This document shows, piece by piece, positions 1 through 64,000 of a DNA stretch of 64,000 nt. Source of the DNA: Frigidibacter sp. SD6-1 (GTDB lineage Bacteria; Pseudomonadota; Alphaproteobacteria; Rhodobacterales; Rhodobacteraceae). Within the stretch, counting starts at the first letter, position 1; every line of letters starts with the position of its first letter. The translations under genes and the position numbers were made by a program. The notes under the pieces are model-generated. The model worked only from the letters and a program-made list of their open reading frames with translations. It had not been told where the DNA came from and searched no databases. The stretch covers positions 124,001 through 188,000 of the forward strand of contig NZ_JARJNR010000003.1 in the NCBI RefSeq assembly GCF_030143255.1. The letters are read 5' to 3'.

Positions 1-416
1 AGGAAGAGGCAAAGGCCATCAAGACTGACCTCGACGCGGGCGGCGATTTCGCCGCGATCGCCAAGGAAAAGTCGCAGGATCCGGGGTCGGCTGCGAATGG
101 CGGCGATCTTGGCTGGTTCGGCCTTGGCATGATGGTGAAGCCCTTCGAGGACGCGGTTGTGGCGCTGGAAAAGGGCAAGATTTCCGACCCGGTGCAGACC
201 GACTTTGGCTGGCATATCATCAAGCTGAACGATGTGCGCGTCGCCGAGGCACCGAAGTTCGAGGATGTGAAGGCGGAACTTGAGGGCGACCTGCGCCAGG
301 CCGCCGTCGAGGCGCGGGTGAAGGAACTGACCGAGGGCGCCAATGTGGTTCGCAACAGCGAAGGGATCGATCCGACGATCCTGAAGAAGGTCGAGCTGCT
401 CGACGCGGCTGAGTAA
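1..416 (+). CDS. Peptidyl-prolyl cis-trans isomerase, parvulin type (C-terminal part)
   Basis: The gene enters from the left edge in the frame that opens at base 3 and ends with TAA at 414-416, so only the last 137 residues are visible. They contain the parvulin/rotamase core signatures [17 protein letters not shown] and [11 protein letters not shown], followed by a charged C-terminal helix. Parvulin-domain proteins of the PrsA/SurA type assist folding of exported proteins in the periplasm. Any signal peptide would lie outside the window, so location is inferred from the family. The gene sits 24 bases upstream of argJ on the same strand, a common arrangement in Rhodobacterales. The rotamase assignment is solid; the exact subfamily is not decidable from this fragment. 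Confidence 0.88.
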
Positions 417-440
417 CCGAGACGGGAAAGGGCGGGCGCC

Positions 441-1790
441 ATGGGCAAGAGTGACAGGGACTGGAAGGCCAGGGTCGAGAAACTCAAGGCCAAGGTCGCC
501 AAGCTGAAATCACGGCTGGAGGCGGCACCCGCCGCCCCCGCTGCCAAGGCGAAGGCGGCGAAACCCGTCTCGCCCTTGGCGCCGGAAAGTTTCCCCGCCC
601 TGCCCTCGATCGCCGGCGCCGAATTCGCCGCCGTCGAGGCGGGGGTGAAATACCAGGACCGCAAGGATGTGATGCTCGTCCGCCTCGCCCCCGGCACGGT
701 GATCGCGGGCGCCTTCACGAAGTCCACCACCCGGTCCGCCTGCGTGCGCGATTGCCAGGCGAAGCTCGCGCTGAAAGGCGCCTCGGGCGAGGGCGCGGCG
801 ATCATCGTCAATTCCGGCAATTCCAACGCTTTCACCGGCAAGGTGGGGGACGAGGCGATGGAGGCGGTGACCGGCGCGGTTGCAGAGGCGCTCGGCCTGC
901 CCATCACGCGCATCTATTCCTCCTCGACCGGTGTGATCGGCGAGCCTCTGCCGCACGGGAAGATCACCGCGAAGATACCCGATCTCGTGGCGCGGCTCGA
1001 TGCAGATGCGGTCGAGATGGCCGCCCGCGCGATCATGACGACCGACACGTTCCCCAAGGGCGCGGCGGCAACCGTGCAGGGCGAGGGCGGCGCGATCCAT
1101 ATTTCCGGCATCGCCAAGGGCTCGGGCATGATCGCGCCCGACATGGCGACGATGCTGGTCTATATCTTCACTGACGCGAAGATCCCGCAGGCCAGCTTGC
1201 AGAAGATGGTGTCGCGCCATGTGGGCGCCACCTTCAACTCGATCACCGTCGACAGCGACACATCGACCTCCGACACGCTTCTGGTCGCCGCCACCGGCCA
1301 AAGCCCGGCGGCCGAGGTGAAGGGCGAGGTGGCGAAAGCCTTCGAGGCGGCGCTGAAGGGCGTGATGCTGTCGCTCGCCCAGCAGGTGGTGCGCGACGGC
1401 GAAGGGGCGACCAAGTTCGTGGAAGTGCGGATCACCGGCGCGGCCACAGACGACGATGCCGCCCGCGCCGCCTTCGCCATTGCCAATTCGCCGCTCGTCA
1501 AGACTGCGGTCGCGGGCGAGGATCCGAACTGGGGCCGCATCGTCGCGGCTATCGGCAAATCCGGCGCTGCGGCCGACCGCGACCGGCTGACGATCCGCTT
1601 CGGCGATATTCTCGTGGCCGAAAAAGGCTGGCGCGCGCCCTCTTACCGGGAAGAGGATGGCGCCGCCTACATGAAACGGTCCGACCTGATCATCGCCGTC
1701 GACCTCGGCCTTGGCCGCGCGAAACGCACGGTCTGGACCTGCGACCTCACCGCCCGCTATGTCGCGATCAATGCCGATTACCGCTCCTGA
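441..1790 (+). CDS. argJ: Bifunctional ornithine acetyltransferase / N-acetylglutamate synthase
   Basis: ArgJ transfers the acetyl group from N-acetylornithine to glutamate in the cyclic arginine pathway. The protein is 449 aa. It carries the self-cleavage motif KGSGMIAPDMATML, with Thr237 as the N-terminal nucleophile of the beta chain after cleavage between Ala236 and Thr237. Other family motifs are NSGNSNAFTG (124-133), SSTGVIGE (161-168) and TTDTFPK (200-206). The first 45 or so residues are unusual: a Lys/Glu-rich helix with heptad character (about 8-28) and an Ala/Lys/Pro-rich linker precede the usual ArgJ start near SPLAPESFP. The ATG at 441 has a GGGAAAGGG-like ribosome site, which supports the long form. 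MutT follows on the same strand. Confidence 0.96.
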   Translation: MGKSDRDWKARVEKLKAKVAKLKSRLEAAPAAPAAKAKAAKPVSPLAPESFPALPSIAGAEFAAVEAGVKYQDRKDVMLVRLAPGTVIAGAFTKSTTRSACVRDCQAKLALKGASGEGAAIIVNSGNSNAFTGKVGDEAMEAVTGAVAEALGLPITRIYSSSTGVIGEPLPHGKITAKIPDLVARLDADAVEMAARAIMTTDTFPKGAAATVQGEGGAIHISGIAKGSGMIAPDMATMLVYIFTDAKIPQASLQKMVSRHVGATFNSITVDSDTSTSDTLLVAATGQSPAAEVKGEVAKAFEAALKGVMLSLAQQVVRDGEGATKFVEVRITGAATDDDAARAAFAIANSPLVKTAVAGEDPNWGRIVAAIGKSGAAADRDRLTIRFGDILVAEKGWRAPSYREEDGAAYMKRSDLIIAVDLGLGRAKRTVWTCDLTARYVAINADYRS

Positions 1791-1791
1791 T

Positions 1792-1850
1792 CTTCATCTT
1801 GGCCCAAATACCTCACGGGGGTCCGGGGGTGTGAAACCCCCGGCTCGCGG
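1792..1850 (-). repeat. Dispersed intergenic hairpin repeat, copy 1
   Basis: Read on the minus strand, a hairpin with arms CCGGGGGT/AACCCCCGG is followed by CCCCCGTGAGGTATTTGGGC and then CAAGATGAAG. The same layout (hairpin, C/G run, TATTTGNNCCA, (A/G)NATGAA) recurs at 10719-10771, 27157-27210 and 38764-38820. This copy fills the gap between argJ and mutT and ends 3 bases before the mutT ATG, so it may act as a bidirectional terminator or may simply be tolerated there. Confidence 0.7.
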
Positions 1851-1853
1851 CAG

Positions 1854-2252
1854 ATGAAGCTTCTGCTCGTCTCCGCCGTCGCGCTCATCGATGCCGACGG
1901 CCGCGTGCTTCTGGCCCAGAGGCCGCAAGGCAAGTCGCTTGCGGGCCTGTGGGAATTTCCCGGCGGCAAGGTCGAACCGGGCGAGACGCCCGAGGCCTGC
2001 CTCATTCGCGAGCTGAAGGAGGAGCTGGGCATCGACACCTGGAAAAGCTGCCTCGCGCCCCTGACGTTCGCGAGCCACAGTTACGAGGATTTCCACCTTC
2101 TGATGCCCTTGTTCGCCTGCCGCCGCTGGCAGGGCACCCCGCAACCGCATGAGGGCCAGCGCCTTGCTTGGGTGCGTGCGAAGGATCTGAAGGACTATCC
2201 GATGCCGCCCGCCGACCTGCCGCTGATCCCGATCCTGCGCGACTGGCTCTGA
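1854..2252 (+). CDS. mutT: MutT-type Nudix hydrolase (8-oxo-dGTP diphosphatase)
   Basis: This 132-aa protein is the normal size for MutT, which removes oxidised dGTP from the nucleotide pool and prevents A:T to C:G transversions. A complete Nudix box is visible: Gly38, Glu44, then REL-KEELGI at 52-60. The upstream segment [14 protein letters not shown] is the canonical MutT form. The argJ-mutT neighbourhood is typical of Rhodobacterales. The start at 1854 directly abuts an intergenic repeat, and only a weak GCGGC-type ribosome site precedes it, so translation may be modest or partly coupled to argJ. Specificity for 8-oxo-dGTP is inferred from similarity to MutT rather than proven by a motif. 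Confidence 0.9.
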
Positions 2253-2414
2253 GGTCTGCGGCTGATACCACTCAGGGTAGAATCTTTTTCGATTCCCGCC
2301 ACAATTCACACTTGCAAAGCGAAGAATTTGTGTCAGCCTGATCTCAGGTTCGTTAACTGGCAGGCAAGCATGGCGGACTTACACTCTCGGCAGCCCACAA
2401 CAGGGGAATCAGGG

Positions 2415-2552
2415 ATGCTGCGCACCATCACTCTCGGCAGCTGCGTGCAGGTACAGGGCACGTTCGAGCGGCAGCTGGATAACGGCAAGATCCTTGTCCG
2501 GGTGGGCGACCGCCTGTTCGAAGGATTTCCCGTCCAGAAGAAAGCCGCCTGA
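2415..2552 (+). CDS. Conserved small protein of unknown function (45 aa)
   Basis: I choose the ATG at 2415 because AGGGGAATCAGGG lies just upstream and the protein (MLRTITLGSCVQVQGTFERQ onward) is compact from there. The frame could open 29 codons earlier, but that extension looks non-coding. The product has no signal peptide or membrane segment; it alternates hydrophobic and charged residues like a small beta-barrel (Val-Gln-Val-Gln-Gly, Ile-Leu-Val-Arg-Val-Gly). I do not recognise a named family and give no function. It stands alone between mutT and infB and ends at a strong terminator. Confidence 0.6.
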   Translation: MLRTITLGSCVQVQGTFERQLDNGKILVRVGDRLFEGFPVQKKAA

Positions 2553-2583
2553 CGACAACAGGCCAACTGCACTGGAAGAAATG

Positions 2584-2609
2584 AAATGGGGGCGTTTCCG
2601 CCCCCATTT
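2584..2609. terminator. Bidirectional rho-independent terminator
   Basis: The arms AAATGGGGGCG (2584-2594) and CGCCCCCATTT (2599-2609) are perfect complements around a 4-base loop. T-runs lie on both sides, so it can stop transcription from the plus-strand 45-aa gene and, in the other direction, from the infB operon whose stop codon is only a few bases away. Confidence 0.88.
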
Positions 2610-2612
2610 TCG

Positions 2613-5198
2613 TCAGTTCAGTTTCCGCTCGATCTCTTCGCGCTCGAAGATCTCGATCACATCGTTCGGACGGATATCGTCATAGGCCTCGAAGGCCATG
2701 CCGCATTCCTGACCGGACTGCACTTCCTTCACTTCGTCCTTGAATCTCTTGAGGGTTTTCAAGGTTCCCTCGTGGATCACGACGTTGTCGCGCAGCAGGC
2801 GCACGCCCGCCGAGCGGCGCGCGACGCCCTCGGTGACAAGGCAGCCCGCGACCTTGCCGACGCCCGACACCTTGAAGACCTCGAGGATCTTGGCATAGCC
2901 GATGAAATTCTCGCGCACCTCGGCCTTGAGAAGGCCGGAAGCGGCGGCTTTGATATCGTCGACCAGATCGTAGATGATCGAGTAATAGCGGATCTCGACG
3001 CCTTTCTGGTTGGCGGCATTGCGCGCGGGCGCGTTGGCGCGGACGTTGAAGCCGATGACCGGCGCGTTCGAGGCTTCGGCCAGGCCGATGTCCGATTCGG
3101 TGATCGCGCCCACGCCATAATGCAGGACACGGACCCGGACTTCGTCGTTGCCGATTTTTTCCATAGCCTGAACAATCGCCTCGGCAGAACCCTGCACGTC
3201 GGCCTTAACCACCACCGGCAGTTCGGCGACATTCTGGTCGGCCTTGGCCTTGGCCATCAGCTGTTCCAGCGTGGTCGCCGCACCGGCTGCGGCGCGCTTG
3301 TCCTTTGCCGCCTTCTCGCGGTAGGTGGCGATTTCGCGGGCCTGTGCCTCGGTCTCGACGACGTTCAGGACGTCGCCCGCCTCGGGCGTGCCGTTGAGGC
3401 CCAGCACCTCGACCGGAACCGAGGGACCGGCTTCCTTCACCCGGTCGCCCTTGTCGTTGATGAGCGCGCGGACCTTGCCCCATTGTTCACCGACAACGAA
3501 GATATCGCCCTGCTTCAGCGTGCCGTGCTGAACGAGCACGGTCGCCACCGGGCCACGGCCGACATCGAGCTTGGCTTCGATCACCGCGCCCTGCGCCGCG
3601 CGGCCCGGGTTGGCCTTGAGTTCAAGGATCTCGGCCTGCAGCGCGATGGCTTCAAGCAGGCTGTCGAGCCCCTTGCCGGTCTTGGCCGAAACCTCGACAT
3701 CCTGCACATCGCCCGACAGGGCCTCGACCACCACTTCGTGCTGCAGAAGGTCGGTCCGGACTTTCTGCGGGTTCGCGTCGGGCTTGTCGCATTTGTTGAT
3801 GGCGACGATCATCGGCACCTTGGCAGCCTTGGCGTGATTGATCGCCTCGACCGTCTGCGGCATGACGGCATCGTCGGCGGCCACGACCAGAACCACGATA
3901 TCGGTCACCTGCGCGCCACGGGCCCGCATCGAGGTGAAGGCGGCGTGGCCGGGCGTATCGAGGAAGGTCAGGATCGCGCCGGAATCGGTCTTCACCTGAT
4001 AGGCGCCGATATGCTGGGTGATGCCGCCCGCCTCGCCCGACACGACATTCGCATGGCGGATCGCGTCGAGAAGCGAGGTCTTGCCGTGGTCGACATGGCC
4101 CATGATCGTGATGATCGGCGGGCGGGACTCGAGGTCTTCGACCTTGTCCTCGACGGTGTCGATGACCTGCTCCACGTCGGCGTCGGAAACGCGGACGGCG
4201 CGGTGGCCAAACTCCTCGATCACCAGTTCCGCCGTGTCGGCGTCGATCGCCTGGTTCATCGTCACCATCATGCCCATCTTCATGAGCGACTTCACGACAT
4301 CGGCCGCCCGTTCGGCCATGCGGTTGGCCAGTTCCGAGACGACGATCGTTTCGGGGAGCTGCACGTCGCGCGACTGCTTTTCGGCCTTGTGGCCGAAGCC
4401 CATCGCCTTCTGCCGGGCCTTTTCCTGCTTGCGCTTCATCGCGGCGAGCGAGCGCTGGCGGCCGCCTTCGCCGTTCATCGCCTCTGACAGGGACAGCTTG
4501 CCGGTGCGGCGGCCTTCGTCGCCGCGGGCAGCCTTGCCGCGCGCATCGCCACCGCCGCGCTCGTCGCGCTCGCGGTCGGTCTTGCGCGGACCCGTGGTCG
4601 CGACGCCCTTGGTCGCAGCGCGCGACGCGGCGGCCTCGGCGGCGGCCGGATCGGCCGGGGCGGCCCCTGCGGCGGCAGGCTTTGTGGCAGGCGCGGGCTT
4701 CGCCCGGCTGGCGGGCCTGGTGCCCAGCACTTCCTGACGGCGGGCCTCGCGCTGCTCGGCCGCCTCGCGGGCGGCTTCCTTGGCGCGACGCTCGTCTTCC
4801 TCGGCCTTCTGGCGCAGAAGATCCTGATGCTCGCGCTCGGCGCGTTCCTTTTCCTCAAGCTCGGCGCGGCGACGCTCGCGGTCTTCCTCGCGCGCGCGCT
4901 CCTCGGCCTCGCGGCGGGCGGCGTCTTCGGCGGCCTGGGCCTTGTGGACCTGCAGCGCCTTCAGGCGGCGTTCCATCTCGGCATCGGAAATGCCTGCGGG
5001 ACGGCGCGAGGGATCGCCGCCAAGCGACGCGCCACCGCCAGCGGCAGCAGGACCCGCGCCGGGCTTCGTCACGACGATCTTCTTCTTCTTCGTCTCGACG
5101 ATGACAGCCTTCGTCCGCCCGTGGCTGAAGCTTTGCTTCACCTGTCCGGGGCGGGCGCCGCCGAGGCCCAAGGGTTTCTTGCTGTCCGTATCGCTCAT
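2613..5198 (-). CDS. infB: Translation initiation factor IF-2
   Basis: IF-2 is the GTPase that places initiator tRNA on the 30S subunit and promotes subunit joining. The 861-aa protein has a short conserved N-terminal element, then a long charged Lys/Glu/Arg/Ala coiled region (about 75-270), the IF2_N region (about 280-350), and the G domain with GHVDHGKT (367-374), DTPGH (414-418) and NKCD (468-471). Domains II-IV follow to the C-terminus. Length and order fit alphaproteobacterial IF-2. It is the last gene of rimP-nusA-ylxR-infB, 7 bases after ylxR, and ends at a strong terminator. Confidence 0.98.
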
Positions 5199-5205
5199 GC
5201 CGGTC

Positions 5206-5823
5206 TCAGTTCTTTCCCGGCGGATCGTCCGCCGTGCTTTGCCGCAAGCCGTTTAGTTTCGCGGCTTCCTCTACAACACGCTTGGCCAAACCACCAGCGC
5301 CAAGCGCCGCGTGAATGACCGAATCCCGCCCGAAAGCCTGCCCAAGTTCATTGGACGTAAGGCATCCGAACCATCTGCCCCCCTCGGGCGTCCAGAGCTT
5401 GCCCTTGCCGCGCTCCGACCCGTCGGAGGCCTGCAGGAGCACGCGCGCGCGCCCTTCGGCCAGCCAGTCCTTGACCTTCTCGAAGCCGCAGACCGCCTTT
5501 GCCGCCTTGCGGTCGAGCGAGATAAGCTCGACCACCCGTTTCGCGAGCCCGGCCTCGACAAGGTCGGCGAGCCCTTCGGGCACTTTCGCGGGCGCCTTCG
5601 CGCCCCGGGCGAAGAGGCCCTTCTGCCCCGCCTTGTCGATCGCGGCGCGCGAGGCCGTCACCCAGACACCGCGCCCGGGCAGCTTGCCCGCGAGGTCCGG
5701 CGTGACGATCCCGTCCGGCGACAGGACGAAGCGGACGAGGCCAGCCTTCGGCTGCACCTCGCCGGTCACGACGCAGCGCCGTTCGGGGTCTTCCCGCAAT
5801 TTCTCGGCGCCGCCGCGTGTCAT
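5206..5823 (-). CDS. ylxR: YlxR-family RNA-binding protein with L7Ae-like C-terminal domain
   Basis: The 205-aa protein starts with the YlxR (DUF448) fold: ERRCVVTGE near residue 15 and the signature LPGRGVWV near residue 48. The second half (about 95-190) resembles the L7Ae/L30e RNA-binding fold that alphaproteobacteria commonly fuse to YlxR. Its ATG overlaps the nusA stop codon (ATGA), implying translational coupling, and infB follows. The family is nucleic-acid binding and linked to transcription-translation coupling; in some bacteria it affects RNase P. The precise role here is unknown. Confidence 0.9.
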
Positions 5824-7433
5824 CAGGCCTCGGCTTCCTCTTCGGTCTCTTCCTCGCCGTCCGCGCTTTCCAGTTCGGCCGGATCGACCCAGCCCAGCTG
5901 GATGCGCGCGGTCATCACGAGGGTCTGCGCCTCTTCGAGCGAGACATCGAACTTCTCCAGAAGCCCTTCGTCCTTCACCCGCTCGCCGTTCACGGTGGTC
6001 CAGCCGCCCGCCAGTTCCCAGTCGGCACAGGTCGCGAAATCCTCGAGCGTCTTGATCCCGTCCTTGGCGAGCGCCTCGACCATCTGGGGTGTCAGGCCCT
6101 CGAATTCAACCAGGCTGTCCTCGACGCCGAGGGCGCGGGCATTTTCCAGCGCGGCCTTGTTCTGCGCCTCGATGAAGTCGCGGGCGCGGGCCTGAAGCTC
6201 TTCCGCCGTGCCTTCGTCGACCCCTTCGATCGACAGAAGTTCGTCCATGTCGACATAAGCCACTTCCTCAAGGCTGGTGAAGCCTTCGGACACCAGAAGC
6301 TGGGCGAAGAATTCGTCGAGGTCGAGGCTGTCCATGAAGAGCTTGGTGCGCTCGGCGAATTCGGCCTGGCGGCGTTCGCTTTCTTCCTGCTCGGTCATGA
6401 TGTCGATGTCGAGGCCGGTGAGCTGCGAGGCGAGGCGCACGTTCTGGCCACGGCGGCCGATGGCGAGCGAAAGCTGGCCGTCGGGGACCACGACCTCGAT
6501 CTTGCCGCCTTCCTCGTCGATCACGACCTTGGACACTTCGGCCGGCTGCAGCGCGTTGACGAGGAAGGTCGCCTGATCCTCGTTCCACGGAATGATGTCG
6601 ATCTTTTCGCCCTGAAGCTCGTTCACCACCGCCTGAACGCGGCTGCCGCGCATGCCGACGCAGGCGCCCACGGGGTCGATCGAATTGTCATAGGAAATGA
6701 CGCCGATCTTGGCGCGGGACCCCGGATCGCGGGCGACGGCCTTGATCTCGATGATGCCGTCGTAGATTTCCGGCACTTCCATCTTGAAGAGTTCCGCCAT
6801 GAATTGCGGGTCGGTGCGGGACAGGAAGACCTGCGGGCCACGGGCCTCGCGGCGGACATCCTTGATATAGGCGCGGATCCGGTCGTTCGGGCGATAGCTT
6901 TCGCGGCCGATCTTTTCGGTGCGGCGCAGGATGGCTTCGCCCCGGCCGACATCGACGATGATATTGCCGTATTCCTCGCGCTTGACGACGCCGTTGATGA
7001 TCGTGCCCTTGCGGTCCTTGAATTCCTCGAACTGGCGGTCACGTTCCGCTTCGCGGACCTTCTGCAGGATGACCTGCTTGGCCGACTGCGCCGCGATACG
7101 GCCAAGATCGACGGGGGGCACCTCATCGACGATCGTGTCGCCGACGGCAGGATTGTCGAGATATTGTTTGGCCTGCGCCACGGTCAGCTGGGCCTGGTAA
7201 TTCTCGACCGCATCATCCTCGACCACGGTGCGCACGCGGGTGAAGCTGGCGCGGCCGGTCTTGCGGTCGATCGCCACGCGGATATCCATTTCCGAGCCGT
7301 AGCGGGACTTCGCCGCGCGGGCGAGGCTTTCCTCCATCGCCTGGATCACCAGATCCGGGTCGATCATCTTTTCGCGCGCAACCGCTTCAGCGGTCTGCAG
7401 AAGCTCCAGCTGGTTGGCTGAGGTGATGGCCAT
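5823..7433 (-). CDS. nusA: Transcription termination/antitermination factor NusA
   Basis: NusA binds RNA polymerase and modulates pausing, intrinsic termination and antitermination. The 536-aa protein shows the N-terminal polymerase-binding domain (1-130), an S1 domain ([19 protein letters not shown], about 140-200), two KH domains (including [13 protein letters not shown] near residue 330) and C-terminal helix-hairpin-helix repeats ending in an acidic tail. rimP ends at the base next to its ATG, and ylxR overlaps its stop. Because NusA promotes termination, the hairpin terminator in the operon leader (8016-8043) suggests autoregulation. Confidence 0.98.
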
Positions 7434-8003
7434 TCACTCCTCCTCGGAAGTATGTTCTTCGATATGGTCGAACTGGGCTTCGTCCACCTGTTCGGTGGCC
7501 TTCTTCTGCCGCAGCATTTCGGTGATCAATTCGTCGGTCAGGACGAGTTTCGCATCGGCGAGCCAGTCGAACTGGAGCCCGATCGTGCCTTCCTCGATCT
7601 CGATCAGCACCTCGTCGCCCTCGGTGCCGCGCAGCATGCCCTTGAAGCGCTTGCGCCCGTCGATCATCTCGGATGTCTCGATCCGCGCCTCGTACCCGGC
7701 CCAGAGGTCGAAATCCTTCAGCCGGGTCAGCGGCCGGTCGATCCCGGGCGAGGAGACTTCGAGCGTATAGGCATCCTCGATCGGGTCCTCGACATCGAGA
7801 ACGGCAGAGACAGCGGTGGAAATCTTGCCGCAATCATCGACGTCGATCCCGCCCGCGGGACGGTCGGCCATGATCTGCAGGGTCTTGGTGTTGCCGCCCA
7901 TCAGACGTATGCGCACCAGCTCGTACCCCAGCCCTTCGATGACGGGGGTGACGATCTCGGCCAGGCGCCGGTCGATGGCGGTTTTCGCGATGAGGTCGGT
8001 CAT
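7434..8003 (-). CDS. rimP: Ribosome maturation factor RimP
   Basis: RimP assists 30S subunit assembly. The ATG at 8003, with GGAAG seven bases upstream, gives 189 aa, close to the family norm. The frame could be extended 54 codons upstream, but that extension would run through the leader terminator and look non-protein. RimP motifs visible include GYELVRIRL, a VDDCGKIS segment and [12 protein letters not shown]. The acidic C-terminal tail (about 160-189) is common in alphaproteobacteria. It is the first gene of the rimP-nusA-ylxR-infB operon. Confidence 0.96.
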
Positions 8004-8015
8004 CGGGTAGCTTCC

Positions 8016-8043
8016 AAAACAAAAAGCGGGCCAGAGGGCCCGC
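8016..8043 (-). terminator. Intrinsic terminator in the rimP leader (candidate attenuator)
   Basis: On the minus strand a 7-bp GC stem (GCGGGCC/GGCCCGC, 4-base loop) is followed immediately by TTTTTGTTTT and then by the rimP ribosome site GGAAG. A second hairpin (GCTGCG/CGCAGC, 8059-8081) lies upstream in the same leader. It lies downstream of the predicted promoter, so it can attenuate the rimP operon. It may also terminate read-through from the gene at 8143-8850. Confidence 0.8.
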
Positions 8044-8097
8044 CGCACTTTCCGGTGGGCTGCGAGTTTGGACCCCGCAGCGCCTCTGTTGAGTGGC

Positions 8098-8126
8098 GAT
8101 ATAGGGGAAAGGACCCGAGTCTGCAA
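8098..8126 (-). promoter_or_regulatory. Predicted sigma-70 promoter of the rimP-nusA-ylxR-infB operon
   Basis: On the minus strand TTGCAG (8126-8121) is separated by exactly 17 bases from TATATC (8103-8098). A start near 8091 gives a leader of about 88 bases that contains the hairpin at 8059-8081 and the terminator at 8016-8043. Confidence 0.65.
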
Positions 8127-8142
8127 GGAGTGAATCTGCGGA

Positions 8143-8850
8143 TCAGAGATCGGCAGGCTCGACATATAGCTTGCGGGTGGGACGCGACTCCAAGAATACC
8201 TCGTCGCTGGGCCGCAGGGCTAGCAGCGCAGGTCGGCTGTCTTCTCGCGGGTGGTCCTCAACCAAGTGACGGTTGACCTCATCGAAGGTAAACGGCGCCT
8301 TCAGACCCGCTTGCTCGGCGGCATCGCACCAGAACCCCTCCGTTACGACACGATAACGCGCGCTTCTCCCATCAAGATTCCGTTCCTCGTCAGATATCAG
8401 GACGGTTCCTTCAGCGGCGCTGTTCGCCTTCACCCGCTTCAACCCGTATCTGGCGATCTTTTGTTGATCTTCAAAGGCGGTATCAGGAAACCCTGTCAAA
8501 GGCGCAACAAATTCGCCCGACGGCAGCTTGATCTCCAGGGCTGCCAATCCTTGCCGTCCGAGAGCCAGCGCCCTGGCTTCTTCACCGTCACCGGCATCAA
8601 AGCGATAGAGCAGGCAGAAATCCCGATCGGTTAGATTATCGAGTGAGATATTCAGCCGGTAGCGCGTAAAGGAATCGTCTTCACGCGTTGCAGGTTGGAC
8701 AGACACTATTCGAAGTGAAAGGCGTTCTGGCTCCGGCGTATCCGGTTGCACGGTGCAGGTAGGCGCGCCACCCGCGAGCAAGAGCAACAGGCACATTCGT
8801 GCGATGCGCACATCTGTTCTGGACGGCTGGGATCGATGCGAATCCGTCAC
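8143..8850 (-). CDS. Hypothetical secreted protein, lower GC than neighbours
   Basis: I do not recognise this 235-aa protein. It has a GTG start at 8850 with GAAAGGGG upstream; an ATG at 8796 (residue 19) is an alternative that would place [14 protein letters not shown] at the very N-terminus. A short hydrophobic segment followed by Cys suggests an exported protein, possibly a lipoprotein, although the lipobox is poor. The body has beta-strand-like alternation ([34 protein letters not shown]). Base composition is visibly lower in GC than the flanking genes, which hints at later acquisition. The stop lies 17 bases upstream of the rimP -35 element. Confidence 0.6.
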
Positions 8851-8868
8851 GGCCGCGCCCCTTTCACG

Positions 8869-9843
8869 CTACCGCAACCCATCCATCACTCGCACCAGTT
8901 CTGCGCTGATGCCGGTTTCCGACAGGGCGTGACCGGCGGCGGGGATCAGGCGGAGGTCGGCCTTTTTCCAGCCTTGGGATAGTTGGAAGGCCGAGAGCGG
9001 CGGGCAGATCATGTCGTGGCGGCCTTGCACGATGATTGCGGGGATATGCTCGATCCGGGCGCGGTCGCGCAGGATCTGGCCGTCTTCCTCCAGAAAGCCC
9101 TTGTTGAGGAAATAGTGATTCTCGAGCCGCGCGAAGGCACGGGCATAATCGGGCGGGGCCTCGCCGGTCTGGCCATCGCTTTCGATCGAGGCGAGCGCGT
9201 TTTCCCAGCCGACCCAGGCACGGGAAAAGCGCGTCTCCTCGACGAAGTCGCCGGAGAAAAGACGCCGGTGATAGGCGGCGATTAGGTCGCCCTGCTCCTC
9301 GTCCGGGATCATCCCGGAAAAGCGCTGCCAGAGGTCGGGCCAGAAGGCGCCCGCGCCGCCGCCATAGAACCAGTCAAGCTCGCGCTGCATCATCAGGAAG
9401 ACGCCGCGCAGGATCAGGTGGCTGACCCGGTCCGGGTGTGTCTCGGCATAGAGAAGGGCGAGTGTCGCGCCCCAGCTGCCGCCGAAGACCGCCCATCTAT
9501 CGATGCCAAGGTCGGTGCGGATGCGCTCGATATCGGCGACGAGGTCCCAGGTCGTGTTCGCTTCGACCGAGGCATGGGGGCGGGAGCGCCCGCAGCCGCG
9601 CTGGTCGAAAAGCACGATCCGGTAATGGGCCGGGTCGAAATAGCGCCGCATTGCGGGCGAGGTGCCGCCGCCCGGGCCGCCATGCAGCACCACGACCGGC
9701 TGGCCCTCGGGATGGCCGCATTGTTCGACATAGATCTCATGTCCGCCCGGCACGGCGATCATCCGCCGGTCGAACGGCTCGATCTGGGGGTAAAGCGTCA
9801 GCCCCCCCAGCCCTGCGCGTTTTTGCCCTGCGGTGCGATCCAT
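8869..9843 (-). CDS. pip: Proline iminopeptidase (alpha/beta hydrolase, S33 family)
   Basis: The enzyme releases N-terminal proline from peptides in the cytoplasm. The ATG at 9843 gives 324 aa, the usual length; the frame is open for 49 further codons upstream but those look non-coding. Visible features are the oxyanion segment HGGPGGG (54-60), FDQRGCGRS (79-87), the nucleophile elbow GGSWG with Ser123, the acid-bearing loop QGRHDMICP and the catalytic His in AAGHALSE near the C-terminus. It is transcribed divergently from ubiG across a 49-base gap. Confidence 0.95.
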
Positions 9844-9892
9844 GATTGGACTATATAAGCCTTCGAAGTGCCCCGCCACCCGGAGAAGACCG

Positions 9893-10630
9893 ATGAGCCT
9901 CAATACCGTCGACCCCGCCGAGATTGCCAAGTTCGAGGCGATGGCGGCCGAATGGTGGGATGTCAGCGGCAAGTTCAGGCCCCTGCACATGATGAACCCG
10001 GTCAGGCTGGATTACATCTGCGCCCAGATCGCCGCCGAGTTCGGCCGCGACCTGACCGCGCCCCGCCCGTTCGAGGGCTTGCGGCTTCTCGACATCGGTT
10101 GCGGTGGCGGGCTTCTGTCGGAACCGATGGCGCGGCTTGGGGCGACGGTCGTGGGCGCCGATGCGGCGGAACGGAATATCCCGGTCGCGCGGCTACATGC
10201 CGAACAATCGGGCCTGACCATCGATTATCGCCATACGACGGCGGAGGCGCTGGCCGCGGGCGGCGAGGCCTTCGACGTGGTTCTGGCGATGGAGATCGTC
10301 GAACATGTGGCCGACCCGCAGGGTTTCACCACCACCTGCCGCGACCTTCTGAAACCGGGTGGGCTGATGGTCATGTCGACGCTCAATCGCACCGCGAAAA
10401 GCTTCCTCGCCGCCATCATCGGCGCGGAATGGGTAATGCGCTGGCTGCCCAAGGGCACACATGACTGGCAGAAATTCATCACGCCGGAGGAGCTGTACGG
10501 GCTGATCCGCACGGCCGGTCTCGATCCGGTGGACCGCAAGGGCTTTGTCTTCAACCCGGTCAGCTGGCAATGGTCGGTGTCGGACCGCGACCTTTCGGTC
10601 AATTACGTGACGGCGAGCGTGCGTCGCTGA
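9893..10630 (+). CDS. ubiG: Ubiquinone biosynthesis O-methyltransferase
   Basis: UbiG performs both O-methylation steps in ubiquinone synthesis, using S-adenosylmethionine. The ATG at 9893 has a clear GGAGAAG site and gives 245 aa, the family size. Motif I is DIGCGGG (67-73). Family-specific segments are [10 protein letters not shown] near the N-terminus, [11 protein letters not shown], and the C-terminal [12 protein letters not shown] run of TATATA lies in the short divergent gap with pip, but I cannot assign a full promoter. Confidence 0.97.
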
Positions 10631-10718
10631 GCCGCCGCAACGTCGTCCATTGGCGCTCGGACAAAGGGCGCGCCAACGAACGACCCTCGGGCTATCTGGG
10701 CCAGACTGAAGGCGCTCC

Positions 10719-10771
10719 TTTCACTCTGGTCCAAATATCCTCGGGGAGCGCGAGGGGCAGACAGCCCCTCG
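10719..10771 (-). repeat. Dispersed intergenic hairpin repeat, copy 2
   Basis: Minus-strand hairpin GCGAGGGGCTGTCTGCCCCTCGC-like (8-bp arms) followed by GCTCCCCGAGGATATTTGGA and CCAGAGTGAAA. It immediately follows the MarR-gene stop codon, in the position of a terminator. Just upstream on the plus strand (10652-10678) TTGGCGC and GCGCGCCAA can form another stem after ubiG. Confidence 0.7.
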
Positions 10772-11212
10772 CTACTCTTCCTCCAGACGCAGGCGCAGGT
10801 CGCGCAGAACGGGGAGCGCCGCGCGCACTTTCTCGACCCCGATCGAGCGGACGACATCGCCGATCACCGGGGCGACGGCGGCCAGCGCCGCATCGCGGGC
10901 GGCGCGGCCCGAGGGGCTGATCGAGACGAACTTGCGCCGCGCATCGTCCCAGTCGGGGCGGATATGGACATGACCTGCCCATTCGAGTTTCGAAAGCGTG
11001 TTGGTCATCGCGCCGCGCGTCACATGGAAGGCGTCGGCGAGCTGGGCCGGGCTCTTCTCTCCCCCGGCATGGGCGAGGTGGTTGAGCACGGCGAAATGCG
11101 AGATTTCCATGCCTTTCGGCAGCATCTTCGATAGGCGGTTCCGCGCCAGCTGGTCGGCGGTGAAGACCTCGGAGAAAAGCGTGACGGCAAGGGATTCGGT
11201 CGGGTCAGCCAT
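10772..11212 (-). CDS. MarR-family transcriptional regulator
   Basis: A 146-aa winged-helix repressor. The ATG at 11212 overlaps the stop of the amidase gene (ATGA); the longer open frame is only an extension into that gene. The HTH region is about 53-80 (SPAQLADAFHVTRGAMTNTLSKLEWAG) and the wing carries DWDDARRKFVSIS, the conserved D-R-R pattern of MarR proteins. Dimerisation helices flank it. Ligand and targets are unknown. The overlap implies co-expression with the nitrilase-family gene. Confidence 0.88.
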   Translation of the reverse strand: MADPTESLAVTLFSEVFTADQLARNRLSKMLPKGMEISHFAVLNHLAHAGGEKSPAQLADAFHVTRGAMTNTLSKLEWAGHVHIRPDWDDARRKFVSISPSGRAARDAALAAVAPVIGDVVRSIGVEKVRAALPVLRDLRLRLEEE

Positions 11213-12042
11213 CACGGCCCCTCGAATGGGCGGTCGTGGCTGAGCGAGGGCACGCGGGCGCGGGCCGTCGCGACCCGGGAAAGGTCGAGATCGACGAATG
11301 TCACGCCCGGCTCGGTGCCGCCGTCGGCCAGAACCTCTCCCCAGGGCGCCACGGCGAGCGAATGGCCATGAGTGCGGCGGGGTTTGCCGTTGTGGGCCGC
11401 ATGGGTGCCGCATTGTGCCGGGGCCAGCACGAAACAGCCGGTCTCGATGGCGCGGGCGCGCAGGAGGCTTTCCCAATGCGCCGCACCCGTCGTGTCGTTG
11501 AAGGCGGCGGGGACCGTCAGGATCTCTGCCCCCGCCTGGGCGAGGCGGCGGTAGAGCTGGGGGAAGCGCACGTCGTAGCAGACACTCAGGCCGATCTTGG
11601 CGAAGGGTGTCTCGGCCAGGACCGCCCGGGTGCCGGGCCTGTAGCCTGAGGATTCGCGGTACTGTTCCGTCTCGGACACGTCCACGTCGAACATGTGGAT
11701 CTTGTCGTAGCGCGCCGCGACCGATCCGTCGGGCGCGATCAGGAACGAGCGGTTGGCGAAACGCCCGTCCGCGTCTTGGGTCAAAAGCCCGAGCGAGCCG
11801 ATCAGGAGCCAGATGCCAGCGGCCCGCGCCTCCTCGCGGAGTGCGGCGAGGGTTTCGTCCGCCTCTTCATGGCGCAGGACGCGGCGCTGGTGGGCGCGGT
11901 CGGACGACAGGCAGTTCGTCACCTCGGGCGTCAGCACGAAACCCGCGCCGCCCTTCACCGCCTCGCGCACCATGCTGACGGTGACCGGCAGGTTCGCTGC
12001 CGGATCGTCAGAGACCGAAAGCTGAAGAAGGGCCGCGCGCAT
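11212..12042 (-). CDS. Carbon-nitrogen hydrolase, nitrilase superfamily (Nit1/Nit2-like amidase)
   Basis: A 276-aa enzyme from the ATG at 12042. The nitrilase triad is present: Glu40 (LTPEVTN), Lys114 (YDKIHMFDVD) and Cys155 (GLSVCYDVRFPQLYR). The segment around Cys155 and DKIHMFDVD closely match the Nit1/Nit2 branch, whose best-known activities are deaminated-glutathione amidase and omega-amidase. The neighbouring grxC (4 bases away) fits a glutathione-related repair role, although that is inference. It overlaps the MarR gene downstream. Confidence 0.9.
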   Translation of the reverse strand: MRAALLQLSVSDDPAANLPVTVSMVREAVKGGAGFVLTPEVTNCLSSDRAHQRRVLRHEEADETLAALREEARAAGIWLLIGSLGLLTQDADGRFANRSFLIAPDGSVAARYDKIHMFDVDVSETEQYRESSGYRPGTRAVLAETPFAKIGLSVCYDVRFPQLYRRLAQAGAEILTVPAAFNDTTGAAHWESLLRARAIETGCFVLAPAQCGTHAAHNGKPRRTHGHSLAVAPWGEVLADGGTEPGVTFVDLDLSRVATARARVPSLSHDRPFEGP

Positions 12043-12046
12043 CCGC

Positions 12047-12304
12047 TCAGGCCGCGAGCATCGGGTCGAGCTTGCCCGCCCGGTCGAGCGCATGCAGATC
12101 GTCCGACCCGCCGACATGCACGCCGTCGATGAAAATCTGCGGCACGGTGGTGCGGCCCTGCGCGCGCTGGATCATCTCGGCCCGGCGGCCGGGGTCGCGG
12201 CCGATATCGGTCTCCTCGAACGCCACGCCCTTGCGGGAGAGAAGCGCCTTGGCGGCGTGGCAATAGGGGCAGTAGCCCTTGGTGTAGATTTCGACGCGCG
12301 GCAT
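12047..12304 (-). CDS. grxC: Glutaredoxin 3
   Basis: An 85-aa dithiol glutaredoxin with the active-site pair Cys12-Pro-Tyr-Cys15, the TVPQIF cis-proline loop and GGSDDL near the C-terminus for glutathione binding. It reduces protein disulfides and glutathione mixed disulfides in the cytoplasm. It is followed 4 bases later by the nitrilase-family gene, forming a grxC-amidase-marR unit on the minus strand. Confidence 0.96.
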   Translation of the reverse strand: MPRVEIYTKGYCPYCHAAKALLSRKGVAFEETDIGRDPGRRAEMIQRAQGRTTVPQIFIDGVHVGGSDDLHALDRAGKLDPMLAA

Positions 12305-12338
12305 GGCGGATCCCTTGGTTCGGCGTGACTATAGGGAT

Positions 12339-13061
12339 TTAGGCGTCCTTCGCAACGCGCGCCAGCGCCAGAACGGAAACGTGAGCGGCCCCGGCGGCAA
12401 GGCAGGCATCGGCTGCTGCGGCGAAGGTTGCGCCCGAGGTCATCACATCGTCGATGAGAAGCACATGGCGGCCAGAGAGGCGGGCGCGGCGGCGCGGATG
12501 GGCGCGGATCGCACCCTGAAGGTTCCTGAAGCGCGTGTCGCGGTCCTTGCCCTCCTGACTGTCGGTCTTTCGGGCGCGGATCAGAAGGTCGGGGCAATGG
12601 TCGAGCCCGAGTTTCCGCGCCAGCGCCCGCGACAAGAGCGCCGACTGGTTGTAGCGGCGGCGGAGGAGCCGCGTCCAGTGGAGCGGAATGGGGGCAATGA
12701 GCATGTCTGGCACGAGGATCGGGCGGACGCAGTTGGCGAGCCAGCCTGCCATCGGGCGCACGAGGTCCAGCCGGTCGCCGTGCTTCAGCGCCAGCACCAT
12801 CTGGCGGCCCTTGTCGCGGTAGAGGATCGCGGCGCGGCCCCGTTCCCACGGCCGGGCGATGGTCAGGCAATCGTCGCAATATTCCGCTCGGCCCTCATCC
12901 TCGCCCGGCAGGGGCGTGCCGCAGCGGTCGCAGACGAGGCCGCCGATGAAGCCCGTGTCGCGCCAGCAGGTGGGGCAGAGGCCGAATTCTTCCGCGACCG
13001 GCGCCCCGCAAGAGGCGCAGGCGGGCGGAAAGACGAGGCGGAGCGCACTTTCTAATCCCAT
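12339..13061 (-). CDS. comF: ComF-family amidophosphoribosyltransferase-like protein
   Basis: The 240-aa protein begins with paired cysteines consistent with a zinc site (C15/C18, C29/C32, C44/C47, C62/C65) and ends with a phosphoribosyltransferase fold carrying the PRPP loop VLLIDDVMTSGAT. ComF/GntX proteins support DNA uptake in competent species; in other bacteria their role is unclear. It lies 34 bases upstream of grxC on the same strand and is divergent from the methyltransferase-like gene. Confidence 0.92.
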   Translation of the reverse strand: MGLESALRLVFPPACASCGAPVAEEFGLCPTCWRDTGFIGGLVCDRCGTPLPGEDEGRAEYCDDCLTIARPWERGRAAILYRDKGRQMVLALKHGDRLDLVRPMAGWLANCVRPILVPDMLIAPIPLHWTRLLRRRYNQSALLSRALARKLGLDHCPDLLIRARKTDSQEGKDRDTRFRNLQGAIRAHPRRRARLSGRHVLLIDDVMTSGATFAAAADACLAAGAAHVSVLALARVAKDA

Positions 13062-13085
13062 GTCCGTCCCTTATGGTCGCAGCCC

Positions 13086-13904
13086 ATGTCCGCACCCATG
13101 CCGCCCGCCCTGACCGACCGCGCCGCCCTTGGGCGCAACCGCGCCCGTGCGCGTCGAACAGGCCCGGCGACCTTCCTGCATGACGAGGCCCTTGCCGAGA
13201 TTCAGGAAAGGCTCGGATTGGTTAACAGACGGTTTACGACGCCCGCGATCGTGAGCGGCTGGCCGGAAATCTGGGCCGCTGCGGTGCCGGGGGCGCGGGT
13301 GGTGGCCGATGACGATGTGCTGGACTTCGCACCCGGCGGGCATGATCTGGTGATCCATGCGATGGCGCTGCATTGGGCCGCCGATCCGGTCGGGCAGGTG
13401 ATCCAGTGTGCGCGCGCGCTCAGGCCGGACGGCCTGTTCCTTGCCGTCGCGCCGGGTGGACGGACGCTGCATGAACTGCGCACGAGCCTTGCCGAGGCGG
13501 AGGCGGCGGTGACCGGGGGTCTCACGCCACGCGTCCTGCCGATGGCGGAGGTGCGCGATCTGGGCGGGCTTCTGTCGCGGGCGGGGCTGGCGCTGCCGGT
13601 CGCCGATGTGGTGGGTCTGTCGGTCAGCTATCGGACGATCCGTCATCTTGCCGCCGATCTGAGGGCGATGGGCGAGGGCAATGCGCTGGCCGCCCGGGCG
13701 CGCCGGACCTTGCCGCCTGCGGTGCTCCGCGAGGCCGAGAAGGTTTATGCCACGCATTTTCCCGCGCCGGATGGTCGCATTGCAGCGACGATGGAACTGA
13801 TGTTCCTCACCGGCTGGGCGCCGCATGAAAGCCAGCAGAAACCGCTGCGCCCCGGTTCGGCCGTGGCGCGGCTGGCCGATGCGCTGAAACCCGTTGAAGA
13901 CTAG
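13086..13904 (+). CDS. SAM methyltransferase-fold protein, NDUFAF5-like
   Basis: The 272-aa protein matches the alphaproteobacterial relatives of mitochondrial NDUFAF5, a complex I assembly factor. The match rests on the N-terminal RNRARARRTGPATFLHDEA block, the central FDLVI-like GGHDLVIHAMALHWAADP, and the C-terminal GWAPHESQQKPLRPGSA. The glycine-rich SAM motif I (usually LDLGCGxG) is not visible where it should lie (about 55-75), so catalytic activity is uncertain. An internal ATG at codon 5 is a possible start. It is divergent from comF and 33 bases upstream of hemH. Confidence 0.75.
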   Translation: MSAPMPPALTDRAALGRNRARARRTGPATFLHDEALAEIQERLGLVNRRFTTPAIVSGWPEIWAAAVPGARVVADDDVLDFAPGGHDLVIHAMALHWAADPVGQVIQCARALRPDGLFLAVAPGGRTLHELRTSLAEAEAAVTGGLTPRVLPMAEVRDLGGLLSRAGLALPVADVVGLSVSYRTIRHLAADLRAMGEGNALAARARRTLPPAVLREAEKVYATHFPAPDGRIAATMELMFLTGWAPHESQQKPLRPGSAVARLADALKPVED

Positions 13905-13937
13905 ACCGACCGAGCCACCGAACGATTCAGGAAGCCG

Positions 13938-14987
13938 ATGACAGACGCGACCCGACCCCTTCCCCATGCCCCCGCCGACCATCCGGCGCTGCCGCCCGCG
14001 CGCGTGGGCGTGCTTCTGGCCAATCTCGGCACGCCGGACGGCTATGATTACTGGTCGATGCGGCGCTATCTGTCGGAGTTCCTGTCCGACAGGAGGGTGA
14101 TCGACTATCCGCGCTGGAAATGGCAGCCGATCCTGCAGCTGATCATCCTGTCGAAGCGGCCGAAGGCCAAGGGGCGGGATTACCAGTCGATCTGGAACCA
14201 TGAGCGGAACGAAAGCCCGCTGCTGACGATCACCCGCGACCAGACCGAGGCACTGCGGGCCAAGGCTGCGGCGCGCTGGGGCGACCGGGTGATGGTGGAG
14301 TTCTGCATGCGCTACGGCAATCCCTCGACCGAGAGCGTGGTGCGGCGGATGGTGGCGGCGGGCTGTGAGAAGATCCTCTTCTTCCCGCTGTATCCGCACT
14401 ATGCGGGGGCGACATCTGCCACCGCGAATGATCAGTTCTTCCGGGCGTTGATGAAGGAAAAGCGCCAGCCTGCCGCCCGGACGGTGGCGGAATATTTCGA
14501 CAATCCGCTCTATGTCGACGCGCTCGCGGCCTCGGTCGAGACCGCCTATGCGGGCCTCGACCACCGGCCGGACGTGCTGGTGGCCTCCTATCACGGCATG
14601 CCGAAACGCTATCTGCTGGAGGGCGATCCCTACCATTGCCAGTGCCAGAAGACGACGCGGCTTCTGCGGGAGCGGCTGGGATGGGACAGGGGCTCGATCG
14701 AGACGACCTTCCAGTCGGTCTTCGGGCCGGAGGAATGGCTGAAGCCCTATACGGTCGAACATGTGGCGGAACTGGCGCGGGCGGGAAAGAAGCGGATCGC
14801 GGTGATCTCACCGGCCTTCGCGGCGGATTGTATCGAGACGCTGGAGGAGATTCAGGGCGAGATCCGCGAGGCTTTCCTGCATGCGGGCGGCGAGAGCTTC
14901 ACCTATATCCCCTGCCTGAACGACGGGGAGGCGCATATTGCCGCCCTGTCGGCGATCATCGCCGAAAACCTGTCCGGCTGGGTCTGA
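13938..14987 (+). CDS. hemH: Ferrochelatase
   Basis: HemH inserts Fe2+ into protoporphyrin IX, the last step of protoheme synthesis. The 349-aa protein shows VGVLLANLGTPD near the N-terminus, the active-site histidine in SYHGMPKRY, and SPAFAADCIETLEEI containing the conserved Glu. Size and motifs are canonical. A long imperfect hairpin and then a classic terminator follow it. Confidence 0.98.
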   Translation: MTDATRPLPHAPADHPALPPARVGVLLANLGTPDGYDYWSMRRYLSEFLSDRRVIDYPRWKWQPILQLIILSKRPKAKGRDYQSIWNHERNESPLLTITRDQTEALRAKAAARWGDRVMVEFCMRYGNPSTESVVRRMVAAGCEKILFFPLYPHYAGATSATANDQFFRALMKEKRQPAARTVAEYFDNPLYVDALAASVETAYAGLDHRPDVLVASYHGMPKRYLLEGDPYHCQCQKTTRLLRERLGWDRGSIETTFQSVFGPEEWLKPYTVEHVAELARAGKKRIAVISPAFAADCIETLEEIQGEIREAFLHAGGESFTYIPCLNDGEAHIAALSAIIAENLSGWV

Positions 14988-15006
14988 AAGCGGCGCGGCC
15001 GGGCGC

Positions 15007-15059
15007 CTCATCGGGCCTTTCAGCCCTCTTCGGCAAGGAGGGCTGTCAGGCCCGACGAG
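15007..15059. repeat. Long interrupted hairpin after hemH
   Basis: CAGCCCTC (15021-15028) pairs with GAGGGCTG (15038-15045); the stem continues outward through GGGCCT/AGGCCC and most of CTCATC/GACGAG, giving about 20 paired bases. There is no T-run directly after it, so it may be an mRNA 3'-end stabiliser rather than a terminator. The sequence GGCTCGTCGGGC on the minus strand resembles the repeats at 23162 and 48566. Confidence 0.6.
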
Positions 15060-15085
15060 CCGCCCGCGCCGATGCCCTGAAAAAG

Positions 15086-15114
15086 AAAAAGGCGACGCGG
15101 TGCGTCGCCTTTTC
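15086..15114. terminator. Bidirectional rho-independent terminator between hemH and the small-peptide genes
   Basis: The perfect 8-bp arms GGCGACGC and GCGTCGCC (3-base loop) are bordered by an A-rich stretch on the left and TTTTCCTT on the right. It can end hemH transcripts on the plus strand and the 60-aa peptide gene on the minus strand. Confidence 0.88.
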
Positions 15115-15135
15115 CTTCTGAAAGATCAGAACTGA

Positions 15136-15318
15136 TCAGTTGCTGGCAGCGGCCGCAACGAGCAGGAGAACGAGCAGCGGAACAACGATGCCGCCAGCCG
15201 ACGACGACGCCGACTTCGCTTCGACAACGGTTTCTTCCATGACCGGCTCAGCCATGCCACCGGCGAAAGCCGAGGTGGCAGCCAGGGTGAGGGCGGCAGC
15301 AAGCGCGATTTTCTTCAT
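15136..15318 (-). CDS. Small secreted/membrane peptide, 60 aa (paralogue 1)
   Basis: The ATG at 15318 is preceded by GGAGA. The product has a clean signal peptide (MKKIALAAALTLAATSAFA), a short acidic middle, a Ser-rich linker and the C-terminal hydrophobic stretch GGIVVPLLVLLLVAAAASN. It is almost identical at both ends to the gene at 15693-15872. After signal cleavage the mature form is about 40 aa with one possible membrane helix. The family is conserved in Rhodobacterales to my recollection, but I know no function. Confidence 0.75.
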   Translation of the reverse strand: MKKIALAAALTLAATSAFAGGMAEPVMEETVVEAKSASSSAGGIVVPLLVLLLVAAAASN

Positions 15319-15692
15319 TTGACTATGTCTCCATCCGCGCCCCAGCAGGGATTCATCTGAGGATAACTGGGGCAATTTTGGTTACCTCGTTACGCCGACT
15401 AGCGCGAAGTGAGGGATATGTGCAACACCCGTTGTGCGGTCGCGCGAAAAGCTTTCGCGAGCTTCGTCAAAATAGCAACACTTCCGGCGCCCGGATTTCG
15501 GGGTGCCAGGGTGGCGGGAAACCTCTCCCGGAAGACCGGCCGGGTCGGGTAACTATTTGATTCGGATCGCCACGCCGGAAAAACGCTCCGGCACCCAAAA
15601 CGCCCGGTGGCAGCGGGCGAGTCATGCGCCGGGGACATGGGCCCCCGGCGATTGGTTTCGGACCGGCGCAGAAACCGATCCGGAAGCCTTGA
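15319..15692. other. Non-coding gap between the two small-peptide genes
   Basis: This 374-base stretch holds no convincing gene. It must contain the promoter of paralogue 1 and the 3' end of the paralogue 2 transcript. After 15693, on the minus strand, GGTTTC and GAAACC could pair across 11 bases. I see inverted GC-rich segments (for example around 15580-15600) but no clear -35/-10 pair or tRNA-like fold. Confidence 0.5.
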
Positions 15693-15872
15693 TCAGTTGC
15701 TGGCCGCCGCGGCGACGAGCAGCAGGACGAGCAGCGGAACCACGATGCCGCCGGCCGAGGACGAGGTGGTGGTCTCGATGACTTCCGGTTCGGTGATCGG
15801 ATCGGACATGCCGCCGGCGAAAGCCGAAGTTGCTGCGAGCGTAACGGCAGCAGCAAGCGCAAACTTCTTCAT
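15693..15872 (-). CDS. Small secreted/membrane peptide, 60 aa (paralogue 2)
   Basis: A tandem paralogue of 15136-15318. The ATG at 15872 has GGAG nine bases upstream; the open frame extends further but that part is non-coding in appearance. The signal peptide is MKKFALAAAVTLAATSAFA, the middle GGMSDPITEPEVIETTT, and the C-terminal 22 residues SSAGGIVVPLLVLLLVAAAASN are the same as in paralogue 1. The strict conservation of the hydrophobic tail, compared with the drifting middle, argues that the tail is functional. Function unknown. Confidence 0.75.
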   Translation of the reverse strand: MKKFALAAAVTLAATSAFAGGMSDPITEPEVIETTTSSSAGGIVVPLLVLLLVAAAASN

Positions 15873-16028
15873 GAATATCTCCATATGTGCCCCGTTGGTG
15901 TGAACCGGAACGACCGGGGCGATGTCTGTCCCTCGGCCACAGGTTGAGCCGGGCATGCGGAACTTTTCAAGCGGATTTTTCGCGGCCGCCCTCGGTGCGG
16001 CGGGCGCGCATGTCAATTCGGCAACAGG

Positions 16029-16640
16029 TCAGATCAGCAGAACTTGCGTGCCGACCTTGGCGAAGCTGAAAAGCTCGGTGATATGTTCGTTGTATAGCCC
16101 AACGCAGCCGTTCGACGACCGCCGCCCGATCTTGCGCGTGTCATGCGTGCCGTGGATGCGGTAATATTGCCAGCCGAGATAAAGCGCGAGGGGCCCGAGC
16201 GGGTTCGTCGGATCGCCGCCCTCGACGACAGCGGGCCATTCGGGATTGCGTTCGCGCATCTCCGGCGTCGGGCGCCAGGTCGGCTTGACGACCTTTTCCA
16301 CCACTTGCGTCCGGCCGCGACGCGTCAGCTCCTCCGACAGCGCGACCGAGCAGGGATAGAGCCGGTAGGTCGCGCCATCCTCGCTGAAGTAATGCAGGGC
16401 GCGCGAGGTGATGTCGACGAGGATCGCACCCTTCGCGAGGTTGGCGAAATAGGGCTGCCATTCGAGCGAGCGGAAGCTCGAGATATTATGGCGGATATTG
16501 TTGCTCAGGTCCTGCTCGAACTCGGTCGTGCCGTCATTGACCGCCTGCGCGAGCGCGGGTGCCGCGAGGCTGCCCGCCGCGAGTGCCGCAGCCCCGCCCA
16601 GAAGCGCGCGGCGGCTCAGCTCTTTTCCGTCTGAACGCAT
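16029..16640 (-). CDS. L,D-transpeptidase (YkuD), Tat-type signal
   Basis: A 203-aa periplasmic cell-wall enzyme. An SRRALLGG motif followed by an Ala-rich hydrophobic segment (10-32) looks like a Tat signal ending at ALA. The YkuD catalytic region is RIHGTHDTRKIG with His163 and SSNGCVGLYN with Cys179. Such enzymes make 3-3 crosslinks in peptidoglycan or attach lipoproteins to it. A second, shorter YkuD protein is encoded at 17399-17896, so the two may have different substrates. Confidence 0.93.
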   Translation of the reverse strand: MRSDGKELSRRALLGGAAALAAGSLAAPALAQAVNDGTTEFEQDLSNNIRHNISSFRSLEWQPYFANLAKGAILVDITSRALHYFSEDGATYRLYPCSVALSEELTRRGRTQVVEKVVKPTWRPTPEMRERNPEWPAVVEGGDPTNPLGPLALYLGWQYYRIHGTHDTRKIGRRSSNGCVGLYNEHITELFSFAKVGTQVLLI

Positions 16641-16829
16641 TGCCTCATCTCTCCGTTTGCCGGTTGGGGCCGCCGGGATCGCGCCATCGGCCCATGTCGT
16701 TTCTGCCCGTCAGGGGCGGTTCGCGCAAGTCACGCCTGCGCGAGAGACCGCCCATCCCGGCGATTTGGCGTTTGAACACCGTTTGGCGAAACTGTAAAGC
16801 ACGGGCGATAGAGTGGGAGCCTTCTTCCG
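16641..16829. other. Divergent promoter region between the transpeptidase and CAP genes
   Basis: This 189-base gap separates two divergently read envelope genes. I see GC-rich sequence and a TTGAAC (16774) with a TGTAAA 15 bases downstream, too short a spacer for a confident sigma-70 call. Nothing else stands out. Confidence 0.4.
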
Positions 16830-17339
16830 ATGAACAAGCCTTTTTCCGCCGTTCTCGCCGCGGTCCTGATGCTTGCGGCCTGCCAGACCGGGCAGGTGCA
16901 GCTTGCCCCCGACGGGCGCGCGGTGCCCCAGGCCTATGTGATCGGGCCGGGCGATGTGGGCCGCGTGACCTATTCGATGGTCGATTCGATCAATGCGCTC
17001 AGGTCGGCCAAGGGGATTGCGCCCCTGACGCTCGACGCCCAGTTGACTGCCGCCGCGGCGACCCATTCGCGCGACATGCATCTGCAGAACCGGCCCTGGC
17101 ATTTCGGGTCCGACGGGTCCTCGCCGCTTCTGAGGGTCCAGCGCACCGGCTATCCCGGCAAGATGCTGGGCGAGAATATCTCGGAGACCTACGAAAACGA
17201 GCGCGAGACGCTTGCCGCCTGGATGCAGGTTGCCGATACGCGCGGCGTGATCCTTGATCCGAATGCGGTGAAGGTCGGTTTTTCCTGGTTCCAGGAACCC
17301 TCAGGCAAGCTCTGGTGGACTCTCGTCACCGGCAGCTGA
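16830..17339 (+). CDS. CAP (SCP/PR1-like) domain lipoprotein
   Basis: A 169-aa exported protein. The N-terminus ends in the lipobox LAAC with Cys18, so it is probably lipid-anchored. The CAP fold is shown by INALRSAKGIAPLTLDAQLTAAAATHS, the following HSRDM, GENISETYEN and the C-terminal WWTLVTGS. Bacterial CAP proteins are poorly understood; some bind lipids or act on the envelope. It stands between two L,D-transpeptidase genes, which suggests an envelope role. Confidence 0.9.
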   Translation: MNKPFSAVLAAVLMLAACQTGQVQLAPDGRAVPQAYVIGPGDVGRVTYSMVDSINALRSAKGIAPLTLDAQLTAAAATHSRDMHLQNRPWHFGSDGSSPLLRVQRTGYPGKMLGENISETYENERETLAAWMQVADTRGVILDPNAVKVGFSWFQEPSGKLWWTLVTGS

Positions 17340-17349
17340 ACCTCTAACG

Positions 17350-17387
17350 GGCCGCTCATCGTGCGCTTCGCTTCTCTTCGCTGAGGA
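17350..17387 (+). repeat. Degenerate copy of the CGGGCCGCTCGTCGAGC-type repeat
   Basis: The sequence GGGCCGCTCATCGTGCGCTT followed by CGCTTCTCTTCGCTGAGG resembles the better-conserved copies at 23162-23202 and 48566-48607 (minus). It lies between convergent genes, a likely terminator position. Confidence 0.4.
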
Positions 17388-17398
17388 CCCGGTCGCGG

Positions 17399-17896
17399 TC
17401 AGGGCTTGATGAAGATCGGCGTGCCGACCCGCACCATCGCATAGATCTCCTCGATCTCGCGGTCCTTGACCGCGATGCAGCCCGCCGTCCAGTCCGGGCC
17501 GAAGCCGCGGTTCTTGCCCGCGCGGCCGTGGATGAAGATGTCACCGCCCGGCTTCTTGCCGAGTGCTGCCGCCTCGGCCCGGTCGGCATTGTTCGGATAG
17601 GAGATGCCGAGCGACAGGTGATAGCTGCTTTTGGGATTGCGGCGGTCGATGAAATAGGTGCCTTCGGGGGTCTTGAGGTCGCCCTCGAACTGCTTGTCAC
17701 CCACCGGATTGCCGCCAAGCGCGATCTCGTAGCTCTTCAGCACCTCATTGCCATGCAGAAGATACATGCGCCGGTCGGCCTTGTGCACCACGATCGCGGT
17801 GACGTCGGGGCCGTTGTAGCTGCGGAACTTGCTGCCGCCGCAGGAACCCACGACCGCAAGCGTGGCCAGAAGAAAAACGACGCGGAGGAAAGTCAT
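17399..17896 (-). CDS. L,D-transpeptidase (YkuD) lipoprotein
   Basis: A 165-aa protein with lipobox VVGSC (Cys19). The compact YkuD domain carries IFIHGRAG (His123) and DWTAGCIAVKD (Cys140), with conserved TPEGTYFIDRRNPKS ahead of them. The lipid anchor and lack of Tat signal distinguish it from the 203-aa enzyme nearby. Its likely substrate is peptidoglycan stem peptide. Confidence 0.93.
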   Translation of the reverse strand: MTFLRVVFLLATLAVVGSCGGSKFRSYNGPDVTAIVVHKADRRMYLLHGNEVLKSYEIALGGNPVGDKQFEGDLKTPEGTYFIDRRNPKSSYHLSLGISYPNNADRAEAAALGKKPGGDIFIHGRAGKNRGFGPDWTAGCIAVKDREIEEIYAMVRVGTPIFIKP

Positions 17897-17959
17897 GCTG
17901 CCCCTATCCCTTTTTCCGCCTCTTACACGGCGCGGGGACGCTCGGGAAGGGGCGAAGGC

Positions 17960-19189
17960 TCAGGCTTTCGTGAGGCCGGTGCGCGTCAGGCGGGCGGCCA
18001 GCTCGACATGGGTCGACCAGCGGAACTGGTCCACCACCTCGATCCAGTCGAGCGTGAAGCCCGCGTCTGACAATATCCGCGCGTCGCGGGCGAAGCTGAC
18101 CGGGTTGCAGGAGACATAGGCAACGGTTCTTGTCCGGGAGGCCGCGATTTCAGACACTTGCGCCTCGGCGCCCGCGCGGGGCGGGTCGAGGAGGATCGCA
18201 TCATACCGGTCGATCTCGTCGGGCAGAAGCGGGCGGCGGAAGAGGTCGCGCGCCTCGGTGGAGATCCGGCGCAGGCCCCGGGCATGGCGCGCGGCGCGGT
18301 CGAGTGCTGCAAGCATCGCGCGTTCGGATTCGACGGCATGAACCTCTGCCGCCGCCGCGAGCGGCAGCGAGAAGGTGCCCGCACCGGAAAAGAGATCGGC
18401 GATCCGGCTTGCGCCGCCGAGCGCCGCCCGTGCCGCAGCGAGGAGTGCCGCCTCGCCCTCGCGCGTCGCCTGCAGGAACGACCCCGAAGGCGGCTCGACG
18501 AGCGTGCCCCCGAAACGCTGGGTCGCGGGGCGGCGGGCGGCGACGGGCTCGCCTTCCCAGGTCAGGCGGGCGAGGTCGGCGCGCTCGGCGATTGCGGCGA
18601 GGTCGGTAAAAAGCGCGGGCTCCAGCGGCTTGCCGCCCGTGACCGCCACATCCGCGCCCGCCTCGGTCGCGGTGACGGTCAGCGCCATCTCGCCCTTGCG
18701 CGAGCCGCCCGCGATGGTCAGCTCGCGCAGGGCGGGCAAAAGGGCGGTGATCGACGGCAGCACCAGGTGGCAGTCGGAAAGGTCGGCCAAGGTGCCCGAG
18801 GCGCGGCCGTGGAAGCCGACGATCGCGCCTTTCTTCGTCCTCCGGCCGGAAAACGTGGCGCGGCGGCGCGACCGTTCGGGCGAGGTATGGATGGCGCGGA
18901 TCGGCGCGGCAAGGCCCTGCGCGGCAAGGGCGGCGCGCACCACATCGGCCTTCCAGCCTTCGACGAAACTGTCAGTCGCATGCATCAGCGCGCAGCCGCC
19001 GCAGGCCGCGTAGTGCGGGCAGGGCGCGCGGCGGCGGTCTGGCGAGGGGGTGACGATGGCGGGCGCGTCCATGCGCCCGTCGCTGACCTCGCCTTCCACC
19101 ACTTCGCCCGGCAGGGCGCGCGGCACATAGACGGGACCTGCGGCGATCCCGTCGCCCAGATGGCCGAGCCGGTCGATCGTCACTCTCAC
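17960..19189 (-). CDS. Class I SAM-dependent RNA uracil-C5 methyltransferase (TrmA/RlmC/RlmD family)
   Basis: This 409-aa enzyme begins with a TRAM-like domain (1-50), then a likely [4Fe-4S] site (Cys57, Cys63, Cys66, Cys140) and the methyltransferase domain with ADLFSGAGTFSLPLA (motif I), LLDPPRAGAE and the nucleophile loop YVSCNPVSFARD. The Fe-S cysteines favour an RlmD/RumA-like 23S rRNA role over TrmA, but specificity is not proven. It uses a GTG start inside a GTGA overlap with the upstream ABC exporter gene. Confidence 0.9.
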   Translation of the reverse strand: MRVTIDRLGHLGDGIAAGPVYVPRALPGEVVEGEVSDGRMDAPAIVTPSPDRRRAPCPHYAACGGCALMHATDSFVEGWKADVVRAALAAQGLAAPIRAIHTSPERSRRRATFSGRRTKKGAIVGFHGRASGTLADLSDCHLVLPSITALLPALRELTIAGGSRKGEMALTVTATEAGADVAVTGGKPLEPALFTDLAAIAERADLARLTWEGEPVAARRPATQRFGGTLVEPPSGSFLQATREGEAALLAAARAALGGASRIADLFSGAGTFSLPLAAAAEVHAVESERAMLAALDRAARHARGLRRISTEARDLFRRPLLPDEIDRYDAILLDPPRAGAEAQVSEIAASRTRTVAYVSCNPVSFARDARILSDAGFTLDWIEVVDQFRWSTHVELAARLTRTGLTKA

Positions 19190-21018
19190 TGCGCCGCCTC
19201 TTCCGTGCCGAGGAAGCCGCCCGACTGGCGGCTCCAGTAACGGGCGTAGAGCCCGCCTTTCGCCAGAAGCGCCGCGTGGCCGCCTTCCTCGACGATGCGG
19301 CCATGATCCAGAACCACGATCCGGTCCATCTCGGCGATGGTCGACAGGCGGTGGGCGATGGCCAGAACCGTCTTGCCCTGCATCACCCGGTGCAAAGCCG
19401 CCTGCACCTGCGCCTCGACCTCGCTGTCGAGGGCCGATGTCGCCTCGTCCAGCACAAGGATCGGCGCGTCCTTGAGGAAAGCGCGGGCGAGCGCGATGCG
19501 CTGGCGCTGGCCGCCCGACAGTTTCACGCCGCGTTCGCCGAGATGGGCCTCATAGCCCTTGCGGCCCTTGTGATCCTCGAGGTTCGGGATGAACTCGTCC
19601 GCCTCTGCCGCCCGCGCCGCCGCCAGCAGCTCTGCCTCGGTCGCGTCGGGTCGGCCGTAGAGGATATTGTCGCGGGCCGAGCGGTTGAACATCGCGGTTT
19701 CCTGGGTGACCATGGCGATCTGGCGGCGCAGGCTTTCCTGCGTCACGCCGCGCACATCGCGACCATCGACCAGAACCCGCCCGCTTTCGGTGTCGTAGAG
19801 CCTGAGAAGCAGTGCCACGAGGGTCGACTTTCCCGCCCCGGAGGCGCCGACGATACCAAGCTTCTCGCCCGGCCCGATCGTCAGCGTCACATGGTCGATC
19901 CCGCCCCGTTCGCGCCCATAGGCGAAGGTCACATCGTCGAACCGCACCTCGCCCGTCACGCGGCCGAGGTCTGCGGCACCCGCCGCGTCGGTCAGGGCGT
20001 GCGGCGGGGTCAGGGTGCGCATCCCATCCTCGACCTCACCCACCGAGGCATAGATCGACATCAGTGCGAACGACACCCAACCGGTCATCTGCGCGATCCG
20101 GATCGAGATTGTGCCCGCCGCCGCGATATCGCCAGGGCTCGCCTGCCCCTTCGACCACAGAAGCAGCGTGCCGCCGATGAGGAGAAGCGGCAGCGTTCCG
20201 GCGAGCGTCATCAGCGCGAGGCGGAACAAGGCCGAGAGACGGCCGAAGTCGAGCGCCGAGGTGCGGAAGACCTCCATCGCGCCCAGGGCGGCGCGATCCT
20301 CGTGATCGGCATGGGCGAAGAGCTTGACGGTCTTGATATTGGTGATCGTGTCCACGACCTGACCGGTGACCATCGCCCGCGCCCCGGCGCGGTCCTTCGA
20401 TTTGACGCGGATCTTCGGCAGGAAGGCCCAGATCAGGCCGATATAGACAATGATCCAGAGTGTGAGCCCGACGGCGACCACGCCGTCGATGGTGAGAAGG
20501 AAGAGGGCCGAGCCGATCAGGGTGGCAAGCGCGAAGGCCACGGTATTGATCGTCTCCGACGCCACATCGGTGACGGCGCGGGCGGCCTGCATCTGCTTTT
20601 GCGCAATCCTGCCTGCGAAGTCATTGTCGAAGAAGGTGACGGCATGGCCCATGGTCCAGCGATGGAGCCGCGACAGGACGAGCGGCAGAACGTTCGGCTG
20701 GACGATGACCGAGTTCGAGGCCGACGAGAGGCCGAAGGCCAGGGGCCGCAAGATGATCAGGAAGAAGCCGAAGGTGGTGAAGAGCTGCCAGTGATCGCGA
20801 AAAACCGTGGCCGCCTCGGCGCTCGTCGCGACATCGACCACGCGGCCGAGGAAATCGGCGGTGATCACTTCCATCACGCCCGCAAGCGCGGACAGGAACG
20901 TTGCGACCAGAAGCGGGGCCCAGGAGCCCGCGAGGCACCAGAGGAAGAACCGCCCGAGCGTGCGCGGCGGCGCTCCATCCGCGGGCAGGAAAGCATCGAT
21001 CGTCCAGAGCCGTCTCAC
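19186..21018 (-). CDS. ABC exporter half-transporter (membrane plus ATPase), subunit A
   Basis: A 610-aa fusion of a six-helix ABC transmembrane domain (about 30-330) and a nucleotide-binding domain with GASGAGKST (Walker A), LSGGQRQRIALARA (signature) and LVLDEATSALD (Walker B). It belongs to the MsbA/multidrug/lipid exporter group. A closely similar gene lies just upstream on the same strand (21114-22964), so the two probably form a heterodimer. Substrate is unknown. Its stop overlaps the start of the RNA methyltransferase gene. Confidence 0.93.
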   Translation of the reverse strand: MRRLWTIDAFLPADGAPPRTLGRFFLWCLAGSWAPLLVATFLSALAGVMEVITADFLGRVVDVATSAEAATVFRDHWQLFTTFGFFLIILRPLAFGLSSASNSVIVQPNVLPLVLSRLHRWTMGHAVTFFDNDFAGRIAQKQMQAARAVTDVASETINTVAFALATLIGSALFLLTIDGVVAVGLTLWIIVYIGLIWAFLPKIRVKSKDRAGARAMVTGQVVDTITNIKTVKLFAHADHEDRAALGAMEVFRTSALDFGRLSALFRLALMTLAGTLPLLLIGGTLLLWSKGQASPGDIAAAGTISIRIAQMTGWVSFALMSIYASVGEVEDGMRTLTPPHALTDAAGAADLGRVTGEVRFDDVTFAYGRERGGIDHVTLTIGPGEKLGIVGASGAGKSTLVALLLRLYDTESGRVLVDGRDVRGVTQESLRRQIAMVTQETAMFNRSARDNILYGRPDATEAELLAAARAAEADEFIPNLEDHKGRKGYEAHLGERGVKLSGGQRQRIALARAFLKDAPILVLDEATSALDSEVEAQVQAALHRVMQGKTVLAIAHRLSTIAEMDRIVVLDHGRIVEEGGHAALLAKGGLYARYWSRQSGGFLGTEEAAQ

Positions 21019-21060
21019 TCAGCCATCTCCTGTGCAGGGCGCTGCGGGTCGGGCGGGACC

Positions 21061-21106
21061 AAGATTTTTTGAAAAAATCTTTGCAAAATTCTTCGAAGAA
21101 TTTTGC
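21061..21106. repeat. Two adjacent AT-rich perfect palindromes
   Basis: Palindrome 1 (21061-21081) has 10-base arms AAGATTTTTT/AAAAAATCTT around a central G. Palindrome 2 (21083-21106) has 12-base arms GCAAAATTCTTC/GAAGAATTTTGC and no spacer. They fill the gap between the two exporter genes and are strikingly AT-rich in a GC-rich genome. They could be terminators, protein-binding sites or a dispersed repeat. Confidence 0.75.
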
Positions 21107-21113
21107 CCGCGCC

Positions 21114-22964
21114 TCACTCGGCCGCCTCCGCATCCCCGGTTCCGATGAAGCCGCCAGATTGCCTCTCCCAGAAGCGGGCGTAAAGCCCGCCTCTGTTCAG
21201 AAGGTCGGCATGCGTGCCTTCCTCGGCGATGCGGCCGTCGTCCAGCACGACGATCCGGTCCATCCGCGCGATGGTCGACAGGCGGTGGGCGATGGCGATG
21301 ACCGTCTTGCCCTCCATCACGCCATAAAGCGTGTCCTGGATCGCGGCCTCGACCTCGCTGTCGAGCGCGCTCGTCGCCTCGTCGAGGACGAGGATCGGTG
21401 CGTCCTTCAGGATCACGCGAGCAATCGCCACCCTCTGGCGCTGGCCGCCCGACAATTTCACGCCGCGTTCACCCACCTGCGCGTCATAGCCGGTGCGCCC
21501 CTCCGGGTCGCGCAGGGTCTGGATGAACCCATGCGCCTCGGCCCGTTCGGCCGCCGCGATCATTTCCGCCTCGCTTGCCTCGGGGCGGCCGTAGAGGATG
21601 TTGTCGCGCACCGACCGGTGGAGGAGCGAACTGTCCTGCTGCACCATGCCGATCCGCGCCCTGAGGCTCGCCTGCCGGACCTGCGCAATGTCTTGCCCGT
21701 CGATCAGGATCCGGCCGCCCTCGCTGTCGTAGAATCTCAGAAGCAGCTTCACGAGCGTGGATTTTCCGGAACCCGACCTGCCAATGAGGCCGATTTTCTC
21801 GCCCGGCTGGATCGTCAGGCTGATCCGGTCGATCCCACCCGAACCGCGCCCGTAATGATGCGAGACTTCCTCGAACGCGATCCGCCCCTCGGTCAGCGTC
21901 AGGTCCGGTGCGCCGGGCACGTCGGTCAGGCCCACCGGCTGGGCGATGGTCTCCATTCCTTCGGAAATGACGCCGAGCGCCTCGACCAGGTTCGATGTCG
22001 CCCACATCACCCAATAGGTCATGCTGGTGAGCCTCAGGACCAGTGCCGTGGTCGCGGCGACAGCGCCGGTGCTGGCGCTGCCATCGAGCCAGAATTTCAT
22101 CGCAAGGCCGGTGAGCATGACAATCAGGCAGGCGTTCAGCGCCGTCAGCATCACGTCCATCCTGGTGACAAGCCGCATCTCGGCGATGAACCGCTCGCGC
22201 AAGGCCCGGATCGCCTCGCCCGCATAATCGACCTCGCGGTCGTCATGAGCGAAAAGCTTGACCGAATGAATGTTGGTATAGCTGTCCACCACCCGGCCCG
22301 TGACGGTCGAGCGCGCATCGGACGAGGCCTTCGACGCCGGTCCGATCCGCTTTGCGGTCCATCTGAGCAGCGCGAGGTAAAACACGATCCAGACCGCAAG
22401 CGGGATGAAGAGCCGCGCGTCGGCGCCGATCAGGAGGATCGAGGCGCCGACGACGCTCGTCAGCGCGAAGGCGACGCAATCGAGCATCTGGAAGACCGCG
22501 TCGCCCATCGAGGGCGGGGTCTGCATGATGCGGTTGGCGATGCGGCCGGCGAAGTCATTCTCGAACCAGCCGACGGGCTGGCGCAGCACATGCTTGTGCG
22601 CCCGCCAGCGGACCAGCGCCCCAAGATTGGTCAGGATCGTGTTGTGGAGAAGTGCGGTATCGAACGCCGACACGACCGGCCTTGCGATCAGGACGAGGAA
22701 GGCCGCGACGGCAAATTCCGTGCCGTGATTGGCCAGAAGCTCGGCCGGGCGCTCGCGGCCAAGGAGGTCGACGATGCGCCCGAGATACCAGATGAGCAGG
22801 ATCTCCGATCCCGCCACCAGAACCTTGCACAGGGTGCTGAAGACGAAGACGGCCCGGAACGGCCGCACATAATCGCGGATGAAGGCAAAAAGCCGCGTGG
22901 GCGGGGCATCACGCTCTTCATAGGGCGCGAAGGGATCGACGAGATTTTCGAAGAAACGGAACAT
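21114..22964 (-). CDS. ABC exporter half-transporter (membrane plus ATPase), subunit B
   Basis: A 616-aa ABC exporter from the ATG at 22964; an in-frame TTG at 23078 would add 38 residues that look non-coding. The transmembrane domain (about 25-320) is followed by the ATPase domain with GRSGSGKST, LSGGQRQRVAIARV and LVLDEATSALD. Residue patterns parallel the downstream exporter gene (VFRFY-type cytoplasmic loops, SVRDNILYGRPEASEAE), supporting a heterodimeric pump made by gene duplication. A possible 10-codon leader ORF precedes it. Confidence 0.93.
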   Translation of the reverse strand: MFRFFENLVDPFAPYEERDAPPTRLFAFIRDYVRPFRAVFVFSTLCKVLVAGSEILLIWYLGRIVDLLGRERPAELLANHGTEFAVAAFLVLIARPVVSAFDTALLHNTILTNLGALVRWRAHKHVLRQPVGWFENDFAGRIANRIMQTPPSMGDAVFQMLDCVAFALTSVVGASILLIGADARLFIPLAVWIVFYLALLRWTAKRIGPASKASSDARSTVTGRVVDSYTNIHSVKLFAHDDREVDYAGEAIRALRERFIAEMRLVTRMDVMLTALNACLIVMLTGLAMKFWLDGSASTGAVAATTALVLRLTSMTYWVMWATSNLVEALGVISEGMETIAQPVGLTDVPGAPDLTLTEGRIAFEEVSHHYGRGSGGIDRISLTIQPGEKIGLIGRSGSGKSTLVKLLLRFYDSEGGRILIDGQDIAQVRQASLRARIGMVQQDSSLLHRSVRDNILYGRPEASEAEMIAAAERAEAHGFIQTLRDPEGRTGYDAQVGERGVKLSGGQRQRVAIARVILKDAPILVLDEATSALDSEVEAAIQDTLYGVMEGKTVIAIAHRLSTIARMDRIVVLDDGRIAEEGTHADLLNRGGLYARFWERQSGGFIGTGDAEAAE

Positions 22965-23038
22965 GGCGGTGAGTTTCCAGCGGAATGCGATATGGGAAGG
23001 CGGTGCACAAAGGACCGCCACACGGGGTTCGGTCCGGC

Positions 23039-23071
23039 TCAGGCGAGCTCTGACTGGATCCCGTTTCTCAT
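23039..23071 (-). other. Possible 10-codon leader ORF upstream of the ABC exporter
   Basis: On the minus strand a near-ideal ribosome site (CGGAGGG, 7 bases from the ATG) precedes ATG and the peptide MRNGIQSELA, then TGA, 74 bases before the exporter start. The main gene has a weaker ribosome site. This would fit translational attenuation, but a 10-codon ORF can arise by chance. Confidence 0.3.
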
Positions 23072-23087
23072 ACTGCAACCCTCCGTT

Positions 23088-23159
23088 GGATGCCGATCAG
23101 ATAGCGCAATCACGGGCGCTTGTCACGCCCCCGATTGTACCAGCCTTGTATCGGCATCC
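23088..23159. repeat. Inverted repeat with 10-base arms in the exporter / LysE gap
   Basis: GGATGCCGAT (23088-23097) pairs perfectly with ATCGGCATCC (23150-23159); an inner pair AGCGC/GCGCT lies in the 52-base interior. It sits in the 280-base gap upstream of the ABC exporter and could be a structured leader or an operator. Confidence 0.5.
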
Positions 23160-23161
23160 GG

Positions 23162-23202
23162 CCGGGCCGCTCGTCGAGCCTTGCAGCTCTCCTCGCTCAG
23201 GG
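23162..23202 (+). repeat. Dispersed repeat, CCGGGCCGCTCGTCGAGCC type, copy A
   Basis: About 41 bases starting CCGGGCCGCTCGTCGAGCC and ending CTCTCCTCGCTCAGG. The minus strand of 48566-48607 matches it almost base for base. The core GCTCGTCGAGC is itself a small palindrome. It lies downstream of the convergent end of the LysE gene. Confidence 0.6.
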
Positions 23203-23244
23203 GCCCGGCGTGGGCACGCGAGGGAACGAGGAGGAGCCCGGGGG

Positions 23245-23838
23245 TCAGTGGCGGAGGATTTCCAGGGTCGACAGAACAATCAGCCCGGCCATCGTCAGGT
23301 TGAATATCCTCAGACGTCCTGCCGTGGTCAGCCAGCCGGAGATTGCCTGCCCGAGCCCGACCCAGGTCGCTGCGGAGCCGAGGCCGAGAAGGGTGAAGGT
23401 GGCCGCGACGATCAGCGCGAGCCGCCAGGGGTCGTCGGGCCGGATGAATTGCGATGTGGCGGCGATCGCCATCGACCAGGCCTTGGGATTGATCCACTGG
23501 AAGGCGACGGCGGCAAGGAAGGTCATCGGGCGCGCCGCCGATCGCGTCTCGGCGCCGGCCGACGTGGCGATCTTGAAGGCGATCCACAGAAGGAGAGCGG
23601 CGCCGCCCCAGCGCAGGCCCTCGCGCAGGACGACACTCGTCTGAAAGAGGCCGCCGAGCGCGAGGCCGACGATCAGCAGCATGGCCGGAAAGCCGAGCGC
23701 GACGCCGGTCAGATGCGGCAGGCTGCGGCGAAAGCCGAAGGCAGCGCCCGATGCCGCCAGCATCGCATTGTTGGGGCCGGGGGTGAAAAGCGTGGCGATG
23801 GCGAGCCCGATCAGGGCGATGAATGTCTCGGTCGGCAT
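23245..23838 (-). CDS. LysE/RhtB-family amino-acid exporter
   Basis: A 197-aa inner-membrane protein with about six hydrophobic helices. The N-terminal LATLFTPGPNNAMLAASGAAFG is the family hallmark (PGPN), and a second signature FQWINPKAW lies in the middle. The family exports amino acids or related metabolites; the substrate cannot be inferred from sequence. It lies 43 bases downstream of cca on the same strand. Confidence 0.93.
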   Translation of the reverse strand: MPTETFIALIGLAIATLFTPGPNNAMLAASGAAFGFRRSLPHLTGVALGFPAMLLIVGLALGGLFQTSVVLREGLRWGGAALLLWIAFKIATSAGAETRSAARPMTFLAAVAFQWINPKAWSMAIAATSQFIRPDDPWRLALIVAATFTLLGLGSAATWVGLGQAISGWLTTAGRLRIFNLTMAGLIVLSTLEILRH

Positions 23839-23881
23839 GGGATCCTCCGGCCCGGGAAAGTGCCGGGGGGCGGCGGCGGGT

Positions 23882-25021
23882 TCAAGCCAGCAATTGTTCC
23901 CGTGACAAGATAAAGCCAGACGCGATCCAGCGCGCCTCGAGTTCCTTCAGACGCTGGCCGAGCGCCGGACCGGAGAGGCCGGGCAGATCGGCGGCGCGGA
24001 CCGGAAAGCGGGCGGCGGCGCCCGCGGCGATCCTGCGGGCGGCGTCGGCGGGCGGCGGCTGTTCGAGAAGCGCGAAGCGAAGCGCGAGGATATCGCGCGC
24101 AGCGTCCGGCCCGTGGCGCCAGGCGAGTTCCCCCGGCCCGGTTGCGGCGCCGATTCCGTCGCGCAGAATGGCCAGCCGCCGCGCCTCGTCGCGCGACAGC
24201 CGAAGCGCGTCGCCCGCGGCAGCGCCGCCGAGCGCAGCGAGGCGGCGGAGCCAGTCCGGCTTCGCGCCCGCCTCGACCGCGACAAGCCGCGCGAGCGGCG
24301 CGGCAGCGGCCCCGGGCAGCGTGTGGGCCAGAACCCCCGACGCTTCCATCGCGGCCAACGCGGGAGCAGGGTCGGCGGCGCCGAGAAGCTTGCGCATCTC
24401 GTGTCCGATCCGCTCGCGGGAAAGCGTGTCTATTCCGGCCGAAAGCGCGGCCGATGCCGCCAGTCCGTCCGGGTCGATCCCTGCCTCGGGGTCGCCATAG
24501 ATCGCGTGAAAACGAAAGAAGCGCAGGATGCGCAGGTAATCCTCGCGGATGCGATCCTCGGGTCGCCCGACGAAGCGCACCCGGCGGGCGAGAAGGTCCG
24601 GCAGGCCGCCGAGCGGGTCGATGACCGTGCCGTCACCTTCGGCATAAAGCGCGTTCATGGTGAAATCGCGCCGCGCCGCATCCTCGGCGATATCGTCGGA
24701 ATAGGCGATGGTGGCGCGCCGCCCGTCGGTTTCGACATCGCGGCGGAAAGTGGTAATCTCGTGCGGGCGCCCGCCCGCAACGATGGTGAGCGTGCCATGC
24801 TCGATCCCGGTCGGCACCACCTTCAGCCCCGCCGCTTCGGCGAGCGCCTTCACCCGTTCGGGGCGCGCGTCGGTCGCGATGTCGATATCGTCGATGGCGC
24901 GGCCCATCAGCGCATTGCGGACACAGCCCCCGACCAGCAGCGCGCGGTGGCCGCCCGTCGTCAGGCAACCCAGTACGCCTTGCAGCGCCTTATCCGCGAT
25001 CCAGTCGCTTTCGATCCTCAT
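23882..25021 (-). CDS. cca: CCA tRNA nucleotidyltransferase
   Basis: The 379-aa class II nucleotidyltransferase adds or repairs the 3' CCA of tRNA. The palm motif ALLVGGCVRNALMGRAIDDIDIATDA carries the catalytic DxD (Asp-Ile-Asp), followed by RRDFTMNALY and the RIREDYLRILRFFRFHA segment characteristic of the family. No HD phosphohydrolase domain is evident. The ATG overlaps the stop of the CoA-pyrophosphatase gene (ATGA). Distinction from poly(A) polymerase is by size and neighbourhood. Confidence 0.93.
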   Translation of the reverse strand: MRIESDWIADKALQGVLGCLTTGGHRALLVGGCVRNALMGRAIDDIDIATDARPERVKALAEAAGLKVVPTGIEHGTLTIVAGGRPHEITTFRRDVETDGRRATIAYSDDIAEDAARRDFTMNALYAEGDGTVIDPLGGLPDLLARRVRFVGRPEDRIREDYLRILRFFRFHAIYGDPEAGIDPDGLAASAALSAGIDTLSRERIGHEMRKLLGAADPAPALAAMEASGVLAHTLPGAAAAPLARLVAVEAGAKPDWLRRLAALGGAAAGDALRLSRDEARRLAILRDGIGAATGPGELAWRHGPDAARDILALRFALLEQPPPADAARRIAAGAAARFPVRAADLPGLSGPALGQRLKELEARWIASGFILSREQLLA

Positions 25022-25623
25022 GCCGCCATCCGGTCCGCCAGCGCGCGCAGGATACGCGCGGTCGCGCCCCAGATGTAATAGGGGCCGTAGGGAACGGTGA
25101 AATAATGCCGCCGCTGCCCGCGCCAGAGCCGCGATTCGACACGGAAGTTTGCAGGATCGGCGAGATGGGCGTAGGGGACGGCAAAGACCTCCTCGACCTC
25201 TTCCTCCTGCGGGCGGGGGGCAAAATCAGGGTCTATTTCGGCCAGAACCGGGGTCACGGTGAAGCCGGTGACGGTTTCATGGGGCGCGAGAGGGCCGATT
25301 ATGCGGGCGTGTCGCGGCGGCAGGCCGATCTCTTCTTCCGCCTCGCGCAGCGCCGCACGGACCAGCCCCTCCCCGCCCTCGCCATCGGCCGCATCGACCT
25401 TGCCGCCTGGAAAGGCGATCTGGCCGGGGTGGTGCTTCAGATGCGAGGCGCGCTTGGTCAGGATCACGCGCTCGCGCTGAAAGCCGATCAGGACTGCCGC
25501 CGGGCGCAGGACGCGCCCTTCGGGCAGGACGGTGCCGGGATTGAGGTCATAGTCCGACGTGTCCCGCCCCGGCCGGGCGATCGCGGCGGCAAGGCGCGCG
25601 CCAAGGTCAGTGCGCTGCACCAT
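25018..25623 (-). CDS. Nudix CoA pyrophosphatase-like hydrolase
   Basis: A 201-aa Nudix protein with the CoA-pyrophosphatase signature LTKRASHLKHHPGQIAFPGG directly before the Nudix box, which carries REAEEEIGL. This family hydrolyses CoA and its derivatives. The start overlaps the hslO stop region by 17 bases and the stop overlaps cca, so the three genes form one tightly coupled operon. Confidence 0.9.
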   Translation of the reverse strand: MVQRTDLGARLAAAIARPGRDTSDYDLNPGTVLPEGRVLRPAAVLIGFQRERVILTKRASHLKHHPGQIAFPGGKVDAADGEGGEGLVRAALREAEEEIGLPPRHARIIGPLAPHETVTGFTVTPVLAEIDPDFAPRPQEEEVEEVFAVPYAHLADPANFRVESRLWRGQRRHYFTVPYGPYYIWGATARILRALADRMAA

Positions 25624-26626
25624 CCTTGCCCCCGTACGCCGGTGCCTTGGTCGCCTCGAAGCCCAGCGTCGCGGGCTCGAATTCGTAATGCGCGCCGCAG
25701 AACTGGCAATCGGCGGTGACGATGCCTTGCGCCGTCGTCATCGTGGCAATGTCCTTGGCCGAATAGATCGAGAGGCTCTGCCGGACCTTGTCGGGCGAGC
25801 AGGTGCAGCCGAACCGTATGGGCTGGGCATCGAAGACGCGCGGACCCTCCTCGTGGAAGAGCCGCAAGAGAAGGTCGGTCGGTTGCACCGAGGGGCCGAT
25901 CAGCTCCAGCTCCTCGACCGTGTCGAGAAGGATGTTGACGCGGGTCCAGTTCTCGCCCTCGGCTCCGTCGAGGATGTCGGCATGGGTCAAAAGCCCGCCC
26001 TCGCCGGAACCGCCTTCGGCCGCGACCGAGGGCGAGGCCTTGGGCATATGCTGCAGCATCACGCCGCCCGCGCGCCAGTGTTCCTCGCCGCCCGGCAGGC
26101 GCGAGCGGCCGAAGGACAGCGCAAAGCGCGTCGGCAATTGTTCGGACTGGGCGAAATAGGTCTCGGCGCAGGCGGAAAGCGAGCCGCCCGCGATGGGGGT
26201 GATGCCCTGATAGGGCAGGTTGCCTTCGCCCTGGTCGATGAGGACGGCCATGTAGCCCTGGCCGATCAGGTCGAAGGGCTTGGCATCCGGGTCCATCCGC
26301 TCGGGGTCGAACGAGGCCCAGGCGCGGATCTGCGCGGGCGCGCCATCCTCGGCGGGCGCGTAATAGTCGGTGGCGACGATCCGCGCCGGGCCGTTGCCGC
26401 GGATCTGCAGCGAGAGTTTCCAGCGCAGCTTCATCGTCTGGCCGATGAGCGCGGTCAGAACGGCGGCCTCGGCCACCAGAGCCTCGATCTGGGCGGGATA
26501 GGCATGCTGAGCGAGAATCCGGTCGAGCGTGCCGTCGAGCCGCGCCACCCGGCCACGGATGTCGGAGGCGTCAAGCTGGAACGGCAGGACGGTATCGTCC
26601 CAGGCGATTTCGAGGGTCGAGGACAT
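25607..26626 (-). CDS. hslO: Hsp33-type redox-regulated chaperone
   Basis: A 339-aa holdase activated by oxidation. The ATG at 26626 is chosen over an upstream in-frame start. The C-terminal zinc switch is visible as CTC and, about 30 residues later, CQFC. The first 250 residues carry the Hsp33 fold (for example TALIGQTMKLRWKLSLQI). The protein is slightly longer than the classic 290-aa form, with an insertion around 190-215 and an Ala/Gly/Lys tail. It is first in the hslO-nudix-cca operon. Confidence 0.94.
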   Translation of the reverse strand: MSSTLEIAWDDTVLPFQLDASDIRGRVARLDGTLDRILAQHAYPAQIEALVAEAAVLTALIGQTMKLRWKLSLQIRGNGPARIVATDYYAPAEDGAPAQIRAWASFDPERMDPDAKPFDLIGQGYMAVLIDQGEGNLPYQGITPIAGGSLSACAETYFAQSEQLPTRFALSFGRSRLPGGEEHWRAGGVMLQHMPKASPSVAAEGGSGEGGLLTHADILDGAEGENWTRVNILLDTVEELELIGPSVQPTDLLLRLFHEEGPRVFDAQPIRFGCTCSPDKVRQSLSIYSAKDIATMTTAQGIVTADCQFCGAHYEFEPATLGFEATKAPAYGGKDGAAH

Positions 26627-26707
26627 GGGATTCCTTGAGGGGTTTCCTTCAGGCGCGGGCCTTGGCATAGCTTGTCGGGTCAAAATGGGCAACCTCGGGC
26701 GGGTGGG

Positions 26708-27148
26708 ATGATCAGGCGGTTCGGCGAGCCGGTGGTGGCGGGGCAGGTCTATCGGCCCCGGCCGGGGGCTTACGCGGTTCTGAAGCTAGATGGGGATGTA
26801 CTCCTGACCTATCAAGAGGCGCCGGACGCCGAGTTCCAGCTGCCCGGCGGCGGCATCGACCCGGGCGAATCGCCCATCCATGCGCTGCATCGCGAGGTCT
26901 ATGAGGAGACCGGCTGGACCATCGCCGCGCCGCGCAGGATCGGCACCTTCCGCCGGTTCGCCTATATGCCGGAATATGACCGCTGGGCCGAAAAGATCTG
27001 CATGATCTACGAGGCCCGGCCCGTGCGCCGGATCGGCCCGCCGCTCGAGGCGGGTCACAGGGCGGTCTGGATGGGGGCGCGGGAGGCCGCGCGGCTGATC
27101 GGCAATGCGGGCGACCGGCATTTCCTGCGGCTGGCGTTCGGTTTCTGA
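26708..27148 (+). CDS. Nudix hydrolase of unknown substrate
   Basis: A 146-aa protein from the ATG at 26708 (GGGCGGGTGGG upstream). A complete Nudix box is present: GGGIDPGESPIHALHREVYEETGW. The N-terminal RPGAYAVLKLDGDVLLTYQE resembles ADP-sugar or (di)nucleoside polyphosphate Nudix enzymes, but substrate cannot be read. It is divergent from hslO and ends at a dispersed hairpin repeat. Confidence 0.88.
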   Translation: MIRRFGEPVVAGQVYRPRPGAYAVLKLDGDVLLTYQEAPDAEFQLPGGGIDPGESPIHALHREVYEETGWTIAAPRRIGTFRRFAYMPEYDRWAEKICMIYEARPVRRIGPPLEAGHRAVWMGAREAARLIGNAGDRHFLRLAFGF

Positions 27149-27156
27149 CCTCTGGC

Positions 27157-27210
27157 GGAGCGAGGGGCCGGCCCCTCGCGCTCCCCGGGATATTTGCACC
27201 AGAATGAAGG
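27157..27210 (+). repeat. Dispersed intergenic hairpin repeat, copy 3
   Basis: A self-complementary core (GCGAGGGGCC/GGCCCCTCGC) is followed by GCTCCCCGGGATATTTGCAC and CAGAATGAAGG, the same tail as the other three copies. It follows the Nudix gene stop, in terminator position, and lies between convergent genes. Confidence 0.7.
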
Positions 27211-27232
27211 GCAGGGACCAGTTGGCGGCAGG

Positions 27233-28507
27233 TCAGTCGGCGTTGGATTTGGCGCCGTCGAATTCGAAATAGACGCCCGAGACATCATCGGCGAAATTGC
27301 CGCCGGTATAGTCGTTCAGATGCCAGTGCAGCGCTTCGAGGAAGGCCGCGCCGCGCAGCCCCTCGCAGCGGGCGATGAGCCTGGTCAGACCCTCTTCGCC
27401 CAGTTGAACGTCGTTGGCATCCGCCGCCTCGGTAATGCCGTCGGACATCAGGAACAGCCGGTCGCCGGGTTCGAGGCGCGTCTCGATCCGGTCGTAGCTG
27501 GCGAAATCGATCAGGCCGATCGGCATGCCGCCGCTGCCGAGATAGTCGACCGTTCCGTCCCGGCGGATCACCGCCGGATGGGGGTGGCCCGCCTGCACCA
27601 TCGCGACCTTGCCCGACACGAGGTCGATGTCGGCATAGGCGAGGGTGAAGTAATTCTCCGTCTCCATCTCCTTCAGAACCACGCGGTTGAGGGTTTCGGC
27701 CAGCTCCTCGGGCGGGCGGGCGTCGTAGATGCCGAACTCGGTGAGGACGAGGGCGAGGTTCTGTTCGGGCGAGTTGCCGGACAGATAGCCCGCGAGCCGC
27801 GCCGTCATCAGCGCTGAGGTGATACCATGGCCCGAGACGTCGATGGCGAAGAAGCCGACGCGGCGGGCGTTGATCGGGAAGAAGCCGACGAGATCGCCGC
27901 CGACATGGCCGGACGGCCTGAGCAGCAGGTTGACCTCGGCACTGCCGAAATTGCGGCTGCGCTCGCGCACCAGGCTTTGCTGCAGCTTGCGCGCCTCCAT
28001 CAGGTCGCGGTCGATGGAATCGTAAAGGCCCTGAAGTTCGCCGAGCGTGGCCGACAGAAGGCGGTTCTTCTCGGTCAGTTCGCGTTCGATCCTGAGGATA
28101 CGCTCGCCCGCAGCGATCCGGGCGCGCAGTTCGTCGCCGCTGACCGGTTTGATCAGGAAGTCGTCGGCGCCCATGTCGAGGCCATGCGCGATCTCGGCGG
28201 TTTCGGTCTTCGAGGTCAGGAGGATGAAATAGACATATTGATCCAGCCCGAGCTCGCGGACCCGGCGGCAGAGGTCGAGGCCGGTCATGCCGTTCATCAT
28301 CCAGTCGGAGATCACCAGATCGGGCGCGTCGCGCGTGACGACAGTGATCGCCTCTTCGGCAGATCCGGCTTCGAGCACCCGGTAGCCGGCGCGGGCGAGC
28401 TGCGAGGAGAGGATCTTGCGCTGTACCCGGCTGTCATCGACCACAAGCACTGATCGCGCCGGTGCTGGGGCACCTGCGCTTTCGGTTTGCGGTCGTTCGG
28501 CCCTCAT
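27233..28507 (-). CDS. Response regulator with PP2C-type (SpoIIE) phosphatase output
   Basis: The 424-aa protein combines an N-terminal receiver domain (about 18-135; acidic pair Asp24/Asp25, phospho-acceptor Asp68, conserved Lys in FLIKP) with a coiled linker (about 140-185) and a C-terminal PP2C/SpoIIE phosphatase (about 200-415; GHVGGDLVGFF, SDGITEA, FADDVSGVYF). RsbU-type proteins of this layout release sigma factors or regulators through dephosphorylation of an anti-sigma antagonist. The ATG at 28507 is favoured over a longer frame. A lone Hpt gene is divergently transcribed. Confidence 0.93.
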   Translation of the reverse strand: MRAERPQTESAGAPAPARSVLVVDDSRVQRKILSSQLARAGYRVLEAGSAEEAITVVTRDAPDLVISDWMMNGMTGLDLCRRVRELGLDQYVYFILLTSKTETAEIAHGLDMGADDFLIKPVSGDELRARIAAGERILRIERELTEKNRLLSATLGELQGLYDSIDRDLMEARKLQQSLVRERSRNFGSAEVNLLLRPSGHVGGDLVGFFPINARRVGFFAIDVSGHGITSALMTARLAGYLSGNSPEQNLALVLTEFGIYDARPPEELAETLNRVVLKEMETENYFTLAYADIDLVSGKVAMVQAGHPHPAVIRRDGTVDYLGSGGMPIGLIDFASYDRIETRLEPGDRLFLMSDGITEAADANDVQLGEEGLTRLIARCEGLRGAAFLEALHWHLNDYTGGNFADDVSGVYFEFDGAKSNAD

Positions 28508-28667
28508 TGGCTGCACGCGGTTTCCGCCTCTGACGTTCCCGAAGAAACTAGGCGCGCGCGGGTTAAGACGAATTGAATGCAAATGGGCTTTTCGCGCCGC
28601 AATGGCCTTAACGGCAGCGCAAGGGTTCGGGGCTAGGCTGGGCCGTGGATGGGAAAAGGTGGTGGCC

Positions 28668-29018
28668 ATGATCGATTGGGCACGAGTGGGTGAATTGCGC
28701 GCCGAGATCGGCGACGAGGGATTTGCCGAAGTGGTGGAACTGTTCCTTGACGAGGTCGAGGATGTGGTGGCGCGGCTCAGGGCGGTGCCGGACCCGGCGA
28801 GCTATGAGGAGGATCTGCATTTCCTGAAAGGCAGTGCCTGGAACCTTGGCTTCAGCGCTTTCGGGGCACTCTGTCAGGACGGCGAGCGGCGGGCGGCGGG
28901 CGGCCAGGCAGGCGGGATCGACATTCCCGCGATTCTCGACAGTTACGAGCGGTCGAAGGATGTGTTCATCGACGGGCTGGGCGAGTTGGCGGCGGGGCGG
29001 GAGCCGAGCGCGGCATAA
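28668..29018 (+). CDS. Histidine phosphotransfer (Hpt) domain protein
   Basis: A 116-aa stand-alone Hpt protein from the ATG at 28668 (GGGAAAAGG upstream). The phosphorylatable His51 lies in HFLKGSAWNLG. The fold is predicted as an all-helical bundle. It is divergent from the response regulator-phosphatase (160-base gap), suggesting a partner relation in a multistep phosphorelay. No hybrid kinase is present in the window. Confidence 0.85.
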   Translation: MIDWARVGELRAEIGDEGFAEVVELFLDEVEDVVARLRAVPDPASYEEDLHFLKGSAWNLGFSAFGALCQDGERRAAGGQAGGIDIPAILDSYERSKDVFIDGLGELAAGREPSAA

Positions 29019-29030
29019 GGCGGGGCGCCG

Positions 29031-30272
29031 TCAGATCAGGAATTCGGCCAGCGCCTGATCCTCGGTGATGTCGCGATAGTCGAACTCCGCCGCGTCGAGT
29101 TTCGCCGTCAGTTCCGCGAAGCTTGTCGCCCGTTTCGTCTCGATCCCGATCAGGACCGATCCGAAGTTGCGCGCCGATTTCTTCAGATATTCAAAGCGCG
29201 CGATATCGTCGTCGGGCCCGAGCATGGCCAGGAATTCCTTGAGGGCGCCCGGGCGCTGCGGCATGCGCAGGATGAAATATTTCTTCAGCCCCGCGTAGCG
29301 GTTGGCGCGTTCCTTCACCTCCGGCAGGCGTTCGAAATCGAAATTGCCGCCCGAGGTGACGCAGACCACACGCTTGCCCTTGATCCGGTCGGCAAGCCCC
29401 GGCAAAGCGTCGACGGAAAGCGCGCCCGCCGGTTCCAGAACGATGCCCTCGACATTCAGGAATTCGAGCATGGTGATGCAGATCCGATCTTCGGGCGCGA
29501 GGCGCACCTGGTCGGGCGCGACCCGTTTCAGCCGATCGAACGTGCGGGCGCCGATCCGGGCGACGGCGGCGCCATCGACGAAATTGTTGATGCCCTTCAG
29601 CGTGACCGGCGCGCCTGCTTCAAGTGCGGCCTTCAGGCAGGCGGCGCCCTGCGGTTCGACATAGACGAATTCGGTACGGGGTGCCGCCTCGGCGAAATAG
29701 CTGGTGACACCGGCGGCAAGGCCGCCGCCGCCCACCGGAAGGATCACCAGATCAGGGGCGCCGTCGATCTGGTCGAGTATCTCGACCGCAACAGTGGCCT
29801 GGCCCTCGATCACATCCTCGTCGTCGAAGGGCGACAGGAAATGCGCGCCCGCCTCGGCCGCGAGTGCCTGGGCGGCGGCGAGCGTACGGTCGAAATAGTC
29901 GCCGACCAGCCGGATTTCGACAAAATCGCCGCCGAAGGTGCGGGTCTTGTCGATCTTCTGCTGGGGCGTGGTGACCGGCATGAAGACCGTGCCTTTGACG
30001 CCGAAATGGCGGCAGGCATAGGCCATGCCTTGCGCATGGTTGCCAGCGCTGGCGCAGACGAAGGCATTCTTGCCGGCAGCGATCGCCTTCCTCATCGCGT
30101 TATAGGCGCCGCGCAGCTTGTAGCTGCGCACCGGCGTCAGATCCTCGCGCTTGAGATAGACCTCCGCCCCGTAGCGGCTCGACAGATGATCGTTGAGCTG
30201 CAGGGGTGTCGGATCGAACAGCTCCCTCAGGGCGAGGGTCGCGGCGCGGGCGTCTGTGGCAAAGCGGGTCAT
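29031..30272 (-). CDS. ilvA: Threonine ammonia-lyase (biosynthetic type with ACT domain)
   Basis: The PLP enzyme converts threonine to 2-oxobutanoate and ammonia, the first step toward isoleucine. The 413-aa form (ATG 30272) has the PLP lysine in YKLRGAYN (Lys52), ASAGNHAQG, the glycine-rich PVGGGGL phosphate loop and SGGNFDFERL. The C-terminal 85 residues (FILRMPQRPGALKEFLAML) form one ACT domain, probably for isoleucine feedback. Shorter than E. coli IlvA, as is usual in this branch. Confidence 0.95.
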   Translation of the reverse strand: MTRFATDARAATLALRELFDPTPLQLNDHLSSRYGAEVYLKREDLTPVRSYKLRGAYNAMRKAIAAGKNAFVCASAGNHAQGMAYACRHFGVKGTVFMPVTTPQQKIDKTRTFGGDFVEIRLVGDYFDRTLAAAQALAAEAGAHFLSPFDDEDVIEGQATVAVEILDQIDGAPDLVILPVGGGGLAAGVTSYFAEAAPRTEFVYVEPQGAACLKAALEAGAPVTLKGINNFVDGAAVARIGARTFDRLKRVAPDQVRLAPEDRICITMLEFLNVEGIVLEPAGALSVDALPGLADRIKGKRVVCVTSGGNFDFERLPEVKERANRYAGLKKYFILRMPQRPGALKEFLAMLGPDDDIARFEYLKKSARNFGSVLIGIETKRATSFAELTAKLDAAEFDYRDITEDQALAEFLI

Positions 30273-30344
30273 GGCGGCATCTGAGCCGGGCGGCGGCCAA
30301 AGGCAAGCGATTTGCGCGGGCGTGCGGGTTTTCGCGCGGCGCCA

Positions 30345-30370
30345 TGTCACATTTCCGGATGGCCTGCGTC
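30345..30370 (+). promoter_or_regulatory. Candidate ECF41-type promoter for the ECF41 operon
   Basis: TGTCACA (30345-30351) is separated by 15 bases from CGTC (30367-30370), 25 bases upstream of the first ATG at 30395. TGTCACA and CGTC are the -35 and -10 elements I recall for ECF41 sigma factors. Since the third gene of the operon encodes an ECF41 factor, this supports autoregulation. Confidence 0.65.
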
Positions 30371-30394
30371 CTTGGATCAACGAAAGGACGGAAC

Positions 30395-30769
30395 ATGCGG
30401 CTGCTTCTGTGGGGTCTGGCGCTTTATCATGGCGCAAACGGTCTTCTTATGGTCGCAGCGCCGCTCGGCTGGTTCCGGGCGGTGCCGGGGGTGGCGGAAA
30501 CCGGTGCGGCAAACCCGCATTTCATCGCCGATGTCGGCTGGGGCTTTCTCGCGGCGGCGACAGCGCTTGCCCTTGCGGCCCGTGGCGCCCCCGGCCGCGG
30601 GCCGCTTCTGACAGCGGCGCTGGTGTTTCTGGGCGGCCATTCTCTGATGCATGTTCTGGACTTCTTCCATCATGGGCTGGGCGCGGCCGTGCTGCGTGAC
30701 AGTTTGCTGGTGCTGCTGCCGGGCCTTTTGCCGCTTCTTCCGCTTCTGAAAGGGCAAGATGATGCTTAA
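30395..30769 (+). CDS. Small integral membrane protein of the ECF41 operon
   Basis: The ATG at 30395 has AAAGGAC upstream and gives 124 aa. At least four hydrophobic segments are visible, with His-rich loops (LGGHSLMHVLDFFHH). I do not recognise a named family; it recalls small DoxX-like or uncharacterised membrane proteins. It overlaps the CMD-like gene by 11 bases, and the sigma factor gene follows, so it belongs to the ECF41 regulon by position. Function unknown. Confidence 0.8.
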   Translation: MRLLLWGLALYHGANGLLMVAAPLGWFRAVPGVAETGAANPHFIADVGWGFLAAATALALAARGAPGRGPLLTAALVFLGGHSLMHVLDFFHHGLGAAVLRDSLLVLLPGLLPLLPLLKGQDDA

Positions 30770-31292
30770 GCTTCTCGCACACCGGCTGGTCGGCCGCTTT
30801 GGCCGCCGCTACGGCTATGACGTGACCTATATGGACGAGATGATCGAGGAGGATTTCGCCGGGTTCCGGCGCTTTGCGAAGCTCGCGGGCCTGTCTTCCT
30901 ACAGCTATGGCCTGCCGCCCGGGCCGCTCTTCGCCGCAAAGTTCATCGCGACACCGGCGGCGGGCTGCGGGCCCTGCGTGGATCTGGTGATCCGCATGGC
31001 GGAAGAAGCGGGCGCATCGCGCGCGGCGCTGGCCGCCATCGCGCGGCGGGGCGGCCCCGCTGACCCCGACATGCGACTTGCCGCTGATTTTGCCGAAGCG
31101 GTGGTGACGAACGGCGCCGATCTGCCCGAGCTGCTGGAGGCAGTCGAGGCGCGATTCGGGCGGCGCGGGCGCACCGGCCTCGCCGTCGCCATCGCGACCG
31201 CGCAATTCTATCCGATGGTCAAGCGCGGCATGGGCCATGCGCGGGACTGCGCCATGCTGCCGCCCGAGTTCCGACCGGCGCGGGCGGCCTGA
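30759..31292 (+). CDS. AhpD/carboxymuconolactone-decarboxylase-like protein
   Basis: A 177-aa protein with GCGPCVDLVIRMAEEAG containing the CxxC pair Cys70/Cys73, the AhpD-type redox site. AhpD/CMD-fold proteins handle peroxides or reactive carbonyls, and CMD-like genes are a known neighbour of ECF41 sigma factors. The Met at codon 2 is also a possible start. It overlaps the membrane-protein gene and lies 2 bases before the sigma gene. Confidence 0.82.
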   Translation: MMLKLLAHRLVGRFGRRYGYDVTYMDEMIEEDFAGFRRFAKLAGLSSYSYGLPPGPLFAAKFIATPAAGCGPCVDLVIRMAEEAGASRAALAAIARRGGPADPDMRLAADFAEAVVTNGADLPELLEAVEARFGRRGRTGLAVAIATAQFYPMVKRGMGHARDCAMLPPEFRPARAA

Positions 31293-31294
31293 AA

Positions 31295-32158
31295 ATGGCG
31301 GATCGGGCCGGAATAGACATGCTTTTTGTCCGGGAACGGCCCCGGCTTATCCGGCTCGCCTATCGCTATCTCGGCAGCGTCAGCGATGCCGAGGATGTGG
31401 TGCAGGACGCGTTCCTGAAGCTCGGCAAGGCTGGTCCGGTCGAACGACCCGAGGGCTGGCTGGCGCGGACGGTCACCAACGGGGCACTTGACCGGTTGCG
31501 GCGGCAGAAGGCGCTGCGCGAAAGCTATGTCGGCCAGTGGCTGCCGGAGCCGGTGGTGGAGCCCGAGCTTTGCGCCGCGTCGGACCGGGAACTCGACATT
31601 TCCTTTGCAGTGATGCGCACGCTTGAGGCTTTGAGCCCCTTGGAGCGCGCGGCCTTCTTCCTGCACGACCTCTTCGATCAGGATTTCGAGACGATTGCCA
31701 AGACGTTGAACCGCACACCCGCCGCCTGCCGCAAGCTTGCGTCCCGCGCCCGCGCGGCGGTGCGCGAAGGTCGGGCGAAGCGGTCCGCGACGGGCGCGGA
31801 CATCGCGGCCTTTCTGCAGGCGATATCGGAGGCGGCGATCAGCGGCGATGTCGCGCCGCTCGCGGCCCGGCTCGCGGCCGATGCCCAACTGGTGTCGGAT
31901 GGCGGCGGCAAGGCGATCGCGGCGCCGAATGTGGTCAGGGGTGCCACTTCGGTCGCGCGTTTCCTCGCCGGGATTGCGCGCAAGGCGGCGGGCGGGCTGG
32001 AGGTGCGGTCGCTGACGGTGAACGGTGCCCCGGCTGTACTGATCCTGGCGGAGGGTGACAGCGGCAGTCTTCTGTCCTTCGATCTCGACGCGGCGGGCGC
32101 GGTCCGGACGGTCTATATCCAGCGCAATCCTGACAAGCTTGGTGCGCTTATGCCCTGA
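31295..32158 (+). CDS. ECF sigma factor, group ECF41 (SigJ-like)
   Basis: A 287-aa ECF factor with an unusual C-terminal extension. Sigma region 2 is about 10-75 and region 4 about 105-160. The group signatures are present: WLPEP (82-86) in the linker, and in the SnoaL-like extension (about 168-287) DGGGK (202-206) and NPDKL (278-282). The extension of ECF41 factors is known to control their activity in place of an anti-sigma factor. The gene ends with a convergent 11-base overlap with the LysR gene. Confidence 0.95.
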   Translation: MADRAGIDMLFVRERPRLIRLAYRYLGSVSDAEDVVQDAFLKLGKAGPVERPEGWLARTVTNGALDRLRRQKALRESYVGQWLPEPVVEPELCAASDRELDISFAVMRTLEALSPLERAAFFLHDLFDQDFETIAKTLNRTPAACRKLASRARAAVREGRAKRSATGADIAAFLQAISEAAISGDVAPLAARLAADAQLVSDGGGKAIAAPNVVRGATSVARFLAGIARKAAGGLEVRSLTVNGAPAVLILAEGDSGSLLSFDLDAAGAVRTVYIQRNPDKLGALMP

Positions 32159-33041
32159 CGCCGCGCGCCGGGCGCCTGGGTTCGGGCGGCCGGGCGAAAG
32201 CGAAATGGTCGCGCAGGCAGGCCAGAAGGCGGCGGTGCACCGGGCGGTGGCGGAAGCGCTGGTTGACGCCCGCGAAGACCGTCTGGGTGATCGGCGGCGC
32301 GTCAAGAACCAGACGACAGGTGAGGTCGGCGGTCAGATCCGCAACCGAGCCCTGCATCACATAGGCCGTGCCCCCCATGCTGCGCAAAAGCGCGACCATC
32401 GCCGCATTCTGGCCGATCGACAGGCTTGCATCGACAAGCGTCGGGTGCAGCGCCGCATGGGCATGCGGAATCGCGTCGGAAAAATGCGGCAGGATGTAGG
32501 TGTCGCGCCGCACTTCCTCCAGCCGCTCGACCTCGGTCGAGACCATCACATAGGTCACCTCGCCCAGCGTTTCGAAATAAAGGTCGGGGTGGAAGCGGGG
32601 CGAGAAGAGGATGGCGAGGTCTTCCTTGCCGGTCGTGAGGTCGGCGCACATCTGCGCCGAATAATCCGCCTCGAAGAAGAAGGCGGTTTCGGGCAGGCTG
32701 GCGCGGAAGGCGGCGATCAGGTCACTGAAATGGGCGTTCACCAGATCGTGCTGGATGCCGATGCGGATCGTGGCCGGGCGCGAGCCCGCATCGCCCACCG
32801 CATGGCGCGCCTCGGTCCAGCCATGGCGCAGGCCGCGCGCGTGCGGTTCGAACCTCAGGCCTTGCAAGGTGGGCTGGGTGCCCGAGCGCGACCGGTCGAA
32901 CAGTTTCTGCCCGAGTGCCTTTTCAAGGGCGCTGATCCGGCCCGAGACCGTCGATTGCGTGACCCCCAGCCGCTCGGCCGTTCGGTTGAAGCTGCGGGTT
33001 TCGCACAGGTCGAGGAAGGTTTCGATCAGTTCGATCTGCAT
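32148..33041 (-). CDS. LysR-family transcriptional regulator
   Basis: A 297-aa regulator with HTH at about 15-38 (RSFNRTAERLGVTQSTVSGRIS) and a substrate-binding-like effector domain (about 90-280). It is divergent from the demethylase operon at 33292 and a T-N11-A palindrome lies in the gap, so it probably controls that operon. Its effector would be a substrate or product of the pathway. Confidence 0.92.
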   Translation of the reverse strand: MQIELIETFLDLCETRSFNRTAERLGVTQSTVSGRISALEKALGQKLFDRSRSGTQPTLQGLRFEPHARGLRHGWTEARHAVGDAGSRPATIRIGIQHDLVNAHFSDLIAAFRASLPETAFFFEADYSAQMCADLTTGKEDLAILFSPRFHPDLYFETLGEVTYVMVSTEVERLEEVRRDTYILPHFSDAIPHAHAALHPTLVDASLSIGQNAAMVALLRSMGGTAYVMQGSVADLTADLTCRLVLDAPPITQTVFAGVNQRFRHRPVHRRLLACLRDHFAFARPPEPRRPARGVRA

Positions 33042-33085
33042 GGCCGCCCCCGGAGGTTTCGGCGCGCGCGATGTGGCAGATGTCC

Positions 33086-33167
33086 CCGCCCCGGCCTTGA
33101 GCCGGGGCCTCCCGCCTTGCAGGCCCGGCCCTTCGTGGGCGGAGGCCCCGGCTCAAGGCCGGGGCGG
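33086..33167. repeat. Perfect 27-base inverted repeat (REP-like)
   Basis: The arms 33086-33112 and 33141-33167 are exact reverse complements, separated by 28 bases. Each arm also contains its own smaller palindrome (CCCGGCCTTGAGCCGGG). The core recalls short repeats common in alphaproteobacterial genomes. It sits between the LysR start and its presumed operator. Confidence 0.85.
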
Positions 33168-33201
33168 CGACGAAAGCTGTCTGGTGTCATGAGTGCCTCT
33201 A

Positions 33202-33216
33202 ATCGGATATTCCGAT
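33202..33216 (+). promoter_or_regulatory. Candidate LysR operator, T-N11-A palindrome
   Basis: ATCGGATATTCCGAT is a perfect palindrome with the LysR form T-N11-A (33203-33215). Its centre (33209) is about 65 bases before the predicted transcription start near 33274, the classical position of the LysR recognition site. Confidence 0.65.
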
Positions 33217-33238
33217 CAATAATCCCCTCTCTCTCGAA

Positions 33239-33267
33239 TTGAAAGCTTTGTCTCAGGCGGCGATACT
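33239..33267 (+). promoter_or_regulatory. Predicted sigma-70 promoter of the demethylase operon
   Basis: TTGAAA (33239-33244), 17 bases, GATACT (33262-33267), followed by a GGAGGAAG ribosome site just before the ATG at 33292. The -35 matches five of six consensus bases and the -10 four of six. Confidence 0.6.
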
Positions 33268-33291
33268 CCGCGCGGCATTACGGAGGAAGAG

Positions 33292-35736
33292 ATGAGCGCC
33301 ATTCCAAGCACCGCACGGGTCGTGATCATCGGCGGGGGCGTCGTCGGCGTCTCGTCGCTTTATCATCTCTGCAAGGCGGGCTGGACCGATGTCGTGCTGC
33401 TGGAGAAGAACGAGCTGACGGCGGGCTCGACCTGGCACGCGGCGGGCAATGTGCCGACCTTCTCGACCTCCTGGTCGCTCATGAACATGCAGCGCTATTC
33501 GACCGAGCTTTACCGGGGCCTCGGGCAGGCGGTCGACTATCCGATGAACTACCATGTCACCGGCTCGATCCGTCTGGCGCATTCCAGGGAAAGGATGCAG
33601 GAGTTTCAGCGCGCAAAGGGCATGGGCCGCTATCAGGGGATGGATATCGACATCCTCGGCCCGGGCGAGATCAGGGACAAATACCCGTTCATCGAGACCC
33701 ATGACCTGAAGGGCGCTCTGTACGATCCGAACGATGGTGACATCGACCCCGCGCAGCTGACGCAGGCCTTGGCCAAAGGTGCGCGCGACATGGGCGCGAC
33801 GATCCTGCGGTTTACCCCGGCGACCGGGGTTTCCCGCGAGAACGGCGAATGGATCGTCCATACCGAAAAGGGCGACATCCGCTGCGAGATCGTGGTGAAT
33901 GCTGCGGGCTATTATGCCCAAAAGGTCGGCGAATGGTTCAGGCCCTATGGCGGGCGCACCGTGCCGATGATGGTGATGAGCCACCAGTACATCCTGTTCG
34001 AGGAAGTGGACGAGGTGCGCGACTGGTCGCAGAAGGTCGGCCACAAGCTGCCGCTTCTGCGCGACGTCGACACGTCCTACTACCTGCGGCAGGAAAAGAA
34101 CGGCTTCAATCTTGGGCCATACGAGCGCAACTGCCGCGCCCACTGGGTCAAGCCCGAGGATCCGTTCCCGGAGGATTTCAGTTTCCAGCTTTTCCCCGAC
34201 GATCTGGAGCGGCTGGAATATTACATCGAGGATGCGCTGGCGCGCGTGCCGCTTCTGGGCAAGGCCGGGCTTTCCAAGGTCATCAACGGCCCGATCCCCT
34301 ATGCCCCTGACGGCAACCCGCTGATCGGCCCGATGCCCGGGGTGCCGAATGCGTTCGAGGCCTGCGTCTTCACCTTCGGCATCGCGCAGGGTGGCGGCGC
34401 GGGCAAGGTGCTGGCGGAATGGATCACCGAGGGCGCGACCGAATGGGACATGTGGTCCTGCGATCCGCGCCGGTTCACCGACTATACCGACACCGACTAT
34501 TGCGTGCAGAAGGGGATGGAGGTCTACGGCCACGAATATGGCATGCACTTCCCCTGGGCGCGCTGGCCTGCCGCGCCCGACCGGCGGCTGTCTTCGGTTC
34601 ACGACAAGGTCAAGGCCCTCGGTGGCCAGTTCGGACCCTATAACGGGTACGAGCGCGCCAACTGGTATGCCAAACCCGGTGACGACACGTCCTGGGACGC
34701 GACCCAGACCTGGGGACGCTCCGGCCCGTGGGAGCCGCGCATCCGCGAGGAATGCGAGGCGGTGCGCGATCATGTCGGCGTCCTCAGCCTGCCGGGTTTT
34801 TCACGCTTCGAACTTTCGGGCGAAGGTGCGGGCGAGTGGCTGCGCGGGCTGATCTCGGGCGGGCTGCCCAAGGAGGGCCGCCTGTCGCTGGCCTATTTCC
34901 CCGACCATCGCGGCCGCATCCTGACCGAGATGTCGGTGATCAACCGGGGTGGCGACCGGTTCACCCTGATCACGGCCTCGGTCGCGCAATGGCACGATTT
35001 CGAGTGGCTGAAGAAGCATCTTGCGCCGGGCCTGACGCTGACCGACCGGTCGGGCGAGATGGATACGCTGATCGTCACCGGCCCGAAGGCGCGCGAGCTT
35101 TTTGCCGCGATCGGCGAGGCAGACCTGACGCTGCCGTGGCTGTCCACACAGCAGGCCCGGATCGCGGGCCGCGACTGCGAGATGTTCCGCGTGAGCTTCC
35201 CGGGCGAACTGGGCTGGGAGGTGCATGCGTCGGCGGACAACATGCCCGCGATCTATGACGCCATCATCGGCTGGGGGGCGAAACCCTTCGGCATGTGGGC
35301 GATGAATTCCCTGCGCCTCGAAAAGGGTTATCGCGCCTGGAAGGGCGACCTGTCCACGGACTACAGCCTTCTGGAAGGCGGGCTCGACCGGTTCGTGAAG
35401 CTCGACAAGCCGCAGGATTTCATCGGCAAGGCAGCCCTTCAGGCGGAATTCCAGCGCGGCGTGAAGAAACGCTTCGTCACCCTGGTCGTGGATGCCGGCG
35501 ACTGCGATGCGCCCTACATGTCGACGCTCTGGCATGACGGCAAGGTCGTGGGCGAAACCACTTCCGGCGCCTGGGGCTACCGGGTGAACAAATCGATCGC
35601 GCTCGGCATGCTGCGCGCCGATCTGGCGAGCCCTGGCACCGAGATCGAGGTGGAGATCTACGGCGAGCGTTGCCGCGCGGTGGTGCAGGAAGACCAGCCG
35701 CTGTGGGATCCGGCGAACGAAAGGATCCGCGCGTGA
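33292..35736 (+). CDS. Dimethylglycine/sarcosine dehydrogenase-like FAD-GcvT protein 1
   Basis: An 814-aa fusion: FAD-dependent oxidoreductase (GGGVVG at 14-19; STWHAAG with His49 as the likely covalent-FAD histidine), a linker domain (about 375-430), and a GcvT-type tetrahydrofolate-binding aminomethyltransferase domain (about 440-810). Relatives oxidise N-methyl groups of dimethylglycine, sarcosine or similar amines and transfer the C1 unit to tetrahydrofolate. The strong ribosome site GGAGGAAG supports this start. It is first gene of the operon; the substrate is not defined. Confidence 0.92.
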   Translation: MSAIPSTARVVIIGGGVVGVSSLYHLCKAGWTDVVLLEKNELTAGSTWHAAGNVPTFSTSWSLMNMQRYSTELYRGLGQAVDYPMNYHVTGSIRLAHSRERMQEFQRAKGMGRYQGMDIDILGPGEIRDKYPFIETHDLKGALYDPNDGDIDPAQLTQALAKGARDMGATILRFTPATGVSRENGEWIVHTEKGDIRCEIVVNAAGYYAQKVGEWFRPYGGRTVPMMVMSHQYILFEEVDEVRDWSQKVGHKLPLLRDVDTSYYLRQEKNGFNLGPYERNCRAHWVKPEDPFPEDFSFQLFPDDLERLEYYIEDALARVPLLGKAGLSKVINGPIPYAPDGNPLIGPMPGVPNAFEACVFTFGIAQGGGAGKVLAEWITEGATEWDMWSCDPRRFTDYTDTDYCVQKGMEVYGHEYGMHFPWARWPAAPDRRLSSVHDKVKALGGQFGPYNGYERANWYAKPGDDTSWDATQTWGRSGPWEPRIREECEAVRDHVGVLSLPGFSRFELSGEGAGEWLRGLISGGLPKEGRLSLAYFPDHRGRILTEMSVINRGGDRFTLITASVAQWHDFEWLKKHLAPGLTLTDRSGEMDTLIVTGPKARELFAAIGEADLTLPWLSTQQARIAGRDCEMFRVSFPGELGWEVHASADNMPAIYDAIIGWGAKPFGMWAMNSLRLEKGYRAWKGDLSTDYSLLEGGLDRFVKLDKPQDFIGKAALQAEFQRGVKKRFVTLVVDAGDCDAPYMSTLWHDGKVVGETTSGAWGYRVNKSIALGMLRADLASPGTEIEVEIYGERCRAVVQEDQPLWDPANERIRA

Positions 35737-36317
35737 GGAGCGTGGGCGCCAGATCCTGGCCCGCGCGCCCGGTACTTGCGCCGGTCGTTGCGGATGCATT
35801 TGCGCCGCTCAATGCCGAGATCGGTGCGATGCCGCTTGCCTTCGGCACGGCGCACAATCTTCTGGTGCGCGCCGATGTCGGCGCCGGGACCGCGCTTCTC
35901 GTCGCCTGTGAAGGCGAGGCGGCGGGCTATGCGGCGATCCGGCTGGCGCGGACACTCGGGGCCGGGGTCACGGCCCTTTGCACCGGTTCGTCGGCGGCCG
36001 TTGCCCGCGCCGCAGGGGCCGAGGTGGTGGCCAAGCTTTCCGCCGACCGGTTCGACGCAATCATCGATCTTGGCACCGGCGCGGCGCGGGCGGGGCTGCT
36101 TGCGCGTCTGCGTCCCGGCGGCATCTATGCCACGACCGGCATCATCGCCGAAGCGCCCGCGCGCGGCCAGACCCGCACGGTCTATCTGAACGACCTGACA
36201 CTTTTCGGCCGCCCGCACCTGCCGCGCGAGGTGTTTTCCGGTCTCGTCAGTACCATCATCCTGTCGCCGATTCACCTTGTCGAGACGACCCCAGAGCGGA
36301 GCGAAAATCATGTCTAA
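35733..36317 (+). CDS. Truncated MDR-type dehydrogenase, NAD(P)-binding domain only
   Basis: I choose the GTG at 35733, overlapping the TGA of the first dehydrogenase; the product is 194 aa. It resembles the second half of quinone-oxidoreductase/alcohol-dehydrogenase MDR proteins: MPLAFGTAHNLLVRADVGAGTALLVACEGE, a Rossmann-like AAGYAAIRLARTLGAGVTALC, and LARLRPGGIYATTGIIAEAP. The catalytic domain of about 130 residues at the N-terminus is absent. It overlaps the next dehydrogenase by 8 bases. Either a degraded gene or a small accessory protein. Confidence 0.65.
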   Translation: MRSVGARSWPARPVLAPVVADAFAPLNAEIGAMPLAFGTAHNLLVRADVGAGTALLVACEGEAAGYAAIRLARTLGAGVTALCTGSSAAVARAAGAEVVAKLSADRFDAIIDLGTGAARAGLLARLRPGGIYATTGIIAEAPARGQTRTVYLNDLTLFGRPHLPREVFSGLVSTIILSPIHLVETTPERSENHV

Positions 36318-38754
36318 CCTGCCGCAAAAGGCGCGTGCGGTCATCATCGGCGGGGGTGTTGTCGGCTGTTCGGTCGCCTATCACCTGACCAAGCTCGGCT
36401 GGAAGGATGTGGTGCTGCTGGAACGAAAGCAGCTGACCTCGGGTACCACATGGCACGCGGCGGGGCTGATCGGCCAGCTGCGCGCCTCGGCCAACATGAC
36501 GCGGCTGGCCAAGTATTCCGCAGACCTCTATCGCGGCCTCGAACAGGAGACCGGCCTTGCAACCGGGTTCAAGCAGGTCGGTTCAATCACCGCCGCGCTG
36601 ACCGACGAGCGGAAGGAAGAGATTTTCCGCAATGCCTCGATGGCGCGGGCCTTCGGCGTGCCGGTCGAGGAAATCTCGCCTTCGCAGGTGAAGGAACGCT
36701 ATCCGCATCTGAACATCGAAGGCGTGAAGGCGGGCGTCTGGCTGCCGACCGACGGGCAGGGCGACCCGGCCAATATCGCGCTGGCGCTGGCCAAGGGCGC
36801 AAAGGCGCGCGGCGCGGTGGTGGCCGAGGGCGTGAAGGTCACGGGCGTCAAGGTCGAGGGCCGCCGGGCGAAGAGCGTCTCGTGGGAAATGGGCGGCGAG
36901 GCGGGCGTGATCGAGGCCGATCATGTCGTCAATTGCGCGGGCATGTGGGGCCATGCGGTGGGCCGGATGGCGGGTGTCAACGTGCCACTTCATGCCTGCG
37001 AGCATTTCTACATCGTGACCGAGCCGATCCCGGGCCTGACGCAGATGCCGGTGCTGCGGGTGCCGGACGAATGCGCCTATTACAAGGAAGACGCGGGCAA
37101 GTATCTCTTGGGTGCGTTCGAGCCGAATGCCAAGCCCTGGGGGATGAACGGCATCCCGGAAGATTTCTGCTTCGACCAGTTGCCCGAGGATTTCGATCAT
37201 TTCGAGCCGATCCTCGAACGCGCGATCAACCGTCTGCCGATGCTTGCCTCGGCGGGGATCCACACTTTCTTCAACGGGCCGGAAAGCTTCACGCCGGATG
37301 ACGCCTACAACCTCGGCCTCTCGCTTGAGGTCGACAATTTCTGGGTCGCCGCCGGGTTCAACTCGATTGGTATCCAGTCGGCCGGTGGCGCAGGCATGGC
37401 GCTGGCGGAATGGATGGAGACGGGCGAGAAGCCATTTGATCTCGGTGACGTTGACGTCGGCCGCAACCAGCCGTTCCAGGGCAACCGGCATTACCTTTAC
37501 GAACGGTCGAAGGAAACGCTCGGCCTTCTTTACGCCGACCATTATCCCTACCGGCAGAAAGCCACCGCGCGCGGCGTGCGCCGGACGCCGTTCCATGCCC
37601 ATCTGGAGGCCGAAGGCGCGGTCTTCGGCGAGATCGGCGGCTGGGAACGGGCGAACTGGTATGCGAAGCCGGGGCAAGAGCGGGGGTACCGCTACAGCTG
37701 GGGCCGTCAGAACTGGTTCGACAATACCGCCGAAGAACATCGCGCGGTGCGCACGAACGTCGGCATGTATGACATGTCCTCCTTCGGCAAGATCCGGGTC
37801 GAGGGGCGCGATGCGGAGGCCTATCTGAACCATATCTGCGGCGCCGACATGTCGGTTCCGGTGGGGCGGATCGTCTATACGCAGTTCCTGAACAAGAACG
37901 CCGGCATCGAGGCCGACGTCACCGTCACGCGCCTGTCTGAGACCGCCTATCTGGTGGTGACGCCTGCGGTGACGCGGCCCAAGGATCAGGCCTGGATGCG
38001 CCGCCATATCGGTGATTTCAACGTGGTGATCACCGACGTGACGGCGGCCGAAGGTGTGCTTGCCGTGATGGGGCCGAACGCCCGCAAGCTGATGCAGAAG
38101 GTCAGCCCCGGTGATTTCTCGAACGAGGTGAACCCGTTCGGCACCGCGCAGGAGATCGAGCTGGGTATGGGCCTCGCCCGCGTTCACCGCGTGTCCTATG
38201 TCGGAGAGTTGGGGTGGGAGATCTATGTCTCCTCCGACATGTGCGGCCATGCGTTCGAGGTCTTGTGGGACGCGGGCCGCGACATGGGGCTGAAGCTGTG
38301 CGGCATGCATATGATGGACTGCGCCCGGATCGAGAAGGCCTTCCGTCATTTCGGCCATGACATCACTTCGGAAGATCATGTGCTGGAGGCGGGGCTTGGC
38401 TTTGCGGTCAGGACTGCGAAGGCGGATTTCATTGGGCGCGATGCGGTTCTGAGGAAGAAGGAAGCGGGGCTTGACCGGCGGATGATGCAGTTCCGGCTGA
38501 GCGATCCGGGCGAGATGGTCTATCACAACGAACCGATCCTGAGGGATGGCAAGATCGTGAGCTACCTCTCGTCGGGCGCCTATGGCCATCACCTCGGCGC
38601 GGCGATCGGCATGGGCTATGTGCCGTCGAAGGGCGAAGGGGCGGAGGCTCTGCTGGCCTCTTCCTATGAAATCGAGATTGCCGGGCGGCGGGTGATGGCG
38701 GAGGCCTCGCTGCAGCCGATGTACGACCCGAAGGGCGAACGGGCGAAGATGTAG
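36310..38754 (+). CDS. Dimethylglycine/sarcosine dehydrogenase-like FAD-GcvT protein 2
   Basis: A second 814-aa FAD-GcvT protein, ATG 36310 with GGAGCG upstream. FAD motif GGGVVG (14-19), WHAAG with His49, central linker and C-terminal GcvT domain (about 440-810, including VGELGWEIYVSSDM). It is a paralogue of the first, not a near copy, which suggests different substrates or successive demethylation steps. A dispersed hairpin repeat follows its stop. Confidence 0.92.
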   Translation: MSNLPQKARAVIIGGGVVGCSVAYHLTKLGWKDVVLLERKQLTSGTTWHAAGLIGQLRASANMTRLAKYSADLYRGLEQETGLATGFKQVGSITAALTDERKEEIFRNASMARAFGVPVEEISPSQVKERYPHLNIEGVKAGVWLPTDGQGDPANIALALAKGAKARGAVVAEGVKVTGVKVEGRRAKSVSWEMGGEAGVIEADHVVNCAGMWGHAVGRMAGVNVPLHACEHFYIVTEPIPGLTQMPVLRVPDECAYYKEDAGKYLLGAFEPNAKPWGMNGIPEDFCFDQLPEDFDHFEPILERAINRLPMLASAGIHTFFNGPESFTPDDAYNLGLSLEVDNFWVAAGFNSIGIQSAGGAGMALAEWMETGEKPFDLGDVDVGRNQPFQGNRHYLYERSKETLGLLYADHYPYRQKATARGVRRTPFHAHLEAEGAVFGEIGGWERANWYAKPGQERGYRYSWGRQNWFDNTAEEHRAVRTNVGMYDMSSFGKIRVEGRDAEAYLNHICGADMSVPVGRIVYTQFLNKNAGIEADVTVTRLSETAYLVVTPAVTRPKDQAWMRRHIGDFNVVITDVTAAEGVLAVMGPNARKLMQKVSPGDFSNEVNPFGTAQEIELGMGLARVHRVSYVGELGWEIYVSSDMCGHAFEVLWDAGRDMGLKLCGMHMMDCARIEKAFRHFGHDITSEDHVLEAGLGFAVRTAKADFIGRDAVLRKKEAGLDRRMMQFRLSDPGEMVYHNEPILRDGKIVSYLSSGAYGHHLGAAIGMGYVPSKGEGAEALLASSYEIEIAGRRVMAEASLQPMYDPKGERAKM

Positions 38755-38763
38755 GCGGCGGAG

Positions 38764-38820
38764 GCCCGGGGGGCTGTCTGCCCCCCGGACCCCCCGAAGG
38801 TATTTGGACCAAGATGAAGG
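38764..38820 (+). repeat. Dispersed intergenic hairpin repeat, copy 4
   Basis: GGGGGGC/GCCCCCC-type stem (CCGGGGGGCTGTCTGCCCCC) followed by CCCCCCGAAGGTATTTGGAC and CAAGATGAAGG. It lies between the second dehydrogenase and the methyltransferase gene. If it terminates transcription, the last three genes need their own promoter or read-through. Confidence 0.72.
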
Positions 38821-38845
38821 CATGAGGTCTTCAGGGAAGGTTGAG

Positions 38846-40399
38846 ATGAGCGAAGAGGCGCTGAATTGCGAACCGAGGCGGGCGGCACGGGCCGGGGGGC
38901 GCGAAGCGCGCCGGGCGGCGCGGGCGGCACCCTTGGCCGAGGGGCTGCGCCCGGTCAGGGCGGGCATGTCGGGTGGCCAGTACCGGCCGCTGACCGACGA
39001 GGGGATGAAGAAGATCCATGAAAGCGCGCTCGATGCGCTGGAAGAGATCGGCCTCAGCCAGGCGCCACCCTCGGGTGTCAAGCTTCTGACCGAAGCGGGT
39101 GCGATCCTGGGTGACGACGGGCGTATCCGTTTTCCGCGCGCCCTGGTCGAGGACATGCTGGCGGTCGCGGCGCGCAATATCACGCTCCATGCCCGCGATC
39201 CGAAGTACGACCTGCATCTGTCGGGCACCAAGGTTCATTACGGCACGGCGGGCGCGGCGGTGCACATCGTCGATCCGGTGACGCTCGACTATCGCGAATC
39301 CACCGCGCAGGACCTCTATGATGCGGCGCGCCTGGTCGAGAACCTCGACAATATCCATTTCTACCAGCGCACCATGGTCTGCCGCGACGTGGTCGACAAC
39401 AAGGAGATGGACCTCAACACGCTTTATGGCTGCCTGTCGGGCACCCGCAAGCATGTGGGCACCTCCTTCAGCGATCCGTCCCATGTCGCCGACTGTTTCG
39501 ACATGATCTACACGGTGGCGGGCGGCGAGGAGAAATGGCTGGAACGGCCTTTCGTCTCGAACTCCAACTGTTTCGTCGTGCCGCCGATGAAATTCGCCGA
39601 GGAAAGCTGCATCACCATGGAGGATTGCATCCGCCGCGGCATGCCGATGCTGCTGCTGTCGGCCGGTCAGGCCGGGGCGACGGCGCCCGCGCCGATCGCA
39701 CTGACGATCGTGCAGGCGGTGGCGGAATGCCTGGCGGGCGTTGTCTATGTGAATGCGATCAAGAAGGGCGCGCCCGCAATCTTCGGCACCTGGCCCTTCG
39801 TGTCGGACCTCAGGACCGGCGCCATGTCGGGGGGCAGCGCCGAGCAGGCACTGCTGACGGCGGGCTGCGCGCAGATGCACCGGTTCTATGACCTGCCGGG
39901 CGGGGCGGCCTCGGGTATCTCGGATTCGAAGCTCCCGGACATGCAGGCGGGCTGGGAGCAGGGGATCACGAACTCGCTCGCCGGACTTGCGGGTCTGAAC
40001 ATGTGCTACGAGGCGGTGGGCATGCATGCCTCCCTGCTCGGCTTCTGCCTGGAAAGCCTGATCCTTGGCGACGACCTTCTGGGTCAGGCCATGCGGCTGG
40101 TGCGCGGCATCGACGTGACCGAGGATTCGACCTCGATCGAGGCGATGAAGCAGGTCTGCCTTGGCGGCCCGGGCCATTACCTCGGTTCCGACCAGACGCT
40201 GGCGCTGATGCAGACCGAATATGTCTATCCGGCGGTCGGCAACCGGATGAGCCCGAAGGAATGGAACGAGGCGGGCAAGCCGATCCTCTTGGATGCGGCC
40301 ATCGCGCGGAAGAACGACATTCTGGCGAAGGCGGGTTCGGTCATCGACCCCGAGATCGATGCGGCGATCCGCAGGACCTACAACATCTACTTCAAGTGA
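38846..40399 (+). CDS. MttB-superfamily methyltransferase, non-pyrrolysine
   Basis: A 517-aa protein of the trimethylamine:corrinoid methyltransferase family (COG5598-type). ATG 38846 follows AGGGAAGGTTGAG. There is no in-frame amber codon, so it is the non-pyrrolysine branch, whose characterised members demethylate glycine betaine or other quaternary amines with a corrinoid partner. An Arg/Ala-rich N-terminal 40 residues precede the barrel domain (SGTKVHYGTAGAAVHIVDP, MYLLDP-like segments, GLNMCYEAVGMHASLLGFCLESL). No corrinoid protein gene is nearby. Confidence 0.85.
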   Translation: MSEEALNCEPRRAARAGGREARRAARAAPLAEGLRPVRAGMSGGQYRPLTDEGMKKIHESALDALEEIGLSQAPPSGVKLLTEAGAILGDDGRIRFPRALVEDMLAVAARNITLHARDPKYDLHLSGTKVHYGTAGAAVHIVDPVTLDYRESTAQDLYDAARLVENLDNIHFYQRTMVCRDVVDNKEMDLNTLYGCLSGTRKHVGTSFSDPSHVADCFDMIYTVAGGEEKWLERPFVSNSNCFVVPPMKFAEESCITMEDCIRRGMPMLLLSAGQAGATAPAPIALTIVQAVAECLAGVVYVNAIKKGAPAIFGTWPFVSDLRTGAMSGGSAEQALLTAGCAQMHRFYDLPGGAASGISDSKLPDMQAGWEQGITNSLAGLAGLNMCYEAVGMHASLLGFCLESLILGDDLLGQAMRLVRGIDVTEDSTSIEAMKQVCLGGPGHYLGSDQTLALMQTEYVYPAVGNRMSPKEWNEAGKPILLDAAIARKNDILAKAGSVIDPEIDAAIRRTYNIYFK

Positions 40400-40406
40400 G
40401 CGGCGG

Positions 40407-41837
40407 ATGAACCACGCAAACAGCCTTAAATTCTACGTGGGGGGGCAATGGGTCGACCCGCTGTCGCCCGACCGGATGGGTGTCGAGAACCCCGCAACCG
40501 AAGAGATCGTCTGTGAGGTGGCGCTGGGCAACGAGGCGGACGCGGATCGCGCGGTCATGGCGGCGCGGGCGGCCTTTGCCGGCTGGACCGTCCGGCCGGT
40601 TGCGGAGCGGATCGCCGTCCTGACGCGGGTGCTTGAGGTCTATAACGACCGCTACGAGGATTTCGCGCAGGCCATGTCGGTCGAGATGGGCGCGCCGATC
40701 GAATGGGCGCGTGGTGCGCAGGCCTGGGCGGGGCAGGTCCATATCGAGGCGACGATCAAGGCCGCCGAAAACTTCCATTGGGAGGAGATGCGCGGAACGA
40801 CCCGGATCATCCGCGAGGGGGTCGGCGTCTGCACGCTGATCACGCCCTGGAACTGGCCGATGAACCAGATCGCCTGCAAGGTGGCGCCCGCTTTGGTCGC
40901 GGGCTGCACGATGGTGCTGAAACCGTCGGAAATCGCGCCGCTGTCGGGCCTGCTTTTCGCCGAGGTCTGTCATGCGGCGGGCGTGCCGCCCGGGGTCTTC
41001 AACCTGATAAACGGGACCGGGGCAGGCGTGGGCGGGCGGCTCACGTCTCATCCGGAGGTCGATATGGTGTCCTTCACCGGCTCGACGCGGGCGGGTACGG
41101 CGGTGGCGGCGGCGGCCGCGCCCACGGTGAAGCGCGTGGCGCAGGAACTGGGCGGCAAGTCGCCCAACATCATCCTGCCGTCTGCCGACCTCGCGGCGGC
41201 GGTGAAGGCGGGCGTCGAGGGCTGCTTTGGCAATACCGGGCAAAGCTGCGACGCCCCCACGCGCATGTTCGTTCATCGCGATCAGCATGATCAGGCGCTG
41301 GTTCATGCGAAAGAGGCGGCCGATGCCGTCGTGATCGGCGATACGCAGGACAGCTCGACGACCATGGGGCCGCTCGTCTCGAAAATGCAGTTCGACAAGG
41401 TGCAGGCGCTGATCCAGGCGGGCATCGACGAGGGCGCGACACTCGTCGCCGGTGGCATCGGCCGCCCGGCAGGGGTGAACCGTGGCTGGTATGTGCGCCC
41501 GACGGTGTTCGGCAATGTGACGAACGACATGACCATCGCCCGCGAGGAGATTTTCGGGCCGGTCCTGTCGATCATCCCCTATGACACGGTGGACGAGGCG
41601 GTGGCGGCGGCGAACGACACGCCTTACGGGCTGGCGGCCTATGTCGCCGGTCCCGTCGAAGAGGCGCGGGCCGTCGCCCGCCGCCTGCGCGCGGGCATGG
41701 TGAACCTGAACTATCCGGCCTGGGACACGTTCGCGCCCTTCGGCGGCTACAAGCAATCGGGCAACGGGCGCGAATATGCCGACTGGGGCATCCATGACTT
41801 CTGCGAGGTCAAGGGCGTCGTCGGCTGGGGCGAATGA
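40407..41837 (+). CDS. NAD(P)-dependent aldehyde dehydrogenase
   Basis: A 476-aa aldehyde dehydrogenase. The catalytic residues are Asn149 (PWN), Glu247 (QELGG), Cys281 (GQSC) and the cofactor motif FTGSTRAG (223-230). It lies 7 bases after the methyltransferase gene and is likely to oxidise an aldehyde produced upstream, such as a methylamine side-chain aldehyde or formaldehyde equivalent. Substrate unknown. Confidence 0.93.
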   Translation: MNHANSLKFYVGGQWVDPLSPDRMGVENPATEEIVCEVALGNEADADRAVMAARAAFAGWTVRPVAERIAVLTRVLEVYNDRYEDFAQAMSVEMGAPIEWARGAQAWAGQVHIEATIKAAENFHWEEMRGTTRIIREGVGVCTLITPWNWPMNQIACKVAPALVAGCTMVLKPSEIAPLSGLLFAEVCHAAGVPPGVFNLINGTGAGVGGRLTSHPEVDMVSFTGSTRAGTAVAAAAAPTVKRVAQELGGKSPNIILPSADLAAAVKAGVEGCFGNTGQSCDAPTRMFVHRDQHDQALVHAKEAADAVVIGDTQDSSTTMGPLVSKMQFDKVQALIQAGIDEGATLVAGGIGRPAGVNRGWYVRPTVFGNVTNDMTIAREEIFGPVLSIIPYDTVDEAVAAANDTPYGLAAYVAGPVEEARAVARRLRAGMVNLNYPAWDTFAPFGGYKQSGNGREYADWGIHDFCEVKGVVGWGE

Positions 41838-41888
41838 ACTACCTTTCGGGCAGCGGGAAGCCGCCCTTCCAATCTCTCGGGGAGTGAC

Positions 41889-42788
41889 ATGCATTACGGC
41901 TATATCGGACTTGGCAACCTTGGCGCGGCCTGCGCGGGATGTCTTCTCAAGGCGGGCTTCAAGGTCACGGTCTTCGACCTGAACAAGGCGCTTGCCGAAC
42001 CGCTGATCAAGGCGGGCGCGACCTGGGCCGACAGCGCCGAGGCGGTGGCTTCCTCGGTCGATCACGTGATCACCTGCCTGCCCTCGCCCGTCGTCTCGGA
42101 AAAGGTGCTGCGGTCGATTCTGCCGCACATGAAGACGGGCGCGAGCTGGATCGAGATGTCGACGCTTGGCCGCGACGATGTGCTGGCGCTGTCGAAGGTT
42201 GCCGGAGAGGCGGGCGTGCGCATGCTGGAACTGCCGGTCACCGGCGGTGTCCACCTTGCCTACCGGGGCGAGATCACCATGCTGCCGGGCGGCGACAAGG
42301 ACCTTGTCGACCTGCACTGGAAAGCCTTCGAGGCGATGGGCAACCGCATCTTCCACATGGGGCCGCTCGGATCCTCCTCGATCATCAAGGTCATCACCAA
42401 CATGCTGGCCTTCATCCATCTGAAGGCCTGCGGCGAGGCCTTGATGCTGGCCAAGCGCGGCGGGCTCGATCTGGCACAGTCGTGGCATGCGATCCAGGCC
42501 TCGTCGGGCAATTCCTTCGTGCATGAAACCGAAGGCGCGCTGATCCTGAACGGTTCTTACGACATCGCCTTCAACATCGATCTGGCGTTGAAGGATCTGG
42601 GTTTCGCGCTGGGCTTCGGCAAGGAATTCGGTGTGCCGCTCGACCTCGCCTCGGCGACGAACCAGACCTATATCGCCGCCAAGGCCGCCTATGGCGGCGA
42701 CGCGCAATCGCCGATGATCGCGAAGCTGCTCGAGGACCTTCTGCACACCGACCTGCGCGCGCCTGGCTTCCCCGCCCGTCTGGAATGA
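41889..42788 (+). CDS. 3-Hydroxyisobutyrate dehydrogenase-like beta-hydroxyacid dehydrogenase
   Basis: A 299-aa NAD-binding enzyme, GGGGAG upstream. N-terminal Rossmann motif GYIGLGNLGAACAGCLL, central LPVTGGVHLA, and catalytic Lys167 (IIKVITNML). It belongs to the HIBADH/tartronate semialdehyde reductase group; the altered GNL-A-C pattern and PVTGG instead of PVSGG suggest a different substrate from the named enzymes. It closes the operon. Confidence 0.88.
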   Translation: MHYGYIGLGNLGAACAGCLLKAGFKVTVFDLNKALAEPLIKAGATWADSAEAVASSVDHVITCLPSPVVSEKVLRSILPHMKTGASWIEMSTLGRDDVLALSKVAGEAGVRMLELPVTGGVHLAYRGEITMLPGGDKDLVDLHWKAFEAMGNRIFHMGPLGSSSIIKVITNMLAFIHLKACGEALMLAKRGGLDLAQSWHAIQASSGNSFVHETEGALILNGSYDIAFNIDLALKDLGFALGFGKEFGVPLDLASATNQTYIAAKAAYGGDAQSPMIAKLLEDLLHTDLRAPGFPARLE

Positions 42789-42905
42789 TCTGCGCAACAA
42801 TCGCCGCCGCAGCGGCTTTTGATCATATATGACATCATTCGTCAGGGTTGTGACTTAGTCCCGGACCATCTACCTGTTATGCAGGACAGGTAAGCATGGT
42901 TCGGG
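42789..42905. promoter_or_regulatory. Regulatory gap before the ECF/protease cassette with inverted repeats
   Basis: TACCTGT (42871-42877) and ACAGGTA (42886-42892) form a perfect inverted pair with an 8-base spacer 14 bases upstream of the ATG. A second palindrome TCATATATGA lies at 42823-42832. No clear ECF-type -35/-10 pair could be assigned. Confidence 0.5.
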
Positions 42906-43475
42906 ATGTTGCCCCAGATGAGAGAAGATGCGCTCGTCGCAGTTGTCAGACGCATGGCCGGGGGCGATGTCTCGGCTCTGGATACGCTCTATCGCCAGCT
43001 TGAGCGGCCTCTTTTCGGATTCATCCACTCGAAATTGAACGATCCGTTCGCCGCGGCCGACATATTGCACGAGGTCTTTCTTGAGGTCTGGCGCGGTGCC
43101 GCCGGGTTTCAGGACCGGTCGCGGGTCAGGACTTGGGTCTACGCGATCGCTTGGCGCAAGGTGGTCGACGAGTTCAGGGCACGCGGACGAGTGACGATAC
43201 AGGATGAAATGCCGGACAGGCCCGACGAAGGGCCAAGTGCGCTGGAGCTTCTGCAGACGGCGGAGGAAAGGGACATGCTGCGCGATTGCCTTGGCGGCCT
43301 GAAGGCCGACCACCGTGCGGCGATCGAGCTGACATTTCTGGAAGACATGAGCTACCGCGAGGTCGCCGAGGTGATCGGCGTGCCCGAAGGTACGGTGAAG
43401 ACACGGGTGTTTCACGCCAAGGCGCTGCTTCTGCGCTGCCTCGAGGCAAAGATGAACAGGAGGGCGCGCGCATGA
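42906..43475 (+). CDS. ECF-type RNA polymerase sigma factor
   Basis: A 189-aa ECF factor with region 2 (about 22-90: PLFGFIHSKLNDPFAAADILHEVFLEVWRG) and region 4 (about 125-180: SYREVAEVIGVPEGTVKTRVFHAK). The ATG at codon 5 is a possible start. Its TGA overlaps the anti-sigma ATG. With no extension domain it relies on the membrane anti-sigma factor for control. Confidence 0.93.
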   Translation: MLPQMREDALVAVVRRMAGGDVSALDTLYRQLERPLFGFIHSKLNDPFAAADILHEVFLEVWRGAAGFQDRSRVRTWVYAIAWRKVVDEFRARGRVTIQDEMPDRPDEGPSALELLQTAEERDMLRDCLGGLKADHRAAIELTFLEDMSYREVAEVIGVPEGTVKTRVFHAKALLLRCLEAKMNRRARA

Positions 43476-44065
43476 ATCCGGCCCCATTCGACAAGGCGAA
43501 GATCGCGGAACTGGTTCCCTTCTGGGTCAACGGATCCCTGACCGACGAAGAGGCCGAGGCGCTGGCCCGCGAGTTCGAGCGCGATCCGGCGCTTCATGCC
43601 CAGGTGCAGGCGGCGCGGCAATTGCGCGCGCTGATGCGGGCTTCGGCCCTGCCCGAACGGTCGCCGGGCGATTTCGGTCTTGCCCGCCTGCGCCGCGCGG
43701 TGGCCGAAAAGCCGCGGGCGCCCGCCTCGCTTCGTCAGTCGGCCGCGGCTGCGGCAGTCGCCGCGGCGGTTACGGCGGGCGGCTTCACCCTGGTCGGCTG
43801 GGGCAGTCCGGATGAGGGCTACACACAGGCTTCGGGCCCTCAGCCCGCGGCGGTTTTCACGGTTTCCGTGCGCGATGCGGCCTCTCAAGCCGCCTTCGCC
43901 GACCTGTTGCTTGCGAACGCGCTGACGATCGTCGACGGTCCGTCGGCGCTGGGCTTTTACCGCCTCGCGCTTGTCGCTGAAGCAGCGGATAGCGACATCG
44001 ATGCCGCGCGCGCCGCGCTTGAGCATGCGAGCGACGTTGTGGAACTGGTGGAAACCGCCGAATGA
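43472..44065 (+). CDS. Membrane anti-sigma factor
   Basis: A 197-aa protein with an N-terminal anti-sigma-like helical domain (LVPFWVNGSLTDEEAEALAREF), one hydrophobic segment (about 88-109) and a periplasmic domain (about 115-197) reading FTVSVRDAASQAAFADLL and SALGFYRLALVAEA. The zinc HxxxCxxC motif of zf-HC2 anti-sigma factors is absent. It overlaps both neighbours (ATGA at each end), so sigma, anti-sigma and protease are coupled in translation. Confidence 0.88.
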   Translation: MNPAPFDKAKIAELVPFWVNGSLTDEEAEALAREFERDPALHAQVQAARQLRALMRASALPERSPGDFGLARLRRAVAEKPRAPASLRQSAAAAAVAAAVTAGGFTLVGWGSPDEGYTQASGPQPAAVFTVSVRDAASQAAFADLLLANALTIVDGPSALGFYRLALVAEAADSDIDAARAALEHASDVVELVETAE

Positions 44066-45330
44066 TCCTGACGGTCGCGCGGATCGTGGCGCTGGCGCTT
44101 GGCCTGATCGGCTTCGGCCTGTCGGGCTCGGCCTGGGCACACGACTGTCTCCTGAAGTGCGATGAACCGCCTCCGCCCCCGCCGCCACCAGAACCGCCCG
44201 CGATAGCGGATCGCGATGGGGATCGCGATCCGATGGTGATCGCTCCGGTCGCGGCTGCGGTGGCCCCAAGCGGACGGTCCGAATATATGCTGACCGGCAC
44301 GGCCGATGCGGTTGCCGCCGCAAGCGCACTTCTGGAAGAGATGGGCGGCAAGGTGATCGCGCGGCGCAGGTTGAAAAGCCTCGGTCTTGGCATGATTACC
44401 GCCGACCTCGGCAGGATCGGGTCGGCGGACGACCTGCGACGGCGGCTGGCGCGCGAGGGTCTGGCCGTCGGGGTCGAAAGCAACATGGTCTATAAGCAGG
44501 CAGCAGGCCCGTTGACCTATGCGCCAGCGCTAGCAGGCGCGCCCGATGGCGACCCCTGTCCGCTTGGCAAGGCCCTGTCGATCGGCGTGATCGACGGGCC
44601 GGTGGATGCCGGAACGACGGCGCTTGCGGGCGCGCGGATCGCCAGCCGTTCCTTCCTGCGCGAGGGCGACGCGGCCGGCGCCCCCGATCACGCGACCGCG
44701 CTTGCCGCCCTGATCGCGGCGCCGGGCAACGGGCAATGGCCCGCGGGCTTCGCGCGGAAGGCGCGCGTCCTGTCGGCGGTTGCATTCGCGAAGGGCACGA
44801 CCGGAGATGTCGCGCGCGCCGACGCGATTGCCGCCGCGCTCGACTGGCTGGCGACGGAACGGGTGCAGCTTGTGAACCTCTCGCTCGCCGGGCCGGAGAA
44901 TGCAACGCTCGGCATGGTGCTGCACGAGCTTGCCCGGCGTGGCACGATATTCGTCGCGGCAACCGGGAATGACGGCGCAGACGCCGTATCCTTCCCTGCC
45001 TCGCACCCCGATGTCTTCGCGATTTCGGCGGTCGATGCGCGCAAGAGGCTCTATTACAAGGCCAATCGCGGCACAGAAGTCTCTTTCGTCGCGCCCGGTG
45101 TCGAGCTTTTCGTCCCGACCGCCGACGGCGGTCGTTACCGGTCCGGCACGTCCTATGCCGCGGCCATCGCGACGGCGATCTTCGCCCACGCGATCGACGG
45201 AGGACTTTCGGGCGGCGATGCGATCGAGAAGGCGCTCGGAGCCGCCGCCGAGGACCTTGGGCCGAAAGGCCGCGACCGTAGCTTCGGCTGGGGTCTTCTG
45301 CAATTAACCGATTGTTCAAAAAAAATTTGA
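44062..45330 (+). CDS. Secreted S8 (subtilisin-like) serine protease
   Basis: A 422-aa protein with a signal peptide (about 1-26), a Pro-rich stretch, a region resembling a propeptide (about 70-150) and a subtilisin domain. The catalytic residues are Asp178 (GVIDGP), His210 (PDHATALAALI), Asn303 (ATGNDG) and Ser364 (SGTSYAAA). It is coupled with the sigma/anti-sigma pair, so it may cleave the anti-sigma periplasmic domain or be the regulon output. An AT-rich palindrome overlaps its stop. Confidence 0.9.
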   Translation: MILTVARIVALALGLIGFGLSGSAWAHDCLLKCDEPPPPPPPPEPPAIADRDGDRDPMVIAPVAAAVAPSGRSEYMLTGTADAVAAASALLEEMGGKVIARRRLKSLGLGMITADLGRIGSADDLRRRLAREGLAVGVESNMVYKQAAGPLTYAPALAGAPDGDPCPLGKALSIGVIDGPVDAGTTALAGARIASRSFLREGDAAGAPDHATALAALIAAPGNGQWPAGFARKARVLSAVAFAKGTTGDVARADAIAAALDWLATERVQLVNLSLAGPENATLGMVLHELARRGTIFVAATGNDGADAVSFPASHPDVFAISAVDARKRLYYKANRGTEVSFVAPGVELFVPTADGGRYRSGTSYAAAIATAIFAHAIDGGLSGGDAIEKALGAAAEDLGPKGRDRSFGWGLLQLTDCSKKI

Positions 45331-45332
45331 AC
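45314..45332. repeat. AT-rich palindrome overlapping the protease stop codon
   Basis: GTTCAAA and TTTGAAC pair with a 5-base A loop, spanning the last codons and TGA. It could act as a weak terminator or a binding site. Confidence 0.55.
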
Positions 45333-45649
45333 CATGTCGCGGTGTCAAACGACCAAGATGCGGAGGTGACCTGAAGGCCTGTCGCGGTCCGGTCTGATCG
45401 CGCGGTCGCGTAGCGAGTGGAGCGTTCTCCAGCGGGTGGGGAAGCGAAATTCCGGGTAACCGGGGACGTTCGTGCCCAGGCGGCATGTAGTGCCGTGAGT
45501 ATCGTAGGCGCCTGGGTGCGCAACAAGTGTGGCCGGCGCCGCCGCGCCGGCCACACCCCTTAGGTCCTTCGCCAATCCGCAGCCGGATGCTTGCAGCAGC
45601 CCGCCGCCCTGTGCTTAGCTGCCGCCGGAACCTTGTTGGCGCTAACGAA
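45331..45649. other. Structured non-coding gap before the haloperoxidase-like gene
   Basis: This 319-base gap has no convincing gene. Four successive stems are visible on the plus strand: TGGAG/CTCCA (45418-45431, CGTT loop), CCGG-GTAA-CCGG (45452-45463, GNRA-type loop), GCCCAGGCG/CGCCTGGGT (45474-45482 and 45509-45517) enclosing GGCA/TGCC, and a 12-bp GTGTGGCCGGCG/CGCCGGCCACAC hairpin (45527-45556). The last is a strong candidate terminator, the earlier ones a possible structured RNA or leader. Confidence 0.5.
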
Positions 45650-46969
45650 ATGCACTCACTGACCCGCAGACAGGCCATCGGCGGCCTGTCGACAGCCTTT
45701 CTCCTCCCGGCCCTGCCCGCCCATGCGGCCCCGGCCCCCTCGCCGCAGAAGATCATCTCGGTCTGGTATGGGCTGATCCTCGATCTCGTGCGGCACACGC
45801 CCACCTACACGCCGCCAGTGGTCAGCCGCGCGCTCGGCTACGCAGGCGTTGCGGTCCATGAGGCGACTGCCTCGGGGCGCGACGATCTTCTGACATTGGC
45901 GGGGCAGCTGAACGGGCTTGCGGCGGGCCCGGTACGCGAGGCGGGCGCATATGACGAGGCGATGGTCCTGCATGCGGCACTTGCCGGTGTCGTCGCGCGC
46001 CTGTTCTTCAACACCGGTCCGACCGGGCAGCGGGCCCTGAAGGCGGTGACCGAGAAGCTTGGCGCCGCGATCGAGGCGCCGCTCGCCCCCGAGGTCGCGC
46101 GCCGCAGCCGAGCCTATGGCGAGGCGTTTGCCGCCCATGTGCTCGACTGGGCTGCAGGTGACGGCGGCGCCGAAATCGTCAGCCTGGGGTTTCCCGAGGA
46201 TCATGCGCTGACCCCGGGTCCCGCCCACTGGGTGCCGACGAACCGTATCGCGCTTCAGCAGAAACCCTTGCTGCCGCACTGGGGCGCGAACCGGACTTTC
46301 GCCATGCCTCAGGGCACGAGCTGCCGCCTGCCGCCGCCGCCGGCCTATAGCGAAGATGAAGGTTCGGAGTTCTACAAACAGGCGGTGGAGGTCTACGAGG
46401 TCAGCAAGACCCTGACCGAGGACCAGCGCGCTGTGGCGCTTTTCTGGTCCGACGATGCGATGCTGTCGCGCACGCCCCCCGGCCACTGGATGTCGATCGC
46501 GCTTGATGCGCTCGCCGCCGAAGGGGCCGACCAGGCGCGCTATGCCGATGTCGTTGCCCGGCTGGGGGTTGCGCTGGCCGACGCTTTCATCGGCTGCTGG
46601 CAGGGCAAGTACGAATATGACCTGTTGCGCCCGGTCACCTATATCAACCGGCTGATCGACCCGACCTGGACGCCGTTCCTCGCGACCCCGCCCTTCCCGG
46701 AATATCCCTCGGGCCATTCCACCCAGTCGGGTGCGGCGGCCGAAGTGCTGAGCGCGCTTTTCGGCGCCGATCATGCCTTCACCGACGAAACCCCGACGAT
46801 CGAGGGCATGGCGCCGCGCAGCTTCGCCAGTTTCTGGGCCGCCGCCGACGAGGCCGGGATTTCGCGCCTTTACGGCGGCATCCACTACCGTGCCGCCATC
46901 GAGCGCGGGCTCGATCAGGGCCGCTGCATCGCGGCCCATACCAACGCCCTGAAGACGCGGAGGACATGA
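45650..46969 (+). CDS. Vanadium-haloperoxidase/PAP2-like secreted protein
   Basis: The 439-aa product starts at 45650 with a twin-Arg signal (LTRRQAIGG, cleavage near AHA). It belongs to the vanadium-dependent haloperoxidase/acid phosphatase superfamily: KYEYDLLRPVTYINR, YPSGHSTQSG and SRLYGGIHYRAAIE are visible. In the last motif the Asp normally three residues after the catalytic His (HxxxD) is Ala, so halogenating activity is questionable. The stop overlaps the next gene (ATGA). Confidence 0.85.
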   Translation: MHSLTRRQAIGGLSTAFLLPALPAHAAPAPSPQKIISVWYGLILDLVRHTPTYTPPVVSRALGYAGVAVHEATASGRDDLLTLAGQLNGLAAGPVREAGAYDEAMVLHAALAGVVARLFFNTGPTGQRALKAVTEKLGAAIEAPLAPEVARRSRAYGEAFAAHVLDWAAGDGGAEIVSLGFPEDHALTPGPAHWVPTNRIALQQKPLLPHWGANRTFAMPQGTSCRLPPPPAYSEDEGSEFYKQAVEVYEVSKTLTEDQRAVALFWSDDAMLSRTPPGHWMSIALDALAAEGADQARYADVVARLGVALADAFIGCWQGKYEYDLLRPVTYINRLIDPTWTPFLATPPFPEYPSGHSTQSGAAAEVLSALFGADHAFTDETPTIEGMAPRSFASFWAAADEAGISRLYGGIHYRAAIERGLDQGRCIAAHTNALKTRRT

Positions 46970-48549
46970 TGCGCGGGCTCTTGCTTCTTGCCCTTCTGGC
47001 CGCGCCGGTCGCGGTCCGCGCCGACGAGGCGCCGGTCGTTCCGATCTTCGCGGAGGAAACGGCAACCGCAGGGATTGACCACAGCTACACCGGCGAATGG
47101 CAATATATGGTCGGCGGCGGCGCGGCGGCCTTTGACTGCGACGCCGACGGGCGCGAGGATCTGTTCCTCGCGGGCGGCGAAAGCCCGGCCCGGCTTTATC
47201 ACAATGACAGCGCCCAGGGCGGCGCGCTTGCCTTCAGCGAACGGCCCAGCGGGCTGGAGCTTGACGCAGTGACCGGGGCCTATCCGCTCGACATTGACAG
47301 CGACGGGACGATGGACCTTGTCCTTCTGCGCGTCGGCGCCAACAGCGTGATGCGCGGTCTGGGCGATTGCCGCTTCAGCGCCGCGAACGAGGAGTGGCAT
47401 TTCGACGGCGGCGACGGCTGGTCCACGGCGCTCGCCGCGACATGGGAGAAGGGCGCAGGCTGGCCCACCATCGCCATCGGCAATTACATCGACCGGAACG
47501 AGGAGTTTTCGCCCTGGGGCTCTTGCACCGACAACTGGCTGCATCGCCCAGGCCCGGCCGGCGGCTTCGCCCCGCCGCTGGCGCTGACACCGTCCTACTG
47601 TCCGCTTTCGATGCTCTTCACCGACTGGAACGGCTCGGGCACGCCCTCGCTTCGTGTCTCGAACGACCGCGAATATTACGAGGGGGGTGAGGAACAGCTC
47701 TGGCATGTCGAGCCGGGCCAGGCGCCACGGCTCTACACGGCGGAGGAGGGCTGGAAAGAACTGAAAATCTGGGGGATGGGCATCGCGAGCTATGACCTGA
47801 AGGGTGACGGCACGCCGGAGTATTTCCTGACCAGCATGGCCGATCACAAGCTGCAGGAACTGGCGCCCGGCGCGGATGACGCGCCCGACTATCGCGACAT
47901 GGCGCTGGCGGCGGGCGTCACCGCGCAGCGGCCCTTCACCGGCGGCGATATCCGCCCCTCGACCGGCTGGCATGCCCAGTTCGCGGATGTGAATAACGAC
48001 GGTTTCACCGATCTGTTCGTCGCCAAGGGCAATGTGTCCGAAATGCCGGACTTCGCGATGGAAGACCCCAACAACCTGCTGTTGCAGCGACCCGATGGCA
48101 CCTTCATGGAGGCCGCAGACAAGGCGGGGGTGGCGAGCCTTCTGACCAGCCGGGGCGCGGCGCTTGCAGATTTCAACCTCGACGGCCTGCCCGATCTGGT
48201 GGTCGTGAACCGCCACGGGCCTGCGCAGGTCTGGCGAAATCTCGGTCCGGGTGGCCATTGGCTTGGCCTGCGCCCGCATCAGGACGGGTCAAACCCCGAT
48301 GCGGTCGGCGGCTGGATCGAGGTCAGGACCGCTGATCGCGTGCAGCGGCGCGAACTGACCGTGGGCGGCGGCCATGTGAGCGGGCAGGCAGGTTGGTGGC
48401 ATTTCGGGCTTGGGCCCGCAGAAGTGGCCGATGTGCGCGTCCTCTGGCCGGACGGGACGGCGGGCGACTGGCAGACCGTGCCCGCCGACGGCTTCTACCG
48501 GCTGGCCGAGGGCAGGCCGCCCGAGCGCCGGACCTTCGACCGTCGCTGA
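46966..48549 (+). CDS. Secreted FG-GAP/VCBS-repeat protein with ASPIC/UnbV domain
   Basis: A 527-aa exported protein (signal about 1-19) with several FG-GAP/VCBS repeats: FDCDADGREDLFLAGG, DIDSDGTMDLVLL, FADVNNDGFTDLFV and FNLDGLPDLVVV, each with Asp-rich Ca-binding loops, followed by an ASPIC/UnbV domain (about 440-515). This CRTAC-like fold mediates carbohydrate or protein binding in secreted proteins. Translation is coupled with the haloperoxidase-like gene. Confidence 0.88.
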   Translation: MMRGLLLLALLAAPVAVRADEAPVVPIFAEETATAGIDHSYTGEWQYMVGGGAAAFDCDADGREDLFLAGGESPARLYHNDSAQGGALAFSERPSGLELDAVTGAYPLDIDSDGTMDLVLLRVGANSVMRGLGDCRFSAANEEWHFDGGDGWSTALAATWEKGAGWPTIAIGNYIDRNEEFSPWGSCTDNWLHRPGPAGGFAPPLALTPSYCPLSMLFTDWNGSGTPSLRVSNDREYYEGGEEQLWHVEPGQAPRLYTAEEGWKELKIWGMGIASYDLKGDGTPEYFLTSMADHKLQELAPGADDAPDYRDMALAAGVTAQRPFTGGDIRPSTGWHAQFADVNNDGFTDLFVAKGNVSEMPDFAMEDPNNLLLQRPDGTFMEAADKAGVASLLTSRGAALADFNLDGLPDLVVVNRHGPAQVWRNLGPGGHWLGLRPHQDGSNPDAVGGWIEVRTADRVQRRELTVGGGHVSGQAGWWHFGLGPAEVADVRVLWPDGTAGDWQTVPADGFYRLAEGRPPERRTFDRR

Positions 48550-48565
48550 GCGGATCGTCACGCCT

Positions 48566-48607
48566 CCTCAGCGAGGAGAGCACGCAAGGGCTCGACGAGC
48601 GGCCCGG
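48566..48607 (-). repeat. Dispersed repeat, CCGGGCCGCTCGTCGAGCC type, copy B
   Basis: The minus strand matches the copy at 23162-23202 nearly base for base, with one extra C and a GT/A difference in the middle. It lies between convergent genes, again in terminator-like position. Confidence 0.6.
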
Positions 48608-48612
48608 CAGGC

Positions 48613-49260
48613 TCAGGGCGCTTCCGGCGCAAGGCGAAGGACGGGGCCGCCCGCCGCCTCGGCATCGGCGGCATCATGGGTCGCCAGCAGCGTGGGCACG
48701 CCCTGACGGCGAATGTGGTCGAAGACGAAGTCGCGGATATCGCCCCTCAGCGCCTCGTCGAGGCGCGAGAAGGGCTCGTCCAGCAACAGCGCCTTCGGCC
48801 GCGCCAGCAGGGCCCGCATCAGCGCCACCCGCGCGCGTTGCCCGCCCGACAGGGTGGCGGGATCGCGGTCGGCAAATCCGGAAAGCCCGGCGGTTTCCAG
48901 AGCCTCTTCGATCGCCTGCCGCCGCGCCGCGCGGTCGCGCGGTGCCGGGCCGAGGCCGAAGGCGAGGTTCTGGCCCACCGAGAGATGCGGGAAGAGGAGC
49001 GCGTCCTGAAACAGAACGCCGATCCCCCGCGCCTCTGCCGGTCTGTGCGTTACATCGCAACCGTCGAGCGATACCGTGCCAAGGCCGACGAAGTCCCGCC
49101 CGAGGTGGCCGCCGATGAAATCGAGAAGCGTCGATTTGCCGATGCCCGAGGGGCCCATGATCGTCACGACCTCGCCCGCGGCCACATCGCACGACAGGGG
49201 CGCGAACAGGGGCTCGGTTCGCCCTGCCGGACAGATGCAGACTTGCTTGACGCTGAGCAT
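48613..49260 (-). CDS. ynjD: ABC transporter ATP-binding protein, YnjD-like
   Basis: A 215-aa ATPase with GPSGIGKST (Walker A), LSGGQRARVALMRALL (signature) and ALLLDEPFSRLD (Walker B). Size and company match YnjD of E. coli (217 aa). It follows the permease gene by one base. The transported solute is unknown. Confidence 0.9.
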   Translation of the reverse strand: MLSVKQVCICPAGRTEPLFAPLSCDVAAGEVVTIMGPSGIGKSTLLDFIGGHLGRDFVGLGTVSLDGCDVTHRPAEARGIGVLFQDALLFPHLSVGQNLAFGLGPAPRDRAARRQAIEEALETAGLSGFADRDPATLSGGQRARVALMRALLARPKALLLDEPFSRLDEALRGDIRDFVFDHIRRQGVPTLLATHDAADAEAAGGPVLRLAPEAP

Positions 49261-49261
49261 C

Positions 49262-50950
49262 CTATCCCTGTCCCAGAAGCCCCTTCCGGTTTTTCCACAG
49301 AAGCACCGGAAGCGCCAGCGCAAGCCCGTAGGCGGCAAGCGGCATCAGCGCCTGCAGGCTCGCATACATCCCCGCCACCCTCCGGTCGCCGCCCGACGAC
49401 AGCGTCACCGCCTCGGTCGTCAGTGTCGTCACCCGGCCGCCGCCTATAAAGAGTGTGGGAAGGTACTGTGCGACCGATACGGCAAAGCCGATGGCGGCGG
49501 CGGTCAGGATCGGGCCGAGAAGGCAGGGCAGCCGTATCGTCAGAAGCCGTCGCCAGGGCCCGGCGCCGAGCGAGGCGGCAGTTTGGAAAAGCCGCGGGTC
49601 GAGTGCGTGCCAGGCCTCGGTCAGGGTCAGCATCACATAGGGAAAGACGAAGATCGCATGGGCCCAGAGCACCGCCGTCCAGTCGACGCCGAGCCCCGCC
49701 TTGAGGAAGACGACATTGAGGCCGAAGAGAAAGGCCAGTTGCGGCATCAGAAGCGGCAGATAGATCAGCGCCGTCGCCCAGCGGGCGCGCCTGAAGCGCC
49801 CGCGTGTCTCGCCCTCCAGCCAGAGGGCCGCAAGCACCAGTGACAGGAGCGTCGCGCCTGCTCCGATCTGGGCCGTCTCGGCCAGAACATGGACCCAGCC
49901 TGAGCCGGTATCGCGCCAGAGCGCGAGCGACCAGCGTTCGGGCACGGCATGAGGAAAGGACCAGCGCCAGGCGAGCGACCAGACAATCAGCGACAGAAGT
50001 GCGAGGAGCCCCGCCGCGACAAGACCGCCTGCCACCCCGGGCATGGCGGCGCCCAGCCGGGGGGCGCGAAGCGCCCGCCAGCCCCGGGCGAGCCGCCGCC
50101 GTGCGTGCGCGGCGACGAGCCTCTCGCCGAGGTGCCAGCCGAAGATCGTCAGGGCCACCAGAAGGCCGAGGAGAAGTGCCGCGAAAGCGGCGGGCGCGAA
50201 GAGGCCAAGGTCGGCCGACTGGAACCAGCGGGTCATGGCGACCGCAAGGGTCGGCGGGTTCGAGGGCCCGAGGATGATGGCCATGTCCACGACCGAGAGC
50301 GAGAAGGAGAGGACCGCATAGAGCGGCAGCCGGAGAGCCGGATAAAGCGCAGGCAACACCAGCCAGTACCAGGAGGCACGGCGCCCATGGCCAAGGGCGC
50401 GGCCGGTGGCGACAAGCCGCGCGACCGGCAGCTGCCCGAGCGAGGCGAGCATCACCAGCGCGAGGAACGGCAGTTCCTTGACCGTCAGCCCGAGGATCAG
50501 CGCAATCCCCCAGGCGTCATGCACGGTTGCGATATCGGGTGGCAGGCTCCAGCCGGTCGCCCAGGGGCTGAGCGCCCGGGCGATCCAGCCCGATGGCGCG
50601 ATCAGGAAAGCAAAGCCGATCGCCAGTGCCGCATGCGGTGCGGCCAGAAGCGGTGCGAGCCAGGAGGTCGCGCGCCGCGCACCGCCGGTCCACATCACCA
50701 GTTCGAACGCGAGGAAGAAGGACAGGACCGTCGAGGCGAGCCCGGTCCAGAGTGTCAGCGCAATACTCGTGCCCACGCCGGGCAGCGCCGCGAGGGCGGC
50801 GAGCGGCGCCACGTCCGAGGAAAGGCCCGCGTCGAGCCCGAAGGCGACGCGGGCCGTCTGGGCCAGACCGGCCAGGATCGGCGCGACGAAGCCGAGGGTC
50901 ACGGCCGCAAGGACCGACAGCCTGAGCCACCAGCCCTCGTGCCCCGTCAT
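49262..50950 (-). CDS. ynjC: ABC transporter double permease, YnjC-like
   Basis: A 562-aa protein with about twelve hydrophobic segments in two halves, each with an EAA-type cytoplasmic loop (ARLVATGRALGHGRRASWYWLVLPALYPA; FQTAASLGAGPWRRLLTIRLPCL). Fused double permeases with this size are characteristic of YnjC. The ATG at 50950 overlaps the binding-protein stop. Confidence 0.9.
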   Translation of the reverse strand: MTGHEGWWLRLSVLAAVTLGFVAPILAGLAQTARVAFGLDAGLSSDVAPLAALAALPGVGTSIALTLWTGLASTVLSFFLAFELVMWTGGARRATSWLAPLLAAPHAALAIGFAFLIAPSGWIARALSPWATGWSLPPDIATVHDAWGIALILGLTVKELPFLALVMLASLGQLPVARLVATGRALGHGRRASWYWLVLPALYPALRLPLYAVLSFSLSVVDMAIILGPSNPPTLAVAMTRWFQSADLGLFAPAAFAALLLGLLVALTIFGWHLGERLVAAHARRRLARGWRALRAPRLGAAMPGVAGGLVAAGLLALLSLIVWSLAWRWSFPHAVPERWSLALWRDTGSGWVHVLAETAQIGAGATLLSLVLAALWLEGETRGRFRRARWATALIYLPLLMPQLAFLFGLNVVFLKAGLGVDWTAVLWAHAIFVFPYVMLTLTEAWHALDPRLFQTAASLGAGPWRRLLTIRLPCLLGPILTAAAIGFAVSVAQYLPTLFIGGGRVTTLTTEAVTLSSGGDRRVAGMYASLQALMPLAAYGLALALPVLLWKNRKGLLGQG

Positions 50951-52134
50951 TTCGTGTAGCGCTTTGCCCATTCCTCGGCGATCCGCACCATCCAGCTCGG
51001 GTGCGGCTCGACAAGCGTCGGGCCGAGGTCTGCCTCGGTCGGCAGGGCGGCAGAGGCGGGCAGATCGGCAAAGGCCGCGCGTTGCGTCTCGTCAAGCTTC
51101 GTCATGTCGAGGACCGTATAGCTGCCGAGGATGCCGATATCCTGCGCGCGCGCCTGGGTGGCCGGGTCGAGCAGGAAGTTCGCCACCACTTCCGCGCCCT
51201 CGCGGTGCGCGGCGTTGAAGGGAATGGCGACGAAGCTGATATTGCCGATCGACCCGGCTTCGGGCCCGTAGGTGCGCACCGTATCGGGCAGAAGCCCCTT
51301 TTCGACGGCAGCAGCGGCGGCGGCCGGATCGAAGGCCATGGTGAAATCCACCTCGCCGTCATTCAGCATCTGGTTCAGCACGCTCTCATTCTCCGGGAAG
51401 GTCTCGCCCGCCCGCCAGAGATTGGGGCGGAGAGCGTCGTACCAGGCCCAGAGCGGTGCGGTCGCAGCGGCGAAACTGTCTTCCGTCGCCTCGGCCTGCA
51501 GGACGGACGCATCCGGCGCAAGCTCGATCAGCGCCTGCTTGAGGAAGGTCGCGCCCATGAAATTCTGTACCGCCGGATGGGTGAAGCGGCCGGGATTGGC
51601 GCTTGCCCAGTCGAGCAGCGCCGCCGCCGAGCGGGGCGGTTCCGCAACGCGCGCGCTGTCATAGGTATAGACGAACTTCGCCAGCCTCCAAGGCGACTCG
51701 TAGCCCTCGGTCGGGATGGTGAAATCCGTGACCGCCGCAGAACCAGGCGTGAGGTCAAGGAAGGCGGCGTTCGGCAGGTTCTCAAGGAAGGGTCCGTGCA
51801 GAAGCCCCTGTTCCTTCATCGACAGGAAATTCGCGCCATTGATCCAGATGAGGTCGACCGAGCCGCCTTCGGTCTGGCCCGCGCTTTTCTCGGCCAGAAC
51901 CCGCGTCACCGCCTCGGCAGTGTCCGAAAGCTTCACCTGCTCGACATGGACGCCGTATTTTGCCGACACCTGTCCGTCCACCCAGGCGATGAAATCATTG
52001 GTGCGGCTGTCCCCGCCCCAGGCGTTCCAGTAGACGGTCTGGCCCTTGGCCGCCGCAAGTGTCTCGTCCCAGCTGTCTGCCCAGAGGGGCGCGCCGATGA
52101 GGGCAAGAAGTGTGGCGGTGAGTGTCAGTCTCAT
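50947..52134 (-). CDS. ynjB: ABC transporter substrate-binding protein, YnjB-like
   Basis: A 395-aa periplasmic protein with a signal peptide (about 1-19, ending at LWA). The N-terminal GQTVYWNAWGGDSRTNDFIAW is the YnjB/YnjB-like signature, and the fold is of the thiamine/iron-binding type 2 class. Substrate unknown. Its ATG overlaps the stop of the phosphatidyltransferase gene. Confidence 0.9.
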   Translation of the reverse strand: MRLTLTATLLALIGAPLWADSWDETLAAAKGQTVYWNAWGGDSRTNDFIAWVDGQVSAKYGVHVEQVKLSDTAEAVTRVLAEKSAGQTEGGSVDLIWINGANFLSMKEQGLLHGPFLENLPNAAFLDLTPGSAAVTDFTIPTEGYESPWRLAKFVYTYDSARVAEPPRSAAALLDWASANPGRFTHPAVQNFMGATFLKQALIELAPDASVLQAEATEDSFAAATAPLWAWYDALRPNLWRAGETFPENESVLNQMLNDGEVDFTMAFDPAAAAAAVEKGLLPDTVRTYGPEAGSIGNISFVAIPFNAAHREGAEVVANFLLDPATQARAQDIGILGSYTVLDMTKLDETQRAAFADLPASAALPTEADLGPTLVEPHPSWMVRIAEEWAKRYTK

Positions 52135-52766
52135 GCGTCTGTCCTATGGTCGTTCGAGGGTAGGGAAAAGGCCTGCCAGCCCCAGTGCCAGCGGAGCGCG
52201 GTGGTGATCAGGCAAAGGAGGGCGAAGAGGGTGGCGAGTATCGGGAAGGCCTGCGGCCAGAGGCACATGGCGACGAAAAGCGCGATGGTTTCGGTGCCTT
52301 CGGTCAGGCCGCCGAGGTAATAGATGCCCTTGGCCGGATAGGCGGAGGATGCCTCGCCCCGCTGGGCGGCGATGGCAGCGAAGGCGAGGAAGCTCGATCC
52401 GGTACCGATGAAGGTGGTGATGAGGAAGGCGGCGGCAAGCGCGTTCGCGGCCGGGTCGGCGAGCGCGAAGCCCAGGGGCACGAGGCCGTAGAAGAGGAAA
52501 TCCGCAACGATATCAAGGAAGGCGCCGCGGTCGGTCGGGCCGGTGACGCGGGCCACCGCGCCATCGAGCCCGTCAAGCGCGCGGTTCGCGAGGATGAGGG
52601 CAAGCGCCAACCCGTGCCAGCCCGCGGCGAGCGCGGGCACGGCAAGCGCGCCGATGCCGAAGGCTGCAAGCGTGATCTGATCGGCGCCCACGCCACGCGC
52701 TGCCAGCATTTGCGCGGGCGGGCGCAGGATCGCGTGCTGCAGGGGCAGGAGGAAGCGGTCGATCAT
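52131..52766 (-). CDS. ynjF: CDP-alcohol phosphatidyltransferase, YnjF-like
   Basis: A 211-aa membrane enzyme from the ATG at 52766. The CDP-alcohol motif is visible as DGLDGAVARVTGPTDRGAFL followed by DIVAD, matching D-G-x2-A-R-x8-G-x3-D-x3-D. It has about six membrane segments. YnjF is encoded beside YnjBCD in E. coli too. Stops and starts overlap both neighbours (ATGA). Confidence 0.9.
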   Translation of the reverse strand: MIDRFLLPLQHAILRPPAQMLAARGVGADQITLAAFGIGALAVPALAAGWHGLALALILANRALDGLDGAVARVTGPTDRGAFLDIVADFLFYGLVPLGFALADPAANALAAAFLITTFIGTGSSFLAFAAIAAQRGEASSAYPAKGIYYLGGLTEGTETIALFVAMCLWPQAFPILATLFALLCLITTALRWHWGWQAFSLPSNDHRTDA

Positions 52767-54919
52767 GCGCCGCCCCGCCGCCAGCGGTGCAGACTTTCGA
52801 GAAGGCTCAGGGCGCGCGGGTTGACATGGGCCTTGCGCCATTCGCCCGCGGCATATTTGTTCGCCTCGGCGAAGGTCGGGTAGGAATGGATCGTGCCGAG
52901 TATCTTGTTCAGCCCCAGCCCGTGCTTCATTGCCAGAACGAATTCGGCCAAAAGGTCGCCCGCATGCTCGCCGACGATGGTGGCGCCGAGGATGCGGTCC
53001 TTGCCGGGCGCGGTCAGCACCTTGACGAAGCCGTGGGCGGAACCGTCCGCGATGGCGCGGTCCAGATCGTCGATCCCGTAGCGCGTCACCTCGTAAGCGA
53101 TGCCCTGCGCCTTCGCCTCGGTCTCGTTCAGACCGACGCGGGCGATCTCGGGGTCGAGGAAGGTGGTGGCGGGCATCACCCGGTAATCGGCGCGGAAGCG
53201 TTTCGCGAAACCGAAGAGCGCGTTCACCGTAGCGAACCAGGCCTGATGGGCGGCGGCATGGGTGAACTGGTAGGGCCCCGCCGCATCGCCCGCCGCATAG
53301 ATGTTGGGGTACAGCGTTTCGAGATAGTCGTTTGTCTCGATCACCCGGCCCGCCGGGATACCCAGTTCATCGAGCCCGTAGCCCTTGAGCCGCGCCGCGC
53401 GGCCGACGGCGACGATCAGATCGTCGAAGGCGAGGCGGCGGCGGGTGTCGCCCGTCTCGACCTCGATCCACTTCTCGCCGTCCGCGCGCCCGCAGGACAG
53501 CGCCTTGTGACCGGTCAGCACCTCGACCCCGTCCTCTTCCAGCCGCGCGCGGGCGAAGGCCGAAACCTCCTCGTCCTCGCGGATCAAAAGCCGCTGCGCC
53601 ATCTCGATCAGCGTGACATGCGAGCCGAGCCGCGCGAAGCTTTGCGCCAGCTCCAAGCCGATCGGACCGCCGCCGAGGATGGCGAGGCGCTTCGGCGCCT
53701 CGGTGCGGATAGCGAATGCCTCCCACAAACTATCCGAGGTCAGATAGCCCACCTCGTCAAGCCCGGGCAGCGGCGGCACGAAGGGGGCAGCCCCCGTCGC
53801 CAGCACGATGGCGCGCGCGGTCAGACGGCTTTCGCCGCCGTCCTTGGCGGCGATCGCCACCGTCCAGGGATCGACCAGGCGGGCGTGGCCTTCGCGGACT
53901 TCGACACCGAGGCCTTGGTAACGTTCGATGGAATCATGCGGCTCGATGGCGCGGATAACCGCGCCGATCCGGGCGAAGACGGCCGGGAAACTAACCCGCG
54001 CCGGGCTGGTCGTGATCCCGAAGCCTTCGGCCTTGCCGATCTGGCGGGCCAGTTTCGCCGAGCGGATCAGCGCCTTTGAGGGCACGCAGCCGTAGTTCAG
54101 GCAGTCACCGCCCATCCGGTGCCCCTCGATCAGCGTCACCTTGGCCTTCACGGCGGCCGCGATATAGGCCGAGACGAGCCCGGCGGCGCCCGCGCCGATC
54201 ACGATCAGGTTGCGGTCGAACCGCCGGGGCCGCTGCCAGCCGGCATAGACCTTGCGGCGCTGAAGCGTGGCGATGAAGGCGCGCGCGATCCAGGGAAAGA
54301 TGCCGAGAAGGACGAAGGACAGGATCAGCGCGGGCGAGAGGATGCCCGAAAGACTGTCGATCGCCGCAAGCCGCGTGCCCGCATTCACATAGACGGCGGT
54401 GCCCGCCAGCATGCCAAGCTGGCTGACCCAGTAGAAGGTCAGGGGCCGGATGGTCGTGAGACCCATGAGGAGGTTGATCGCGAAGAAGGGAATCGCCGGG
54501 ATGAGCCGCAGGGTGAAAAGGTAAAAGCTGCCGTCGCGGGCGAAGCCCTGGTTCACCGCCTTCAGCCGGTCGCCGAGCCGCACGTGCACCCAGTCGCGCA
54601 GGAAATAGCGCGCGGCGAGGAAGGCGAGCGTGGCGCCGATGGCCGAGGCGAAGGAGACGAGGAGGAGCCCGCCCCAGAAGCCGAAGAGCGCGCCTGCGGC
54701 GAGCGTCATCCAGACGGCGAGCGGCAGTGACAGGGCGGTGACCGCGACATAGGCGGCGAAGAAGATCGCGGCGACGGTCACCGGTGCCGCGGCCCGTGCC
54801 GCCTCGATCCGGGCAAGCTCGGTGCGGACATCGGCGAGGCTGCCGATCTCGGGCCCGTACAGGCTATAGAGGATCAGGATGGCAAGCGCGGCACCAAGGA
54901 AGATCAGCGGTCTTTTCAA
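52763..54919 (-). CDS. Fused TVP38/DedA-like membrane protein and flavoprotein disulfide reductase
   Basis: A TTG start at 54919 with a perfect GGAGAGG site 5 bases upstream gives 718 aa; the frame opens further to 55087 but that segment looks non-coding. Residues 1-220 are a TVP38/TMEM64 (VTT) membrane domain, including LRLIPAIPFFAINLLMG. Residues about 236-718 are a pyridine nucleotide-disulfide reductase with FAD motif VIGAGAAGLVSA, redox pair GGDCLNYGCVPSK (Cys273, Cys278), NAD motif GGGPIGLELA and the C-terminal dimerisation domain. It is first of the ynj-like operon. Confidence 0.9.
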   Translation of the reverse strand: MKRPLIFLGAALAILILYSLYGPEIGSLADVRTELARIEAARAAAPVTVAAIFFAAYVAVTALSLPLAVWMTLAAGALFGFWGGLLLVSFASAIGATLAFLAARYFLRDWVHVRLGDRLKAVNQGFARDGSFYLFTLRLIPAIPFFAINLLMGLTTIRPLTFYWVSQLGMLAGTAVYVNAGTRLAAIDSLSGILSPALILSFVLLGIFPWIARAFIATLQRRKVYAGWQRPRRFDRNLIVIGAGAAGLVSAYIAAAVKAKVTLIEGHRMGGDCLNYGCVPSKALIRSAKLARQIGKAEGFGITTSPARVSFPAVFARIGAVIRAIEPHDSIERYQGLGVEVREGHARLVDPWTVAIAAKDGGESRLTARAIVLATGAAPFVPPLPGLDEVGYLTSDSLWEAFAIRTEAPKRLAILGGGPIGLELAQSFARLGSHVTLIEMAQRLLIREDEEVSAFARARLEEDGVEVLTGHKALSCGRADGEKWIEVETGDTRRRLAFDDLIVAVGRAARLKGYGLDELGIPAGRVIETNDYLETLYPNIYAAGDAAGPYQFTHAAAHQAWFATVNALFGFAKRFRADYRVMPATTFLDPEIARVGLNETEAKAQGIAYEVTRYGIDDLDRAIADGSAHGFVKVLTAPGKDRILGATIVGEHAGDLLAEFVLAMKHGLGLNKILGTIHSYPTFAEANKYAAGEWRKAHVNPRALSLLESLHRWRRGGA

Positions 54920-55161
54920 CGGGCCTCTCCGGTCGCACCGCCATGGCGGCGGCGGGTTTCGCCCTTTATGGCGGCGGGGCGGGGCCCGCGCCAAGGTGAT
55001 TGCAGCCTTCTGTCCAAGACGTGATCGGTTGCAACATCGCCGTGAAGGAGGGCGCAGGGTGCCGGGGCAGCTCGTCGAGCATTTCATGCACTCCTCGCGA
55101 GGGCCGCTGCCCGCCCGACGAGAAACGAAGTGCCCGAGGAGGTGCCGCCGCCGACGCGCGG
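54920..55161. other. Gap between the flavoprotein fusion gene and the flagellar operon
   Basis: A 242-base region holding the upstream sequence of the fusion gene and the end of the flagellar operon. A degenerate GGCAGCTCGTCGAGC element (about 55064-55100) recalls the repeats at 23162 and 48566. I see no clear promoter or terminator with a T-run. Confidence 0.4.
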
Positions 55162-55551
55162 TCAGCGATCTCCGGATCGGTCGGGCGGCCGCGAACGCTC
55201 CAGCCGGTCCGCGATCCGGTCAAGCACCGTCGCACGGCCGAAGGACAGGGCCGCCGCGGCGCGCAGGGTTTCGCGCTCGTCCGCGATCCGGGCGATCCGC
55301 GCCTCGAGCGCGGCCTTCGCCCGCTCAGACAGGACCAGATGCATGTCGAGCGCGCGGAAGGTCGGCAGGTCGGGCTCGGCCACGGCCTTGCGGACCTCGG
55401 CCGCCAGCGCCTGTGCCAGCTCCTCGCGTGCCCGCTCGGTGGCGGCAAGGCGGGCGGAGACCGCCGAGAGCGCGGCAAGGTCGCTGTCGCGCCGGGCATC
55501 GGCCACGCGTTTCAGCCGCGCAAGCTGGCGGGTGCGGTCGGCGGGGGTCAT
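55162..55551 (-). CDS. FliJ-like coiled-coil flagellar protein (hypothetical)
   Basis: A 129-aa mostly helical protein rich in Ala, Arg and Glu with heptad-like repeats throughout (ALSAVSARLAATERAREELAQ). It overlaps flhB by ATGA and ends the flagellar export operon. Position and coiled-coil character resemble FliJ, a chaperone-like stalk in the export ATPase complex, but I see no sequence motif that proves it. Confidence 0.65.
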   Translation of the reverse strand: MTPADRTRQLARLKRVADARRDSDLAALSAVSARLAATERAREELAQALAAEVRKAVAEPDLPTFRALDMHLVLSERAKAALEARIARIADERETLRAAAALSFGRATVLDRIADRLERSRPPDRSGDR

Positions 55552-56642
55552 TTCGCGCCTCGCCCGCTACGCTCGCGGGCGCGGCGGCGCATCCGCTCGG
55601 CATAGCGGATCGCGGCGGCAACCGGGGCGTAGTGGTCGGGCCGGATCTCGCGCCCGATCTCGACGGTCGCATGGATCGCCCGCGCGGTCGGCGGGTCGGA
55701 ATGGATCGGCACGCCTGCTGTCGCCGCCGCCTCGCGGATGCGGGCGGCAATCTCGTCCACGCCCTTGGCAAGGCAGAGGGGCGCCCGGCCGCTCGCGCGG
55801 TTCCATTTCAGCGCCACTGCATAATGGGTCGGGTTCACCACCACCACGTCGGCCTTCGGCACATCGGCGAGCATCCGGTTCATCGCGATTTCTTCCGCGC
55901 GGCGGCGGCGATGACCCTTCATATGCGGGTCGCCCTCGGATTGCTTGAATTCCTCCATCAGCTCCTGGCGGCTCATCTTGTTGCGGCGCAGATGTTCGAG
56001 CTTCTGCCAGCCGAAATCCGCAAGCCCGATCACAAGGGCAATCGCCGCGACCAGCATGAGAAAGCGCAGGAGAAGCCCGACCATCACCGCCGACACCGCG
56101 CCCGAGGGCAGGGCGGCGGTCGTCATGATCTCGTCCATGTTGCGCAAGAGGAACCAGCCCAGAAGGCAGCCGGTTACCACAAGCTTCACCGCGCTTTTGC
56201 CGAATTCGAACAGGCCCGCCCGGCCGAATTTCTGCTTGGCGTTCTGCAAAGGGTCGATGCGGCTGAGTTTGGGCGCAAGCTTTTCCCCGGCGAACACCAG
56301 CCCCCGTTGGGCAATGAGGGTCAGAAGCGCGGCAAGCCCCGGCAAGAGGAGGAAAGGCAGGACCGGCAGGACCATCGCCACAGCCCAGCCCGCGACATAA
56401 GCGCCGGAGGGCGCGCCTGCGGCGGCGCCCGTCAGGGCGAAGCCGCCCAGATAGGCCTCCGCCCGGTCGCCGAAGGCGATCAGCAGTTTCGCCCCCGCGA
56501 AGGCCGACAGCGCCAGAAACCCCGTCATGCCGCCCGCGTAGGTCAGATCGGCCGACCGCGCCAGATCGCCGCGCGCGCGGGCATCGTCGAGCTTCTTCTG
56601 CGTCGGCTCGTGTTCGCGGCTGGCGTCGTCCTCGCCGCTCAT
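55548..56642 (-). CDS. flhB: Flagellar export switch protein FlhB
   Basis: The 364-aa protein has four membrane helices (about 32-210) and a cytoplasmic domain with the autocleavage site NPTH (270-273). FlhB switches the flagellar type III export gate from rod/hook to filament substrates. Start overlaps the fliR stop and stop overlaps the FliJ-like gene. Confidence 0.96.
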   Translation of the reverse strand: MSGEDDASREHEPTQKKLDDARARGDLARSADLTYAGGMTGFLALSAFAGAKLLIAFGDRAEAYLGGFALTGAAAGAPSGAYVAGWAVAMVLPVLPFLLLPGLAALLTLIAQRGLVFAGEKLAPKLSRIDPLQNAKQKFGRAGLFEFGKSAVKLVVTGCLLGWFLLRNMDEIMTTAALPSGAVSAVMVGLLLRFLMLVAAIALVIGLADFGWQKLEHLRRNKMSRQELMEEFKQSEGDPHMKGHRRRRAEEIAMNRMLADVPKADVVVVNPTHYAVALKWNRASGRAPLCLAKGVDEIAARIREAAATAGVPIHSDPPTARAIHATVEIGREIRPDHYAPVAAAIRYAERMRRRARERSGRGAK

Positions 56643-57415
56643 CGCGGCACCGCGAACGGATCGGCGAGGATCGCGTCGAACGCCCCCTTCCAGAGGCCGA
56701 GCATCAGCGGCGCGGCGACCGCCAGCATGACAAGCGCCCCTGCCGTCAGCGCAGGCGCGCCGACGAAGGCGACCATCAGCGACGGCATCGCCCGGTTGAT
56801 GACGCCGAGTGCCACATTATAGAGAAGCGCCGCCACCACGAAGGGCGCGGCCAGACTGAAGGCCAGCGCGAAGGCCTGCGACATCTGGCCCACCGTCCAG
56901 CTCTTCAGGAGCGCCGCACCCGGTACTGTCCCTGCGGGAAGGGCCTCGTAGGACAGGATCATCGCCCCCGCCGCGCGGACATGCAGGCCGGACAGGACGG
57001 CGAGGCACAGCGCCGACATCACGAACAGATGCGCCATCGCGGGCATCGGTTCGCCCTGTACCCCGAACATCTGCGAGAGCGACCCCGATTGCGCCGCGAT
57101 CCCACCCGCCATCTCGAGTGCCAGAAGGAACAGTCGGACGACGAGCCCGAGCGCCAGCCCGTTCGCGGTCTCTGCCATCAAGAACAAGACATAGGCCGCG
57201 ACCGTGCCGCCCGGAGGGGCGATCCTCGCCTCGACCGCCGGGGCAACGATCGCGGTGAAGGCGAGCGCGAGCGCGAGCCGGATGCGGGCGGGTACGGCGC
57301 GCTCGCCGAAGGCGGGCAGAAGCGCCATTACCGCGCCCAGGCGCAGAAAAACCAGACCCGCGATCAGCAAGGGGCCGTCAAGGGCGGCGAGGATTGCCTC
57401 CTGCATGTCCGTCAT
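56639..57415 (-). CDS. fliR: Flagellar export gate protein FliR
   Basis: A 258-aa membrane protein with several long hydrophobic helices and the FliR features FLRLGAVMALLPAFGERAVPAR and NVALGVINRAMPSLMVAFVG. FliR is part of the FliPQR export gate. ATGA overlaps join it to flhA upstream and flhB downstream. Confidence 0.95.
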   Translation of the reverse strand: MTDMQEAILAALDGPLLIAGLVFLRLGAVMALLPAFGERAVPARIRLALALAFTAIVAPAVEARIAPPGGTVAAYVLFLMAETANGLALGLVVRLFLLALEMAGGIAAQSGSLSQMFGVQGEPMPAMAHLFVMSALCLAVLSGLHVRAAGAMILSYEALPAGTVPGAALLKSWTVGQMSQAFALAFSLAAPFVVAALLYNVALGVINRAMPSLMVAFVGAPALTAGALVMLAVAAPLMLGLWKGAFDAILADPFAVPR

Positions 57416-59484
57416 GCCGCCACCAGCCCGACGATGGCGGGCTTCGCATCGCCGCCCACCTCCTCGTAGGACAGGACCGGCGTCGTCAGACCCTTGGCCC
57501 CGAGCGCGGTCTTCAGGAACCGCCGCCTGCGGGCCGAGGTGATCAGGGCGGGGAAAATCCCCTTCTCGCCGGCCTTCGCCACCTTCTCGGCCACGTTCGC
57601 GGCCAGCCGGTTGAACTTCTCTGGCGGCAGGGCAACGTCATGGGCGCCCTCGACCTGATAGGTGCGGAACATCTCTTCCCATTCCGGGGCAAGCTGCAGA
57701 AGCGGCAAGGTTCCGTCCTCGCGCCGCATCTCGGCCACCAGCTGGAAGCCCAATCTGCGCCGCACATGTTCGCAAATCGCCTCGGGCGCGCCGAGGCCAC
57801 GGGCCTCGGCAATCGATTCAAGGATCAGGGGCAGGTTGCGGATCGAGATCCGCTCCTCCAGCAAAAGGCGCAGCACGGCCAGAAGCATGTCGACCGGCAC
57901 CTTGTCGGGGATCAGCTCGTCGAACAGCCGCTTTGCCGCCTCGGCGCGCGCCGGGTCGGACAGCGAGGTGCATTCGTCGAGAAGCCGCCTCAGCCCCTTC
58001 AGCGTCAGAAGCCGGGCGAAATTGCGCTTCACCACTTCCAGAAGATGCGTCGCCAGCACCTCGGTCGGGCCGACGACAGTGATGCCCGCCAGCGCCGCCT
58101 CCTCCTGCCGGTCGGCGGGGATCCAGCGGGCGGGTGCACCATAGACGGGTTCGCGCACATCACCACCGGGCGGCAGCGCGGCATCGTCGCCGGAAAGAAG
58201 CGCCATCACCTGATCGGGATGGATGCGGTCGCGGGCCTGTTCCACCCCCTGGATGCGGATCCGGTACATGCCGTCGCCCAGCGTGGAATCGTCGGTCAGC
58301 CGGATTTCCGGCAGGATCAGGCCATAGGTCGTGGCGACATGGCTGCGCATGTTGGCGATGCGCGCGTCAAGGCCGGTCGCGGGGTCGAGGACCATGGCCA
58401 CAAGGCTCGGGGAGAACTCCACATGGATGTCGTCAAGGTCGAGCAGATCGCCCATCGTCCGCCGCCGCGCCGGTTCGACCGGCAGGGCCTGCACCCGCCC
58501 GCGCTCGGCGGCCTCGCCTTCCGCCTGCCATTGCCGCCAGCCGACGAAGCCGAGGATCGCGGCGCCGATGATGAAGGGCAGGAAGGGCAGGCCAGGGACC
58601 AGGGCGAAGAGCGCCATCAAAAAGGCCACGGTGCCAAGCGCCAGCGGGTGGCGCCCGAGTTGGCGCAGGATGTCGCGGTCGGCAGACCCCTTGGTGCCGC
58701 CGCGCGACAGAAGGAGCGCCGAGGCGATGGAGATGATGACGGCAGGGATCTGGCTGACGAGCCCGTCGCCGACGGTGAGGATCGCGTAGGTTTCAAGCGC
58801 ACGACCGACCGGCATGCCATGGGCGCCCACGCCGATAGACAGTCCGACGACGAGGTTCAGAAGCGTGATCAAGAGCCCCGCCACCGCGTCGCCCTTGACG
58901 AATTTCGATGCCCCGTCGAGCGAGCCGAAGAAGGTCGTTTCCGCCTGTTCCCGCTCGCGCCGCGCCTTGGCCTCGGCATGGTCGATGGCGCCCGCATTCA
59001 TGTCGGCGTCGATGGCCAGCTGCCGGCCCGGCATGCCGTCAAGCGCGAAACGCGCGCCCACTTCGGCCATGCGCCCCGCGCCTTTGGTGATGACGATGAA
59101 ATTGACGATCATCAGGACGCCGAACACCACGAGCCCGATCAGGACCGAGCCCGACATGATGAACATGGCAAAGCCCTCGATCACCTCGCCGGCCGCTGCC
59201 GTGCCGGTATGACCCTCGCCGATGATGAGCTTGGTCGAAGAGACGTTGAGCGCGAGCCTGAGCATCAGCGAGGCGAGAAGGATCGTCGGGAAGGCCGAAA
59301 AATCGAGCGGCCGTTCGATGAAAAGCGTGATGGTGAAAATGAGGATCGCGATGGCGAAAGAGGCGGCCAGCCCGATGTCCAGCACCCAGGCGGGCATCGG
59401 CAGGATCATCATCGCGATGACCGCCATCATCGCGAGCGCCAGAAGCACCGTCGGCTGGAAGATCTTCGGCGCGGCCTCGCTCAT
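57412..59484 (-). CDS. flhA: Flagellar export gate protein FlhA
   Basis: I place the start at the ATG 59484, which overlaps the stop of the lytic transglycosylase gene and gives 690 aa. The frame opens into the transglycosylase gene but that part is a shadow. The N-terminal membrane domain (about 15-315) contains LASLMLRLALNVSSTKLI and GDGLVSQIPAVIIS, followed by the large cytoplasmic domain (about 330-690). FlhA is the export gate that receives substrates. Confidence 0.97.
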   Translation of the reverse strand: MSEAAPKIFQPTVLLALAMMAVIAMMILPMPAWVLDIGLAASFAIAILIFTITLFIERPLDFSAFPTILLASLMLRLALNVSSTKLIIGEGHTGTAAAGEVIEGFAMFIMSGSVLIGLVVFGVLMIVNFIVITKGAGRMAEVGARFALDGMPGRQLAIDADMNAGAIDHAEAKARREREQAETTFFGSLDGASKFVKGDAVAGLLITLLNLVVGLSIGVGAHGMPVGRALETYAILTVGDGLVSQIPAVIISIASALLLSRGGTKGSADRDILRQLGRHPLALGTVAFLMALFALVPGLPFLPFIIGAAILGFVGWRQWQAEGEAAERGRVQALPVEPARRRTMGDLLDLDDIHVEFSPSLVAMVLDPATGLDARIANMRSHVATTYGLILPEIRLTDDSTLGDGMYRIRIQGVEQARDRIHPDQVMALLSGDDAALPPGGDVREPVYGAPARWIPADRQEEAALAGITVVGPTEVLATHLLEVVKRNFARLLTLKGLRRLLDECTSLSDPARAEAAKRLFDELIPDKVPVDMLLAVLRLLLEERISIRNLPLILESIAEARGLGAPEAICEHVRRRLGFQLVAEMRREDGTLPLLQLAPEWEEMFRTYQVEGAHDVALPPEKFNRLAANVAEKVAKAGEKGIFPALITSARRRRFLKTALGAKGLTTPVLSYEEVGGDAKPAIVGLVAA

Positions 59485-60239
59485 TCGGTGACGATCTCTG
59501 TCTCGGCGGGCTGCGCCGGGGCGCCGAAGAGCGCGCCGCGCGCGCCGTTGCCGATCGGCACGAGCGAGCCGAGCCCGCCCGCGCTGCCCGCCTGCAGCAG
59601 CGGGTAATTGTTGATGCGCGGCACCTCGCTTTCGGCCGCGTAGGCGGCCAGAACGATATCGGGAATCTCCGGTATCTCCTCGCCATAGCGGGCGATCAGG
59701 TCGTTTCGGAACCGGCTGAAGCGCGCGGCATAGCGGTTGGCATATTCGGGCGTGCGGGAATGGTAGGCGCCCGCTGCCGCCTCCCACGACCCCTGTTCGC
59801 TGTAGAGCGACTTTAGGAAGCGCGCGGCATAGCGGGCGTTCACCATCGGATCGAACATCTCGTCGATCGAGGCGAAATGCTCCCCATGCCATTTGTAGTT
59901 TATCTGGAAGCAGCCCACATCGAAACTGCGCGCGCCGCGCGCGAATTCCTTTTCGGCATAGGCCAGCGCCTCCTCGTTTGTGTCGAACCAGTGGCCCGCG
60001 CCTTCCATGTTCACCGTCCAGGGCCACGGACGGAAGGCGCCTTCGCGCTTGCGCCCGGTCTCGTTGAGGGAGATTGCATTAAGGACCGAGAGCGGCACGC
60101 CTTCCTCGGCGGCGGCCTGCTGGGCGGCATATTCGCAGAAGAGCGCGGGATCGGCGTCGGTCGTCCCGGCGGTGGCGCCGGTGCCCGGCGCGAGGCAGAG
60201 CAAAGCCAGAAGTCTCATCACGCTGCCCATTCCGGCCAT
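59481..60239 (-). CDS. Lytic transglycosylase, flagellar SltF-like
   Basis: A 252-aa periplasmic protein with N-terminal signal segment; the start could be codon 1, 4 or 8 (60239, 60230 or 60218), with codon 8 beginning right at the hydrophobic core. The transglycosylase domain shows catalytic Glu60 (ISLNETGRK), GCFQINYKWHG and YHSRTPEYANRY. Its position inside a flagellar operon matches SltF, which opens peptidoglycan for the flagellar rod in Rhodobacter. Confidence 0.88.
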   Translation of the reverse strand: MAGMGSVMRLLALLCLAPGTGATAGTTDADPALFCEYAAQQAAAEEGVPLSVLNAISLNETGRKREGAFRPWPWTVNMEGAGHWFDTNEEALAYAEKEFARGARSFDVGCFQINYKWHGEHFASIDEMFDPMVNARYAARFLKSLYSEQGSWEAAAGAYHSRTPEYANRYAARFSRFRNDLIARYGEEIPEIPDIVLAAYAAESEVPRINNYPLLQAGSAGGLGSLVPIGNGARGALFGAPAQPAETEIVTE

Positions 60240-60318
60240 CCCTGCAATTCTTGCATGCGGCGAGGCTAGGGCGTGGGCGTTGAGATTCGGTAACCGTCGG
60301 CGCGGGTCTGGCGCGACC

Positions 60319-62871
60319 TCAGCGCGACGTCGCTGTCGCTGCGCCCGATGCGGAAAGAAGCGCAGCGAGCGAGGCGCGCAGCTTGCCGCTCTCGGTCAAG
60401 AGCGATTTGCTGCCCGCAAGCGTCGTGCCCGCCTCCGCCAGGCCGGGCAGGGTTTCGTCCGGTCGCGGCGCGGCTGGGTCGGCCCCGAGCAGCGCTGCCA
60501 TTTCGCTGAAACCTGCATCCGTGCCCGCGCGCGCCAGATCGCCGCCGCGCCAGGCCGCGCCGGCCGCCGCCGCGGTTTCGCCCAGCGCCGCATAGAGATC
60601 GGCCGCCGCCGCATGATCGCCGAGCGCGTCGAGGGCTTCCGCCCGCAGCGCCTGCGCCTCTGGCAGATCGAGCCCGCCGGTCATGGCGATCACTTCCTCG
60701 TAGCGGAAGGCCTGCGCCGCCGCGTGCGCGAGTACCAGCCGCGCCTCGTCACCCGTGCGCAGTGTCGGCGGAAGCAGAAGAAGCGCTTCCTCGTATAGGC
60801 CGAGCCCGCCGAGCCGTTCGGCCAGCCGCAGCCGCACTTCGGCGTCGGCATCGGCCGGAAGGAGGGGCTTGCGGGCAAAATATTCGCCGAGGAACGCAGC
60901 ATCATCGAGGTCGGCGGCAAGCGCGGCGAACAATGTCAGTGCAGTCTTGCGCGCAGCGTCGGCAGGGGCGTCCCGGCTCCAGTCCGCGAAGCGCTCGAAG
61001 GCGCGCGGCAGATCGCCGGATGCGGCCCGTGCCTCGATCTCAAGTGCTGCGAGCGCATCCGCGCCCTTGCCGTTCCGGCGTTCGAAGGCGAGCGCGGCCA
61101 GATCCGCCACCTCCGACGCGGGCACCGTCTCGCCCTTGAGCAAGCGCTGCTCGACCGACAGGATCAGGGCCTTCGCCGCAAGATCGTCCGAGCCCTGCGC
61201 CAGAGCGGTCAGCTTCTCGTGGGCATCGGTTTCGCCTTGGCTCAGCGCGATTTCCGCCTCGATCATCCTAAGCGGCCGGTCGTGATCGTCCGACTTGCGG
61301 GCAACTGCATTGCGCACGGTCTTGGCGGCGTCGAGCGCGCCCGCCGCGATCAGCCGGTTCGAAAGCCGCGGCCCGAGCGCGAGGCGCAGGGGCGCGGGCA
61401 GGCCGGAAAAGCCCCGGATGAGCGCAGGCAGGTTCGCGACCGGCGGGGTCGCCGCGTCTGGCGCCGACAGGAAGGCCCAGAGCGCGGCTGAAGTCTCGCA
61501 CTGACCATAGGGCGCGAAGGCGCCGGGCGGCGGCGGCGCGCGATCGTCGATCATGTAGCTCATGTCGATGAGAAGCGGCGCCCCTTCCGCCTGCAGGCCG
61601 AAGCCGTTCATGACCGACCGTGCCTCCGCCCCCATGCCGAAATACAGGTAGAGCCGCGCGAGGCGCAGGACGGCCGCCTCATCCGGCCGGTCAAACTCGC
61701 CGGTCAGGCCGCCCCGTGCCTCGGCCAGCTGCAGCGGCACCGCCCGGTCGTCGCCCCAGTGGCGCAGGTCGATCAGCGCCTCATCGGGGCAGGCGAGCCC
61801 GTCCTCGGTCACACTGACCGCGCGCGGATTGTCGCGGGCGTCGCGGTCCATCGAGGTTTCGGCATGGAAGGCGATGTGATCGTCCGCCGTCGGCGGGTCC
61901 GCGGGCATGTCCTTTTGTTCCGGAGCCTCCTGGTGATCGGTCTTCTCGGCGCTCATGTGCGGGTCGGCGAATTTGTCTACTGCCGCTTCGGCGAGCCCCT
62001 GGGACGCCGCGCGTGCGACCTGTTCGCGCAGAGCTTCCTCCAACGCCAGCACCTCGGGTGACGGTACGGGCAGCGCAAGCGTGCCGAAGCCCGGCGTCGG
62101 CAGGCTAAGCGGCAGATCGGGCGGCAGATCGGGCGGCAGGTCGGTGGCCGGACGACCCGGATCGTCCCCATCACCGGCTGCGGGCGATGCGGCGGCCTTC
62201 TCACGGCCCATATCGTGATCGGCGCCGCTCGTCGCGATTTCGATTTCGGGGTCTTGCGGCGTTTCGGGTGCGGCCTCTGCCATGCCCTCCTGACTGGTCC
62301 CGGGCTCCAGAACATCGCGCCAATAGATAGGCAGGCTGGCAGCGCTGTTGGTTTCCGGGCGGTAGCTCAAAGTCGCCGCAAGCCCGGGCGCGGCGGCGGG
62401 CGGGGCAGAGACCGGATGGGGCAGGGGGACTGCCGGTTTCTTTCCGGCCTCGACGCCCGCGACTTCCGTGGCAATTGGCTTTTCAAAAGGCGATTCCTCG
62501 GGCGCGGTGCCGCGCCGCATGTCGATGATCAGGAGGCCGCCGCCTTCCTGCGCCAGCAGGGCGAAGGTGCCCGAGGCAAGCGCGAGCCGCAGTTCGCCGG
62601 CCCCTGCCGACAGGCCCGTCAGCCGGGTGCGCGGCACGCGCTCGAACACACGCCCGATGTCGAAGCCAAGCGCCGGATCCTCGACCCTGAGGAGGTAGCC
62701 ATCCTCCGTCCGCCCGAACTGCCATTGCCTGTCGCCGCCCAGATCGACGACAAGGCGGGTGAAATCGCCATGCTCGCCCGAGCGTACCGTCACGGTCTCT
62801 GCCAGCGTCGCCGCCGGCAAGCAGAGCCCGGCGAAGAGCAGAAGCAACAGACGGGCGGCAGGCGTCATCAT
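60319..62871 (-). CDS. Large periplasmic protein of the flagellar operon (MotC-like position)
   Basis: An 850-aa exported protein (signal about 1-24; start at 62871 or the next Met). An N-terminal beta-rich domain (about 25-125: HGDFTRLVVDLGGDRQWQFG, AMIN-like) is followed by a long Pro/Asp-rich disordered stretch (about 125-340) and a C-terminal alpha-helical repeat region (about 420-830) rich in Ala/Leu/Glu, TPR-like. It overlaps motA. I do not recognise a named family; location suggests a periplasmic stator or motor component like MotC, but this is positional inference. Confidence 0.75.
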   Translation of the reverse strand: MMTPAARLLLLLFAGLCLPAATLAETVTVRSGEHGDFTRLVVDLGGDRQWQFGRTEDGYLLRVEDPALGFDIGRVFERVPRTRLTGLSAGAGELRLALASGTFALLAQEGGGLLIIDMRRGTAPEESPFEKPIATEVAGVEAGKKPAVPLPHPVSAPPAAAPGLAATLSYRPETNSAASLPIYWRDVLEPGTSQEGMAEAAPETPQDPEIEIATSGADHDMGREKAAASPAAGDGDDPGRPATDLPPDLPPDLPLSLPTPGFGTLALPVPSPEVLALEEALREQVARAASQGLAEAAVDKFADPHMSAEKTDHQEAPEQKDMPADPPTADDHIAFHAETSMDRDARDNPRAVSVTEDGLACPDEALIDLRHWGDDRAVPLQLAEARGGLTGEFDRPDEAAVLRLARLYLYFGMGAEARSVMNGFGLQAEGAPLLIDMSYMIDDRAPPPPGAFAPYGQCETSAALWAFLSAPDAATPPVANLPALIRGFSGLPAPLRLALGPRLSNRLIAAGALDAAKTVRNAVARKSDDHDRPLRMIEAEIALSQGETDAHEKLTALAQGSDDLAAKALILSVEQRLLKGETVPASEVADLAALAFERRNGKGADALAALEIEARAASGDLPRAFERFADWSRDAPADAARKTALTLFAALAADLDDAAFLGEYFARKPLLPADADAEVRLRLAERLGGLGLYEEALLLLPPTLRTGDEARLVLAHAAAQAFRYEEVIAMTGGLDLPEAQALRAEALDALGDHAAAADLYAALGETAAAAGAAWRGGDLARAGTDAGFSEMAALLGADPAAPRPDETLPGLAEAGTTLAGSKSLLTESGKLRASLAALLSASGAATATSR

Positions 62872-63737
62872 GCCGCATCCGCCTTCAGCGCCTTCAGTGT
62901 TTCCTCCAGGTCCGAGAAGCTCGGGCGGACATGATGGGGCGCGTTCTGACGGCCGACCTCGATGCAGATGTTCGGTGGATGGCGGTGGAGGTTCGCCACC
63001 AGCACCTCGCGGATCAGCTTCATGAAATGCGCGTCCTCCTCGACCACTGCCTTCACCTTGGCCGCGAAGGGGCCGACGAGCCCGTAGGCCATGAAGACGC
63101 CGAGAAAGGTTCCCACAAGCGCCGAACCGATCATGCCGCCGAGGATCTCGGGCGGCTGGTCGATCGAGCCCATGGTCTTGATCACGCCGAGAACGGCGGC
63201 GACGATGCCGAGCGCGGGCATGCCGTCGGCGATCGACTGCAGCGCATGGCTTGAATGCATCGCATGGTGATGGTTGGCCTCAAGCTGCTTTTCCAGCACC
63301 TCCTCGACCTGGTGGGGATCGTCATAGTTCATCGAGGCGGCGCGCATCGTGTCGCAGATCAGGTCCACCACCCCATGGTCATGCGCGATCTTGGGATATT
63401 TGCCGAAGATCGAGCTTTCATGCGGGTTCTCGATATGCTCCTCGAGCCCGACGGGGTTCGATTTGGCCAGCCGGATCAGCTCGAACAGCAGGCACAGCAG
63501 GTCGCGGTAGTCGGGGGCCTTCCATTTCGGTCCCTTGAAGACCTTGCCCACATCCTTCATCGTCTGCTTGATCGCAGCGCCATCATTGGCCACCACGAAG
63601 GCGCCGGCCGCCGCGCCGCCGATCATGATCATTTCCCAGGGCAGCGCCTCGAGCACGATGCCGAGCTTGCCGCCGTGCAGCGTGTAGCCGCCGAACACCA
63701 TCACGAAGATGATGACGATGCCAATGATGCCGACCAT
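62868..63737 (-). CDS. motA: Flagellar motor stator protein MotA
   Basis: A 289-aa stator subunit with four membrane helices (about 1-50 and 165-230). Hallmarks include GGYTLHGGKLGIVLEALPWEMIMIGGAAAGAF, the cytoplasmic loop with LRRAMEE-like EEVLEKQLEANHH, and the C-terminal PALGIVAAVLGVIKTMGSI. MotB is not in the window. The ATG has GGTAGG upstream and the stop overlaps the next gene. Confidence 0.94.
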   Translation of the reverse strand: MVGIIGIVIIFVMVFGGYTLHGGKLGIVLEALPWEMIMIGGAAAGAFVVANDGAAIKQTMKDVGKVFKGPKWKAPDYRDLLCLLFELIRLAKSNPVGLEEHIENPHESSIFGKYPKIAHDHGVVDLICDTMRAASMNYDDPHQVEEVLEKQLEANHHHAMHSSHALQSIADGMPALGIVAAVLGVIKTMGSIDQPPEILGGMIGSALVGTFLGVFMAYGLVGPFAAKVKAVVEEDAHFMKLIREVLVANLHRHPPNICIEVGRQNAPHHVRPSFSDLEETLKALKADAA

Positions 63738-63805
63738 TACCTACCATCCCGAACCCGGTTCCCGCCCCAGCCTGCGGGGGGCGGGTTAAGATTCCGTCTT
63801 CCGCT

Positions 63806-64000
63806 TCAGCTTTTCGGCGCGGTTGCGTTGCGGCCCGCCAGCATCAGGCTGATCGTATAGGCCTTCGACGGTTCGATCCCGGCCAGCACGGCCGCGGCGG
63901 CTGCGGGCTGCATCTGGGCAAGGAAGCCCGCCGCGAAGTCCGGGTCCATCTCTGAGAAAAGCTTCGCCGCATCCTTGGGCTTCATCGTCTCGTACATGGC
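63806..64000 (-). CDS. MotE-like flagellar protein, MgtE-N-type C-terminus (partial)
   Basis: The gene is cut by the right edge; only the last 64 residues are visible and the true start lies outside. The fragment (MYETMKPKDAAKLFSEMDPD and following PAAAAAVLAGIEPSKAYTISLM) resembles the MgtE N-terminal helical repeat found in MotE-type proteins, chaperones of periplasmic motility proteins in alphaproteobacteria. It ends 68 bases before motA, with a GC-rich hairpin (CCCGCCCC/GGGGCGGG) between. Confidence 0.7.
   Translation of the reverse strand, partial: AMYETMKPKDAAKLFSEMDPDFAAGFLAQMQPAAAAAVLAGIEPSKAYTISLMLAGRNATAPKS

Follow-up and report, generated by a model that had tools for sequence, protein, structure and literature searches.

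The window analyzed here is the whole stretch of 64,000 nucleotides taken from the genome of Frigidibacter sp. SD6-1. A first-pass annotation, made from the sequence alone, had recognized a demethylase-type cluster in it; the cluster is real, and all six genes named were verified by ORF calls and Pfam matches. A LysR-type regulator (HTH_1 and LysR_substrate domains) is encoded on the minus strand at 32148..33041, divergent from an operon on the plus strand. The operon comprises FAD1 (33292..35736) and FAD2 (36310..38754), two FAD/GcvT proteins of the dimethylglycine dehydrogenase and the sarcosine dehydrogenase type, respectively, each of 814 amino acids with DAO, FAO_M, GCV_T and GCV_T_C domains; a homologue of MttB without pyrrolysine (38846..40399; PF06253 (MTTB), 368 bits), which is a candidate glycine betaine:corrinoid methyltransferase of 517 amino acids from ATG, or 531 from a TTG at 38804; an aldehyde dehydrogenase (ALDH; Aldedh domain; 40407..41837); and a HIBADH-like dehydrogenase of the 6PGDH fold (NAD_binding_2 and NAD_binding_11; 41889..42788). 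Promoter and terminator scans gave signals no higher than in shuffled sequence.

The gene list of the first-pass annotation stands as named, but it omitted a zinc-type (MDR) dehydrogenase remnant, truncated at its 5' end and located between the FAD genes on the plus strand (35829..36317). The remnant matches residues 146–318 of the 344-residue MDR protein at the locus of one relative (L029), the first half of which has no credible match in it; other relatives contain a full-length MDR gene between the FAD genes. The 162-residue ORF in this position was rejected as a protein of its own, since it represents the dehydrogenase remnant, and the 215-residue frame containing it yielded no Pfam, NCBIfam or PADLOC match.

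The best PDB match of FAD1 is the mitochondrial dimethylglycine dehydrogenase 5l46 (556 bits, residues 7–812), and its four domains together with this nearly full-length match are as expected for a dimethylglycine dehydrogenase. FAD2 matches dimethylglycine dehydrogenase (DMGDH; 471 bits) and DMGO (422 bits). When compared against selected stretches of the Ruegeria pomeroyi genome, FAD1 and FAD2 showed 74% and 78% identity, respectively, to the genes located where SPO3400 and SPO3396 should be; the two lie four genes apart. SPO3400 and SPO3396 have been named dimethylglycine and sarcosine dehydrogenase (PMC4744692). Position and degree of identity suggest the same functions for FAD1 and FAD2. 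Three more FAD/GcvT paralogues are present in the genome, one of them beside an apparent betaine ABC transporter (named by eye).

In R. pomeroyi, the counterpart of the MttB homologue is the gene occupying the SPO2134 place, with 67% identity. Its alignment with MtgB of Desulfitobacterium hafniense (PDB 2qne; 9yce) covers query residues 45–509 (184 bits) with 27.6% identity, whereas SPO2108-type proteins are 40–42% identical to MtgB. In a tree of 20 rows, in which one row (L7), a long-branched fragment, is of unsure placement, the window MttB falls outside the MtgB clade, into a separate clade opposite MtgB across the midpoint that also holds the proteins from the SPO2134 place, S. meliloti and Shinella; the SPO2108-type MttB groups with MtgB. 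The window's genome encodes an SPO2108-type MttB as well, on contig 11. As in R. pomeroyi, that gene is located near a guaA-like gene, and inspection by eye recognized no catabolic gene among its neighbours in either genome. The megaplasmid of R. pomeroyi carries a sister cluster consisting of an MttB of the same clade as that of the window, two FAD proteins, a class III aminotransferase and a TPP enzyme. The MttB gene of one relative (G030) contains an in-frame TAG near the C-terminus, away from the pyrrolysine place.

The first-pass annotation had noted that the window lacks a corrinoid protein. This holds for the window, in which a profile search for PF02310, PF02607 and PF00809 gave zero matches, but not for the genome. 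The single PF02607 match of the genome (C33:144202-144414) lies in a stand-alone cobalamin protein of 232 amino acids with both B12 domains, i.e. of the MtgC type, which is 87.5% identical to its R. pomeroyi counterpart; a DUF1638 gene is the next called gene. With this MtgC-type protein encoded outside the window, the puzzle of the corrinoid protein disappears at the genome scale. The search for MtgC- and MtgA-like genes, proposed earlier as a refuting check, was likewise positive: an MtgD-type gene (Pterin_bind) adjoins a MetF2-like gene elsewhere in the genome, their products being 76% and 78% identical to those of adjacent R. pomeroyi genes, albeit the MetF2-like protein has no Pfam match at 0.001. 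Reactivation proteins, sought as RACo or RamA type and DUF1638, are represented by the DUF1638 gene and one RACo-type activase, and there are two S-methyl_trans genes. The R. pomeroyi counterparts of the corrinoid-system parts are 71–88% identical; gene spacing of MetF2, MtgD and MtgE agrees with SPO1862/1863/1884, and that of MtgC and DUF1638 with SPO2160/2162. A split methionine synthase and glycine betaine demethylase of R. pomeroyi was described in 2025, and mtgC and mtgD are reported there as required for growth on glycine betaine even with methionine (PMC12478193, available part of the text). By sequence, MtgC, DUF1638, MtgD, MetF2 and RACo of the window's genome are the predicted common parts of this split system.

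Among the loci of 80 close relatives, some of which end at contig edges and one of which has its MttB gene uncalled, the families near MttB are HIBADH (76 loci), FAD2 (72), FAD1 (64), LysR (60) and ALDH (54), so the linkage of these genes goes beyond chance. The arrangement LysR-FAD1-FAD2-MttB also occurs in Shinella and on pSymB of S. meliloti. Both MttB and FAD1 orthologues were found in 157 of 295 genomes, MttB only in 9, FAD1 only in 24 and neither in 105; for this count, 10 of 176 genomes were set aside because their best matches, at 3.4e-52 to 6.5e-151, fell short of 1e-200 and were taken as paralogues. MttB and FAD1 lie within 20 kb in 41 of the 125 genomes with both places known among the single best matches listed (149 for MttB, 150 for FAD1; a smaller set gave 39/109). 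FAD1 tracks MttB across genomes even where the two are unlinked. PLP and PEP_mutase neighbours also occur in relatives' loci. Histidine betaine was considered as a substrate and rejected: the HutF family is present in 22 of the 80 loci, but beyond the LysR gene, and with hut genes not seen in the remaining loci it was taken as a mere neighbour. A literature search for a homarine operon returned no paper on homarine, as judged by titles and the beginnings of abstracts.

An ATCGG-N5-CCGAT dyad is located at 33202..33216, about 90 bases before FAD1. Within the 160 bases preceding FAD1, it occurs exactly in 32 of 60 loci (window included) and with at most one mismatch in 53 of 60, as compared to means of 0.09 and 1.01, respectively, in shuffled sequences. 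The dyad has the T-N11-A form of LysR operators, and it is likely the operator of the divergent regulator, judging from motif and conservation. Of the refuting condition named earlier, a co-regulated corrinoid protein at a distance, the protein itself is present, but the mtgC and mtgD loci examined did not contain the dyad. Nor does any site close to consensus precede the FAD1 and MttB genes of R. pomeroyi (3 and 4 mismatches, respectively). As to the last two genes of the operon, the best NCBIfam model for ALDH is BADH with 411 bits, below the cut-off of 669, and all 13 NCBIfam models listed for the HIBADH-like protein stay below their cut-offs; both are lineage-specific extras of putative function.

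These data support the earlier notion of an operon for methylated-amine demethylation with a distant corrinoid partner. We estimate a probability of roughly two in three that the operon fully demethylates glycine betaine, a widespread osmolyte. In this best explanation of substrate, reaction order, methyl acceptor and regulation, MttB would transfer the first methyl group to the cobalamin protein MtgC, encoded in trans, to form dimethylglycine; MtgC would be common to demethylation and split methionine synthase. MtgD would pass the methyl group from MtgC to tetrahydrofolate, followed by its oxidation by MetF2. FAD1, as a dimethylglycine dehydrogenase, would oxidize the second methyl group to yield sarcosine, and FAD2, as a sarcosine dehydrogenase, the third to yield glycine, their GcvT domains loading both onto folate. 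The LysR protein would govern the operon via the ATCGG-N5-CCGAT site.

The window MttB lies outside the MtgB clade, and SPO2108 also rises on glycine betaine, so the true enzyme could instead be SPO2108. In that case, the SPO2108-type MttB would act on glycine betaine, and the window MttB on another carboxylated quaternary amine, finished by FAD1 and FAD2. We regard this as unlikely, albeit deserving attention: the MtgB clade holds the SPO2108 type and not that of the window, the aminotransferase and TPP enzyme of the megaplasmid sister cluster suggest that the window-type clade is not bound to one product, and the HIBADH, ALDH, PLP and PEP_mutase neighbours are superfluous for glycine betaine. 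However, FAD1 and FAD2 are counterparts of DMGDH and sarcosine dehydrogenase (SarDH), FAD1 tracks the window-type MttB, and near the SPO2108-type gene, by eye, a guaA-like gene but no catabolic one was recognized in either genome.

It is very doubtful that the first methyl group is passed to homocysteine by a Bhmt-like S-methyl_trans protein encoded between FAD1 and FAD2, with MttB contributing a side activity. Such a homologue is present between the FAD genes in two of the 80 close loci (L040 and L041), in 6 of 20 more distant ones and in R. pomeroyi, and a copy 67% identical to that of L040 is kept in the window's genome, on the same contig at a distance of about 75 kb; however, 78 of the 80 loci contain MttB and lack an S-methyl_trans gene in the cluster, and the requirement for mtgC and mtgD in the presence of methionine (PMC12478193, available text) also argues against it. 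That the window MttB clade uses no corrinoid and methylates another acceptor, such as folate on its partners' GcvT domains, appears highly improbable; it is allowed by two near-complete genomes with window-type MttB that show no MtgC. Direct transfer of the methyl group to folate on the GcvT domains, without a corrinoid, is extremely improbable. The operon itself has no corrinoid gene, and of 166 genomes with window-type MttB, 6 gave no MtgC match at E <= 1e-40; however, only two of these six are rated 96–97% complete, as against 76–86% for the other four. GcvT domains of the DMGDH type accept a methylene group from an oxidized amine, not a methyl group. Moreover, MttB-superfamily members of known substrate methylate a cobalamin protein (PMC12155760; PMC12478193, as far as the available texts go). 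The earlier suggestion that folate serves as acceptor via the GcvT domains found no support and is not needed.

The first-pass annotation had seen a candidate for an undescribed pathway, but the components correspond to those of the MtgBCD route for glycine betaine, published in 2025 (PMC12478193, available text), so the cluster most likely adds another case to a pathway that was described not long ago. What is new is a second, non-MtgB MttB clade tied to DMGDH/SarDH genes; in a milder reading, which is part of the best explanation, it would provide aerobic Alphaproteobacteria with a second line of glycine betaine methyltransferases, distinct from MtgB. The available text of PMC12478193 reports that the PF06253 proteins SPO2108 and SPO2134 both rise on glycine betaine in R. 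pomeroyi and leaves both as candidates for its first demethylation in oxic marine bacteria; it describes mtgC and mtgD mutants and shows none of either PF06253 gene. In the window and its relatives, it is the SPO2134 type that is tied to DMGDH/SarDH and one conserved LysR site and, on the observations made, not the MtgB-like SPO2108 type, which makes the choice between the candidates directly testable. As a marker gene, the SPO2134 type would be more specific than the entire PF06253 family.

Among known systems, the pyrrolysine MttB of Methanosarcina (PDB 7xcl, 7xcm) belongs to the same fold family as the window MttB, which retains the residues aligned with Gly110 and Tyr364. The window protein has Ile at the pyrrolysine position and no in-frame stop; absence of the amber codon at the active site rules out a pyrrolysine MttB, and the PF06253 protein without pyrrolysine expected for the MtgBCD route is present. 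PF06253 is also common to D. hafniense MtgB, whose partners in that organism go by the names MtgA and MtgC. FAD1 matches mitochondrial dimethylglycine dehydrogenase (PDB 5l46, 4pab) over nearly its full length but, unlike the latter, is bacterial and encoded in an operon with MttB. The R. pomeroyi MtgBCD system (PMC12478193, available text) has the same MttB type at the SPO2134 place, the same MtgC, MtgD, MetF2, DUF1638 and RACo-type activase, and counterparts of both dehydrogenases; however, its MttB gene is located far from the two dehydrogenase genes, whereas the window unites MttB, DMGDH and SarDH with ALDH and the HIBADH-like gene in a single LysR operon.

The cluster comprises a lysR gene on the minus strand (32148–33041), genes for two 814-aa FAD/GcvT proteins of the dimethylglycine dehydrogenase type (FAD1, 33292–35736) and the sarcosine dehydrogenase type (FAD2, 36310–38754), a non-pyrrolysine MttB-family gene (38846–40399), and genes for an aldehyde dehydrogenase (ALDH, 40407–41837) and a HIBADH-like enzyme (41889–42788). 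Gaps of 91, 7 and 51 bases precede the mttB, ALDH and HIBADH genes, respectively, and such short distances would fit a single transcript. Positions 35829–36317 hold the remnant of a zinc-type dehydrogenase gene. Among 80 loci with close MttB relatives, an MDR dehydrogenase occurs near MttB in 18; it is full length at this same place in 16 of them, cut by a contig end in one, and truncated in the sister strain Frigidibacter sp. RF13.

Neighbor counts in the 80 loci, several of which are cut by contig ends, were 76 for HIBADH, 72 for FAD2, 64 for FAD1, 60 for LysR and 54 for ALDH, followed by a Cys/Met PLP enzyme (37), GMC oxidoreductase (11), PEP_mutase (11, placed between FAD2 and MttB) and hydantoinase A (7). 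The examined stretches of L100 (Loktanella), L103 and L106 retain LysR, MttB and HIBADH and gave no match to FAD1 or FAD2. The gene order is LysR, FAD1, FAD2, PEP_mutase, MttB in Shinella, and LysR, FAD1, FAD2 (called as two pieces), MttB on pSymB of S. meliloti. These gene sets thus define LysR, FAD1, FAD2 and MttB as the stable core, while ALDH and HIBADH appear to be additions made in Rhodobacter-like lineages. Twenty more distant loci were mixed, several having FAD1, FAD2 and MttB together and others MttB alone. Many Tabrizicola-like and Rhodobacter-like genomes, with L029, L031 and L037 among their loci, have histidine-utilization genes beside the cluster, upstream of lysR; the HutF family is present in 22 of the 80 loci. 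Several relatives and R. pomeroyi carry a homocysteine S-methyltransferase-like gene between the two FAD genes (L040, 5729–6616; L160, 10298–11194); that of strain SD6-1 lies about 75 kb from the cluster on the same contig.

Over 295 genomes of the family, window-type MttB (E ≤ 1e-200) was found in 166 and FAD1 (E ≤ 1e-240) in 181; 157 genomes contained both, 9 MttB alone, 24 FAD1 alone and 105 neither, an association whose Fisher significance is overstated because the genomes are interrelated. Since the two genes lie within 20 kb of each other in just 41 of the 125 genomes with both places listed, their link reaches past the operon.

The first-pass annotation had described an operon lacking a corrinoid protein, which holds for the window: genes for a corrinoid protein, MtgD- and MetF2-like proteins, RACo activase and S-methyl_trans proteins all lie outside its 64,000 nt. 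It does not hold for the genome (3.9 Mb, 38 contigs), where one of three PF02310 matches, also the sole PF02607 match, is a 232-aa protein on contig 33 with both B12 domains, followed by a DUF1638 gene; the other two matches belong to larger proteins (655 and 710 aa), mutase-like as judged by eye. Contig 11 carries an MtgD-kind pterin-binding protein beside genes for a MetF2-like protein of 307 aa and a PF13769 protein of 98 aa, as well as one RACo-type activase and one of two S-methyl_trans genes. The corrinoid protein MtgC and DUF1638 are 87.5% and 71% identical to their R. pomeroyi counterparts, which are two called genes apart (compare SPO2160/2162). The MetF2, MtgD and MtgE counterparts (76–78%) are spaced exactly like SPO1862, 1863 and 1884, and the activase is 75% identical; as the R. 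pomeroyi genes were located by position, in a genome (G397) taken to be that of strain DSS-3, their SPO names are inferred from place. MtgC occurs in 273 of the 295 genomes (160 of 166 with window-type MttB, 113 of 129 without); it is near-universal, as a part of methionine synthase should be, and its presence therefore tells only that the partner is available.

The FAD1 (74%) and FAD2 (78%) counterparts in R. pomeroyi lie four genes apart, as SPO3400 and SPO3396 must; PMC4744692 identifies the first as a dimethylglycine dehydrogenase and the second as a sarcosine dehydrogenase, both with folate domains. Between them are an MDR gene, an S-methyl_trans homologue and, judged by eye, a regulator-like gene.

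The gap between lysR and FAD1 contains the dyad ATCGG-N5-CCGAT (33202–33216). First read off the window and RF13, it was then sought in the 160 bases before FAD1 at 60 loci, which are interrelated and include the window, and was exact in 32 and within one mismatch in 53 (shuffle means 0.09 and 1.01). S. meliloti and Shinella have ATCGA-N5-TCGAT in the same gap, with two mismatches and the symmetry retained; before the R. pomeroyi FAD1 and MttB counterparts, the best matches deviate at 3 and 4 positions, respectively. A scan of 424 kb of the SD6-1 genome, in partly overlapping stretches, gave three more exact matches, none of them in the MtgC or MtgD loci, which counts against shared control of these by the cluster LysR. 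Beside the lysR start codon, about 150 extra bases, absent from RF13, include a 90-base near-perfect palindrome (33082–33171; 45-nt arms, 84% complementary; single-strand fold −51 kcal/mol, z −7.7), of which no second full copy was found in the same 424 kb.

Both the SD6-1 genome and that of R. pomeroyi contain seven PF06253 genes. In R. pomeroyi, only two of them lie between the activase (the place of SPO2041) and MtgC: the counterpart of the window MttB (67%; place of SPO2134), 25 called genes before MtgC where 26 were expected, and that of the copy at 786 kb on contig 11 of SD6-1 (78%; place of SPO2108), 49 called genes before it where 52 were expected. A tree of 20 rows, whose midpoint root allows conclusions on separation but none on age, places the window MttB together with the SPO2134 type, S. 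meliloti, Shinella, an R. pomeroyi megaplasmid gene and the contig-22 copy of SD6-1, and the characterized MtgB of Desulfitobacterium hafniense alongside the SPO2108 type and four further SD6-1 copies. At the positions of Gly110 and Tyr364 in Methanosarcina MttB, residues whose roles are described in PMC9842639, the window MttB retains Gly and Tyr, and at the pyrrolysine place it has Ile; MtgB has different residues at all three. Two paralogues (L014, 9244–12760; L017, 9202–12898) adjoin Oxidored_FMN flavoproteins of the old-yellow-enzyme type and possibly belong to other betaine routes; the seventh copy (L020, 9399–10469; 356 aa called, long branch) looks shortened or decayed. In one relative's mttB (L128, match 1221–2753), an in-frame TAG close to the C-terminus, away from the pyrrolysine place, is probably an error or decay.

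The data show gene content and orthology; we infer the substrate, glycine betaine, as well as the methyl transfers and their regulation. MttB would transfer the first methyl group to cobalamin on MtgC, encoded in trans, from which MtgD would pass it to folate, and FAD1 and FAD2 would remove the other two. Either of the two MttB types induced by glycine betaine may perform the first step, and here lies the main uncertainty: gene linkage favors the type in the window, and sequence similarity to MtgB would favor the SPO2108 type.

A sister cluster on the R. pomeroyi megaplasmid (L164, 6950–17246) encodes LysR, an MttB of the same clade (44% identical to that of the window), a class III aminotransferase, two FAD/GcvT-like proteins and a TPP enzyme, and looks like a system for full N-demethylation of another betaine and subsequent transamination. 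Regarding the gene linkage in the operon, which the first-pass annotation had considered a candidate for an undescribed pathway, PMC12478193, on glycine betaine demethylation in R. pomeroyi, alone came close among the papers found by searches for this linkage; in it, genes for later demethylation steps are reported to be often near mtgBCD in other bacteria, and the operon is therefore placed within an already known kind of system.
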